From NCBI GenBank assembly GCA_028706295.1, contig JAQWBQ010000026.1, positions 1-43,187 of the forward strand: a stretch of DNA of 43,187 nt, written 5' to 3'. The notes under the pieces are model-generated. The model saw only the letters and a list, made by a program, of their open reading frames with translations. It was not told where the DNA came from and made no database searches. The stretch comes from Bacteroidales bacterium (GTDB lineage: Bacteria > Bacteroidota > Bacteroidia > Bacteroidales > FEN-979). The translations under genes were made by a program, and so were the position numbers. The first letter of the stretch is position 1, and each line of letters begins with the position of its first letter. This document shows, piece by piece, positions 1 to 43,187 of this stretch.

Positions 1-431
1 ATCGGACGATCTGTGTACCTGATGTCAAATTCTGCATCCATTGGGTGTTAACTGAAATGAACGGTGAAGTTAGTGAAATCAGGCATTTGAAATAAATTGT
101 TTACTTTTATTGAATTGATCAGGTTTATATAAAAATTATCACTTGCGTTGCATCCTAGTTAGTTGATCCTTATTAACTGACTCTTTCCGTTTATTCAAAC
201 GATTTGGGTATTTTCCGGTGAAAAAGAAAGAACCTAGTAATACCAAAGTAAAATAAAAAATACTGATTCTCAATCAAAATCTCAAATTTTCTTAGTACAT
301 GACAATTTTTTAACATATTGATTGTCAATGTTTAATGTTAATAACTTTGTTTATAACTTAATGTAATAAATGCATGTAAGGCCATGAATATCATTATCTT
401 AGATTAAAGCACTACCAATAATCTGGGACAT
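1..431. other. AT-rich non-coding stretch with a possible gene 3' end
   Basis: No convincing complete gene was found. At the left edge a plus-strand frame is open from base 3 to a TAA at 93-95 (30 codons, ending ...EIRHLK). It could be the last part of a gene outside the window, but 30 open codons can arise by chance and no motif is visible. The remainder is AT-rich without a clear hairpin, repeat or promoter, and probably represents decayed sequence beside the IS4 remnant that follows. Confidence 0.4.
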
Positions 432-1511
432 ATGATAGACAAGGCCTCTAACAAAAGTAACGTATTAGTTGACATTTTCCAAACCCGTTTGGAATAAAGC
501 CTGAGTAAAATTCTTTGTTTCGTTCATGTTCGCATTGTGCAAAGTACAGAGTGTATGTTTCACTAAACTCGCCAGGGATTTGAAGGCAAGGCCAAGGTTG
601 AGTCAAACATTCGTCGCATACAGCGGTTCTTTGCGAGTTTCATTGTAGATACTGATTCAATTGCCCGATTAATATTCAGTTTATTGCCTGAAAAACCTCT
701 ATATCGTTTAATTTTAGACCGCACCAACTGGAAGTATGGGATGGCCAACATCAATATTCTCATGCTTGGGATTGCTTATGAGGGAATGACGATTCCTTTG
801 CTGTGGACCATGTTGAACAAACGCGGGAACTCCAATACCAATGAACGTCGCGCACTGATTGAACGCTTCCTCGATTTGTTCGGCGAAGAATGCATCGAAG
901 CCTTTTTGGCTGATCGTGAATTCATTGGTGATGAATAGTTCCAGAGCTTGATTCAAAAGAAGGTTCCTTTTTACATCCGCATTCGAGAAAACCTTTGGCT
1001 CAATGTTCCCGGAAAAGGAAGGACTAAAGCCTTGTGGCTGTTTAACAGTTTGCCGCTGAATACTTCCTTTCATTACTCTAAAATCGTTCGTATCGATGGC
1101 CAGTTGGTTTATCTTACCGGAATGAAAACAGTGAATCGTGAGAGAGCCATTGAATTTGTTATCGTTGCTTCATTTAAGCCGGATCCCATGGCCCTTACTG
1201 CATACAAAGATCGCTGGCAGGTTGAAACCATGTTTAAGGCCTTTAAATCCGGTGGATTCAATTTTGAAGACACCCACCTGAAAGATCCGAATCGGATAGC
1301 CAGACTTATCGCTTTGGTTTGTGTTAGTTTCACTTGGGTAGATCGTGTCAGAATTTTCAGAAACAGGAATGTTCAACAGATAAAAATCAAAAAACATGGT
1401 CGGCGCGCTTATAGCATTTTCAAATTCGGGCTGATTTTTATTGCCCATTCTTTGCTAAACCCCCTACCAATCAAAGATTTCAAGAGTTGCATTCAAATTT
1501 TGTCATGTACT
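432..1511 (+). pseudogene. Decayed IS4-family (DDE) transposase
   Basis: A transposase of the IS4 group can be followed in one frame from the ATG at 432 to about 1511. The catalytic signature is still readable: first Asp in DRTNW (about 714-730), second Asp in ADREFIG (about 909-930), and the Y-(2)-R-(3)-E-(6)-K box YKDRWQVETMFKAFK (about 1204-1248). It is broken three times. There is a TAA at 495-497, probably from an AAA Lys codon. There is a frame disruption with a TAA at 564-566, where the neighbouring frame reads FTKLAR. There is a TAG at 936-938 where relatives carry Trp, consistent with TGG to TAG. After 1511 the frame runs on to 1739 into unrelated sequence, so the original stop also seems lost. 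No terminal inverted repeats were recognised. It cannot make an active enzyme. Confidence 0.85.
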
Positions 1512-1585
1512 TATAAATTATTTAGACACATCGTTTGCAGGAATTCCATTAAGAACTGTTTGAACCCCAGATTTCTTTGCACCAT

Positions 1586-1723
1586 TCATTTCTCATCCTT
1601 CTGGATTTCTCTGATAATTTTTCTAACTGCATTTTCAGAAGTCAGTGCCAAACCTTCATTTATTAAGGCAGAACCTTTATCAGATTTCTTCTTCCCAAGC
1701 TCGTATGTGCTGAACAGGCTCAT
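1586..1723 (-). CDS. Small unknown protein (45 aa), possibly a relic
   Basis: A 45-codon reading frame, ATG to TGA, starts MSLFSTYELGKKKSDKG and ends IREIQKDEK. It is basic and helix-prone, with no family recognised. Its ATG overlaps the stop of the reading frame upstream in an ATGA arrangement, which is typical of translational coupling and argues that both once belonged to one operon. The upstream partner is broken by an in-frame stop, and the decayed transposase frame reads through the opposite strand, so this may be a leftover of a lost locus. Coding status is uncertain. Confidence 0.35.
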   Translation of the reverse strand: MSLFSTYELGKKKSDKGSALINEGLALTSENAVRKIIREIQKDEK

Positions 1724-1869
1724 TTTCCAAGCTTGTTAACGATCTCATCCATCTCCTGCTGTTATTCATCCAGCTTCTTCTGATAACGATCACGGTCATT
1801 CAACGAATCGTATTCTTCCAGGAGTTTTTTATACCTGGTCAGGATGAATTTATTACCAGTGTTAAATAT
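1720..1869 (-). pseudogene. Remnant of a coiled-coil-like protein
   Basis: On the minus strand the frame reads NKFILTRYKKLLEEYDSLND and then RDRYQKKLDE. A TAA at 1764-1762 interrupts it before QQEMDEIVNKLGK and a TGA. Heptad-like, charged composition suggests a coiled coil, and composition continues unchanged across the stop, so a single broken gene is likelier than two genes. The 5' part is cut off by a stop at 1872-1870 with no start codon. Family not recognised. Confidence 0.35.
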
Positions 1870-2008
1870 TCAATCCACCAGAAGATAACAAAAAGGTGAA
1901 TTGATAAGGATTAACTAATTAGGTTTTCTTTTAATCGGTAGATTGTATTGGTATAATGGAGCTGAATCGACTATTTTATTATAAATTAGCCCACAATGGA
2001 GGATAGAA

Positions 2009-2560
2009 TCAAACCTTATACTTTGTCAAAATCTCAAATCCCCATTTCTCAATATTTAACTGTGTAAATGCGTCAGGGTAAGAATGTGTGGTCTTTTTGA
2101 AAAACAATTGGTTCGGGAACAGTGTAAAAATTCCAATGCCGATTGGGGAACCAAAATGCACAATATCGCCAGGTTTTATTAATGAGGAAAATCCTCTTGA
2201 CCCAGAGTGCAAAAATTCAACTTTATACTTTGTTTTCAGATTCTCAAAAATGAAAGTGCCCGTATTCATGTTTATTTTATTATCCACCAGAATAGATGGA
2301 TGCATAAGACTATCAATATCTTCTTTATAGTTGAAATTATAAATTATAAACCCAAGAAGAGGACTTTCGTAAAGCATTCTTTCAACTACTTCTAGGTAGA
2401 ATGCCGCACGGTGCATAATCGGTTGAAAATCAGAAATTAAACTATATTCTTTCCATAAATAACTCAACAACTCATTTAAATAATTTATTCTTTCTGGATA
2501 CATCCATGTGTTTAGCAATAAATAAAAGTTCTGCAATCTTTCCAATAACCTGTTGTTCAT
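2009..2560 (-). CDS. Hypothetical protein (183 aa)
   Basis: No family was recognised. The protein has no signal peptide and no obvious membrane segment. The first two thirds look alpha-helical and aromatic-rich (MNNRLLERLQNFYLLLNTW, YLNELLSYLWKEY), and the last third is more beta-like with Gly/Pro turns (IKPGDIVHFGSPIGIGIFTL). It is the last gene of the minus-strand signalling operon, 30 bases after the hydrolase gene, and would be co-transcribed with it if no terminator intervenes; none was seen. Its base composition matches the operon. The start is the first ATG of the frame. Confidence 0.6.
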   Translation of the reverse strand: MNNRLLERLQNFYLLLNTWMYPERINYLNELLSYLWKEYSLISDFQPIMHRAAFYLEVVERMLYESPLLGFIIYNFNYKEDIDSLMHPSILVDNKINMNTGTFIFENLKTKYKVEFLHSGSRGFSSLIKPGDIVHFGSPIGIGIFTLFPNQLFFKKTTHSYPDAFTQLNIEKWGFEILTKYKV

Positions 2561-2590
2561 TTTGATAAGTTTTTTTCACCCTCTTCTTGA

Positions 2591-3757
2591 TTACTCAACG
2601 CGTCCGACCATCACCGCTTTCAAGGCTCTAAGTAGACAATCTACATCTCCGGGGGTTTCGGTGTGAAACCGGTTTGTATAAAAAATGCTGAGATTCAAGT
2701 CGCTACCATTCCTCACCCCATACCGCATATCCTGTGAATTGACGGTGACTATACCATCACAATGCGAGTCCTGGAGTAAAGAAATTAGCACCTCGGTTGG
2801 AATATTGTCGTGAATTGATTTGAATTCTGGGTTATCATAATGAATCAAAGCCGGAATGATCACTGCCCTTACGATGTCAAAACCATTGTTGGGATCGAAT
2901 ATATTGATTAAATTCTGAGACCTAACGTGGTTGAACCAATTGGCTGATTGACTTTCATCATATGCGACTTTAGGTTGCCAATCACTGATGACCACAGCAA
3001 CGGGCAAAGATCTAGGAAATTCCTGCATATACAGCTGCTTCATCTCAGTACTTGTTGGCTTCATTACTTCAGCAGCTACGGACCAGCAGTCTAAACCAAC
3101 GCTGTTATTGTATACTTCAAAAAGTGTTAAATAAGGATTTCTCTTTAACTGCCTGTCGTCCAGTAATCGATAATTTTTAAGATTTTGAACAAATTCCGAA
3201 AAGTCGGGTTCCAATTGCCTTGCCGGTAAGCCGGATGATAAATTCTTACCATACCCGAAAAAACTACCCAAATGCGGAGTTGCCAATGTCACCAATCCAG
3301 CAACACAGGATGTTCCATAATCCATTATGTACCTGCGAGCCGCCAGGCCGCCCATACAATGAGCCACGAGCACTAAAGGCATTTTCCCATATTTTTCCCT
3401 GACTGTCTCAATGACAATATTGATCTCCTTTGCCTGTTGTTTTATAGTAAGATTCTGATTATCCGAGAAATCCATTGTAAAGAAAGAAATCAAGCCGGGT
3501 TTACGACCAGGTACCTGGGATTTATTCTCAGTGTTAGTCCAAAGAAAATTCTCTTCGCTGATAACCCTGATATTGCTTAGATAATAGTATCCGTTTGCAG
3601 GTAGTTGTGTAACAGTTTCCTGCCACGAAAGCGAACTCCCACCCATCCCGTGAATAAATAGTACTGCATTTCCTGCCGAGGCACTATTTGTTGGTTGAGC
3701 CATACTAATAATCCCAAAATGAACCAGAAAACAAGATAAAAAAAAGTTTTTCATCAT
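2591..3757 (-). CDS. Exported alpha/beta hydrolase (lipase-like) with Cys nucleophile
   Basis: 388 aa. An N-terminal signal peptide (residues 1 to about 20, ending ISMA) predicts export. The fold is an alpha/beta hydrolase of the lipase/PGAP1-like type: an oxyanion-hole HGMGG at 36-40, the nucleophile elbow AHCMGG at 132-137, TPHLGS at 160-165, a likely catalytic Asp334 in CDGIVTVNSQ and a likely His365 in RFHTE. The elbow residue is Cys134 (codon TGT), where lipases of this type nearly always have Ser. Cys nucleophiles are known in dienelactone hydrolase, so the protein may be active with altered specificity, or inactive. It sits between the helical-repeat protein and the 183-aa unknown at the end of the kinase/phosphatase/FHA operon. 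A role in the envelope on a lipid or ester substrate is inference. Confidence 0.8.
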   Translation of the reverse strand: MMKNFFLSCFLVHFGIISMAQPTNSASAGNAVLFIHGMGGSSLSWQETVTQLPANGYYYLSNIRVISEENFLWTNTENKSQVPGRKPGLISFFTMDFSDNQNLTIKQQAKEINIVIETVREKYGKMPLVLVAHCMGGLAARRYIMDYGTSCVAGLVTLATPHLGSFFGYGKNLSSGLPARQLEPDFSEFVQNLKNYRLLDDRQLKRNPYLTLFEVYNNSVGLDCWSVAAEVMKPTSTEMKQLYMQEFPRSLPVAVVISDWQPKVAYDESQSANWFNHVRSQNLINIFDPNNGFDIVRAVIIPALIHYDNPEFKSIHDNIPTEVLISLLQDSHCDGIVTVNSQDMRYGVRNGSDLNLSIFYTNRFHTETPGDVDCLLRALKAVMVGRVE

Positions 3758-3767
3758 ATTCCGTTAA

Positions 3768-5201
3768 TTAATTTCGATCTGTTGCCTCTTTATTCTTTTT
3801 GTCAATGATAGCCTGAATTTCTAAAGTATGTTTGCTACGCGGGCACCTTTCCAGGAATTCCTGGTAGTATTCTTGCAAGTCCATTTTTTTTGCTTCCTTG
3901 TAAAGAACTTCCTCCAAAACAGCCATTGTCCTGGGCTGGTTAATCAGGTAAGGATAATCAACCAGAAGCTCACTGAAATCTTTCTCAGAACTGAGAAATT
4001 GCACTTGAACCAGCACCAACGAATCCCTCATTGAGCATGCCATCTGCAGCTCATCTGAGGCAGGATACCTGTAAATAAACTGCTCAAGTGCAGATATATC
4101 ATAATCTTTTAATGCATTTTCGAATGCTATTTTATTTCTTAACTTAACTGCTTGATTAAAATAACGCGATGAAGGAAAGTTGGTAATATACTTATTTAGT
4201 GAATCTACGGTACCGGAATGGAGTGAAAACATGAGTGAATCCCTGTTATATCTAATTGATTGCGCATAATGTTTCGATAGAGGAAAGAGATCGAGAAACT
4301 CATTATACCCGGTCAATGTGTTTTCCTTTCTTGCCCTGTGAAAGCTCAGTTCAATGAACCTGTCCATCATCTTCCGAGTCTGAATTGCATTTGGAAAACT
4401 CCGGAAAAAAAATGCATAGGATTCAACCGTATTTTCTTTTATCGCCTTCTCACTTTCAAGACTATCCCTGATCTGTATTACCATAGCGTACTGTCGACTG
4501 TTAGGATAGCGATCAAGATAATCGTAAACAGCAACTAAATTTCTGCTAGTACCCGTTAGTGCATAATATGCTGCGAGATTCCTGAGGTCGATTGCCTTTT
4601 TTATGCTATCAGCAAATGGACAACGTTCGATAAAATCATTCAGTAAATTGACATCACTTGTTCCTTTTACCTTATTAAAATACATGTTATCGCGTACCTG
4701 TAGAACTTGTTTGAAGTAACGAGAATCGGGAAATTCATTAATAAATATTATTGCTGAATCAAGGTTTCTTGATTTCATTAAACTGTTAAATACCTTATCT
4801 TCAATGCGGTTATACTCTTGGTTAACTTTAATTTCAACATCTGGCAAGCTCTTGATTAGTTTGTTAAGCTGATCTATTTCACCACCCCTCAGGATGGTTA
4901 ATTGTTTCTTTGATTGTCTTATATGCCTGAATGCTTGAAAAATATCATATTTATCAATCATAGATGGGATAAGCTGAATGCTGTTGTTGGCATAAATCAT
5001 CCCCAGGCCAAGATTTGCAATAACGTCCTTAGGATATTCAAGCAATACCTTCCTGAATCCTTCCTCCGCATCGATATAGTCTCCCTTTTCATATTTATTA
5101 TAAGGTCCTTTGACCGACTGCCCTTGTACTGTAGGAATGATGGCAGCCACAAAAACCAACATTACCAAACATCTTAAACATAAAAACAATTGCCTAATCA
5201 T
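3768..5201 (-). CDS. Exported TPR-like helical-repeat protein
   Basis: 477 aa with a signal peptide (about residues 1-27, cleaved near VQGQ). Residues about 34-75 resemble a TPR unit (YNKYEKGDYIDAEEGF). The rest is built of about eight to nine imperfect units of 40-45 residues with the pattern FI..FP.S.Y...V..RD, for example YDYLDRYPNSRQYAMVIQIR and YITNFPSSRYFNQAVKLRN. Such helical repeats form protein-binding solenoids; the unit resembles repeats in outer-membrane-assembly TPR proteins. It lies 35 bases after the second kinase gene and 10 bases before the hydrolase gene, in the same operon. Inference: a periplasmic scaffold reporting to, or controlled by, the transmembrane kinases. Confidence 0.75.
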   Translation of the reverse strand: MIRQLFLCLRCLVMLVFVAAIIPTVQGQSVKGPYNKYEKGDYIDAEEGFRKVLLEYPKDVIANLGLGMIYANNSIQLIPSMIDKYDIFQAFRHIRQSKKQLTILRGGEIDQLNKLIKSLPDVEIKVNQEYNRIEDKVFNSLMKSRNLDSAIIFINEFPDSRYFKQVLQVRDNMYFNKVKGTSDVNLLNDFIERCPFADSIKKAIDLRNLAAYYALTGTSRNLVAVYDYLDRYPNSRQYAMVIQIRDSLESEKAIKENTVESYAFFFRSFPNAIQTRKMMDRFIELSFHRARKENTLTGYNEFLDLFPLSKHYAQSIRYNRDSLMFSLHSGTVDSLNKYITNFPSSRYFNQAVKLRNKIAFENALKDYDISALEQFIYRYPASDELQMACSMRDSLVLVQVQFLSSEKDFSELLVDYPYLINQPRTMAVLEEVLYKEAKKMDLQEYYQEFLERCPRSKHTLEIQAIIDKKNKEATDRN

Positions 5202-5236
5202 AGAATAGTAAATTTTAACGAATCTTTAAAACCTGT

Positions 5237-7114
5237 TTACAAACTAAATTTCACTCTTGAATTCACAATAATACCATTTTTTTTCCCGGGAGTCCAGCGG
5301 GAAGTGTTTTTCATGATTGCCTCTTTGATTTCAGGAATAAATTCCCGGTATTTTGGGAAACATTCTATACTGATATCGGTTGGTACGACATAACCATTTT
5401 TATCGATAGTAACTTGTATGTCAAAACCACTGCCTTTCGGCAGCTCCTTACCCTTAGCTTTTAAGTCATTCCTAATTTGAATGCAAAAAAGTTTACGGCC
5501 ATCGGGTATTTCCGTCAGTTCATCTTCCACATATATTCTGCCTGTTAATTTTATCGGTTCACCAATTGGTGCAGTTTGTGGAGAGGAAGGAGGCAGTTCT
5601 GTTTGTTTTGCGGCAACTGGGAGAGTCGCTCCGGGTTCCTTTGACGGGGCAGCATTTGGTCCAGTGATCACAAATTTAAGTGATCTCGACCATTGACCCT
5701 TACCCGTATGGTTTATTCCTCTGACGATGATTGAACCTGTATCGGCTTTCGGAATGAAACTGACAACAATCCGTTTTGTACCTTGTCCATCAGTAACCCT
5801 CCCAGAACGGGTTACAACCCATTCATAACTTACGGCGTTTTTTATATCCGGTATCGTATAAACGGCTTCAAAAATACCATGTTCAATTTTCGCTGTTCCT
5901 GTAATAAAACCCGGAATTCCGGGGGGGGGCTTTCTTGGGTCTGTATTTGCTGTATGTTTTACATTGTGATGCCCCGCTAAATAAGTATTGTAAACAAAAT
6001 ATGCACCCGCAGCGAGAAGAATTCCAAGAAGGGAAAGGATCAACCTTTTTATAAAAACAGATGATATCTTCAGACTGAAATCCTTTTGTTCCGGTGCTTC
6101 AGCCAATATGGCCAAGTTATCAGGTTGTGCCACACGAAATGCTTGTTTTTTTTGGCGTTTTTTAGAACCTCCAGAAAGATTTAGATCAGAAAGGTATGAT
6201 TCTAGTTCATATCCACTTTGTATTCTATCCTGTGGTTGTTTCTGAAGTAGCAATTCTACTATATTGGTCAAATGACCTGGCACATCAGGAGCTTGCTCAC
6301 ATATCGGCTGAGGCTGATCGTAAATGATTTTGTGAGCTGTTGAGATCGCGTTTTCACCCTTAAAAGGAACTTGTCCTGTGAGACACTCATACATGATCAC
6401 TCCGAGGCTGAACAGATCACTCCGGGCATCGATCTGCCTTCCCTCAGCCTGTTCTGGACTCATATATTCAGGAGTACCAATTACAGTACCTGGCATGGTT
6501 AGTTTGGAATCATACACAGCGAAGGCAATACCGAAATCGGTAAGCACAGGACGGCCAGACCTGGTAATAATGATATTAGAACTTTTAACATCCCTGTGAA
6601 TCAATCCGTTTTGATGGGCGTACCCAAGTGCAGAACCAATCTGCCTGATGTATTCGATAGTTTGTGATGGAGGTAATTTCCCATACTGTTTTATTAACTG
6701 ATGTAATTCAATTCCATCAAGGTACTCCATGACCATGAAATGTACTCCGTTGGATTCACCCTCATCGAAGATGGTTACTATATTCGGGTGGCTCAAGGAT
6801 GAACAGAACTGCGCTTCACGGTGAAATCGTATCACAAACTCCTTGTCGTGGATGTAATTCTGATGAATTATTTTAATGGCTACTGGGCGGTTCAGGTTCT
6901 TTTGAATGGCCTTGTAAACAGTGGCCATGCCACCCCTACCAATTTCGCTCCGTATTTCATATTTTGAAGAGAGTGAATTACTGATAAAACTGTCAGAAAA
7001 AATATTGCTTTCAGGAATTGCCGCACCAGTATCAAGTATACTTCCACAATGTGAACATTTAATGCCTCCTTCATAGATTACTTCTTTACAATACGGACAA
7101 ATTCTGGTGTTCAT
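5237..7114 (-). CDS. Transmembrane Ser/Thr protein kinase with zinc ribbon, PKD-like and TonB-C-like domains
   Basis: 625 aa from the ATG at 7114; a TTG six codons upstream abuts the stop of the preceding gene and is less likely. A zinc ribbon occupies residues 6-23 (CPYC...CSHC). The Hanks-type kinase domain is about 51-310: GRGGMATVY 59-67, Lys81, HRDVKSSN from 173, DFG 193-195 and SPEQ 219-222, so the catalytic residues are complete. A membrane segment lies at about 357-378. Outside there is a PKD-like beta domain, a Pro/Ala linker and a C-terminal domain resembling the TonB C-terminus (GSGFDIQVTIDKNGYVVPTD ... RWTP). The kinase faces the cytoplasm and the tail the periplasm. Just after the membrane segment the coding strand has a run of nine C (5921-5929). 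It is paired with a second kinase directly upstream. Confidence 0.92.
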   Translation of the reverse strand: MNTRICPYCKEVIYEGGIKCSHCGSILDTGAAIPESNIFSDSFISNSLSSKYEIRSEIGRGGMATVYKAIQKNLNRPVAIKIIHQNYIHDKEFVIRFHREAQFCSSLSHPNIVTIFDEGESNGVHFMVMEYLDGIELHQLIKQYGKLPPSQTIEYIRQIGSALGYAHQNGLIHRDVKSSNIIITRSGRPVLTDFGIAFAVYDSKLTMPGTVIGTPEYMSPEQAEGRQIDARSDLFSLGVIMYECLTGQVPFKGENAISTAHKIIYDQPQPICEQAPDVPGHLTNIVELLLQKQPQDRIQSGYELESYLSDLNLSGGSKKRQKKQAFRVAQPDNLAILAEAPEQKDFSLKISSVFIKRLILSLLGILLAAGAYFVYNTYLAGHHNVKHTANTDPRKPPPGIPGFITGTAKIEHGIFEAVYTIPDIKNAVSYEWVVTRSGRVTDGQGTKRIVVSFIPKADTGSIIVRGINHTGKGQWSRSLKFVITGPNAAPSKEPGATLPVAAKQTELPPSSPQTAPIGEPIKLTGRIYVEDELTEIPDGRKLFCIQIRNDLKAKGKELPKGSGFDIQVTIDKNGYVVPTDISIECFPKYREFIPEIKEAIMKNTSRWTPGKKNGIIVNSRVKFSL

Positions 7115-7132
7115 GGTAGAATAATTTACCAA

Positions 7133-8293
7133 TTATTTATGAATCTTACGATTGGTCTCTTCTTGTGTAATATTCTCTGAAACAGATTCCCTATTTGTGA
7201 AATCAAGTTCTAATGTATCAGAAAGAGTCTCATCCCATCCATCATAGTACTTGTTCGAATCCATTTCCGTTCTTTTATCCTCCTCTGAAGTAGGCAAATT
7301 CTTTTCAGAAGACTTGAAATTGTTCTTTTTAACTGGTTTGATTGAAGAATAGCTTAAATTACTCAAATGAAAGGTCAGCATTATTATGAGGCCGACAAAG
7401 ACCGATATAAATCCATATAAAATCAGCTTAGGCTTATTGAACTGCTTTGGTTCTTGGTGAAACCCACCATTTTGTATAACACCAATTACCTGGCTAAAGT
7501 TTTGAGGTCGATGGGCTGGGTCTTTCTGCAAAAGCCAGGTTGTAAGCTCGTCTATCCATTCAGGAAGACCAGAATCAACTGAGAGCAAAGATGGAGGAGC
7601 TTCGTAAATAATTTTATGTAGAATTGCCATCGGAGTTCTTGCGTTCAGCGGCACTCGGCCGACAAGGCTTTCAAACAAAACCACCCCGAAACTGTAAATA
7701 TCGGATCGATGGTCTGTCTTTTTGCCATCGGCTTGTTCTGGGCTCATATAGGCTGGGGTACCAAGGATAGTTCCATCTAGTGAAAGTGTGCGCATAGAAC
7801 TTGAATGGGCAATCCCAAAGTCCATTAGTACAGGTCTGCTCTGCCGAGTTATAAAAATATTAGCGCATTTTACATCCCTATGTATTAACCCCTTTTGATG
7901 AATCAATTCCAAGGCATATGCAATGGGCAACAAACATTCAAGGGCGAATTCAGGATCCAATCGTCCTTTATTGGCAATTATTTTATCCATCGACATTCCC
8001 TCCAAAAACTCCATTGATAAGAAATGTACGCCAGCGACCTCCCCTTCATCATAAATTGTAATAATGTTTGGATGATTTAGTGAGGCAAGCATCTGAGCTT
8101 CACGATGAAACCTTACGATCAGTTCGGGATCATTAGACAATGAAGGATTTATGATTTTCAAAGCAACAATCCTTCTCAAGTTTAGCTGAACTGCCTTATA
8201 AACCATGGCCATGCCTCCCTCTCCTATCTGCTCCAAGATCTCATACCTTCCTTCAAAGGCTTTCCTTATTCGATCCTCATGGTTTATTCCCAT
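7133..8293 (-). CDS. Transmembrane Ser/Thr protein kinase
   Basis: 386 aa. Hanks-type (PknB-like) kinase domain at about residues 16-275 with all key motifs: GEGGMAMVY 24-32, ATP-binding Lys46, HRDVKCAN from 138, DFG 158-160 and SPEQ 184-187. One membrane segment at about 289-310 is followed by a short polar tail of about 75 residues with no recognised sensor fold. The zinc ribbon and long extracellular part of its downstream paralog are missing, so the two kinases probably share substrates but not inputs. The gene follows the PP2C phosphatase with a 12-base gap. In such operons the phosphatase usually reverses the kinase and the FHA protein reads phosphothreonine; both partners are encoded just upstream. 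Confidence 0.92.
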   Translation of the reverse strand: MGINHEDRIRKAFEGRYEILEQIGEGGMAMVYKAVQLNLRRIVALKIINPSLSNDPELIVRFHREAQMLASLNHPNIITIYDEGEVAGVHFLSMEFLEGMSMDKIIANKGRLDPEFALECLLPIAYALELIHQKGLIHRDVKCANIFITRQSRPVLMDFGIAHSSSMRTLSLDGTILGTPAYMSPEQADGKKTDHRSDIYSFGVVLFESLVGRVPLNARTPMAILHKIIYEAPPSLLSVDSGLPEWIDELTTWLLQKDPAHRPQNFSQVIGVIQNGGFHQEPKQFNKPKLILYGFISVFVGLIIMLTFHLSNLSYSSIKPVKKNNFKSSEKNLPTSEEDKRTEMDSNKYYDGWDETLSDTLELDFTNRESVSENITQEETNRKIHK

Positions 8294-8305
8294 TTATAAA
8301 TAGTT

Positions 8306-10039
8306 TTAGCTTCCCAAATCGCAAGGAAATCCAAAGCGAAGATATCCGTGTTTACCGGGAAGTGGAAGAGCTAAGTCAACTGCATACTTAATTGTGTGTC
8401 TAATAATATACGGCGTCCGGATCCTGTCTCTCAACTTTTTCTTGTATCCACTGGGAAAGTCCCAGTCAGTTTCATCAAAGTTAAAAGGATTGTCAACCAT
8501 ATTGCCATTTTGGTCATAAACCACCAAATATAGTAATTCAGGGGCAAATCTTTTAACAAGGGATTCACTAATCTCAGCATTTTGATTATAAATCAATAAA
8601 ACGGCCTTGGCAAAGAACAACATCCCGCTGTTTTCAATGTAGTCGACCGTGTCAACTGATCCCTGAGTGGCCTGCTCATAGCAGATCAATAGGCAACTAT
8701 CACCGTTAAACGGCTGAATAATCATTTCCGGTGTAGCTATTGTCTGGGGGTTAAAAGAGGTATGGCTAACGATCCCTTTATTCTCCAATTCACTCCATCT
8801 GCTGATCGACAGCGTTTTAATAAATTCTGGCATTATTCTATTGATTTTTTTCACCCAGCCCTCAACCGTAGTTTTGGAGTTGATATCGAACGGGATCATT
8901 GAGACCAACCTTAAAAAAGTGAACCTATTTTCATTAATGGCAGAAGCATTGAAAAGAGGTGTTACTTTTAACTGAATACTGTCCGAATTATCCTTCGTAT
9001 CAGATATTTCCTTTACACCTGCTGTTATTTTGGATAGTTTTTCATTGCATTGAGGACGCCGTGTTTCCTTTGAAAAATCAAAAATATCAGGTTTCAGTAG
9101 TGATATTATGGCAAAGCCTGCAAATAGAAAGACCAATAATACTCCAATTATTCCCAATAATTTCTTTCGGCGAGAGTTTCGCTTTCCTTTTATGGATGGT
9201 AACACTATCTGAATCGTGTCATGTCTCGAAAAATCGGATTTGGCAGATATCACGTCAGGATCAATTTTTTTTGCCAACAATTGATATCCGAGACAAATCA
9301 CCGAGATATTATCAGTTGACCCGTTCTCATAGGCCATTGAAACCATTTGACAGGCAGCCTCTTCGAGGCTGCCTGAATGATTAATTATATCAACTATAAA
9401 AGAAGAATGATCGCTAACTTTATCAGGTAATAAACCATCACTACAAAGCAAAAAGATTTCTCCAGGATTAATTTCCATACATGGTGTACTTGCAGGATAG
9501 ATGTCAGGTCTATCTAGCTTCCCGTCAATCGTTCGTGTAAGTACATGGCTATATTGTGCAATAAATCCTGGAGAAATCGGTTCCCGGTACTTCTGCCTGA
9601 ACTCTTCAATATATGTATGATCAGTAGTGAGTTGATGAACAGCCTGCGGAGTGATTAAAAAAAGGCGACTGTCACCTATATTACCGTAAACATAATTTGA
9701 TCCTGATATAAGAATTGCGGTCAGTGTTGTTCCCATCCCAGCAAGATTCGGCTCTTCTCTAATTTTCAGACTAATGGTGCTTTGTGCAATTTCAAAACAT
9801 TGCTCAAGTACCAATTTGAGATTTTCAGTCCGAAATGCATTAATAGTCAGGGATAATAGATACTGCTTAATTTTGAAAAGGATCAGATTACTTGCAATCT
9901 CTCCTCCTTCATATCCTCCCATTCCATCGGCAACAGCAAGAAAGTTGATGTTAGTTCCCAGTGACAAGGCAAGAACTGCATCTTCATTATTCTCTCTTCG
10001 TCCTTTAATGGAGTGAGAAGCTATAGTAAATTCTGTCAT
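8306..10039 (-). CDS. PP2C-family (PPM) protein phosphatase with membrane segment and C-terminal extracytoplasmic domain
   Basis: 577 aa. The N-terminal 255 residues form a metal-dependent Ser/Thr phosphatase: RRENNED 14-20, VADGMGG 36-42 (metal ligand Asp38), GMGTTLTA 101-108, GDSR 122-125, SDGL 200-203 and TDN 242-244. A membrane helix at about 293-315 leads to an uncharacterised domain of about 260 residues that should lie in the periplasm; no family was recognised there. A membrane-anchored PP2C with an outer domain, next to two membrane kinases, points to a receptor-style on/off switch at the inner membrane. The gene is 45 bases downstream of the FHA gene and 12 bases upstream of the first kinase. 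Confidence 0.92.
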   Translation of the reverse strand: MTEFTIASHSIKGRRENNEDAVLALSLGTNINFLAVADGMGGYEGGEIASNLILFKIKQYLLSLTINAFRTENLKLVLEQCFEIAQSTISLKIREEPNLAGMGTTLTAILISGSNYVYGNIGDSRLFLITPQAVHQLTTDHTYIEEFRQKYREPISPGFIAQYSHVLTRTIDGKLDRPDIYPASTPCMEINPGEIFLLCSDGLLPDKVSDHSSFIVDIINHSGSLEEAACQMVSMAYENGSTDNISVICLGYQLLAKKIDPDVISAKSDFSRHDTIQIVLPSIKGKRNSRRKKLLGIIGVLLVFLFAGFAIISLLKPDIFDFSKETRRPQCNEKLSKITAGVKEISDTKDNSDSIQLKVTPLFNASAINENRFTFLRLVSMIPFDINSKTTVEGWVKKINRIMPEFIKTLSISRWSELENKGIVSHTSFNPQTIATPEMIIQPFNGDSCLLICYEQATQGSVDTVDYIENSGMLFFAKAVLLIYNQNAEISESLVKRFAPELLYLVVYDQNGNMVDNPFNFDETDWDFPSGYKKKLRDRIRTPYIIRHTIKYAVDLALPLPGKHGYLRFGFPCDLGS

Positions 10040-10084
10040 TATATGAGAATAAAAAATCTCTGGTGAATAAGAGGACTAAAAGGA

Positions 10085-11395
10085 TTACCGGTTAATTGTA
10101 TTATCAGTCTTATAACGAAATTCGAGTTCTCCCATTCGGATGATAGAGTCAGATTTCAGTTCCGTAATTTGACCGGGTTTTAATTCAGCACCATCGACCC
10201 TTGTATAATTTGTTTCGCTTAGATTTTTGATATACAATTTATTATCGGAAAAAGTCAATTCTGCCTGCTTTCTCGAAACTGTTTTTTCCTTGAGTTGTAT
10301 GTGAGCAAAAGCTCTTTCACCTATCACCTCTTCGCGTCCGATGGTCACAATGCCACCAGAACTCGTAGGAAAGCCAGCAATCCTGAATTGTTTTCCTCTG
10401 TCATCCCCATTGATAATCTCAAGAAAACCAGGTATGAATTTAACAGTCTTTGGTTCAGCATGTGTAAGCACAATGGTCTTAAAACTATCGACTGGAGGTT
10501 GATTTTGTTGTTGTGGGGCCTGGTATTGCTTGGATGGAGGTGCCTGCTGAGCAGGAGGTGCTTGCTGCGCATAATGAGGAGGTTGCGAAGAAGGCCGTTG
10601 AGTGCCGGAATTATGAATATCCGATGATGGAATCCTTGATTTATATGTACTTTTAGGCATCCTCCTTGTAATGATCAGAATTACTATCAGAATCCCTATT
10701 ATAATAATACCACCGATCAAACCATAAAGATAAAAATCTATAGATTTCCCGGTTCCTTCAAGAGGAATTGAAACTGGAGAACCAGCCGCATTATGTTCGA
10801 TGGAAAGTGTACCGACCACCTGGCCATTTGTTTCCGGAATAAAAGATAATTGTACTATTTCTGTACCCTTAGGCTTCACAGTGTCAATGTGTGTTTCAAT
10901 TAGAAATGCACTATTGCTCGATTCAAGCTGTTTTATTAGGAGTGGTTCGTTTCCTAAATTTGAAATGCTAAAGGAGGAGATAACCGTATCACCTTTTTTG
11001 GCTTCCCCGAAAGAGATCGAATTCACCGAAATTGAACATATAGGGCCAACAAGCTCTATCTTGCCTTTGTAAGCTGTCAAAATTACAGATCTGTTTTGTA
11101 TTGAGATTATTCCGGTAACCTTGTACCTCTGATAAAGTTGAACTAATTCATTATTCGCATCTGCCGAAATCACCTTGATTTCATTGCTAAGGTCATCTTT
11201 AAGCATAAAAAAACCAGTAGTAGCGTTTATCTGAGTGAAACTTATCAGGTGGCCCATCAACACCACCTCTTCGTTAATGTACTTGTTTGGACTTCTTAGA
11301 ATTTCGGAAATCGTGAGATTCCTTCCAATGGACAGCCCCGGGATGAGGCTAAAAAGTAACATCGCAATCACTGTGCGGTAAATCATTTTTTTCAT
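10085..11395 (-). CDS. Membrane protein with OB-like, HYDIN/DUF1573-like and FHA domains
   Basis: 436 aa, first gene of the operon. Signal peptide at residues 1 to about 24. An exported segment (about 25-115) looks like an OB-fold (VVLMGHLISF, FFMLKDDLSN, YKVTGIISIQ). A beta-sandwich of the HYDIN/DUF1573 type follows (about 125-215: ISFGEAKKGDTV, FSISNLGNEPL, GTLSIEHNA). A membrane helix lies at about 222-243, then a Pro/Gln-rich linker (about 260-302) and a cytoplasmic FHA domain (about 322-430) with GR 353-354, SRK 374-376 and NLS...DG. FHA domains bind phosphothreonine, so this is the likely reader of the kinases below it. The topology puts two adhesion-like domains outside and the phosphopeptide reader inside. 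Confidence 0.88.
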   Translation of the reverse strand: MKKMIYRTVIAMLLFSLIPGLSIGRNLTISEILRSPNKYINEEVVLMGHLISFTQINATTGFFMLKDDLSNEIKVISADANNELVQLYQRYKVTGIISIQNRSVILTAYKGKIELVGPICSISVNSISFGEAKKGDTVISSFSISNLGNEPLLIKQLESSNSAFLIETHIDTVKPKGTEIVQLSFIPETNGQVVGTLSIEHNAAGSPVSIPLEGTGKSIDFYLYGLIGGIIIIGILIVILIITRRMPKSTYKSRIPSSDIHNSGTQRPSSQPPHYAQQAPPAQQAPPSKQYQAPQQQNQPPVDSFKTIVLTHAEPKTVKFIPGFLEIINGDDRGKQFRIAGFPTSSGGIVTIGREEVIGERAFAHIQLKEKTVSRKQAELTFSDNKLYIKNLSETNYTRVDGAELKPGQITELKSDSIIRMGELEFRYKTDNTINR

Positions 11396-11723
11396 GGTTG
11401 ATTTGTTTTTAGTTTACTTAATAGAAAATAATTATCATATTTATATTGTAAACATATTTCAGAAGTAAAAGACATAAAGGATAACTGTTGCTGTCCAGAA
11501 ACCTTCATTTAACATTACTCAGTAGAATGAATGTCCGGTTTTTGATATTATTATCAATACAAAATTATTTATTTCTTTATTCAAAACATAATAATTGATA
11601 AACATAAGAAATAATTGTAATAAAAAACTCATTGCATAAAAATTGGGTCAGATTTACTAAGCTTGATATATCTTAATTTTTTCCATGGAACATAAAGGTG
11701 AATCGTATTGAAATATTTTTTAT
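11396..11723. other. Divergent intergenic region between signalling operon and ars island
   Basis: About 330 AT-rich bases separate the divergent FHA and ArsR genes. It must hold the promoter for the minus-strand operon. A weak candidate -7 box is TATGTTTA, read on the minus strand at 11456-11449. Short inverted repeats are present (TTGATA...TATCAA at about 11537-11552), without a following T-run. No gene seen. Confidence 0.5.
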
Positions 11724-11731
11724 TACCTTTG
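11724..11731 (+). promoter_or_regulatory. -7 promoter box for arsR
   Basis: TACCTTTG matches the Bacteroidota -7 consensus TAnnTTTG exactly and lies 29 bases before the arsR ATG. A good TTTG -33 box at standard spacing is not evident. The operator palindrome begins at the next base, so a bound repressor would cover the transcription start. Confidence 0.6.
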
Positions 11732-11749
11732 TTTCGTAATTCTACGAAA
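11732..11749 (+). promoter_or_regulatory. ArsR-type operator, copy 1
   Basis: TTTCGTAATTCTACGAAA is an inverted repeat with 7-base arms (TTTCGTA/TACGAAA) and a 4-base centre, directly after the -7 box and 11 bases before the arsR start. Position and dyad symmetry fit autorepression by an ArsR/SmtB dimer. A near copy (15 of 18 bases) occurs at 14024-14041. Confidence 0.75.
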
Positions 11750-11760
11750 AACTAATTGTC

Positions 11761-12063
11761 ATGATCACAGAGACGGCCCATTTCACAACCGAGCAACAGA
11801 AGATGTCGCGGTATGCCAAGGCCATGGCGCATCCCGTAAGGGTGTTCATCCTCGATTTCCTTTCCGAGCGGACATGTTGTTACAGTGGCGACATGGCAGA
11901 AGAGTTGCCCATCGCCCGGTCGACCCTGTCGGAGCATTTAAAGGAATTGAAAAAATCGGGACTGATTCAGGGAGAGATCAACCCGCCTTACATCAAATAC
12001 TGCATCAACCGGGAACATTGGGAAGAAGCCAGGGAACTGTTCATGAAATTCTACAACCGTTAA
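11761..12063 (+). CDS. arsR: ArsR/SmtB-family metalloregulator
   Basis: 100 aa winged-helix repressor. The helix-turn-helix is at about residues 39-65 (SGDMAEELPIARSTLSEHLK, then ELKKSGLIQG), followed by the wing (INPPYIKYCI). A Cys-Cys pair at residues 38-39 (RTCCYSG) at the start of the recognition region, and a third Cys in KYCIN, could bind trivalent arsenic or antimony; the spacing differs from the ELCVCDL site of E. coli ArsR. ArsR dimers release DNA when metalloid binds. An operator palindrome lies just upstream and a second one precedes the HdrA-like gene, so it probably controls both gene sets. Metalloid specificity is inferred from the ArsF/ArsG and Acr3 neighbours. Confidence 0.9.
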   Translation: MITETAHFTTEQQKMSRYAKAMAHPVRVFILDFLSERTCCYSGDMAEELPIARSTLSEHLKELKKSGLIQGEINPPYIKYCINREHWEEARELFMKFYNR

Positions 12064-12205
12064 TCACAGGTATGAACCCAATGCAAGTCATGTAACACAA
12101 TTCCGCCGCAATGCAGCAGATACTAAATCCTCCGCATAAACGGGATTGTTCAACTAACAAATGTTGACGTTTTATTTTAAAAATGTGAGTCTCACAAATA
12201 AAAGA

Positions 12206-12442
12206 ATGATGGAAATTAAAATCTTAGGTCCCGGCTGTCCCAGGTGTAAGAGCCTCGATCAAATGACCCGGGAAATCGTTGAAAAGCATGGCATCGACGC
12301 CACGGTAACCAAAGTCGAAGATATCATGGAGATCATGAAATACGGGGTGATGTCGACCCCTGCCCTGGTCGTCGATGGTAAGGTTGTCGTTAAAGGAAGG
12401 GTGCCTTCAGCAGAAGAGATCAGACAATTATTAACCCAATAA
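12206..12442 (+). CDS. Thioredoxin-like redox-active disulfide protein
   Basis: 78 aa from the ATG at 12206 (a second ATG follows at once at 12209); the longer frame from 12161 begins with an unlikely leader. Small thioredoxin/glutaredoxin fold with the active site CPRC near the N-terminus (LGPGCPRCKSLDQMT), a cis-Pro loop STPALVVDGK, and the C-terminal GRVPSAEEI typical of redox-active disulfide protein 2. It is cytoplasmic. Such proteins accompany ArsF and ArsG-type genes and probably pass electrons to the membrane DsbD-like partner. It stands first among the transport/redox genes, 10 bases before the ArsF-like gene. Equivalence to ArsE of the arsEFG system is possible but unproven. Confidence 0.85.
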   Translation: MMEIKILGPGCPRCKSLDQMTREIVEKHGIDATVTKVEDIMEIMKYGVMSTPALVVDGKVVVKGRVPSAEEIRQLLTQ

Positions 12443-12452
12443 ACAATCGGAT

Positions 12453-12884
12453 ATGAGACATATTTTAAGTTTGCTGGCATTCATTTTTTGGTCTACCGGA
12501 ATTTTTTCAGCAAATGCCGGTCCGGAGCCCGCGATCTCGGGTGGAAATCAGCCTGCACCTGGCAAAAAAGTTGAAGTCTATTATTTTCATTTTACCCGGA
12601 GGTGCACAACCTGTAACAATGTTGAAAAAGTAACGAAAGAAGCCGTTGAGCAACAGTTTGCCGACAAAGTCAAAGCCGGAGAGATCACCTTTCGGAGTAT
12701 CAACCTGGATGAAAAGGATGGAGAAACCCTCGGAGCCAAGCTCAAAGTCGAAGGACAAACACTGCTCATCATATCGGGTGATAAGCGGGTTGATATTACC
12801 GATAAAGGATTTTTATACGCCAACAACAGCCCGGAGAAGCTGAAAGCAGAGATAAAGAAAGCTATTGACGAAATGCTGAAATAA
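12453..12884 (+). CDS. arsF: ArsF-family exported thioredoxin-like protein
   Basis: 143 aa. A signal peptide (about residues 1-22, ending FSANA) sends it out of the cytoplasm. The mature part begins with a thioredoxin-like strand VEVYYFHFTRRCTTC, whose CTTC motif is the likely redox centre, followed by LINLDEKD-type strands and a helical C-terminus (SPEKLKAEIKKAIDE). Length and motif fit the ArsF family, named from arsEFG systems where ArsE/ArsF are linked to nitro-aromatic arsenical reduction. Only 2 bases separate it from the ArsG-like permease gene. The nitroreductase activity of the named family cannot be confirmed here; a disulfide/dithiol relay is what the sequence shows. Confidence 0.8.
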   Translation: MRHILSLLAFIFWSTGIFSANAGPEPAISGGNQPAPGKKVEVYYFHFTRRCTTCNNVEKVTKEAVEQQFADKVKAGEITFRSINLDEKDGETLGAKLKVEGQTLLIISGDKRVDITDKGFLYANNSPEKLKAEIKKAIDEMLK

Positions 12885-12886
12885 TT

Positions 12887-13585
12887 ATGCAGTACCTGCA
12901 ATCCATCCTTGAAAACTCCCAATATGCTTTCCTGACGGCCTTCATCCTGGGATTGATGACCGCCATCAGTCCCTGTCCGCTGGCGACGAATATTTCGGCT
13001 ATCGGGTTCATCAGCAGAGATCTTGAAAACCGGAGGGGCGTTTTCATCAAAGGTCTGATTTACACGCTGGGCCGTGCGGTTTCTTACACCGGACTTGGTG
13101 TGATCCTCTTTCTGGGAGCCAGCAAGATGAAGATTTCGCTACTCTTCCAGGGGTGGGGTGAAAAACTCCTGGGACCGTTGCTGATTCTCATCGGGATCTT
13201 CATGCTCGATTTTATCCGGATCAAATTCCCGGGTTTTTCAGGGTTAACGGAGAAGATAGGTGAACGCAGCAGGAAAAGCTATTGGGGAACTCTGTTGTTA
13301 GGCATGGTTTTCGCCCTGGCGTTCTGCCCTTACAGCGCTGTGTTATACTTTGGCATGTTGATCCCCGTTACCATCGCAAGTGCAAGCGGACTCTACCTTC
13401 CCATTGTATTTGCAATCGCAACGGGTTTACCGGTAATTATCTTTGCCTGGCTCCTCGCCTATGCCGTCGGCAATGTCGGTAAACTTTACAACCGGATCAA
13501 AGTATTTGAACTCTGGTTCCGCAGGATCGTCGCCGTGGTTTTCATCCTCGCAGGGATTTATTATATCGTGGTATTTTTTATTTAA
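12887..13585 (+). CDS. arsG: ArsG-family DsbD/CcdA-like permease
   Basis: 232 aa with about six membrane helices. Two Cys-Pro membrane motifs, SPCPLATN (about residues 28-35) and FCPYSAVLYFG (about 145-155), are the paired redox cysteines of the CcdA/DsbD core. The ArsG family members have been assigned to efflux of trivalent aromatic arsenicals; mechanistically the protein looks like a thiol-electron carrier across the inner membrane. It would link the cytoplasmic thioredoxin-like protein with the exported ArsF-like protein. It lies 2 bases after arsF and 5 bases before the rhodanese gene. A second CcdA-like gene occurs at 16909, so the island has two such permeases. Confidence 0.85.
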   Translation: MQYLQSILENSQYAFLTAFILGLMTAISPCPLATNISAIGFISRDLENRRGVFIKGLIYTLGRAVSYTGLGVILFLGASKMKISLLFQGWGEKLLGPLLILIGIFMLDFIRIKFPGFSGLTEKIGERSRKSYWGTLLLGMVFALAFCPYSAVLYFGMLIPVTIASASGLYLPIVFAIATGLPVIIFAWLLAYAVGNVGKLYNRIKVFELWFRRIVAVVFILAGIYYIVVFFI

Positions 13586-13590
13586 GAAAG

Positions 13591-14007
13591 ATGGGAAACG
13601 CTTTTCCGGACCTTGGTTTTATCAGTGGGGGTATCAGGAATGTGACCCCGCGTCAGGCCCTTGAATTATGCCAAAAGGGTGCCATACTGGTGGATGTTCG
13701 CGAAGCGGTATTAAGCAGGTTTAAGATGTTTGACGTTCCGGAGATCCTCTATTGTCCGTATAGCATTTTGGAGGAATCGTTCGACAACCTGCCCGCCGGA
13801 AAACTGATTATTTTCGCGGATGCAGCAGGGCTCCACAGCAAGGAAGCGGCTATCCTTGCGATAAAACGAGGGATCGGGGATCGTGTCGCGAACCTGGCCG
13901 GCGGACTGGTCGAATGGGAACGGGATGGGATGCCGCTACTGATCGATACCAACGAGAAGTTATCGGGATCGTGTATGTGTCAGCTAAGACCCCGGGATAA
14001 GAAATAA
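13591..14007 (+). CDS. Rhodanese-like protein without the catalytic Cys
   Basis: 138 aa single rhodanese domain: VTPRQALEL 18-26, VDVRE 34-38, active-site loop IIFADAAGLHS 73-83, and NLAGGLVEWERDGMP near 102-116. In active rhodaneses the loop reads CxxGxRS. Here the Cys position is Asp77 and the Arg position is His82, so ordinary sulfur transfer is unlikely. Two cysteines close to the C-terminus (GSCMCQL) could bind metal or metalloid instead. It is the last gene of the first ars transcription unit, 5 bases after arsG; the next operator starts 17 bases beyond its stop. The domain may serve as an oxyanion-binding or regulatory module, which is inference. Confidence 0.8.
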   Translation: MGNAFPDLGFISGGIRNVTPRQALELCQKGAILVDVREAVLSRFKMFDVPEILYCPYSILEESFDNLPAGKLIIFADAAGLHSKEAAILAIKRGIGDRVANLAGGLVEWERDGMPLLIDTNEKLSGSCMCQLRPRDKK

Positions 14008-14023
14008 TTTTTTTGACTTGTAA

Positions 14024-14041
14024 TTTCGTCTTTCTACGAAT
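14024..14041 (+). promoter_or_regulatory. ArsR-type operator, copy 2
   Basis: TTTCGTCTTTCTACGAAT matches the operator before arsR at 15 of 18 positions and keeps the dyad TTCGT...ACGAA. It ends 25 bases before the ATG of the HdrA-like gene. A -7-like TAATTTCG (one mismatch from TAnnTTTG) overlaps its left arm, so repressor binding would block transcription. This suggests the downstream genes belong to the ArsR regulon as a second transcription unit. Confidence 0.7.
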
Positions 14042-14066
14042 CACTAAAAAGTCCAATAAGGTAATC

Positions 14067-14441
14067 ATGAATAAGCAGAATAAACCCGGATTTATCATGT
14101 GCGTATGCACGGGTAAATGCCCCGGCTTCTCCCGGATGGATATCTGGGATTTTATAAACCGAGTCAGGATCGAATTACCGGTTGAATATGGATTTATACA
14201 CCCGCAACTTTGCGAGGAAGACGGTGACCGGTTTTTAATGGATTTTCTCAAATCACATCGTAAAGTTGTGATCGGGGGATGCGCACCCAACATGCAAAAC
14301 AAGCTTTTCAGGGATGCCTTTACCGCATCAGGCCTGGATATAACCAGAGACTTGATCCCGATTGATGTGCGTGACATGACAACCGAGCAGGCAGTTGAAA
14401 AAGTAAGTCAGGCATTGAAAAAACTGGAGGAGGCAGTATGA
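14067..14441 (+). CDS. HdrA N-terminal-like Fe-S protein (stand-alone)
   Basis: 124 aa from the ATG at 14067; the frame extends upstream only through a TTG and across the operator. The pattern matches the N-terminal Fe-S region of heterodisulfide reductase subunit A: MCVCTGKCPG (Cys12, Cys14, Cys18), PQLCEEDG (Cys49), VVIGGCAPN (Cys72), then FRDAFTASGL and a helical end. In HdrA these cysteines hold a [4Fe-4S] cluster and are followed by a large FAD domain. Here the FAD part is absent, so it is a free-standing cluster protein of about 14 kDa. The gene overlaps the ferredoxin gene by 4 bases (ATGA), implying equal output and partnership. The HdrA resemblance is by eye. Confidence 0.7.
   Translation: MNKQNKPGFIMCVCTGKCPGFSRMDIWDFINRVRIELPVEYGFIHPQLCEEDGDRFLMDFLKSHRKVVIGGCAPNMQNKLFRDAFTASGLDITRDLIPIDVRDMTTEQAVEKVSQALKKLEEAV
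14426..14433 (+). promoter_or_regulatory. Strong Shine-Dalgarno site of ferredoxin gene
   Basis: GGAGGAGG lies four bases before the ATG at 14438, inside the end of the preceding gene. Such purine-rich sites are unusual in this window, where most starts have none, and they recur before 14724 and 16075. Confidence 0.7.
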
Positions 14442-14731
14442 GCGAAACCACGTTTATGGGTGTCGAACGCAGCCTGATCGACTGGAAACCGGTGATCGAT
14501 TACAGGAAATGCGATTACTGCATGGAATGTGTAAGATTCTGCCCGCACAAGGTATTCGAGGTCAGAGAAGATGAAGAGATAAAGCTGATCATAAAGAATC
14601 CGCATAACTGCGTCGTATTCTGCCGGGCATGTTCAAAGCTATGCGGTCCGGATGCATTGTCGTTTCCGGATAAAAATATTACAACACAGCGCATCAAGGA
14701 AATAAGAAAGGAGATGGAAGGCCATGGTTGA
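14438..14731 (+). CDS. Ferredoxin-like 2[4Fe-4S] protein
   Basis: 97 aa. Two cluster-binding motifs are visible: CDYCMECVRFCP (about residues 25-36), the classical CxxCxxCxxxCP, and CVVFCRACSKLCGP (about 57-70), a variant CxxxCxxCxxxCG. It is soluble and cytoplasmic, with a short N-terminal extension and a helical charged C-terminus. It overlaps the HdrA-like gene by 4 bases and the DGC-lipoyl gene by 8 bases. Shared overlaps indicate one translationally coupled unit. Expected role: electron delivery between a cellular donor and the HdrA-like or dithiol partners beside it. A strong Shine-Dalgarno sequence supports the start. Confidence 0.85.
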   Translation: MSETTFMGVERSLIDWKPVIDYRKCDYCMECVRFCPHKVFEVREDEEIKLIIKNPHNCVVFCRACSKLCGPDALSFPDKNITTQRIKEIRKEMEGHG

Positions 14732-15680
14732 GAATTTTGCCATCCTGCCTTGTAACGGACTGGACAAATGTGCCGGCGTGATCTCCAGGGAACTCGCGAT
14801 CAGATTAAGTGAACAAGCGGATAATAAGATCATTTGCCCGGTTTTTTACCGGGTTTCGGAAACAAAGTACAACAAGCTGGCAGCAGAAAGGCCCCTTTTC
14901 GTCATCGACGGATGTCAGACCCGTTGCGCCAGTAAACTTGCAGCAGAGAAAAACCTGAAGATTGCCCGAAGGATCATCGTTGCAGATGAGGCAAAAAATC
15001 GACACATGGAGTTGACTGACAGCCTCAGAATTACAGAACGGGAGGCCGCTTTAATCGATTTGCTCATCCATACACTCCATGAGGAGAGTTGGAATCATCC
15101 GGCTGCGTTGACCGGAAGCCCAGGATCGACTGACCGTTCGGAGGGTCTCATCGATAGATTGTTTGATGTAGGGAACAAGTCCGATACAGACCTGCGTATT
15201 CCTGCCGAAGATCTGGACGCATCTTTTGATTTCGACTATGAAACCATTCAAAACGGTAAATTTATTTTCAGGATACCAAAAAACAGGGATATCTTCTTCA
15301 ATGAAAATGATTGCTGGGCCCGGGTCAGTGGAAACCGCGCAAGGATCGGCGTGACGGATTACGTGCAACAAAACCTTTCGGACATCCTGTACTTCTATCC
15401 TCCTGAGGTTGGTGATGAGATTGATCAGTTCGGGGAGTTGGGGACCATTGAGTCGTCAAAAGCGGTTTTTGAACTGGTTTCCCCTTTCAGCGGAAAGGTC
15501 ATCGCCATCAACGAAAAACTCGAAAAAAATCCGGAGCTCATCAACGAAAATCCTTATGAATTGGGATGGATTGCCGAGATCGAGCTTACAGACCCGGAGG
15601 GCGACAAGGAACTGTTGATCGGTTTTGAAAAATATTTTGAGATCACAAAGAAAAAGGTAGAAGATGCAAATGTCAAATAA
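14724..15680 (+). CDS. DGC-domain / lipoyl (GcvH-like) fusion protein
   Basis: 318 aa. Residues 1 to about 110 form a DGC (putative zinc-binding) domain: Cys10 and Cys16 in LPCNGLDKCAG, Cys38, and DGCQTRC with Asp62-Gly63-Cys64 and Cys68. A linker (about 110-185) follows. Residues about 190-310 resemble the glycine-cleavage H protein: RIGVTDYVQQNLSDI, FYPPEVGDEIDQFGELGTIE, SSKAVFELVSPFSGKV, NPELINENPYELGWIAEI. Lys246 is at the lipoylation position. No glycine cleavage P or T genes and no lipoate ligase are nearby, so the lipoyl domain serves this cluster. Dihydrolipoyl groups bind arsenite tightly and also carry electrons and sulfur, so either use is plausible. H-like lipoate-binding proteins are known partners of Hdr-like complexes in sulfur oxidation. 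The start has AAAGGAG ten bases upstream. Confidence 0.85.
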   Translation: MVENFAILPCNGLDKCAGVISRELAIRLSEQADNKIICPVFYRVSETKYNKLAAERPLFVIDGCQTRCASKLAAEKNLKIARRIIVADEAKNRHMELTDSLRITEREAALIDLLIHTLHEESWNHPAALTGSPGSTDRSEGLIDRLFDVGNKSDTDLRIPAEDLDASFDFDYETIQNGKFIFRIPKNRDIFFNENDCWARVSGNRARIGVTDYVQQNLSDILYFYPPEVGDEIDQFGELGTIESSKAVFELVSPFSGKVIAINEKLEKNPELINENPYELGWIAEIELTDPEGDKELLIGFEKYFEITKKKVEDANVK

Positions 15681-16062
15681 AGTGAAGGTGATTCCTTGCA
15701 GCGGTATTGGCAAGGTTTTCGGGCTGGTAGCCCGGGAGGCAACCCTGAAGACCGTCCTGGAACTTTGCCCGGAGAAGTCGGAAACGGTGTGCCTTGCATA
15801 CATCGTAACCGGTGACGAGGAAGTGAAAGAGCGGATGAGCGGCTCTGTTTGCATAACGGTTGATGGCTGTCCGAAAATGTGTGCGTCCAAGAATGTATCG
15901 CTATCCGGAGGGGTTGTTGTGGATGAAGTGAAAGTCCTTGACACGGTCAGGGATCACAAGGGAAAGAACTTCGGATCGGCTACGGAACTTAGCGACGACG
16001 GGTATCTGGTCGCAGATGAGATCGCGGCAAGGATCGAAAAACGAATCCATGAAATTTTATAA
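15664..16062 (+). CDS. DGC-domain putative metal-binding protein
   Basis: 132 aa DGC-family protein. Conserved cysteines: Cys12 in VIPCSGIGK, Cys35, Cys43, Cys63, and the DGCPKMC motif with Asp67-Gly68-Cys69 and Cys73. It starts inside the end of the DGC-lipoyl gene; the first ATG gives a 17-base overlap, and a second in-frame ATG at 15670 gives 11. The N-terminal half is alignable by eye with the first domain of the fusion protein and with the next gene, so three DGC copies lie in a row. DGC proteins are annotated as zinc-binding with unknown biochemical role. In this context the cysteine site may hold metalloid or a metal cofactor; that is inference. Confidence 0.8.
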   Translation: MQMSNKVKVIPCSGIGKVFGLVAREATLKTVLELCPEKSETVCLAYIVTGDEEVKERMSGSVCITVDGCPKMCASKNVSLSGGVVVDEVKVLDTVRDHKGKNFGSATELSDDGYLVADEIAARIEKRIHEIL

Positions 16063-16067
16063 GGAGG
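16061..16067 (+). promoter_or_regulatory. Strong Shine-Dalgarno site
   Basis: AAGGAGG sits seven bases before the ATG at 16075. It fixes the start of the third DGC gene and is a textbook site of a kind not seen before most other genes in this window. Confidence 0.75.
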
Positions 16068-16074
16068 TTTAGTT

Positions 16075-16524
16075 ATGGCAGTACTGAAAGTCGGCATATT
16101 ATCCTGCAGCGGGGAAGAATGTCTTGGAGGAACCATCTCAAGGCTCGCAACGCGAAAGGTCCTGGAAGAAATGACCATGGTTGACACCGTGACGCTATGT
16201 CTCCCGCTCTATAATGCAGGCGGCACGGAGGAAAGAAACTTTGCAAGTGCCTTTCCGACGATCTCGGTGGATGGCTGCGATAAGCTTTGCGCCAAAAGGA
16301 GCACCGAAAAATACAGCGGCAGAATCAACGGATCCATCGATGTTTCAAAGATCATAGGAAATGAAAATGCGCTCAACACTAGGATCATCAGAAATATAGA
16401 TTTAGAAGAAGAACATTATCAAATGGTGGATGAAGTCGCCGTAGAGATCGTAAAAGCGATCGGTACACTTGATCCGGACTCCTTTTCAGGGAAAACTTTC
16501 CGCGGATGCGGTTGCGGCGGATAA
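16075..16524 (+). CDS. DGC-domain protein with Cys-Gly tail
   Basis: 149 aa, third DGC protein of the series. Conserved residues: Cys11 and Cys16 in LSCSGEECLGG, Cys42 in TLCLPLY, and DGCDKLC with Asp66-Gly67-Cys68 and Cys72. It ends with RGCGCGG, an added CxC-type tail that could bind a soft metal or metalloid or make contact with a partner. It follows the second DGC gene by 12 bases and has the best Shine-Dalgarno site of the island. It is the last gene of the coupled set; a 94-base gap with repeated motifs separates it from the membrane genes. Function unknown beyond a cysteine-rich binding site. Confidence 0.8.
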   Translation: MAVLKVGILSCSGEECLGGTISRLATRKVLEEMTMVDTVTLCLPLYNAGGTEERNFASAFPTISVDGCDKLCAKRSTEKYSGRINGSIDVSKIIGNENALNTRIIRNIDLEEEHYQMVDEVAVEIVKAIGTLDPDSFSGKTFRGCGCGG

Positions 16525-16562
16525 ACAGCAGCTATGAAGAGGAAAAATGAGGCAAATGTTTT

Positions 16563-16620
16563 AATTACGATTGAGCAAGAATTACGATTTACGATTGAAC
16601 AAGATTTTTAATTGACGAAT
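16563..16620 (+). repeat. Dispersed intergenic repeat, copy 1
   Basis: Contains two related units, ATTACGATTGAGCAAGA and TTTACGATTGAACAAGA, followed by ATTGACGAAT. The same units occur in reverse orientation at 19798-19835, about 3.2 kb away. The repeat ends on the start codon of the next gene. Confidence 0.6.
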
Positions 16621-16903
16621 GGAAAAAAAAGAACAGTCAGGGGAAAATTTCCGCGATCAGGCCGGCGGAAGGTGCGAATGTGATGGCGATTGCTGTCAAC
16701 CCCGGAAAAAAAGTGTCTGGCCGAAGGTAATTTTCACAATCGTGATGGTAGCTGCACTGGCAATCGTTGCTGCAAAGCTCTCACACGGCCCTGACCCGGT
16801 AAATCCTGCATTGCGCGATCAGAAAAGCGCCGGTTGCAAGGATTCAGTTGCGTCGAAATCGTGTTGTGATACCGCGAAAACATCCTCCTGTTGTCCTAAA
16901 TAA
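16619..16903 (+). CDS. Small Cys-rich single-pass membrane protein
   Basis: 94 aa. A cytoplasmic N-terminal part has a cysteine group CECDGDCC (about residues 19-26). One membrane helix (about 34-53, VIFTIVMVAALAIVAAKLS) follows, and the remaining tail carries further cysteines (AGCKDSV, SKSCCDT, SSCCPK). With 10 Cys in 94 residues and pairs on both sides of the membrane, it looks like a soft-metal or metalloid-binding relay. It lies 5 bases before the CcdA-like permease gene, so the two probably act together. Not recognised as a named family; could not be assigned by homology. The ATG overlaps the end of a repeat element, so an alternative start is possible but none is obvious. Confidence 0.7.
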   Translation: MEKKEQSGENFRDQAGGRCECDGDCCQPRKKSVWPKVIFTIVMVAALAIVAAKLSHGPDPVNPALRDQKSAGCKDSVASKSCCDTAKTSSCCPK

Positions 16904-16908
16904 TCGTT

Positions 16909-17610
16909 ATGGAAACCTGGATCAATCACATTTTAAATAACGGGCAGGCATCTCCGGTGGTTTTATTTGCAGTATTATTGCTGGGGATGCTGAGCGTGTT
17001 CACCTGTGCATGCAACGTGGCCATTCTCGGAGTCGTGGCTGGATATTCCGGAGCGGACGCCGTAAGCGGGAAGTCAAAATTGGTGTTTTGGAAAAGCACA
17101 GCTTTTCTGATCGGCACTGTGCTCTCCATGTCCCTGATCGGAGCGCTATTCGGTTTTGCGGGTAAATGGATTTCCGACTCACTCGGAAATTACTGGAAGA
17201 TCGCGGCAGGGTTGATCGCCATCGTGTTCGGACTCTATTCCATGGATTTGGCGCCATTCCGGTTGCCGGAAATCAAATTTTCCGGAGGAGGTTCACGACC
17301 GGGTGTTTTACCGGCAATCGTGATGGGACTTACTGTGGGTGGGTTATCGGCCGCCTGTAATACCTGTTGCAATCCGTTCTTCCCGGTAATACTTGCGGCT
17401 TCCTTTGTCAAGGGATCTGCCCTGTGGGGCTTTTTAATGCTGTTGTTCTTTGCACTGGGTTTCGCGATCCCACTGGCAGCCATTATCCTGGGAATCGGTA
17501 TGGGTCTGGGGAAAATTTCAGGGGCACTCACTGCAACTGTCCGGATCATCAAATACATCGGGGGTATCGCATTGGTGCTCCTGGGTTTTTATCTGCTTCT
17601 GAGCCTGTGA
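16909..17610 (+). CDS. CcdA/DsbD-like membrane thiol transporter
   Basis: 233 aa, six or more membrane helices. Motifs are VFTCACNVAILG (about residues 31-42) and SAACNTCCNPFFP (about 147-159), giving two Cys clusters in the membrane at the positions of the CcdA redox pair, with an extra Cys in each. It is related in plan to the ArsG-like permease at 12887 but clearly different in motif detail. Probable role: moving reducing equivalents, or a thiol-bound ligand, across the inner membrane together with the adjacent Cys-rich peptide. It is followed after 78 bases by the Acr3 gene. Confidence 0.8.
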   Translation: METWINHILNNGQASPVVLFAVLLLGMLSVFTCACNVAILGVVAGYSGADAVSGKSKLVFWKSTAFLIGTVLSMSLIGALFGFAGKWISDSLGNYWKIAAGLIAIVFGLYSMDLAPFRLPEIKFSGGGSRPGVLPAIVMGLTVGGLSAACNTCCNPFFPVILAASFVKGSALWGFLMLLFFALGFAIPLAAIILGIGMGLGKISGALTATVRIIKYIGGIALVLLGFYLLLSL

Positions 17611-17688
17611 TGGATGGAATTATGCTGAAACGGGTAAATATATGAAAATCAGAAAAGTTCTTGTGACCTATAATTCAAAATATTGCCG

Positions 17689-18735
17689 ATGAAGACAAGA
17701 CTGAAATTTCTTGACCGATATCTTACCCTATGGATATTCCTGGCAATGGGAATCGGGGTGGTTGGAGGCTGGTTGTTCCCCGGTATCGCCGGTTTCTGGA
17801 ATTCAATGTCATCCGGAACAACCAACATCCCTATCGCCATCGGATTGATTGTGATGATGTACCCGCCCCTGGCGAAAGTCAGGTATGAAGAGCTTGGCGA
17901 TGTGTTCAAAAACACGAAAGTGCTGGGTTTATCTCTGGTTCAGAACTGGCTGATCGGACCGATCCTGATGTTCCTGCTGGCCATCATCTTTTTACAATTC
18001 AATGTCGATTACATGTACGGGCTGATCCTGATCGGACTGGCCCGCTGTATTGCCATGGTGATCGTATGGAATGAGCTTGCCAAAGGCGATACCGAGTATT
18101 GTGCGGGGTTGGTCGCTTTCAACTCGATTTTTCAGGTGCTTCTGTTTTCGGTTTATGCATACCTGTTCATCGCTGTTTTCCCGGCCTGGTTCGGTCTTCC
18201 GACAAACAACGCAGTGGAAGCCATAACGATCGGACAAATTGCCAAAAGTGTATTCATCTACCTCGGAATACCCTTTATAGCAGGGTTCCTGACAAGATTT
18301 ATCATGATAAGGATCAAGAGCAAGGAATGGTACCATACTAAGTTCGTTCCGAAGATCAGTCCACTCACACTTATTGCATTGCTTTTCACAATCCTGGTGA
18401 TGTTTTCGCTCAAGGGTGAATACATTGTAAAGATCCCGCTTGACGTAGTCCGCATTGCCATCCCGCTGACCATCTATTTCATCATCATGTTCCTGCTGTC
18501 ATTCTTCATGAGCAAGAAGGTCGGGGCAACCTATGAGCAAAGTGCAACCTTATCCTTCACGGCTGCCAGCAACAATTTTGAGCTGGCGATAGCCGTTGCC
18601 ATTGCGGTATTCGGGATCAACTCGGGAGAAGCATTTGCAGCAGTCATCGGACCGTTGGTAGAGGTTCCGGTGCTGATTGCACTGGTCAACGTCGCACTGA
18701 AATTTAAAGCGAAGTATTTTCAGGAAGTTAAGTGA
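17689..18735 (+). CDS. acr3: Acr3-family arsenite efflux transporter
   Basis: 348 aa from the ATG at 17689 (a TTG two codons earlier is less likely). About ten membrane helices and the conserved Acr3 segments [18 protein letters not shown] (about 52-69), WLIGPILMF, and [19 protein letters not shown], in which Cys120 is the conserved thiolate needed for arsenite transport. Acr3 exports arsenite using the proton gradient. This is the clearest arsenic gene in the window and supports arsenic as the ligand of the upstream ArsR. No ArsR-type operator was seen directly before it, so it may be expressed by read-through from the module upstream. No arsenate reductase (arsC) gene is present in the window. 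Confidence 0.95.
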
Positions 18736-18923
18736 TCTTACCGGAGATAGTGATTTCACCGGTCAAACATCCAGTTCCTTGCCTTTAAGGTAAGCGATCC
18801 GGAGGTATTTTTTCCTGGTTTCTGCATCGACGGCAAGGATCGAGTGGAAATAGATGTGATCCAACATCATTTCAAGGATGCTGATATCCCCGCTCCCCTT
18901 CCCGGTTTGAATTACAAATATTT

Positions 18924-18931
18924 TATCTTTG
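18924..18931 (+). promoter_or_regulatory. -7 promoter box for cysC
   Basis: TATCTTTG fits TAnnTTTG exactly and lies 29 bases before the GTG at 18961. It shows that the longer open frame beginning at 18844 is not the true start. Confidence 0.6.
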
Positions 18932-18960
18932 CACACACTTACCAAAACTACCTTGAATTC

Positions 18961-19581
18961 GTGAACACATTGAATAACAACATTTTTCCGGTTCACCATG
19001 AGATCCTCGGAAGGGATGAAAAGGAGGAACGCCTGCACCAGCATGCCCGGGTGATCTGGCTTACCGGGTTGTCGGGCGCCGGGAAGACCACCCTTGCAAA
19101 GCATCTGGAACAACAGCTCTTCGACCGCGGATTTCTTACCCAGATTCTCGATGGCGACAACATCCGTTCGGGGATCAACAACAACCTCGGATTTTCGGAT
19201 GCCGACCGCTATGAAAATATCCGCAGAATTGCAGAGATCTCGAAGCTCTTCGTGAATTGCGGCATCATCACCATCAACTGTTTCATCAGCCCGACCGAAG
19301 AGATCCGTTCCATGGCACAAAAGATCATCGGCACGGAGAATTTCACCGAGGTCTTTGTGAATGCGCCCATTCAGATATGCGAAAAACGTGATGTAAAAGG
19401 ACTCTATTCCCGGGCACGCCGGGGCGAAATCGCCGAGTTCACAGGAATCACCTCCCCTTTCGAAGTCCCCGTTCATCCTGATATCGAAATCCGCACCGAC
19501 CTGCTTACCATCGATGAATCGGTTCAGAGACTCCTCGATTTCATACTTCCCTCGATTGGTGTCGGGTCTTCGGTAACATGA
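18961..19581 (+). CDS. cysC: Adenylylsulfate (APS) kinase
   Basis: 206 aa. Phosphorylates APS with ATP to give PAPS. Start: GTG at 18961 (or TTG at 18970), because a promoter box lies at 18924 and the typical start NNNIFPVHHEILGR follows. The P-loop GLSGAGKTT is at 36-44. Then come ILDGDNIRSGINNNLGFS, the APS-binding region RYENIRRIAEISKLF, the lid region KGLYSRARRGEI, and the C-terminal FEVPVHPDI. All family landmarks are present. No sulfate adenylyltransferase, PAPS reductase or sulfotransferase is in the window, so it is separated from the rest of the sulfate pathway. It has its own promoter and is probably not part of the ars island. Confidence 0.93.
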   Translation: MNTLNNNIFPVHHEILGRDEKEERLHQHARVIWLTGLSGAGKTTLAKHLEQQLFDRGFLTQILDGDNIRSGINNNLGFSDADRYENIRRIAEISKLFVNCGIITINCFISPTEEIRSMAQKIIGTENFTEVFVNAPIQICEKRDVKGLYSRARRGEIAEFTGITSPFEVPVHPDIEIRTDLLTIDESVQRLLDFILPSIGVGSSVT

Positions 19582-19861
19582 TATCTTCAATGCATTCTTA
19601 ATTTTTAATCGGGTTTATTTTAAGCATAACAATTTTTTCTCTTTTCTTTAAATATCCTGAGGGGATACTTGGAATTCTATTACACAGAGAACCACAGAGA
19701 AATAAACAGAGTGCCACGGAGATTGACTTCCTTAATTATAAATGTTAAAGGAGATCAGCAGCATTAAACAATTCACGCATTCACTCATTCACTCAATAAT
19801 TCGTCAATCGTAAATCTTGTTCAATCGTAAATTCTGTTCCGTCCAAATTGAAGGTTTTTTG
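19582..19861. other. Intergenic region with short degenerate repeats
   Basis: No gene seen. Holds a run of related units around ACAGAGAACCACAGAG (about 19682-19722), a small tandem repeat of ATTCACTC type (about 19771-19795), and the inverted copy of the 16563 repeat. Such remnants are common in Bacteroidota intergenic DNA. Confidence 0.55.
19798..19835 (-). repeat. Dispersed intergenic repeat, copy 2 (inverted)
   Basis: On the minus strand it reads TTTACGATTGAACAAGATTT and then ACGATTGACGAATT, sharing a 20-base core with the repeat at 16563-16620 in the opposite orientation. The pair brackets the Cys-rich peptide, CcdA-like, acr3 and cysC genes. Confidence 0.6.
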
Positions 19862-19869
19862 TAAGTTTG
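19862..19869 (+). promoter_or_regulatory. -7 promoter box for the GH31 gene
   Basis: TAAGTTTG matches TAnnTTTG and lies 20 bases before the ATG at 19890. It supports that start over the longer frame beginning at a TTG at 19848. Confidence 0.55.
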
Positions 19870-19889
19870 AAACCGATAAGTCAGCTATT

Positions 19890-22280
19890 ATGAAAAAAAC
19901 CTTATTGCTTTTATGTCTGCTCTTTCCGCTGTGGGCGCTGTCGCAGGGGGAACAGCCTGTTTTATCCGGGAAGGTCAGATCGATCACCCGGAACGATCAC
20001 GCGGTGACCATCCGTACTACCAACGCCTACGCCGAAATCCTTTGCTATTCGCCGACCGTTCTTCAGGTGCGGTTATCGAGAACGGCTCCGGCAGAAAATT
20101 TTTCGTACGCGGTGATCCAAAAACCAACCGTAAATTTCACCGGTCTCAGGGACGACGGGGCTTCTGTCACTCTTACAACCGATTCTTTACAAGTAACGAT
20201 TCATAAAGATCCCTTCAGGATCGTTTTTATTAACAGGGAAGGAAAGGTTCTTTCTGAGGATTATGAAGCGATGCCGTTTACATGGCTGGGCACCGAGGTG
20301 ACTTGTTACAAAAGGCTCTTTCCGGATGAAAAGTTTGTCGGACTGGGCGAGAAGGCCGGTCCCCTGAACAAGCGCGGAAATTCTTACAAAAACTGGAATT
20401 CCGATGTCCCGGCTTACGCGACCAATCACGACCCGCTGTACCAGTCGATCCCTTTTTTCATGGGAATCCACAACCAGGTGACCTACGGGATCTTTTTAGA
20501 CAATTCCTACCTGACAAAATTCAATTTCGGCGCCTCTACCGACGAGCAATTTTCTTCCTTTTCGGCCGCCAACGGGGAGATGAACTACTATTTCTTCGGA
20601 GCCAAAGGGTTGGCTGGAATTTTGCGCGACTATACCTGGCTTACCGGCCGGATGCCGATGCCGCCTTTGTGGAGCCTGGGTTATCAGCAGTGCCGCTGGA
20701 GTTACTATCCCGAATCAGAAGTCATCGGACTTGCCCGCAAATTCAGGGAGAAAAATATCCCCTGCGATGTAATCTATCTCGACATCGATTATATGGATGC
20801 CTACAAGATATTTACCTGGAACAAAGATCGATTCCCGCGGCCCAAAACCATGACCGACCAGTTGAATGACCTGGGTTTTCACCTTGCGGTTATCGTCGAT
20901 CCCGGGATCAAGGTCGAAAAGGGATATTTTGCGTATGATGAGGGAGTTGTCAACAATTTCTTCGTGAAATACCCCGATGGAAGGAACTACATCGGCAATG
21001 TGTGGCCCGGCCGCTGTCATTTCCCCGATTTCACCAGTGAACCGGTGAGAAAATGGTGGGGAAATTCATTTTCAAGGCTCGTCGGTGCGGGCGTGGAAGG
21101 GTTCTGGAACGACATGAACGAGCCCAGTGCCTGGGGACAATCCATTCCCGATGTGTTACAGTTCTCTTTTGAGGGCAGGAATGCCACCATGGCCCGGGCG
21201 CATAACCTTTACGGACTGGAGATGTCGCGGGCAACTTTCGAAGGTACCCGGGGATTGTTGAAAGGGCGGAGACCCTTTGTACTGACACGTGCCGGGTACG
21301 CCGGCATTCAGCGTTTTTCGGCCGTGTGGACGGGCGACAATGAGGCTACCGACGACCATATGCTGCTTTCGGCGCGGATGACTACCGGGATGGGACTTTC
21401 GGGAGTTTCCTTTGTCGGCCCCGACTTGGGCGGATTTATCGGGAACCCGTCGAAAGAACTTTATCTGCGCTGGCTTTCGCTGGGTGTCTACACCCCGTTT
21501 TTCAGGAATCATTCGGCCTGGGACACCAAGAGTAAGGAACCCTGGTCGTTCGGACTGGATATCGAAAACCTTTCGAGGGAGCTGATCTCCCAACGGTATA
21601 AACTCCTTCCCTATATCTATTCGGCTTTTTATGAGTCGACCCAAAGCGGAATGCCCGTCGCCCGGAGCCTTGCCATCCCTTATCCTTTTGATGAAAAAGT
21701 TTACTGGGAAAAATACCAGAACGAGTACCTTTTTGGTGATAACCTGCTGGTTTGTCCGGTTTCTTGTACCCAGAATGCTGTTAAAGTGTACCTACCCGTC
21801 GGGCATTGGTACCGCCTGGGATGCGACGCGTCCTTCGAGGGTGGTTCGGAGATCACCGTCGACGCTCCATTGGACGACCTGCCCGTTTTCGTCAGGGCCG
21901 GGGCCATCATCCCCATACAAAGCGTCGTTCAATTCACGGATCAGAAGCCCGACAGCCGTTTAGAGGTTCATGTTTACTCCGGCAAATCAGGAAGTACGTT
22001 CCGATATTATGAAGATGACGGTGTGACCTATGATTTTGAGAATGGATCATCCTATAAACGGGATTTCATTTACGATCCCGCTGCAAAAACCATTACCCTT
22101 AACCCTGCCGAAGGATCTTTTGTAACGAAGTTCACCGGGATCAGGCTTATCCTGCATGATTTTGATGAGCCCATGAGTGTTAAATTAAATGGCTCCGATC
22201 ACATGATGAAGATGCGGTCGGTTCACGAAAAAGTCGTGGATCTGCCGTTAAACAATGATAAAATGGTCATCCGGTACTAA
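19890..22280 (+). CDS. Secreted GH31-family alpha-glycosidase
   Basis: 796 aa. Signal peptide at residues 1 to about 20 (LLLLCLLFPLWALSQ). An N-terminal beta-sandwich (about 25-225) precedes a TIM barrel (about 230-560). The GH31 nucleophile is Asp408 in GFWNDMNEPSAW, and the likely acid/base is Asp483 in WTGDNEATDDHM. Other family landmarks are CDVIYLDIDYMD, GPDLGGFIGNPS, FRNHSAWD and the C-terminal beta domain with YEDDGVTYDF. GH31 enzymes hydrolyse alpha-glucosides or alpha-xylosides; which one cannot be told here. The signal peptide puts it in the periplasm or on the surface. The next gene encodes a lipoprotein starting 31 bases later, so they are probably co-expressed. No SusC/SusD pair accompanies it. 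Confidence 0.93.
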   Translation: MKKTLLLLCLLFPLWALSQGEQPVLSGKVRSITRNDHAVTIRTTNAYAEILCYSPTVLQVRLSRTAPAENFSYAVIQKPTVNFTGLRDDGASVTLTTDSLQVTIHKDPFRIVFINREGKVLSEDYEAMPFTWLGTEVTCYKRLFPDEKFVGLGEKAGPLNKRGNSYKNWNSDVPAYATNHDPLYQSIPFFMGIHNQVTYGIFLDNSYLTKFNFGASTDEQFSSFSAANGEMNYYFFGAKGLAGILRDYTWLTGRMPMPPLWSLGYQQCRWSYYPESEVIGLARKFREKNIPCDVIYLDIDYMDAYKIFTWNKDRFPRPKTMTDQLNDLGFHLAVIVDPGIKVEKGYFAYDEGVVNNFFVKYPDGRNYIGNVWPGRCHFPDFTSEPVRKWWGNSFSRLVGAGVEGFWNDMNEPSAWGQSIPDVLQFSFEGRNATMARAHNLYGLEMSRATFEGTRGLLKGRRPFVLTRAGYAGIQRFSAVWTGDNEATDDHMLLSARMTTGMGLSGVSFVGPDLGGFIGNPSKELYLRWLSLGVYTPFFRNHSAWDTKSKEPWSFGLDIENLSRELISQRYKLLPYIYSAFYESTQSGMPVARSLAIPYPFDEKVYWEKYQNEYLFGDNLLVCPVSCTQNAVKVYLPVGHWYRLGCDASFEGGSEITVDAPLDDLPVFVRAGAIIPIQSVVQFTDQKPDSRLEVHVYSGKSGSTFRYYEDDGVTYDFENGSSYKRDFIYDPAAKTITLNPAEGSFVTKFTGIRLILHDFDEPMSVKLNGSDHMMKMRSVHEKVVDLPLNNDKMVIRY

Positions 22281-22311
22281 TCCTGATGAAAAATCTCTCA
22301 AAAACGCACCG

Positions 22312-24930
22312 ATGAAGAATATTCACCCCTTTATTTTATGGATACTGGTTGCGATGCTCTCGCTGGCATCGTGCAAACGCGATCATTTCATCACCGACCG
22401 GGAATACCGGAAAAAGGTGGAAAAACAATTTGAGCTTCAAAAATCGTTGGCTGCAAACCGTTCAGAACAGTTATTCGCGGTTTTTGATCAGGGACTGCCA
22501 CTCCGTGAAGAGGAGGCGTTGAAATTTTTATATGCTTACATGCCCCTGAGCGATCTGGCCGATTACGACGGTTCCTTTTTCCTCGAAAACGTCCGTGCTT
22601 CCTTTGCTGCCCGTGATACTTTTTCATGGGGGAAAACCGTTCCCGAGGCTTTATTCCGTCATTTCGTTCTGCCCATACGGGTCAACAATGAAAATCTGGA
22701 TTCGGCCCGATGGGTTTTCTTCAGAGAATTGAAGGATCGTATCAAAAAGATGACAATGAAGGAGGCTGTATTGGAGGTCAACCACTGGTGTCATGAAAAG
22801 GTGACCTACCGGGGCACCGATGGCCGGACATCGTCACCGCTCTCGACCGTGAAAACGGCTTATGGGCGTTGTGGCGAAGAGTCGACCTTCACCGTTGCCG
22901 CGTTGCGTTCGGTAGGTATTCCCGCCCGCCAGTGCTACACGCCGCGGTGGGCGCATAGCGATGACAATCATGCCTGGGTTGAAGTCTGGATCGACGGAAA
23001 ATGGCATTTTATCGGCGCCTGCGAACCCGAGCCGGATCTTGATCTGGCCTGGTTTACCGCTCCCGCGCGAAGAGCCATGCTTGTCAATACCAATGTTTTC
23101 GGCGATTACGAAGGACCGGAGGATGTTTTGCTGAAAGACCCGCGCTTTACCCGGATCAACATCCTTGAAAATTATACCCGCACCAGGCGCATATTTGTAA
23201 AGGTGACCGATCCGGGCGAACATCCGGTCGACAGCGCCTCCGTGGAGTTTCAACTGTACAATTACGCCGAATTCTACCCGCTTCATAAAGCGTTGACGGG
23301 GAAAGACGGCTTGGTTTCCTTTTTGACCGGCAGTGGCGATCTCCTGGTCTGGGCGGCAAAAGGCGACCGGTACGGTTATCAGAAAGTCCCGGCTTCCAGG
23401 ACCGATACAGTCGTGCTCCCGCTTTCGGCTCAACCCGGAGGTGAATTCTCAGAGACCTTCGACCTGACGCCTCCCCCGGTGGATGCAAATGTTCAGGAAG
23501 TCAGTGATTCGCTGAAAAAAATCAATTCTGCCAGGCTGAAATTTGAAGATGATCTCCGCGGTAGTTATGAGTCAACCTTTATCGATTCGGCAAAAGCTTA
23601 CAGGCTGGCGCCTACCCTTCACTTGAATCCAGACACCCTGTGGTACATGCTTAAAAAATCGCGGGGAAACTGGCGGGAGCTCATTGAATTTATGACCGGT
23701 GTTGCGAAAGACAAGAAAAACCTGATCTTTCCGCTGCTGAATACCCTTTCGGATAAGGATCTTCGCGACGCGACGCCCGAAGCGCTTTCCGATGCCGTGG
23801 CTTATGCAACGGTTCACTCACCCTTGTGTTCCGGGAATGATATTTTTTACCCGTATATCCTTGCGCCCAGGGTGGATAATGAATGGCTGAAACCGTACCG
23901 GGAACTTTTCCTCCAGAAGCTCGACCCGGGCCTAATCCGGGCTGCAAGAACAGCGCCCGACAGCCTGGTAAGATGGGTTCTCACGAACATTGCCATCGAC
24001 AAGACTGCCAACTGGGGCCGTGCACCATTGACACCTGCGGGAACCTTTGAATTGCGTATTGCGGATGATCATTCACGCGATATTTTATTCGTCGCTCTGT
24101 GCCGCACCATCGGGATTCCCGCCCGGCTGGAGCCCGGATCGCGGGTACCGCAATATTTTTGGAATGAAGGATGGATCGATGTCCGTTTTGAGAAGATCAT
24201 CCGGGAGCGTACCGGCAAAGCGCAGTTAGAACTCGTTTCCGATCCGCGCAACGACCGTAAGCCCGAGTACTACACCCATTTTACCATTGAAAAATATAAA
24301 GACGGTTTTTTCAGATCGCTTGATTATGAAGGAAGTCCGCTGGTACAATCATTTCCCTGCACGCTGGAGTTGTCGCCCGGATATTATCTGATGGTTACCG
24401 GAAACCGCATCGGGGGCGGAACAGTTCTGGCCTCCCTGAAATTTTTCAATCTCGTTGAAGGAAAAAAGTCACAACAGGTTATCAGCATCCGGAAGGAGCA
24501 GATTTCGTTGAAGGATTATGGAAGGGTCAACCCACAACTGTTCGCGTTCAGCATTAAGGATGGAATGGTACTTGCCTGGATCGATCCCGATAAAGAGCCC
24601 ACCAAACATTTTCTCAGCGATCTCAGGGTGAAGAAACAGGAGTTCGGAAGTTGGAAAGGCAGGTTTGTTCTGATCTTCAGCACAGAAAAAGAGATGAAAT
24701 CGTTCGTCGCAAAAGATGCCGCCGGGTTGCCGCAAACGGTGACCTATTCCTTCCGCGAAACGTTCCCGGTGCGCCTTTCAGATATCAAATCGGAAAAAGG
24801 CGCGGCTAAAAACCTGCCCGTAGTTCTTTACCTCAACGGCTCCGGAGTCATCAACTATTTATCGGAAGGGTATCAGATCGGTATTGGCGACGATTTATAC
24901 CGGATCATCTCCGCAACCGTGAAAAAATAA
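22312..24930 (+). CDS. Lipoprotein with transglutaminase-like domain
   Basis: 872 aa from the ATG at 22312, which is followed by a lipoprotein signal (MLSLASC, lipid-modified Cys21). A transglutaminase-like (papain-fold) domain lies at about residues 130-250: YGRCGEESTF with catalytic Cys187, and DDNHAWVEVW with His220; an acidic residue in IGACEPEPD may complete the triad. Downstream are a beta domain (about 290-370, RRIFVKVTDPGEHPVDSASV), a helical region, and a second domain (about 570-660) with HSRDILFVALCRTIGIPARL resembling another transglutaminase-like half. The active-site residues suggest a real protease, amidase or cross-linking enzyme acting on the cell surface. It forms a likely operon with the GH31 gene. 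Confidence 0.82.
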   Translation: MKNIHPFILWILVAMLSLASCKRDHFITDREYRKKVEKQFELQKSLAANRSEQLFAVFDQGLPLREEEALKFLYAYMPLSDLADYDGSFFLENVRASFAARDTFSWGKTVPEALFRHFVLPIRVNNENLDSARWVFFRELKDRIKKMTMKEAVLEVNHWCHEKVTYRGTDGRTSSPLSTVKTAYGRCGEESTFTVAALRSVGIPARQCYTPRWAHSDDNHAWVEVWIDGKWHFIGACEPEPDLDLAWFTAPARRAMLVNTNVFGDYEGPEDVLLKDPRFTRINILENYTRTRRIFVKVTDPGEHPVDSASVEFQLYNYAEFYPLHKALTGKDGLVSFLTGSGDLLVWAAKGDRYGYQKVPASRTDTVVLPLSAQPGGEFSETFDLTPPPVDANVQEVSDSLKKINSARLKFEDDLRGSYESTFIDSAKAYRLAPTLHLNPDTLWYMLKKSRGNWRELIEFMTGVAKDKKNLIFPLLNTLSDKDLRDATPEALSDAVAYATVHSPLCSGNDIFYPYILAPRVDNEWLKPYRELFLQKLDPGLIRAARTAPDSLVRWVLTNIAIDKTANWGRAPLTPAGTFELRIADDHSRDILFVALCRTIGIPARLEPGSRVPQYFWNEGWIDVRFEKIIRERTGKAQLELVSDPRNDRKPEYYTHFTIEKYKDGFFRSLDYEGSPLVQSFPCTLELSPGYYLMVTGNRIGGGTVLASLKFFNLVEGKKSQQVISIRKEQISLKDYGRVNPQLFAFSIKDGMVLAWIDPDKEPTKHFLSDLRVKKQEFGSWKGRFVLIFSTEKEMKSFVAKDAAGLPQTVTYSFRETFPVRLSDIKSEKGAAKNLPVVLYLNGSGVINYLSEGYQIGIGDDLYRIISATVKK

Positions 24931-24964
24931 GGTGCAAGTGGGTGGATTCCCGGTTTAATGCGGA

Positions 24965-26071
24965 TTATGGGTCAACAGGTGGTTCCCCGACAGCCGGTTG
25001 TGCGTCGCGGATGCAACGCACTGAAAAGCCGTTCGATTTGATGTAATCATCACGGTTTATCTTATCATCAAAATAGTGCAGACTTCTGATCCAGGCATGG
25101 GCCGGACCGCATTCGGAGGAAGTCCAGAAAAACCCCACATAGGCGCGGCTGCTGAAGCTTCCGGGATAATCGCGGTGACCGGCAGGCATGGCTGAAAATT
25201 CGCTTGTATTTGTTGCGCCGTCGTTGGGAGGAGACCAATAGGTCGTCCCGGTCACCTTCATGGCCCCTCCCCCGTCGCTCCCGCTTGCGCCGATAACCTG
25301 GCAGTCGATTTCGGGATCGATGACCCGGGTTGCGACACACCATTCGGGATCGGTGGGAATGTGCCAGCCTTCGGGGCACAGGCCCCGGGTTCCCTCGGAG
25401 GTTGTATATTTCATCAATTCATCCCACTGGTAAAGCCCTCCGTAGATATCGCAATTGCTTTTGTTGCCCAGGTAACAGTACTTTTCGTCGATGCCGTTGT
25501 TTTTCTGGTTCCACATGTAGTTGATCTGTGTGCCGAAATTGAGATTCTGAGCCATCCAGCATTGATCTCCGATCGGGACGGTGCGGTACGACTGTGAATC
25601 GCGCCGATCGGTGAACGGCATCCCGCATTGCCAGGGCGCCACCTTGATGGTGAATGTGCAGGAACTGATGTTGCCGGAGCCGGTGACGGTAAAAGTATCC
25701 ATCTGTCCCGACAGGGGGATGCCATGTCCTTGCAATGCGACCAGTTGAATGCCTTTGGTCGAAAAATAACCGGTGGCGTCGAAATAGTAACCATTCACCG
25801 TATTGGTCCGGATCGTATAGCTCCCCGGCGCCGAAACGTCGGCCTGAAACAGTACTTTTTCGGCGGTGGTGAGGGGGCGTGAAGCCTGGCAGGATCCGGT
25901 AATCAGCATTCCCGGGCATTCCGATCCGGCACCCAGGTTGTACGAAGCGATTCTCTGGCTCACCTGCGACCGAAGTGCGAACGGAACAAACAGCAGCGCG
26001 ATCATTGCGGGCAAGAGGAGAACCAAAATTCTTCTATTTTCGTAAATGTCTTTACTCAGCTTGCTATCCAT
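24965..26071 (-). CDS. FISUMP-domain exported protein
   Basis: 368 aa from the ATG at 26071; the longer frame begins at a TTG. A hydrophobic segment at about residues 21-40 serves as signal peptide or anchor. The C-terminal part (about 180-365) is a FISUMP (Fibrobacter succinogenes major paralogous) domain: DQCWMAQNLNFG, YGGLYQWDELM, CPEGWHIPTDPEW, FSAMPAGHRD, FWTSSEC, and GFSVRCIRD. The middle region is beta-rich (GTYTIRTNT-like strands). FISUMP proteins are secreted or surface proteins of unknown function, related to the lectin-like FGE-sulfatase fold. The gene is convergent with the transglutaminase gene, 34 bases away. Confidence 0.85.
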   Translation of the reverse strand: MDSKLSKDIYENRRILVLLLPAMIALLFVPFALRSQVSQRIASYNLGAGSECPGMLITGSCQASRPLTTAEKVLFQADVSAPGSYTIRTNTVNGYYFDATGYFSTKGIQLVALQGHGIPLSGQMDTFTVTGSGNISSCTFTIKVAPWQCGMPFTDRRDSQSYRTVPIGDQCWMAQNLNFGTQINYMWNQKNNGIDEKYCYLGNKSNCDIYGGLYQWDELMKYTTSEGTRGLCPEGWHIPTDPEWCVATRVIDPEIDCQVIGASGSDGGGAMKVTGTTYWSPPNDGATNTSEFSAMPAGHRDYPGSFSSRAYVGFFWTSSECGPAHAWIRSLHYFDDKINRDDYIKSNGFSVRCIRDAQPAVGEPPVDP

Positions 26072-26077
26072 GGTCGA

Positions 26078-26085
26078 CAAAGATA
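26078..26085 (-). promoter_or_regulatory. Possible -7 box for the FISUMP gene
   Basis: On the minus strand this reads TATCTTTG, a full TAnnTTTG match, only six bases before the ATG at 26071. If used, the transcript would be almost leaderless, so it is uncertain. Confidence 0.35.
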
Positions 26086-26269
26086 TCAATAGCAACAATT
26101 TAATTTGAAAAAACCGAAAAAAAGAAATAAATGGAAAATCGGAAAATTCCTATACTTTATAAGGTTCTTGGTGAGTTTGCATTTTGCAACTATCAGGATC
26201 GTTAAAGATAATCACGAAGCCTTAATACTGACTGTTAATCTTATCAGATCAGAATAAAAAAGGTAACAA

Positions 26270-27826
26270 TTAGTTCTTCGCTCCCTTCGGTATTGTGAAA
26301 ATGAACTTTGTTCCTTGTCCGGGATGGCTTTCTACCTGAATTGTTCCTCCTATCCTTTGAACAAATTCTTTGCAGATAATCAGCCCGAATCCGCTTCCTT
26401 TCTCATTATTTGTACCAGGTAATGATGGAGTAAAAGAATCATTAAATAAAGTTTCAATTTGTTCGGATGACATTCCTATTCCCAAATCCCGGACTGACAC
26501 TTCAATCATATTTCCCGAGTTAATAACTGATAGCGTAATTTCACCTCCTTCATATGAATATTTAACCGCATTATGGAATAGATTCCGGATTATGGTTTTA
26601 ACCATGTTAGGATCACAAAAAGCTGTTGAATTGTGAGAAGAAATAATTCTGGTCGAGACTTTTTTTTGTTCAAGTAATGAGGATTCATTTCTGATAACCT
26701 CTTCAAAAAATGTTGATAAGTCTATTATTTCAGGTTTAAATTCAATAGAATTACTTTCATATCTTGCCCATTCAAAAAGATTCTCAAGTAATCTGTAAGC
26801 ATTACGTGCGCTGGAATTAATAAAAATGTTATACCTGTGGATCTCTTCAGGATTAAGTTCATTGGATTCATGCGACAAGATCGATGTATACCCTAAAATA
26901 GTCGAAAAGGAGTTTTTTAGGTCATGGCCAATAATTGAAAATATTACGCTCTTCATCCTATCGGACTTTTGTAATGCCATCGTTCGATCATTTACCTTTT
27001 GTTCAAGTGTTTCATTCAATTGGTTTAACTCATTAATTGAATTTGTAACATCCTTTCCCATCTGATTGAAGGAATTTGTAAGTGATCCGATTTCATCATT
27101 TGAAGTGACTTTGATCGGAATGAATCGTTTATTCTTAGCCAATTCATGTGTGGCAAGATCAAGTATTTTTATTGAATCTATAATTGATCTTGTCATGATT
27201 ATGAAAAGAACAGTAATAAGTATCAGTGTAATAATGGGTAGTGTTGAAAAAAACAAGGTAGCCGTAACATTTAGGCTATGAATTCTGTTGATTGATTGAA
27301 TTGCCCTATTTTGATTGGTTTGAACAAGGTGTTTAAGCAGAATTATCTGCTTTTGATAAGCTTTACGTGATTCACCAATCAGGAGTCGTTCGGCCATAAA
27401 CGAATTGTTACCGTTCACCAATACCAATATTTTCGACCAGTTATTTTTATATATACTATAAACTGCAAGAAGTTCCTTATATATGTTCTGCTCTTCTTCG
27501 GTTTGGACTAACAAGGATAGTCTCTTATGAAATTGCGTGATTTGGTTATCCACAATTCTTATTTCTTCCTCAGTTGATTTTTTCGCTAACATGTCAGAGG
27601 AGAGCATGTATTTGTATTCTTTGATCCTCAGATTTTCGATTGAAATCGTGAGTCCGTCAACGCAAATCATTGCAGGCATCCAGAGGTCAATTATTTTTTT
27701 AGTCTTTCTGGTTAATTCCTGACTATGAAGAAAAGTAATAATTCCCATGAAAATGTAAGGGATAACTGCAATCCCAAAAATAAGGACCAGTTTGAGTGAA
27801 ATTCTGAGGTTTCTGAACCATTTCAT
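26270..27826 (-). CDS. Membrane sensor histidine kinase (orphan)
   Basis: 518 aa from the ATG at 27826 (a GTG three codons upstream is also possible). Two membrane helices (about 12-33 and 191-213) enclose an all-helical extracytoplasmic region of the four-helix-bundle type. Then come a HAMP linker, a coiled coil (NELNQLNETLEQKVNDRT) and the kinase core. The phospho-accepting His301 is in IIGHDLKNSFS, the HDLKN variant. ATP-binding boxes are NLFHNAVKYSYEGG, VRDLGIGMS and GSGFGLIICKEF. No response regulator is adjacent, so its partner is elsewhere. The neighbouring AT-rich composition matches this gene. Confidence 0.9.
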   Translation of the reverse strand: MKWFRNLRISLKLVLIFGIAVIPYIFMGIITFLHSQELTRKTKKIIDLWMPAMICVDGLTISIENLRIKEYKYMLSSDMLAKKSTEEEIRIVDNQITQFHKRLSLLVQTEEEQNIYKELLAVYSIYKNNWSKILVLVNGNNSFMAERLLIGESRKAYQKQIILLKHLVQTNQNRAIQSINRIHSLNVTATLFFSTLPIITLILITVLFIIMTRSIIDSIKILDLATHELAKNKRFIPIKVTSNDEIGSLTNSFNQMGKDVTNSINELNQLNETLEQKVNDRTMALQKSDRMKSVIFSIIGHDLKNSFSTILGYTSILSHESNELNPEEIHRYNIFINSSARNAYRLLENLFEWARYESNSIEFKPEIIDLSTFFEEVIRNESSLLEQKKVSTRIISSHNSTAFCDPNMVKTIIRNLFHNAVKYSYEGGEITLSVINSGNMIEVSVRDLGIGMSSEQIETLFNDSFTPSLPGTNNEKGSGFGLIICKEFVQRIGGTIQVESHPGQGTKFIFTIPKGAKN

Positions 27827-27947
27827 ATCGTCCACTATTTGATGCCCTTTTACTAATTACGAGAATCAATAAAAAAGCAGACAGAGAAGTTTGTAAACTC
27901 ATGCTGTTACATCATAAAAAAATGAAATTGACTCTTGTTATTTATTG

Positions 27948-28703
27948 TCACTTATCATTTACAAGCCGGATTCCAAGACAATTACTTCTGTGACTTGAGG
28001 GTCGGCCGTACCGGTATGCAGAACGGCAACGCTGGGCAACGTTTTTCCAGCTGCCCCCACGTCCAACATGTAAATATCCTGTCGAAGGACCTTTCGGGTT
28101 CGTCTGGGGATCTGATGTATATTGTTCCATATAATCCTTACACCATTCCCAAACATTCCCATGCATATCGTATAACCCCCATGCATTTGCTTTCAGGCTG
28201 CCAACCGGGAGCGTTTTTTGACGGAATTCACCTTGTTTAAAATTCTGATAGGGATACGTTCCATCGTAATTTGCCTCATCGGTCGTCAGGTTTTCACCGG
28301 TACTGAAGGGAGTCGTGGTTCCGGCCCGGCATGCATATTCCCATTCTGCTTCAGTAGGAAGCCGGCAACCAATCCAATCCGCAAAAGCCTTCGCATCGTC
28401 CCACGTAACATTTATAACAGGTCGGTTTCCCCTTCCCCAACCTGCATCGTTTGGTTTTGCCTTCCCTGTGGCCTCACAGAATTTATCGTACTGGTCAAAT
28501 GTGATCTCATATTTACTCATCCTGAAACCATTAAGGGTGACGGAATGTTGTATTTCTCCTGATTCTCTTGCAAATTCACTTTCGGGGCTTCCCATTGTAA
28601 AAGTACCTGCCGGAATCTTCACCCATTCCACCTCCGGCTTGTTCTGTGCAGTTGCAAATATTGAAATGAATGCAAATGCAATACTCATACATTTTGTTTT
28701 CAT
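27948..28703 (-). CDS. Exported SUMF1/FGE-sulfatase-domain protein
   Basis: 251 aa. A signal peptide covers residues 1 to about 20 (ending FATAQN). The remainder is one formylglycine-generating-enzyme-like domain: WVKIPAGTFTMGSPESE, YEITFDQYDKFCEATG, PVINVTWDDAKAFADW, CRLPTEAEWEYACRAG, WGLYDMHGNVWEWCKDY, GRGGSWKNVAQRCRSAYR and a GIRLV end. This domain is widely used in Bacteroidota outside sulfatase activation, often as a carbohydrate- or ligand-binding module. No sulfatase gene is near. Whether the Cys pair needed for formylglycine formation is present could not be settled by eye. Likely periplasmic. Confidence 0.88.
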   Translation of the reverse strand: MKTKCMSIAFAFISIFATAQNKPEVEWVKIPAGTFTMGSPESEFARESGEIQHSVTLNGFRMSKYEITFDQYDKFCEATGKAKPNDAGWGRGNRPVINVTWDDAKAFADWIGCRLPTEAEWEYACRAGTTTPFSTGENLTTDEANYDGTYPYQNFKQGEFRQKTLPVGSLKANAWGLYDMHGNVWEWCKDYMEQYTSDPQTNPKGPSTGYLHVGRGGSWKNVAQRCRSAYRYGRPSSHRSNCLGIRLVNDK

Positions 28704-28755
28704 TGTCTGTGTTTATACTTATTTATCCAGGATACATTAATCTAATCCTCCTTCT

Positions 28756-29349
28756 TTATAGTTTTATATGAAGTCCGTCAAAGATAAAGCTGGCTGCCTT
28801 GGCACAGATAAAAATGTACAGGATCCGGGATATGACCAGCACTCCGATCTTGCCAACGATCCTTTCAACAAAAGGAGCCAGCTTAAGAATCGGAAATATG
28901 GTTATGTAGACAAGAAAGACTGTAATAACAGTTATAACATGACCGTCGCTCTGGAGCAGCAGGATCGTTGTCAGGATCGTTCCGGGACCTGCAAGAAAAG
29001 GAAAGCCCATTGGAAAAACTGCTACGGACTGGCTGTTCTGAACAGGTGAAAAAGATGACTGAGATCCAAGAATGACTCCCCGGGCAGCTACGATAAACAC
29101 CAAGATCCCGCCGGCTATCTTAAAGGCCGGCATACTAACGTTAAAAACATTTCTCAGCATGACATCCCCAAATAAAGCAAATCCAAGCACGATAGATCCT
29201 CCTGTCAGAACTGCAATTTTATACGTCCCGGATTGTTCCTTCTTGTTCATGGCAGAAGTCAGGTCGGCAAAGAGTGGCAGATTCCCAATGGCGTTTACCA
29301 TGGCGAACAAAAGTAAGTAGTCGTGAAGAAGCTGTCTGACGGAATCCAT
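28756..29349 (-). CDS. MarC-family integral membrane protein
   Basis: 197 aa with about six membrane helices. Family features: LLLFAMVNAIGNLPLFADLT at residues 12-31, the central segment FKIAGGILVFIVAARGVIL, and FPMGFPFLAGPGTI. MarC (UPF0056) proteins are inner-membrane proteins with no settled function; transport is suspected, and the family is no longer thought to cause multidrug resistance. Its gene is the last of the opine dehydrogenase operon, 6 bases after the AsnB-like gene, so it likely handles the pathway product or precursor. Export of the product is inference from position only. Confidence 0.88.
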   Translation of the reverse strand: MDSVRQLLHDYLLLFAMVNAIGNLPLFADLTSAMNKKEQSGTYKIAVLTGGSIVLGFALFGDVMLRNVFNVSMPAFKIAGGILVFIVAARGVILGSQSSFSPVQNSQSVAVFPMGFPFLAGPGTILTTILLLQSDGHVITVITVFLVYITIFPILKLAPFVERIVGKIGVLVISRILYIFICAKAASFIFDGLHIKL

Positions 29350-29355
29350 TTCTTA

Positions 29356-30699
29356 TTAAATTACAGGAGCGTTTTTTGTTCTGCCCATCCAGTCCAGATT
29401 ATTAATCTCATCGAATTGCTCTTTAAATATCCGGTAATAGAATAGTTCCTCTTTTGTCCTCAATGTCCAGCCATTGTCTAAATTTCTTTCTGCCTTGAAG
29501 TCAGAGTCGGTGACTTTGGCTGAGGCATAATCCGAGATCAGTTCTTCCACTCCCGCACCTTCCCAGAATTTTGTCTTTGGCCGCCAGACGACATTTTCCG
29601 GCAACATGCCTTCCATCGATTTACGCAGGATCCATTTTTCAATTCCATCTTTCAGTTTTAAGGCAGACGGAATCCGGACCGCAAAGTCAAACAGTTGCGG
29701 ATCAGCAAATACAACATGGGCGGTCAAACCGTGGGCAGCAGCACATCGGTCGACGCGCTGCAAGGCCGTATTGTGAAGCCTCCCGGTAATGTCAATGAGC
29801 TCATCCTCAATCTCATTCGCAGGAATTGATTTCAGGTACTGATAGCCTGCAAACAATTCATCACCTCCTTCTCCGGAAAAGACCTCACCGACATAGTCTG
29901 ATGCAAGATCTGCAACCAGGTAATTGATAATACTTGATCTGACCAATAAGGCATCGAATGACTCCAGATGGTAGATGACACGAGGAAGAACCCTGAGCAT
30001 ATCCCTGAAGTTTACGATAATTTCATGGTGATCGGATCCTATATGTTTAGCGACTTCTTTGGCGAATGACAGGTCAGAAGCATTCCTCAGGCCTCCGGCA
30101 AATGTATGGAGCTCCCTTGCCCAAGGCCTTGCAACTGCGGCAATGGTGCTTGAATCCAAACCTCCTGACAACCAGGCGCCGATCGTATCCGAAGTTATTC
30201 TGCGGGCAACAGACGTTGTCAGCCGGTTCAATAATTCTGTTGCTATGTCATCCCAATCGTTTTGAACCGGAGATTTTTTTTCAAGTTTAAAGTAAGCAGT
30301 TCGAATTGAATTATTCATGACAGAACCCGGCGGACATTCTCTGATTGCTTCAGATATTGGCAAAAGGGCCTTAACCTCAGAGGCAAAACAAAGATTCCCT
30401 TTTTTTGTATAAGAGTAATACATCGGTGCGACTCCCAGTTCATCACGAAAAATTTGCCATTGTCCGTCCGATTTCTTAATCTCAAGATTGTGGCCAAATC
30501 CGGGTCCATCCAGATAAATTCCATTTTGTTGGTTTTTTAAGACGTTTTCATTTTCATGTTCTGTCCATATCATGCCGATGGTAGCATCGTCATAATCGAA
30601 GAGGGACTTTCCGTGAGAACCGCGATGCGACATTGATTCCAACATGCTCATGACGAGACTCTTCTCACCTTTTTTTAAGATTCCTGCAATTCCGGCCAT
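29356..30699 (-). CDS. Asparagine-synthetase-like amide ligase lacking the glutaminase Cys
   Basis: 447 aa. The C-terminal part (about 150-440) is an asparagine-synthetase-type ATP pyrophosphatase domain: SGGLDSS at 178-184, SGEGGDELFAGYQYL, and WRPKTKFWEGAG. The N-terminal glutamine-amidotransferase domain is short (about 125 residues instead of about 200) and begins MAGIAGI. In active class-II amidotransferases the residue after Met is the nucleophile Cys; here it is Ala (codon GCC). It therefore cannot use glutamine in the normal way and may use ammonia or another amine, as beta-lactam synthetase and other AsnB relatives do. It is 15 bases downstream of the B12-mutase-like gene and 6 upstream of marC. 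The product could be an amide of an amino acid made by the neighbours. Confidence 0.85.
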   Translation of the reverse strand: MAGIAGILKKGEKSLVMSMLESMSHRGSHGKSLFDYDDATIGMIWTEHENENVLKNQQNGIYLDGPGFGHNLEIKKSDGQWQIFRDELGVAPMYYSYTKKGNLCFASEVKALLPISEAIRECPPGSVMNNSIRTAYFKLEKKSPVQNDWDDIATELLNRLTTSVARRITSDTIGAWLSGGLDSSTIAAVARPWARELHTFAGGLRNASDLSFAKEVAKHIGSDHHEIIVNFRDMLRVLPRVIYHLESFDALLVRSSIINYLVADLASDYVGEVFSGEGGDELFAGYQYLKSIPANEIEDELIDITGRLHNTALQRVDRCAAAHGLTAHVVFADPQLFDFAVRIPSALKLKDGIEKWILRKSMEGMLPENVVWRPKTKFWEGAGVEELISDYASAKVTDSDFKAERNLDNGWTLRTKEELFYYRIFKEQFDEINNLDWMGRTKNAPVI

Positions 30700-30714
30700 A
30701 TAAATATTTATCTG

Positions 30715-32355
30715 TTACTGTTGTTTAAGTCTGTTTATAATGTTTAATACCCTCGTTTCCTCATCGATCGGTTCCCCGGTTGAGGGATGGATCGCGTACC
30801 ATGCTCCATTTATCAGGCCCGTAATAATATCCCCGCACAGATGAGGATTCCCTTTAAAATGAGGAGTATCAAGAAACCCTTCCCTGATGGCTGATGTTAT
30901 GACAGAGGGTTCAGACTTAGGATCATCAAAGTCAGCCCCCAAATAACTCAATGATTCAATCAGAACTTTTGCCTCATCAATAAGTTCAGATTTCCGGGAA
31001 ATGATATTATCATCCGACCATACATCTGGCAAACCATTCAAACCATTCTGTATGACTCCACGAACGATCTGGCAACTTTCAATCAGTTCTCCCGGAAATG
31101 TGGCATGATCCCCTTCACTGAATCCGACTACATGAAGTATATGGGGCTTCATTGACAGACTTATCATTGCGGAAGCAGCCAGTTGCCCCTTTGCAATAGA
31201 CGGCACAGTTGAAAAATGGGCGATCCCTGCCCGCACTTCCCGGAAAACGGTAAACGAATCATCTTCAAGTTCACTGATCATCTCAAGCTTTGCAGCCATT
31301 TTTGCAAGGTCCATTGAGGGATTTGTTCCGGGTGGGGTATTGAACATGAATTGGGCAACATAATTCCGTACTCCCATCTTCTTTGCATTGTAAGCAGCAA
31401 GGTAGGCCATGGCCACCGCCAACGAATCATGCGCGTCTCGGAGACTCCACTGATGTGATTCATTCACCTCAACGGGAATGCTCTTGGACGCATACCATTG
31501 CATGACACGTTGATTTTCGAAAATGGCTTCCTTTAGAGTGCGGTTTGAACGTCCGTCTAGGACGCTGTACCAGCAGAGAGGTATTGCGCCCCAGGCATTA
31601 TGTATCGTTTTAACGCTCATTTCAGCCCATTTCAGCAAATCGCGTGTCCCTGCATAACAACGCATCAAGGGATAATTTCCGCACCTTGATGCCTCGTACA
31701 GTGCTGCCATATCCTTACTACAGCGTACAGGCACTCCTCCTGCCCCTGATTGATTGGGATCCATTTCTTTAGGTCTGAAGAAATGTTCCTGGGCATTCTG
31801 ATCCGGACCGATAGAAATAACATCCAGTACTCCTGAAAGTGCAATCTCCTTTATTCCTTTCAGGGTCTCCTCCATGGTCGGCCTCCCGAAATGATGCCTT
31901 AGGATAGGATAAGGGTAATTTTCCCTGATCCTGCTTAATAAATCAGAAGCATATCTTGTTTTAGCAGAACCGGCCAACCTCCCTCGGAGGTACGATTGAA
32001 TTTCGGAAAGGGATTCCGATCCGTCAAAAGACCGCTCGAAAAGGTTGCATTTCCTGGCTATAGCTGCAACCGGAGGGGTTCCGCCAAAAATCAACCTTGA
32101 CTTCGAAAGATTATTTGCTTTAAGTGCTTTGTCAAGTTCATCAAACAATGTACTTGCAACTTCAGGCGTCAGACGATAACTGATGGCCGTTATTTCTGGT
32201 TTTTCACGAATAATAGCATCTACAATGCGGCTGATGGAAACTGCCGGTCCAAGTAAAATCGAGTAATAACCTTCAGCTTCAGCAATTTTCAAAAAATGAT
32301 AGAGTCCGCCAACATGAACGCAGGTACCCATCGCCGCTCCCAATATTTTTTTCAT
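30715..32355 (-). CDS. Fused B12-binding / glutamate-mutase-epsilon-like protein
   Basis: 546 aa from the ATG at 32355; an upstream TTG would overlap the previous gene. Residues 1 to about 135 look like a cobalamin-binding domain: GTCVHVGG at 10-17 in the place of the DxHxxG motif, with His14 kept (the lower cobalt ligand) and Cys12 in place of Asp; further SYRLT and FGGTPP loops fit SxL and GG motifs. The remainder resembles the epsilon (MutE/GlmE) barrel of glutamate (methylaspartate) mutase: GGVPVRCSKDMAALYEA, PLMRCYAGTRDLL, NNAW-like HNAWGAIPL, PVEVNESHQWSLRDAHDS, and FMFNTPPGTNPSMDLAK. In glutamate mutase the two parts are separate proteins, so this is a fusion. It probably rearranges an amino-acid skeleton using adenosylcobalamin; substrate unknown. 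Confidence 0.8.
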   Translation of the reverse strand: MKKILGAAMGTCVHVGGLYHFLKIAEAEGYYSILLGPAVSISRIVDAIIREKPEITAISYRLTPEVASTLFDELDKALKANNLSKSRLIFGGTPPVAAIARKCNLFERSFDGSESLSEIQSYLRGRLAGSAKTRYASDLLSRIRENYPYPILRHHFGRPTMEETLKGIKEIALSGVLDVISIGPDQNAQEHFFRPKEMDPNQSGAGGVPVRCSKDMAALYEASRCGNYPLMRCYAGTRDLLKWAEMSVKTIHNAWGAIPLCWYSVLDGRSNRTLKEAIFENQRVMQWYASKSIPVEVNESHQWSLRDAHDSLAVAMAYLAAYNAKKMGVRNYVAQFMFNTPPGTNPSMDLAKMAAKLEMISELEDDSFTVFREVRAGIAHFSTVPSIAKGQLAASAMISLSMKPHILHVVGFSEGDHATFPGELIESCQIVRGVIQNGLNGLPDVWSDDNIISRKSELIDEAKVLIESLSYLGADFDDPKSEPSVITSAIREGFLDTPHFKGNPHLCGDIITGLINGAWYAIHPSTGEPIDEETRVLNIINRLKQQ

Positions 32356-32368
32356 TGCGTTACTTTTA

Positions 32369-33490
32369 TCAAGTTGGTATATGTTGTTTCTCCCCAATAG
32401 CGAGAAGCCTCAAATCACGCAGATTCATGCCTGAAATCCCAAGTTTTTCCACGGTTCTCCCTTCAGAAAAGTAATCTTTTTGGTTCAGCAGGGATGCCAG
32501 ATGTATCAATGAATCAATCGTCGGTGTCGGAACACCGAACATTCTGCCAACAGAAGCGATCGGAACAAGACTACAGGGAACATCCTCTTCAAGATACCTC
32601 ATCTTAAGTGTTTTTGGAGCAAGGATCGATGTGTAGCCTGGATTCTTTCGCATCGCTTCATAAAGCGAAGCCCCATGTGTGCCATAGGCCATGTAGAACC
32701 ATTGATGTGCAGATATGGCACGTATTCCAAGCGCTTCGGCAACAAGAATTCGTTCTTTGTCAGTGTTTTCAAGAACCCTTGCAACCGCTTCGGTAGATCC
32801 CTGATGATAAAATTTGAAATCTTCATCATCTTCAATCCATCCCGCATTCAGAATACACAGGGCGGGATGAAAGATACTGCCGATGTTGTCAAAACTGGTT
32901 TTAAAAATATTATCGCCCGGCACAAACTGCGGGTAGAGTTCTCTGAGTTTCTTTATCACCACAGGGATCATGTGTGCCCTGACAGACGCTACCGGAATTG
33001 AGCTTTTTATACCGAAAACATGAGCTTGTCCGGGTCCTATGACACGCGAGGCATATATGAATGTTTGTGCTTCAGAAACTATGACATCGGCCTTTACATC
33101 ATTATGGGTTAATACTTGTTTAAACTCCAGTGCGCCCAATGTCCGGCCGGGATGTAAAACCACGATTTGGCCATCCTGTAAGTACGGAGCCATTTGTTCA
33201 GCAACCCAGCGATGGGCCAAGGCAGGCACAACAACCATTAACAGCTCTGCACCTTTCATGGCTTCCTCCATGTTATTGGTAGCAACAGCAATATTACCGA
33301 AACCGTTGATTTCTCCTTGAACTTCAATACCACCGGTGGATTTCACGCCCCATAACCGCTCTTCTCCCCGATTAAAAAGCTGGACATTGTAACCCATAAT
33401 AGCAAGATGTCCGGCCATGGCCATCCCGCCATGGCCTGCTCCAATAACTGCAATCGGTGGGTGCTGATCCTTTAATGGGTATCTTTCCAT
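32369..33490 (-). CDS. Opine (octopine/nopaline) dehydrogenase-family protein
   Basis: 373 aa. Rossmann motif VIGAGHGGMAMAGHLA at about residues 15-30. The C-terminal octopine/nopaline dehydrogenase domain includes FHPALCILNAGWIE (with the family His), GSTEAVARVLENTDKER, and YGTHGASLYEAMRKNP. Opine dehydrogenases reductively join an amino group and an alpha-keto acid with NAD(P)H, and some make metallophores (staphylopine type). It is the first full-size gene of the operon, 13 bases before the B12-mutase-like gene, with a 31-residue membrane peptide 20 bases upstream. No nicotianamine-synthase-like or transporter genes accompany it except marC, so a staphylopine-type pathway is unlikely. Confidence 0.88.
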   Translation of the reverse strand: MERYPLKDQHPPIAVIGAGHGGMAMAGHLAIMGYNVQLFNRGEERLWGVKSTGGIEVQGEINGFGNIAVATNNMEEAMKGAELLMVVVPALAHRWVAEQMAPYLQDGQIVVLHPGRTLGALEFKQVLTHNDVKADVIVSEAQTFIYASRVIGPGQAHVFGIKSSIPVASVRAHMIPVVIKKLRELYPQFVPGDNIFKTSFDNIGSIFHPALCILNAGWIEDDEDFKFYHQGSTEAVARVLENTDKERILVAEALGIRAISAHQWFYMAYGTHGASLYEAMRKNPGYTSILAPKTLKMRYLEEDVPCSLVPIASVGRMFGVPTPTIDSLIHLASLLNQKDYFSEGRTVEKLGISGMNLRDLRLLAIGEKQHIPT

Positions 33491-33510
33491 TTATTGATTA
33501 TTTCTTTACG

Positions 33511-33606
33511 TTAAAAAAATAGAATTTTTGCCAGGACCAACAATATGATAATCACGACCCAAGATAAAAGATAAATGATCTCTTTAATCCGCTTTGGTTT
33601 TTTCAT
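33511..33606 (-). CDS. 31-residue single-helix membrane peptide
   Basis: ATG to TAA, 31 codons, MKKPKRIKEI followed by IYLLSWVVIIILLVLAKILF, a basic N-terminus and one strongly hydrophobic helix. It lies 20 bases before the opine dehydrogenase gene on the same strand, so it may be the first member of that operon. Composition fits a real small membrane protein (positive-inside) rather than chance, though a short frame in AT-rich DNA can mimic this. No family known to me. Confidence 0.5.
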   Translation of the reverse strand: MKKPKRIKEIIYLLSWVVIIILLVLAKILFF

Positions 33607-33724
33607 ATTTTTACTTTTTATGCGCATTGGCTAAATTATAACAGGAGATGCTGATCCATGATTAGGAATCAATTAAAAATTAATTAGAAATTCTATAGCG
33701 AACGTTTTACCGGGATTTGCAGGT

Positions 33725-33732
33725 TAACTTTG
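33725..33732 (+). promoter_or_regulatory. -7 promoter box for the two-component operon
   Basis: TAACTTTG matches TAnnTTTG and lies 17 bases before the ATG at 33750. It shows that the earlier TTG at 33717 is not the start. Confidence 0.5.
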
Positions 33733-33749
33733 CCAAAACTAAAATCCAA

Positions 33750-34439
33750 ATGAAACAAGGCGTTGTTTTAATCGTTGAAGATGAACAAAGGTTAGCAGAG
33801 GTTCTTAAAAAGCAGTTTGAGAGTGAAGGATTCACCATAGAACTGGCTTATGACGGGTATATTGGTAAGCAAATGATTGAAAGGACCCAATATAACCTGA
33901 TCATTCTGGATATTAATATCCCTCTGATCAATGGGTATGATCTCTGCAAAGAAATCCGCAAATCGAACCATGATGTCCCAATCATTATGTTGACTGCGCT
34001 GGGTACTCCCGACAATAAAATTACCGGTTTCGATGCCGGGGCTGACGACTATGTGTTGAAACCCTTCGAATTCCGTGAATTATTAGCGCGTGTTAACGTT
34101 TTTCTCAGACGCACAGACACCACGCCAAAACAAGAAAAACTTATCCTTGCCGATCTGATAATGGATACGAGCACGATGACCGTTACCAGGACAGGGAAAA
34201 AAATCGATCTGACAGCTAAAGAATACGCACTATTGAAGCTATTTCTCACCAACAAGGGTAAGATATTGCCACGCGAGCATATCATTGAAAAGGTTTGGGG
34301 CATTGACTTTGATCCCGGAACAAATGTCATTGATGTTTATGTGAATTACCTGCGAAAGAAAATCGACAAAGAATATACGCGGAAGCTCATACATACAAAG
34401 TTTGGATTTGGATTTTACTGCAATGAAACTGAAATTTAA
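33750..34439 (+). CDS. OmpR-family response regulator
   Basis: 229 aa from the ATG at 33750. Receiver domain at about 5-120 with VEDE 9-12, phospho-accepting Asp54 in IILDINIPLI, TALG, and the conserved Lys in VLKPFEF. A winged-helix DNA-binding domain follows (about 135-228: MTVTRTGKKIDLTAKEYAL, NKGKILPREHI, DVYVNYLRKKID, KFGFGFYC). The sensor kinase gene begins 3 bases after the stop, so the two form a classical two-component system. Targets unknown. A Bacteroidota -7 box lies just upstream. The neighbouring NhaD remnant, DUF389 and ClC genes are ion-transport related, suggesting but not proving a link with ionic stress. Confidence 0.92.
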   Translation: MKQGVVLIVEDEQRLAEVLKKQFESEGFTIELAYDGYIGKQMIERTQYNLIILDINIPLINGYDLCKEIRKSNHDVPIIMLTALGTPDNKITGFDAGADDYVLKPFEFRELLARVNVFLRRTDTTPKQEKLILADLIMDTSTMTVTRTGKKIDLTAKEYALLKLFLTNKGKILPREHIIEKVWGIDFDPGTNVIDVYVNYLRKKIDKEYTRKLIHTKFGFGFYCNETEI

Positions 34440-34442
34440 ACC

Positions 34443-35828
34443 ATGAATATCAAGATACGGTTGGCCTTCCAGTTCACAATTATCGTTGCAGGAGTATTAT
34501 TGCTGTTTTCAACACTCGTTTACTATTTTACCTATTCTTCTCAAAGAGACAAATTCAGGGACAACCTAAAAAACAGGGCAAAAAATACAGCCATACTGTT
34601 ATTGAATGTTACAGAAGTGGATTCGACACTATTAAAGAAGATTCAACAATCCACTTTTTATTGGCAAAGAGAGGAAATTGTTGTTACAGATTCAGCACTT
34701 CACATGCTCTATAAATTAAACACTGATTATCTGACATCTGAAAACATTAAAAAGAATTCAATAGATAAAGTGATCAATTTTTATCGAATTGCAGAAAAGG
34801 ATGGTGTGCATTACAGGCATACTTTTCATAAAAATAAGTACAGCGTCTTTGTAATGGCATATGACAATACCCGCCGAGAAAAGCTGGCGGATCTCAGGAG
34901 AATACTGATCTGGAGCTCTTTATTCAGTATTTGGGTTGTCGTACTGTTGTCTTATTTTTTCGCAAATAATGCAATAAAACCTATTTCGGATATAATCGCT
35001 CGTGTTAAAAAAATAAATCATTCACATTTGAGTACCAGGCTTGACGAAGGCAATAAAAGAGATGAACTAGCCCAACTTTCAATCACCTTCAATAAAATGC
35101 TCAGCGACCTTGAGATCGCATTTAAAAACCAGGCAGATTTTGTATCAAATGCCTCCCATGAGCTACGAACGCCCTTGTCGATAATGATCAGTGAGTCTGA
35201 ATATGTAATTGGACAAGAGCGACAACCTGAGATATACATAAAGCATATTTCAGGAATTGTGGATGATATTAAAAAACTGAATTCACAACTTAACACCTTG
35301 CTCGAATTAGCTCAGATTAACAAGGAACAGCCAGTACGGTTTGCGGATATACGAATCGACGAAACCATTTTTAATGCGATTCAGATAATTAAGGCCAAAT
35401 ATCCAGGGCGAAAAATCATCCCTCAAATAGATTATCCCGAAAATGAACACGAGTTGCTGATCAACGGAAATTATGGCATGCTCGTCATAGTCTTCAGCAA
35501 TCTCATTGATAATGCCTGCAAATTCTCCAAGGATGTTGTGAATATTATTGTCTCAATCGATGATCGGTTTATTAATGTAATTATTTCGGATAAAGGCATG
35601 GGTATACCCCGGGATGAACTTGATAAAATCTATCAACCCTTTCAAAGAGCTTCAAATGTAAAGTTCATCGGAGGATTTGGAATTGGCCTTTCTTTGGTGG
35701 CAAGGATATTGGAACTTCATAATACAAAGTCAAAGATCTACAGCACGATCAATGAGGGCACCCGATTTGAACTACGGTTTGAGAAAATATGTTCTGAAGT
35801 TAAAACAGCTCAGAACATAAGGATATAA
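34443..35828 (+). CDS. Membrane sensor histidine kinase (partner of OmpR-type regulator)
   Basis: 461 aa. Membrane helices at about 8-30 and 154-174 enclose an extracytoplasmic sensor of about 120 residues with no recognised fold. Next come HAMP (about 175-230), HisKA with His239 in FVSNASHELRTPLS, and an ATPase domain with NLIDNACKFS, SDKGMGIPRDEL, FQRAS and GGFGIGLSLVARI. It autophosphorylates on His and passes phosphate to the adjacent regulator. Its last 19 bases overlap, tail to tail, the NhaD remnant on the other strand, which can cause transcriptional interference. Start ATG at 34443 is directly after the regulator stop. Confidence 0.93.
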   Translation: MNIKIRLAFQFTIIVAGVLLLFSTLVYYFTYSSQRDKFRDNLKNRAKNTAILLLNVTEVDSTLLKKIQQSTFYWQREEIVVTDSALHMLYKLNTDYLTSENIKKNSIDKVINFYRIAEKDGVHYRHTFHKNKYSVFVMAYDNTRREKLADLRRILIWSSLFSIWVVVLLSYFFANNAIKPISDIIARVKKINHSHLSTRLDEGNKRDELAQLSITFNKMLSDLEIAFKNQADFVSNASHELRTPLSIMISESEYVIGQERQPEIYIKHISGIVDDIKKLNSQLNTLLELAQINKEQPVRFADIRIDETIFNAIQIIKAKYPGRKIIPQIDYPENEHELLINGNYGMLVIVFSNLIDNACKFSKDVVNIIVSIDDRFINVIISDKGMGIPRDELDKIYQPFQRASNVKFIGGFGIGLSLVARILELHNTKSKIYSTINEGTRFELRFEKICSEVKTAQNIRI

Positions 35829-36196
35829 GTAAATGCACCTGCCAGGTATCCGGATAAAGCAAGCAACGAGATTCGTCTCAAGAACCAGAAGAATGTTATG
35901 CGTTCCATGCCCATTGCTACCACTCCCGAAGCCGAGCCTATTATCAGGATGCTCCCCCTTGTTGCGTAAGCAAGAAATTCCCAAAAGAAGTGATCTGTCG
36001 GGTAAAGAGTATCGGCCATATGGGTTCCGATGTTTTCTGTCACCTTTTCCTTTTCGGTAGTGAGCACGATGAAAATAGTCCAGGCTAATGAGCCGGCTAC
36101 AAGTGCAGTAGCCGCCTTGTTCACGCGGATTTTATGCTCCATGACAATGGCTAAATATCCTGTAATAAAAACGATGGTTATAAGGATTCCTACCAT
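35810..36196 (-). pseudogene. NhaD-type Na+/H+ antiporter with large internal deletion
   Basis: 128 aa where a complete NhaD antiporter has more than 400. The first half (MVGILITIVFITGYLAIVME, KAATALVAGSLAW) matches an NhaD N-terminus. From LYPTDHFFWEFLAYATRG on it matches the C-terminus (SILIIGSASGVVAMGMERIT, FWFLRRISLLALSGYLAGAF). The junction near residue 63-66 joins the two ends in frame, so about 300 central residues, including the ion-binding helices, are missing. A transport role is impossible; whether the short membrane product has a use is unknown. The gene starts 4 bases after the DUF389 gene ends and overlaps the end of the sensor kinase gene. Confidence 0.75.
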
Positions 36197-36200
36197 AATA

Positions 36201-37547
36201 TTATTTCCCGATAACTATTTTTACTTTATCTCCTCCCACCCGTAAGTTTAACCAGGATTCTAGACGCTGGAGTTCAGATTTACGCATATTCTTGCTGAAT
36301 TTCAGGTAGACCAGGTCCACTGTATCAGGAATTTTACTTTTTGTAGAACTTAATAAAGCTTTAGTGAATGAAACTTCCTCCACCTCTGGGAAAAGCGCCC
36401 GAATTTCATTGAGCATTGTACCTGATAAGTATCCTGATTGATATTTTGTTAATTCCTTTTCAAGCAGGTCAATCTTTTCATCTTTTGACATCAGCGTCTC
36501 TTGGTTCCTTTTGTATAGATCTTCAATGATTTGAGATTTCATGTTGGTGATATCAGAAGTAGTCAACTCTTTCATTCCCTGGGTTACCTTTAGATTTGCG
36601 TTCTGCAGATGATAATCTCCGAGTTTTTTCTTGGCATTTTCCAAAAAGTCGGGGCTGATACCTTTGCCAATATAAACAACTTTGATGGTTGCGGTAGCAG
36701 CATCAATTTTTTTCTCAATAATGGTGCTCCCTTCAAATATCAACTCCCTGCTAATAAACTGGCTTGCATTGGTCTCAAAAACATTCCTGCGAATCATGAA
36801 ATATGCTATAACGACACTTGGCACGAAGGTTATGATGACAATTAACCAGATCCAGAGCTTCATCCTATGCCCTGTGCTTTCATCACGATATTCGTGCCTT
36901 GGGAAATGCAGATATCTGACGATAAGAAAAGTAGCCAGACAAATAAAAACAGAGTTAATGAAGAAAAGATAGATAGCACCCATGAAAAAAAACATATTTC
37001 CAACGGCCAGTCCATAGCCTGCTGTGCACAATGGCGGCATTAAAGCGGTGGCAATCGCAACGCCAGGAATTACGGTTCCTTTTTCCTTGCTTGAAGTAGC
37101 AACGATTCCCGCAAAACCGCCAAACAGTGCAATAATCACGTCGTAAACCGTCGGTGTGGTCCTTGAAAGCAATTCAGAGTGTGCTTCGTTCAACGGTGAC
37201 AGTAGAAAATAAAGTGTTGAGGAGATCAAACTGATTACGATTGCGACCAGAAAATTATAGGCAGATAACCGCATTAACCTGAAGTCATTGATACCTGCTC
37301 CCAGGCCGATTCCCATGATCGGTCCCATCAGGGGCGAAACCAACATGGCCCCGATGATGACGGCAGTCGAGTTGACATTAAGCCCTACTGAAGCAATAAT
37401 GATAGCAAACATCAATACCCAGAGATTGGTGCCTCTGAAATAGATATTCCTTGTAATAGCATCAATAACCTCTCCATATTCCTCTTTATTCTTTTCAAGA
37501 TTAAAACGGTCTTTGAGAAATTTATATGTAACTGTTTTGAAATTCAT
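36201..37547 (-). CDS. DUF389-family membrane protein
   Basis: 448 aa from the ATG at 37547; an ATG at 37601 also exists, but a -7 box lies between the two, favouring the shorter form. Residues about 40-260 carry the DUF389 core with several membrane helices: VLMFAIIIASVGLNVNSTAV, IIGAMLVSPLMGPIMGIGLG, SSKEKGTVIPGVAIATALMP and PPLCTAGYGLAVG. The C-terminal 170 residues are soluble and helical with a coiled-coil section (EKIDLLEKELTKYQ). Family function is unknown. It is divergent from the ClC gene and co-directional with the NhaD remnant 4 bases downstream. Confidence 0.88.
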   Translation of the reverse strand: MNFKTVTYKFLKDRFNLEKNKEEYGEVIDAITRNIYFRGTNLWVLMFAIIIASVGLNVNSTAVIIGAMLVSPLMGPIMGIGLGAGINDFRLMRLSAYNFLVAIVISLISSTLYFLLSPLNEAHSELLSRTTPTVYDVIIALFGGFAGIVATSSKEKGTVIPGVAIATALMPPLCTAGYGLAVGNMFFFMGAIYLFFINSVFICLATFLIVRYLHFPRHEYRDESTGHRMKLWIWLIVIITFVPSVVIAYFMIRRNVFETNASQFISRELIFEGSTIIEKKIDAATATIKVVYIGKGISPDFLENAKKKLGDYHLQNANLKVTQGMKELTTSDITNMKSQIIEDLYKRNQETLMSKDEKIDLLEKELTKYQSGYLSGTMLNEIRALFPEVEEVSFTKALLSSTKSKIPDTVDLVYLKFSKNMRKSELQRLESWLNLRVGGDKVKIVIGK

Positions 37548-37570
37548 ATGATGTAGAATATCGACATCAG

Positions 37571-37578
37571 CAAATTTA
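37571..37578 (-). promoter_or_regulatory. -7 promoter box for the DUF389 gene
   Basis: Minus-strand TAAATTTG matches TAnnTTTG, 23 bases before the ATG at 37547. In AT-rich DNA such matches occur by chance, but position is right. Confidence 0.45.
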
Positions 37579-37638
37579 ATATTTATAGCGATATTAATCA
37601 TTGCAACTGGGAACCCCAGGAAAGATAAAAAGAAACTT

Positions 37639-37646
37639 TATATTTG
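37639..37646 (+). promoter_or_regulatory. -7 promoter box for the ClC gene
   Basis: TATATTTG matches TAnnTTTG and lies 20 bases before the ATG at 37667. It supports this start rather than the TTG at 37601. Confidence 0.5.
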
Positions 37647-37666
37647 GAAACCATTTACAAATCAGG

Positions 37667-39439
37667 ATGTTTATTCAGCAATTGATCAAGAAGCTTAATT
37701 ACCTCAAAGACACGTACCTTGGGGACCGTACATACTTGGTTCTGGCGAGTATCGCTGTTGGAATCGTCTCTGCTTTAGCCGCAGTAATCCTTAAACATTT
37801 TGTCCGGTTCGTTTATTCTATGTCAGACCTGTTATTATCCTGGTCGCATACGAACTATATTTACATAGTATCTCCATTGGTCGGAATTTTGTTGACGCTA
37901 TTGGTCATCAAAATATTTTTCAAAGGAAAACTCGAAAAGGGGCTTGGCAGCATTATCTTTTCTATTGCAAGACGATCGGGAAAAATCGAGGGGTCCAAAA
38001 TGTATTCGCACCTTTTAACAAGTGGTCTGACAATAGGTTTTGGCGGATCCGCAGGTCTTGAAGCTCCCATCGTGATTACGGGTTCGGCCATCGGATCGAA
38101 TATCGGCAGTTTCATGAAATTCGGCAGCAAGGAAAAAATACTTTTGCTTGCATGTGGGGCCGCCTCCGGGATTGCCGCCGTTTTCAACAGTCCGATTGCA
38201 GGTACAATCTTCGCAATTGAGGTTTTATTAGCAGACGTTTCCATTCCTGTTTTTATTCCCTTGCTGATTTCAACAGCGACGGCCACCATTGTATCAAAAT
38301 TTCTTTTGCGTGGTCAATTGTTTTACCTCGTAACAAAAGACTGGTATTTCGATGCGATTCCATATTATGTTTTATTAGGTATTTTATGCGGATTGTTATC
38401 CGTTTACATGACTCGGATGTCCCTTAGTATTGAAGGCTATTTTGAAAAGCGGAAAAGAATTCTGCCAAAAGCCGTCGTTGGTGGAATTGCACTCGGAATA
38501 CTCATTTATATTTTCCCGCCTTTGTTTGGAGAGGGATACCGCACCATTGAGATGCTTTTCGACGGCAATTTTTACGACATTTTAAATAATAGCTTTTTTT
38601 CTTCTTTACCTCTAAAGCCTTACTTTTTACTGACCTTTACCGGGCTTGTGATCTTGCTTAAAATTGTGGCGACCTCCCTGACTCTTGGTGCCGGAGGCAA
38701 TGGAGGAATCTTTGCCCCATCTTTGTTTACCGGCGCCATGGTTGGATTTGGGACTGCCTTTTTATTGAAAACTCTCGGGATCGCAGATCTTCATACCGTG
38801 AATTTTATTGCAGCAGGGATGGCGGGTATAATGGCAGGAGTTGTTCATGCTCCCCTGACAGCCATTTTTTTAATAGCGGAAATAACAGGTGGATACGTAT
38901 TATTCGTTCCATTGATGATTGTTTCCGCCTTATCTTATTTCATAAGCCGTTATTTCGAACCTTATACCATCTACACCAAAAACCTGGCAAGAAAAGGTCA
39001 GTATTCAGTGGATGATAAACTCAGTAACGTATTCAAGCACATATCCGTAGAAGAAGTCATTGAAACTGAATTTATCCCTTTAAATCAAAATGCAACACTT
39101 GGGTCACTAATCGATGCTTTCACACGTAGTAAAAGAAATGTCTTTCCTGTTGTTGATGATGATCAGAAGTTTATTGGAATCATTCCTCTTGAGAGTTTCA
39201 AGGAGCTGATCTTCAGAAATGAACTTTTTGAAACCCTACGACTTGATGACCTTACGATCAAAAATGTTGTCACTATTGAGATAAACGACAGCGTTGATCA
39301 GGCAATGCTGAAATTTGAAGAATCGGGCCTGTACAATATCCCTGTTACCCGCAATAGGAAATATGTTGGGTTTATCTCGCGTGGCAACATTATGTCTTAT
39401 TATAAGAGAATTTTAAAATCATCGTCCTCCTTCTTTTAA
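37667..39439 (+). CDS. ClC-family chloride channel/antiporter with CBS domains
   Basis: 590 aa. The membrane domain spans about residues 20-440 with the ClC signatures GSAGLEAPIVITGSAIGS (gating-type Glu132), ACGAASGIAAVFNSPIAGT, GAGGNGGIFAPSLFTGAMVG and AGMAGIMAGVVHAPLTAI. The C-terminus holds a pair of CBS domains (about 470-590; IPLNQNATLGSLIDAFTRS, RNKYVGFISRG-like end), which bind adenine nucleotides and regulate transport. The gating Glu suggests Cl-/H+ exchange or gated channel activity; distinguishing these needs the second proton-relay Glu. It is divergent from DUF389 with 119 bases between the starts. Confidence 0.92.
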   Translation: MFIQQLIKKLNYLKDTYLGDRTYLVLASIAVGIVSALAAVILKHFVRFVYSMSDLLLSWSHTNYIYIVSPLVGILLTLLVIKIFFKGKLEKGLGSIIFSIARRSGKIEGSKMYSHLLTSGLTIGFGGSAGLEAPIVITGSAIGSNIGSFMKFGSKEKILLLACGAASGIAAVFNSPIAGTIFAIEVLLADVSIPVFIPLLISTATATIVSKFLLRGQLFYLVTKDWYFDAIPYYVLLGILCGLLSVYMTRMSLSIEGYFEKRKRILPKAVVGGIALGILIYIFPPLFGEGYRTIEMLFDGNFYDILNNSFFSSLPLKPYFLLTFTGLVILLKIVATSLTLGAGGNGGIFAPSLFTGAMVGFGTAFLLKTLGIADLHTVNFIAAGMAGIMAGVVHAPLTAIFLIAEITGGYVLFVPLMIVSALSYFISRYFEPYTIYTKNLARKGQYSVDDKLSNVFKHISVEEVIETEFIPLNQNATLGSLIDAFTRSKRNVFPVVDDDQKFIGIIPLESFKELIFRNELFETLRLDDLTIKNVVTIEINDSVDQAMLKFEESGLYNIPVTRNRKYVGFISRGNIMSYYKRILKSSSSFF

Positions 39440-39549
39440 CAATTCACAAGGAATGAATTATTTCCGGAATTTAAATGGTGAATTTTCGCTACCATGAGTT
39501 GTGTCTCTATATCTAAAGATACAATCAGAAAGCAATTCACATCCTGCCT

Positions 39550-41661
39550 TCACCGCTTGACAAACTTTTTCGTGATGATTGTATTGTTCGCAGTTAGTCT
39601 CACAAAATAAACCCCGCGAGGCAAACAACCTGCGTCAAATTGCACCTCACCTGAATTTAATGTTCCTTCATACAAATCTATCAAAACGACTCCGGAAAGA
39701 TCAATGACCTCGAGTTTTACAACCGAATTCTGAGGTCTGAAGCCCGAAGTCTGAAGTCCCGGGTCCGGAATGCGAACTGTGAAGTGCGATGTGACCGGGT
39801 TGGGAAAGAGGGTGATCTCCGGTTGACGGGATCCGGCCGGATCATTCCCTGGAACTGAAGTATAGCCGCCGTTGGAAGTATGCAGCAACATCCCGCTGTT
39901 TCCAACGATGAAGCCATTGTCCTCATCGAAAAAGTAAACAACATTCTGGTTTTGATGGGTGCCTACGAAGATTTCATGCCAGGTATTTCCGCCGTCGGTC
40001 GTGCGGAGCATATATCCGTCACTTCCGCTGATCCATCCGGTAGTGGCGTTGGTGAAACAGATGTGGGTGTACTCGCGGAACGAGCCCACCTGACTGACCG
40101 ACCAGCTCTCTCCCCCATCAACGGTTTTATAGATTTTGCTGTGGGCAGATACGGCGAAACCTTTGTTCTGATCAAGGAAGAGAATATCCGAGATCTGCTC
40201 TCCTGGTTCCGAATGCTTTTCGATCCAGGTCGCCCCGCCATCGGTAGATTTCACGATTTTTCCCCAGGCTGTTCCTGCGATCATCGTGTTCTCATTAAAT
40301 ACATGCGCACACAGGAAATGAAGGGTCTGGGGGCATGGTATGATGGTCCATGCATTACCCTGGTTGGTTGTTTTGGCGAGATAACCATAGGAACCAAAGA
40401 TGTACCCGATATCCGGCGTGATGAAGGTGAGATCCATCAGGTTCGAAGTGGTCGAAAGGCTGACCTGGTTCCAGGAAGCGCCTCCGTCGGTAGTTCTGTA
40501 GCACCCTCCGTAACCGCCGGCAACAAGAATATCCTGGGAAGAAAAGTAGTGGATTCCGTAAATGATCATGTCATATCCGGGAATGCCACCATAGGTCCAG
40601 GTGTTTCCTCCGTCTGTTGTTTTGAAATAACTTCCCCAGTCGCCACCTACCATCCCATTGGAGTTGTCGAGAAATGAGATGGAATGGTAATCATAGGTTG
40701 AGATGTCGGAAATGAGATCCCAGTTGCTTCCCCCGTCGGTTGTCTTTAAAAGCCGGCCATAGTTGCCGCACATCCAGCCGGTGTTTCCTGAAAAGGAGAT
40801 CATGGTCCAGCATCCGCCTTCAGCAGCGCCCTGGTGAACAACCCATGTAGCGCCACCGTCGGTAGTGCTGATGTAATTCTCCCCGCTACCGCCGGCAAAT
40901 CCGGTATTCGGGTTGATGAAATAAACAGCAAACAGATCGGAACCGATATAACGGGGAAGTTCGGTCCAGGTTGCACCGCCATTTGTCGTTTTCAGCACGG
41001 TGCCTGAGTAACCCGCGACAAAGCCGTTCTGCGCATCGAGAAACTGAACACTCCGCAACATTTTTGTTGTTCCGGATGACTGCGATACCCATGTCGCGCC
41101 TCCGTTTGTGGTCTTGAGAATGGTGCCGTTATCGCCGACGACCCAGCCGGTCTGCGCATCAACAAACCAAACGCTGAACAGATGGTTTCCGGTTCCTGAA
41201 ACCTGGGCGCTCCATGAAACTCCACCACTGGTGGTCTTCAGGATGGCCCCTCCTTCACCGCATGCAAAGCCTGTGGAAGCATCGGCATATCGAACCGACC
41301 AGAGTCCGGCAGAAACCGGAGAAGCGACCTGTGTCCAGTGTGCCCCCTGATCGGTGGTGTTGATGATGAGCCCTTTTTCACCCACTGCGGTTCCGGAGGT
41401 CGATGATTTAAAATCCACCCCGTAAAGAAATTCATAAACGATCGGTGAATAAATATTCCAGGCAGCTCCCTGGTCGGCGCTTCTGATCACGGTTCCATAA
41501 GCGCCGACTGAAACATAGGTCTGAGCGTCAATGACTTTGCCGGCGAATAATCCATTCCCCTGGGGCAATGGGTTCTGCCAGCGCCAGGGATTTGCGGAGA
41601 ATGAAACATAGACGGTGCACAGCGCGAATGATAAAAGGAGAAATTGTTTTTTCATGCTCAT
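39550..41661 (-). CDS. Secreted YCF48/BNR-repeat protein with T9SS sorting domain
   Basis: 703 aa. Signal peptide about residues 1-23 (ending SFSANP). The body is a beta-propeller-type array of about a dozen units of 40-45 residues with the motif KTTDGGATW or variants (KTTNGGATWVSQ, RTTDGGASWNQV), typical of YCF48/BNR repeats. The C-terminal 80-90 residues are a type IX secretion sorting domain: LFPNPVTSHFTVRIP, VIDLSGVVL, GVYFVRLTAN and KFVKR. The protein is exported by the Por system and released or attached at the surface. ATG at 41661 with a second ATG two codons on; either may be used. Confidence 0.9.
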   Translation of the reverse strand: MSMKKQFLLLSFALCTVYVSFSANPWRWQNPLPQGNGLFAGKVIDAQTYVSVGAYGTVIRSADQGAAWNIYSPIVYEFLYGVDFKSSTSGTAVGEKGLIINTTDQGAHWTQVASPVSAGLWSVRYADASTGFACGEGGAILKTTSGGVSWSAQVSGTGNHLFSVWFVDAQTGWVVGDNGTILKTTNGGATWVSQSSGTTKMLRSVQFLDAQNGFVAGYSGTVLKTTNGGATWTELPRYIGSDLFAVYFINPNTGFAGGSGENYISTTDGGATWVVHQGAAEGGCWTMISFSGNTGWMCGNYGRLLKTTDGGSNWDLISDISTYDYHSISFLDNSNGMVGGDWGSYFKTTDGGNTWTYGGIPGYDMIIYGIHYFSSQDILVAGGYGGCYRTTDGGASWNQVSLSTTSNLMDLTFITPDIGYIFGSYGYLAKTTNQGNAWTIIPCPQTLHFLCAHVFNENTMIAGTAWGKIVKSTDGGATWIEKHSEPGEQISDILFLDQNKGFAVSAHSKIYKTVDGGESWSVSQVGSFREYTHICFTNATTGWISGSDGYMLRTTDGGNTWHEIFVGTHQNQNVVYFFDEDNGFIVGNSGMLLHTSNGGYTSVPGNDPAGSRQPEITLFPNPVTSHFTVRIPDPGLQTSGFRPQNSVVKLEVIDLSGVVLIDLYEGTLNSGEVQFDAGCLPRGVYFVRLTANNTIITKKFVKR

Positions 41662-41746
41662 CCTGTGATTATAAATAATATCTTAAATGATTATAATTTG
41701 TTGATATAATGAATGCTAGTATTATTTTCTTTATTTTATCATATGA

Positions 41747-41754
41747 CAAAGATA
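41747..41754 (-). promoter_or_regulatory. Possible -7 box for the YCF48-like gene
   Basis: Minus-strand TATCTTTG, a full TAnnTTTG match, 85 bases before the ATG at 41661, leaving a long but possible leader. Confidence 0.35.
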
Positions 41755-41877
41755 GATTACAATCCGAAATTAACTGGGCTATTCTATCTAAAAAATTATG
41801 ATCAGAAATATGATCGGAAAGCAAGGGAGGCTATTGTCGGAAAGCAATTTGCAGGTCACTGCATCGCAGATAAATCG

Positions 41878-41885
41878 TACCTTTG
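41878..41885 (+). promoter_or_regulatory. -7 promoter box for the endonuclease gene
   Basis: TACCTTTG, identical to the arsR box. It lies inside the longer reading frame that begins at 41798, so the true start must be downstream. Confidence 0.5.
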
Positions 41886-41899
41886 CCGAAAATTATCCT

Positions 41900-43003
41900 T
41901 TGAAAAGATTGATCAGAACTTGGACCCTTAAATACCGGACTACGATCGTTGCGATCCTGTTTCTCGTATCGGAAGCAACGGCTCAGATCCCTCCGGGTTA
42001 TTACGATCCGGCAAACGGGAAAACGGGTGCAGAGCTGCAATCCGCATTGCATGATATTATCCGCGGACATACAGTGATCGCTTATTCCGCACTATGGAAT
42101 TCCTTTTACACGACCGACGACAAACCCAACGGAACGGTTTGGGATCTTTATTCCGACATTCCCGACGGAACCGCCAATGGCAATCCGCCCTACTCCTATT
42201 CATTCGGAACGGATCAGTGCGGAAATTACAGCGCTGAAGGCGATTGTTACAACCGCGAGCACTCATGGCCCAAAAGCTGGTTCAACGACGGCGCTCCCAT
42301 GAATTCGGATCTCTTCCACATCTACCCTACCGACGGCAAGGTGAACGGGATGCGCGACAACTTTCCTTACGGGACCGTCGGGGTCGCCACGTGGACTTCG
42401 TTGAACGGGAGCAAGTTGGGATCGTGCGACTGGCCCGGGTACACGGGGACCGTTTTCGAGCCGCGTGAGGAATACAAAGGCGATCTGGCGCGCACTTGTT
42501 TTTACATGTCGACCCGCTATTACAACGAGGATGCCGGTTGGACCGGAAGCCCATCCACCACCGGATCGCAGCTTAAATCGTGGGCATTGCAGCTCATGCT
42601 CCACTGGAGCAGCGTGGATCCTGTTTCTCCCAAAGAGACGGACCGGAACAATACGGTTTACGGTATGCAGCACAACCGCAATCCATTTATCGATCATCCC
42701 GAATATGCTTACCTGATTTGGGGAAACCCGGTCTCTGTCGCGAACCAGCCACAGGACGACAACCAGCTTCAAATTGTACCCAACCCGGCTACTGACGCGG
42801 TGACCCTGATACTTCCTTCTACCACAGAAACAGAACCGCTTCGGCTGTACCTGATATCCACAACCGGAACCCGGATTCCGGCTACCTGTACCCGATCAGG
42901 AAATACGCTTATTGCCGATATCCGGACTGTTCCGGCAGGTATCTACATGGTCGAAATCCGCGGGAATGTCGCGTTATTTCACGCAAAACTGGTGAAGCGG
43001 TAA
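41900..43003 (+). CDS. Secreted endonuclease I-family nuclease with T9SS sorting domain
   Basis: About 367 aa. A promoter box at 41878 and a good signal peptide (KYRTTIVAILFLVSEATAQ) favour a TTG start at 41900 or 41909 over the ATG at 41798; uncertain. The catalytic domain is of the EndA/NucM (endonuclease I) type: CYNREHSWPKSWF, SDLFHIYPTDGKVNGMRDNF, EPREEYKGDLARTCFYMS and GMQHNRNPFIDHPEY. These enzymes cut DNA and RNA non-specifically with a His-metal active site. The last 80 residues form a type IX sorting tail (IVPNPATDAVTL ... GIYMVEIRGN ... LVKR). The nuclease is therefore exported, probably for nucleic-acid scavenging or biofilm DNA turnover. Confidence 0.9.
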   Translation: MKRLIRTWTLKYRTTIVAILFLVSEATAQIPPGYYDPANGKTGAELQSALHDIIRGHTVIAYSALWNSFYTTDDKPNGTVWDLYSDIPDGTANGNPPYSYSFGTDQCGNYSAEGDCYNREHSWPKSWFNDGAPMNSDLFHIYPTDGKVNGMRDNFPYGTVGVATWTSLNGSKLGSCDWPGYTGTVFEPREEYKGDLARTCFYMSTRYYNEDAGWTGSPSTTGSQLKSWALQLMLHWSSVDPVSPKETDRNNTVYGMQHNRNPFIDHPEYAYLIWGNPVSVANQPQDDNQLQIVPNPATDAVTLILPSTTETEPLRLYLISTTGTRIPATCTRSGNTLIADIRTVPAGIYMVEIRGNVALFHAKLVKR

Positions 43004-43027
43004 AGAAGATTACCCGTAATCGCTGAA

Positions 43028-43187
43028 CCGGAGGTCACTACCCCTTTTGGCAGGGCTATACTGGATATTCCGGAGCATACTGACCCCCTCAAATCCGGTT
43101 GTTGAAGCCTGATTTTCTGCTGTCGAAGCATGACATTCCGGCAGATATTGACCCCCCTGAATAGGATTCTTCGATAATCGTCATGCT
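43028..43187. mobile_element. Probable terminal region of an IS21-like element
   Basis: Three imperfect copies of CCGG-(4 to 6)-ACTGACCCCC-type units occur at about 43028-43048, 43067-43093 and 43135-43161; the last two share ATTCCGG and TTGACCCCC-like cores. Between them a second short repeat is seen (GTTGAAGCCTGA and GTCGAAGCATGA, about 43101-43133). Multiple spaced direct repeats at an end are characteristic of IS21-family transposons. No transposase gene is inside the window, so this rests on the repeats alone. Confidence 0.4.

Follow-up and report, generated by a model that had tools for sequence, protein, structure and literature searches.

An Opine Dehydrogenase and B12 Mutase Gene Pair Conserved across Phyla, with a c-di-AMP Riboswitch in Bacillota and a Possible Role in Compatible Solute Synthesis

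Results

Gene Layout

The locus was analyzed within a 43,187-nucleotide stretch of Bacteroidales DNA, referred to here as the window. Four genes on the minus strand encode an opine dehydrogenase (ODH; 32369..33490, 373 aa, PF02317 Octopine_DH 1.8e-47), a B12 mutase (MUT; 30715..32355, 546 aa from an ATG start at 32355, B12-binding 2.3e-06), an AsnB-like ligase (ASN; 29356..30699, 447 aa, PF00733 Asn_synthase 5.1e-62) and a MarC/NAAT family membrane protein (28756..29349, 197 aa, PF01914 3.3e-34), separated in this order by 13, 15 and 6 bases. The coordinates bear out the layout of four closely spaced genes given in an earlier note on this DNA, and the enzyme families named there (opine-type dehydrogenase, B12 skeleton mutase and AsnB-like ligase) were correct as judged by Pfam and homology. 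A longer MUT frame with a TTG start at 32397 is an alternative. Just upstream of ODH, the translation of the same strand contains a small hydrophobic reading frame of 31 aa (33511..33606), possibly a small membrane peptide; among the upstream regions, that of a close relative (L001) encodes an identical 31-aa peptide, and L006 has a hydrophobic frame of 21 aa.

Conservation and Linkage

The comparison set consisted of 80 related loci found through MUT. ODH was located together with MUT in 77 of these, two of the three exceptions being cut contigs, and the pair persisted across the 80 loci despite varying gene order and strand. ASN was present in 34 MUT loci and the whole quartet, for which the earlier note had proposed a search in other genomes, was found again with its order kept in 6 of the 80. 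A co-occurrence in 77 of 80 loci, together with the exact quartet in 6, indicates that the association is not due to chance. Besides ODH, MUT and ASN, no neighbour cluster was found in more than 9 loci; family searches with Pfam or NCBIfam took in 37 neighbouring frames. An AsnC/Lrp gene lies near the pair in L003 and a YheO-PAS/HTH_22 gene in L036.

Record titles of the related loci named more than 15 phyla, methanogens included, and two methanogen records carried the ODH-MUT pair. In the sample from the phylum of the window, 5 of 395 genomes encoded MUT and the same 5 encoded ODH, while in the sample from the phylum of Thermoanaerobacter wiegelii (L039) MUT was found in 30 of 149 genomes, all 30 of which also had ODH. 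A search for plasmid carriage gave no match to MUT at 1e-5. In line with the earlier note's view that no standard primary pathway has such a combination, the operon is conserved and apparently without assignment; no prior description was recognised among the matches listed in the full-text literature, and early ydaO riboswitch papers may mention such genes.

The Opine Dehydrogenase

From its sequence, ODH is predicted to be an NAD(P)H-dependent opine dehydrogenase with an acidic amino acid as substrate. Its best solved relative is 1BG6, N-(1-D-carboxylethyl)-L-norvaline dehydrogenase, in which Ala111 and Asn198 align with R116 and G204 of ODH. Among readable ODHs, R116 is invariant (75 of 75), G204 nearly so (72 of 76), and the catalytic His was kept (His208, 76/76). 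According to PMC10787698, double mutants at this Arg/Gly pair switch the preference of opine dehydrogenase between L-Asp and L-Phe. For mODH-582 the Km with Asp is 24.8 mM in that study, and the substrate used in nature may therefore be something other than Asp.

As a control, ODHs of the T. wiegelii phylum were compared according to their linkage with MUT. All 29 ODHs sharing a contig with MUT had the Arg/Gly pair, which was present in 5 and absent in 13 of the 18 ODH places without MUT, 7 of these 13 being gapped at the Arg column. ODH without a MUT match at E <= 1e-60 was found in 17 genomes, and 6 of the 13 examined had an Arg/Gly ODH. In one of the six (G543) a broken, divergent MUT adjoins ODH; no divergent MUT was found within the stretch fetched for the other five.

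The B12 Mutase

MUT, which belongs to no named family, is related to glutamate mutase and has an N-terminal B12 domain followed by a glutamate-mutase-like barrel within one chain of 546 aa. The B12-binding match of the window MUT (27.9 bits) is below the 32.1-bit cut-off, PF06368 (MutE) had no match in the genome of the window, and Pfam gives this MUT no mutase name. Among 36 aligned members, B12-binding was found in all 36 and PF06368 in 16. The AlphaFold model (pLDDT 92.7) gave glutamate mutase (1cb7_B, 4.9e-16) as its top PDB match by Foldseek. The family was assigned as a mutase by homology, on the basis of the PF06368 matches in 16 of 36 members and of glutamate mutase as the top PDB hit. 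We also considered, and rejected, that these genomes might hold a canonical glutamate mutase besides MUT: PF06368 was found in 8 of 20 genomes, always at MUT by coordinates, and in the other 12 there was none.

Alignment of MUT with MutE by hhalign covered 392 columns (E 5.4e-05, probability 66%). In this alignment, with its 66% probability, two arginines of the glutamate mutase claw, which we take to be R66, R100 and R149, map to other residues (R66 to H155 and R149 to Y234), the position of R100 being ambiguous. An Arg is located two residues before each of the mapped positions (R153 in 78 of 79 and R232 in 80 of 80 MUTs). Since the claw arginines do not appear to align with arginines of MUT, glutamate may not be its substrate. 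With respect to base-off/His-on B12 binding, for which the motifs are presumably DxHxxG, SxL and GG, the His was found in 78 of 79 MUTs and the first position was Cys in 77 of 79 and Asp in 2, so that the MUT motif is a variant of DxHxxG. A divergent MUT in another genome (G230) had no Pfam family match; a DxHxxG-like motif was seen in it by eye.

The Ligase and Its ATP-Grasp Substitute

ASN is an AsnB relative which has lost its glutaminase in the clade of the window; in the ASN of the window itself, Ala stands at the position of the glutaminase Cys and about 50 residues are missing. The Cys was present in 7 of 29 readable ASNs, and inspection by eye showed it in L018, L026 and L041 as well. 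The AsnB Thr-Thr pair is replaced in all 34 ASNs (first Leu, Pro or Ala, second Leu), while the Arg which follows it, and which in AsnB we assume binds the intermediate, was conserved throughout (34 of 34). Some Bacillota substitute an ATP-grasp ligase for ASN; only L048, L055, L057, L059 and L061 were counted as having divergent ligases of this type. A true D-Ala-D-Ala ligase was rejected as a partner, as the L037 neighbour, which lies on the opposite strand, scores 450 bits as a normal ligase. Genes resembling the L037 ligase by position and start were seen in L045, L054 and L066, and were not counted as divergent ligases.

Membrane Proteins

MarC scored 107.3 bits with TIGR00427, above the 99.2-bit cut-off, and adjoins ASN in 6 of 80 loci. 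A mechanosensitive-channel-like protein follows ODH in L035 and L041, with weak scores (39 bits in L035 and 52 in L041, the cut-off being 100 bits); of these two loci, PF05552 was above cut-off in L041 only. In L006 and L024 the operon is followed by an 11-TM protein that appears antiporter-like by eye, with no Pfam family match, and a symporter-like protein adjoining an Arg/Gly ODH in L193 likewise had no Pfam match. The transport function proposed in the earlier note thus holds weakly, for MarC and the few loci with other membrane proteins, while most loci have none.

The c-di-AMP Riboswitch

The RF00379 c-di-AMP riboswitch was found upstream of the operon, on the same strand, in 26 of 46 distinct sources in a scan which left out 35 of the 80 loci. 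The positive set comprised 25 of 27 Bacillota-titled loci and one untitled locus; the two Bacillota-titled loci without it were L047 and L062, whose contig begins inside ODH. None was found in the window, elsewhere in its genome, in the 17 scanned loci that were neither Bacillota-titled nor L053, or in ten stretches around other ODHs or their neighbours. No cobalamin riboswitch was among the matches in the scanned loci. All eight riboswitch genomes checked had a copy at the operon, and in four of them it was the only copy found. The T. wiegelii leader contains, in order, a promoter-like site, the aptamer, a terminator-like hairpin and the start codon. In L048, L055 and L057 the riboswitch is followed by an ATP-grasp-ODH-MUT operon, and in L067 an ASN gene lying apart is equipped with a c-di-AMP riboswitch of its own.

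Discussion

The computations establish the genes and their linkage, the enzyme families, the Arg/Gly pair and the riboswitch; substrates, step order, product and physiological role in the genome of the window are what we infer from these observations. Our best reading of the product is an N-carboxyethyl amino acid whose skeleton has been rearranged and which in many cases is amidated. ODH would use NADPH to join an acidic L-amino acid (glutamate or an isomer) to pyruvate, forming an opine of the N-(1-carboxyethyl) amino acid type, and MUT would carry out a B12-dependent skeleton rearrangement, either of glutamate before ODH or of the opine after it; with a glutamate-type rearrangement either order would yield N-(1-carboxyethyl)-3-methylaspartate. 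ASN, or the ATP-grasp ligase in some Bacillota, may convert an ATP-activated carboxylate to an amide, lowering the charge, and release or movement of the product may fall to MarC or some other membrane protein. In Bacillota, c-di-AMP, being high without osmotic stress, would switch the operon off.

As relatives of the operon are under an osmotic-stress signal, the most likely product is a salt-stress protectant, and on balance we think it probable, by no means assured, that the operon yields a small derivative of an amino acid, little metabolised and accumulated as a compatible solute. The riboswitch in Bacillota also favours the osmolyte among the three product classes offered in the earlier note. 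It is the strongest clue, and it lies outside the window. Weighing against the compatible-solute reading are the lack of the riboswitch in the window, its genome and the other loci named above, the cell-wall genes that c-di-AMP riboswitches also control, the alignment of the claw arginines, the divergent branch in surface-polysaccharide clusters and the Arg/Gly ODHs in genomes without a MUT match. A fuller proposal is put forward tentatively, as somewhat less likely than not: an unrecognised B12-dependent compatible-solute pathway in many bacterial phyla and methanogenic archaea, in which a new B12 carbon-skeleton mutase family works alongside an acid-specific opine dehydrogenase and a ligase drawn from several interchangeable types, yielding N-(1-carboxyethyl)-3-methylaspartate or its amide as a new osmolyte, and which is the only c-di-AMP riboswitch target in some clostridia.

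The product could instead be a cell-envelope building block, such as a modified wall peptide or capsule substituent, with the riboswitch exerting cell-wall control. According to PMC9337991, c-di-AMP riboswitches govern both osmotic and cell-wall genes. The ATP-grasp partner is similar to D-Ala-D-Ala ligase, and a divergent branch of the family is located in surface-polysaccharide clusters, with a divergent ATP-grasp-ODH-MUT set near a sugar transferase and DegT in G230 and again in G543. However, the close family covers Bacillota, Bacteroidota, Planctomycetota and Methanoculleus, which to our knowledge have no wall chemistry in common, and no further neighbour cluster exceeds 9 loci, although the family searches covered just 37 neighbouring frames of the 80 loci; we consider an envelope product unlikely. 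Degradation of an opine-type or unusual amino acid, with ODH oxidising it and MUT feeding the product into fermentation, would agree with glutamate mutase being a fermentation enzyme, with the reversibility of opine dehydrogenases and with the regulator genes of L003 and L036. We consider it less likely still, as no ammonia-lyase or amino-acid uptake system was found among the 37 searched neighbours, the pair also occurs in the two methanogen records, and ATP-dependent ligases and c-di-AMP control fit synthesis better.

ASN might also form a lactam on the opine, giving an N-carboxyethyl beta-lactam. Beta-lactam synthetase acts on an N-carboxyethyl amino acid and, as with CarA, is without the glutaminase Cys, and the "catalytic Cys present" label switches at least 3 times on the ASN tree. 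Against this, the position of the catalytic Tyr of beta-lactam synthetase, which we take to be Tyr348, is Glu in 34 of 34 ASNs, as in AsnB, and the best solved relative of ASN is AsnB (5.5e-53) rather than beta-lactam synthetase (2.5e-18), leaving lactam formation improbable. Least credible of all is a metallophore or signal molecule exported by MarC. Opines with extra carboxylates are able to bind metals and MarC is co-located in the quartet, but it is so in just 6 of 80 loci, and no receptor or exporter was seen among the neighbours searched. A metallophore is disfavoured because ODH had no match to staphylopine-type dehydrogenase models, matching PF02317 instead, and because PF03059 (nicotianamine-synthase family) was absent from 19 of 21 MUT genomes, that of the window included, the other two having partial hits, each on a contig that does not carry MUT. 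For the signal molecule, also suggested in the earlier note, nothing was found in its favour.

The compatible-solute reading has parallels among known osmolyte genes. The products of ablA (lysine 2,3-aminomutase) and eam (glutamate 2,3-aminomutase) are radical-SAM aminomutases, whereas here a B12 carbon-skeleton mutase is combined with an opine dehydrogenase, which ablA and eam systems are without, and a ligase. The likeness is that, under riboswitch control, a common amino acid is converted by a mutase to an isomer which serves as osmolyte or precursor; according to PMC9337991, ablA (osmolyte precursor beta-lysine) is preceded by tandem Na+ and c-di-AMP riboswitches and eam (beta-glutamate) is associated with Na+ riboswitches. 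With glutamate mutase (MutS/MutE; 1CB7), MUT shares a homologous barrel, the closest PDB fold and a base-off/His-on B12 domain. It differs in being one chain with an N-terminal B12 domain instead of separate S (B12) and E subunits, in apparently lacking the substrate arginines at the aligned positions and in belonging to an operon without an ammonia-lyase gene. Asparagine synthetase B and ASN share the synthetase domain and conserved Glu, Arg and Lys, but ASN has the Thr-Thr pair replaced and, in the clade of the window, is without the glutaminase Cys and part of that domain. In the N-acetylglutaminylglutamine amide pathway the terminal amide of a dipeptide-like osmolyte is installed by an AsnB-like enzyme. 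ASN matches the TIGR03104 amidotransferase of this pathway (3.9e-35), although at 121 bits it is far below the 570-bit cut-off, and the precursor differs.

Acid-preferring metagenomic opine dehydrogenases (mODHs) likewise belong to PF02317 and have Arg/Gly at ArODH 111/198, with the Arthrobacter ODH as the closest enzyme so far characterised (PMC10787698); in the main text of that paper "cobalamin" and "gene cluster" do not occur. If our reading is correct, opine dehydrogenases with acid specificity would gain a role in nature, a new natural osmolyte and a new family of B12-dependent mutases would be added to those known, and the sole c-di-AMP riboswitch found in each of several anaerobes would have an explanation. 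A direct test is possible in T. wiegelii, a cultured thermophile which carries the operon in a complete genome.

Organization and conservation of the operon

Four closely spaced genes, encoding an opine-type dehydrogenase (ODH), a B12 mutase (MUT), an asparagine-synthetase-like ligase (ASN) and a MarC membrane protein, had been proposed in the earlier note as a candidate biosynthetic operon, and the gene coordinates bear out this row, with gaps of 13, 15 and 6 bases in gene order. All lie on the minus strand: ODH (33490-32369) was identified by Pfam as octopine/nopaline dehydrogenase, MUT (32355-30715) gave a sub-threshold B12-binding match only, and ASN (30699-29356) and MarC (29349-28756) matched asparagine synthase and MarC, respectively. 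A hydrophobic frame of 31 amino acids (33511-33606) precedes ODH.

A single scan of genome contigs with MUT as query gave 83 confirmed loci, of which the best 80 were analyzed. These carried titles from Bacteroidota, Ignavibacteria, Deltaproteobacteria, Aminicenantes, Hydrogenedentota, Acidobacteria, Planctomycetota, Gemmatimonadetes, Armatimonadota, Zipacnadia, Spirochaetes, Actinobacteria, Chloroflexi, Sumerlaeota, Bacillota, a Vermiphilus-type bacterium and methanogenic archaea, a spread which rests on record titles and on MAG labels that are possibly wrong. ODH was present in 77 of these best 80 loci; two of the exceptions (L021, L075) were contigs cut inside MUT and the third (L072) was a genuine miss. 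ODH preceded MUT on the same strand at 73 loci and followed it at two (L035 and L041, the latter with ASN between them), and the two genes were on opposite strands at two. ASN was found in at least 34 of the 80 loci and MarC in at least six (L001, L009, L018, L026, L027, L029), both being lower bounds because of contig ends, some just past MUT. MarC immediately followed ASN in all six. The quartet, whose absence elsewhere the earlier note would have counted against its proposal, is thus conserved in 6/80 loci in the order seen in the window. At L001, titled Alphaproteobacteria, the quartet was 87-96% identical to that of the window and the 31-residue peptide was identical; the contig was probably mis-binned, or the quartet transferred recently.

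Within a 395-genome sample of the window's phylum, probably Bacteroidota to judge by its relatives, the same five genomes had ODH at E <= 1e-60 and a match to MUT extending beyond the B12 domain. The MUT profile matched 229 of the 395 (E <= 0.001), with a best E no better than 3e-9 in 224, where the weak matches covered the B12 part only, among the matches listed. In 149 genomes of the phylum of Thermoanaerobacter wiegelii, MUT was found in 30 and ODH in 47, and every MUT genome (30/30) also had ODH.

None of the papers listed by full-text literature searches, whose scope did not take in two ydaO riboswitch papers, gave an account of the operon. As a pathway it appears to be new, while resembling a known kind, the riboswitch-controlled, mutase-based solute pathway.

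Dehydrogenase, mutase and ligase

The closest solved enzyme to ODH was the Arthrobacter opine dehydrogenase (ArODH, 1BG6). PMC10787698 reports that metagenomic opine dehydrogenases favour L-Asp and L-Glu with pyruvate, as assayed with NADPH, and traces this acid preference to Arg/Gly at ArODH positions 111/198. These align to R116/G204 of the window ODH, R116 being present in 75/75 readable ODHs and G204 in 72/76, with Ala in the remaining four. In the T. wiegelii phylum sample the pair occurred in 29/29 ODHs sharing a contig with MUT, a count which leaves out one such ODH, in genome G494. Among 18 ODH places lacking MUT it was present in five and absent in 13 (in seven of these the Arg column was gapped); four genomes in which the ODH matches were fragmentary or weak were left out of this control. 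With 29/29 occurrences beside MUT and 5/18 without it, the pair is thus a mark of the MUT-linked family, though not exclusive to it. A Km for Asp of 24.8 mM, given for the metagenomic enzyme mODH-582 in PMC10787698, leaves room for a different natural acidic substrate. Two loci (L196 and L197, genomes G425 and G511) had an Arg/Gly ODH without MUT, with a glutamine-synthetase-family gene on one side and genes for a BMC shell protein and an aldehyde dehydrogenase on the other; this may be an opine pathway associated with a bacterial microcompartment.

All 36 aligned MUT members matched the B12-binding domain, and 16 of the 36 matched the glutamate mutase E family. The cobalamin motif was CxHxxG, a version of DxHxxG, with His in 78/79. 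The AlphaFold model (pLDDT 92.7) gave glutamate mutase as its top PDB match (E 4.9e-16), followed by ornithine 4,5-aminomutase (8.5e-12), and the MUT profile aligned to 15 glutamate mutase E proteins over 392 columns (E 5.4e-05, probability 66%). In this alignment the substrate arginines of glutamate mutase correspond to non-Arg positions in MUT, although R153 and R232, two residues before those positions, are nearly invariant. MUT is a relative of glutamate mutase whose substrate pocket has probably changed. The window's genome encodes a PF01923-family adenosyltransferase. At L072 (Chloroflexi), where MUT lacks ODH in the fetched stretch, Met replaces the cobalamin-binding His, and function is possibly altered. 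MUT-like stretches within open frames of 1232-1245 residues (G525:C59, G494:C156), both having an ODH-like match close by on their contig, may be a fused or multidomain version.

ASN of the window clade begins MA rather than MC and some 50 residues of the glutaminase domain are missing, so that glutamine hydrolysis would not be expected. In a 24-row ASN tree, three events are needed to account for the switch between Cys and other residues at this position. In the synthetase half, conserved Glu and Arg were present in 34/34 and Lys in 32/32 readable members, and the Thr-Thr pair of AsnB was not retained. At L048, L055 and L057 the operon opens with an ATP-grasp ligase resembling D-Ala-D-Ala ligase (170-178 bits versus a 243-bit cut-off); similar genes lie 5' of the riboswitch at L059 and L061, and another ATP-grasp gene is adjacent on the opposite strand in Methanoculleus (L050). 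That different ligases occupy the same place suggests that ATP-dependent carboxylate-amine coupling is part of the pathway. Many MUT loci had no ligase close by.

Regulation and proposed role

The Rfam scan took in the window and 45 of the 80 loci, together 46 distinct sources. In 26 of them the operon was preceded, on its own strand, by a c-di-AMP riboswitch (RF00379); these were 25 of 27 Bacillota-titled loci and L053 (titled 'bacterium'). The Bacillota exceptions were L047 and L062, whose contig begins within ODH. The element was absent from the window and the remaining 17 scanned loci, none was found in the window's genome, and ten further genome stretches had none, two with MUT including little upstream sequence. 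Distance to the ODH start was mostly an estimated 55-156 bases (395 in L071), and L063 had two tandem aptamers, the nearer ending at the ODH start. A separate ASN gene in L067 had a c-di-AMP riboswitch of its own. Eight riboswitch genomes held 17 such elements in total, one per genome at this operon by coordinates, and in four (G408-G411) this was the only copy found. In the T. wiegelii leader a promoter-like site comes first, followed by the aptamer and then a terminator-like hairpin ahead of the ODH start codon. At L064, a Bacillota riboswitch locus, ASN is followed by a DUF1646 gene (5029-6075), after which the Na+ riboswitch class is named.

According to PMC9337991, osmotic-shock and cell-wall genes are commonly under c-di-AMP riboswitches, and a high c-di-AMP level indicates that there is no osmotic distress. 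The paper names ablA and eam as osmolyte-related genes with Na+ riboswitches, the one at ablA forming a tandem with a riboswitch for c-di-AMP. By analogy with these genes, c-di-AMP control suggests that the operon product would most likely be an osmolyte. Most likely, ODH would couple an acidic amino acid to pyruvate, giving an N-(1-carboxyethyl) amino acid, MUT would rearrange its carbon skeleton, and amidation would follow where the ligase is present. The Arg/Gly pair supports the predicted acid substrate, pyruvate is proposed by analogy with the enzymes of PMC10787698, and we infer the type of rearrangement from MUT homology and an amide product from the ligase family.

In the window, a divergently encoded response regulator and histidine kinase adjoin the operon and may control it. 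Past them, a DUF389 membrane protein and a ClC chloride channel with CBS domains (36201-39439) form a possible ion-homeostasis neighbourhood. Directly 3' of MarC, on the same strand, is an FGE-sulfatase family protein, followed by a sensor histidine kinase (26270-28703); these probably have no relation to the operon.

A divergent branch of ATP-grasp, ODH and MUT genes was found within polysaccharide clusters of genomes G230 and G543, and because of this location surface chemistry may be a further role of the module. In G230, overlapping MUT, ODH and ATP-grasp genes form an operon (L140:124-4291 and L139:10438-11589) inside an apparent capsule cluster, adjoined by a DegT aminotransferase. This MUT had no Pfam match; read by eye, it has a DxHxxG-like motif and the ODH has Arg/Gly. 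The second polysaccharide-type cluster (L195, G543) contains ODH, MUT and an ATP-grasp gene, with MUT broken into two reading frames.
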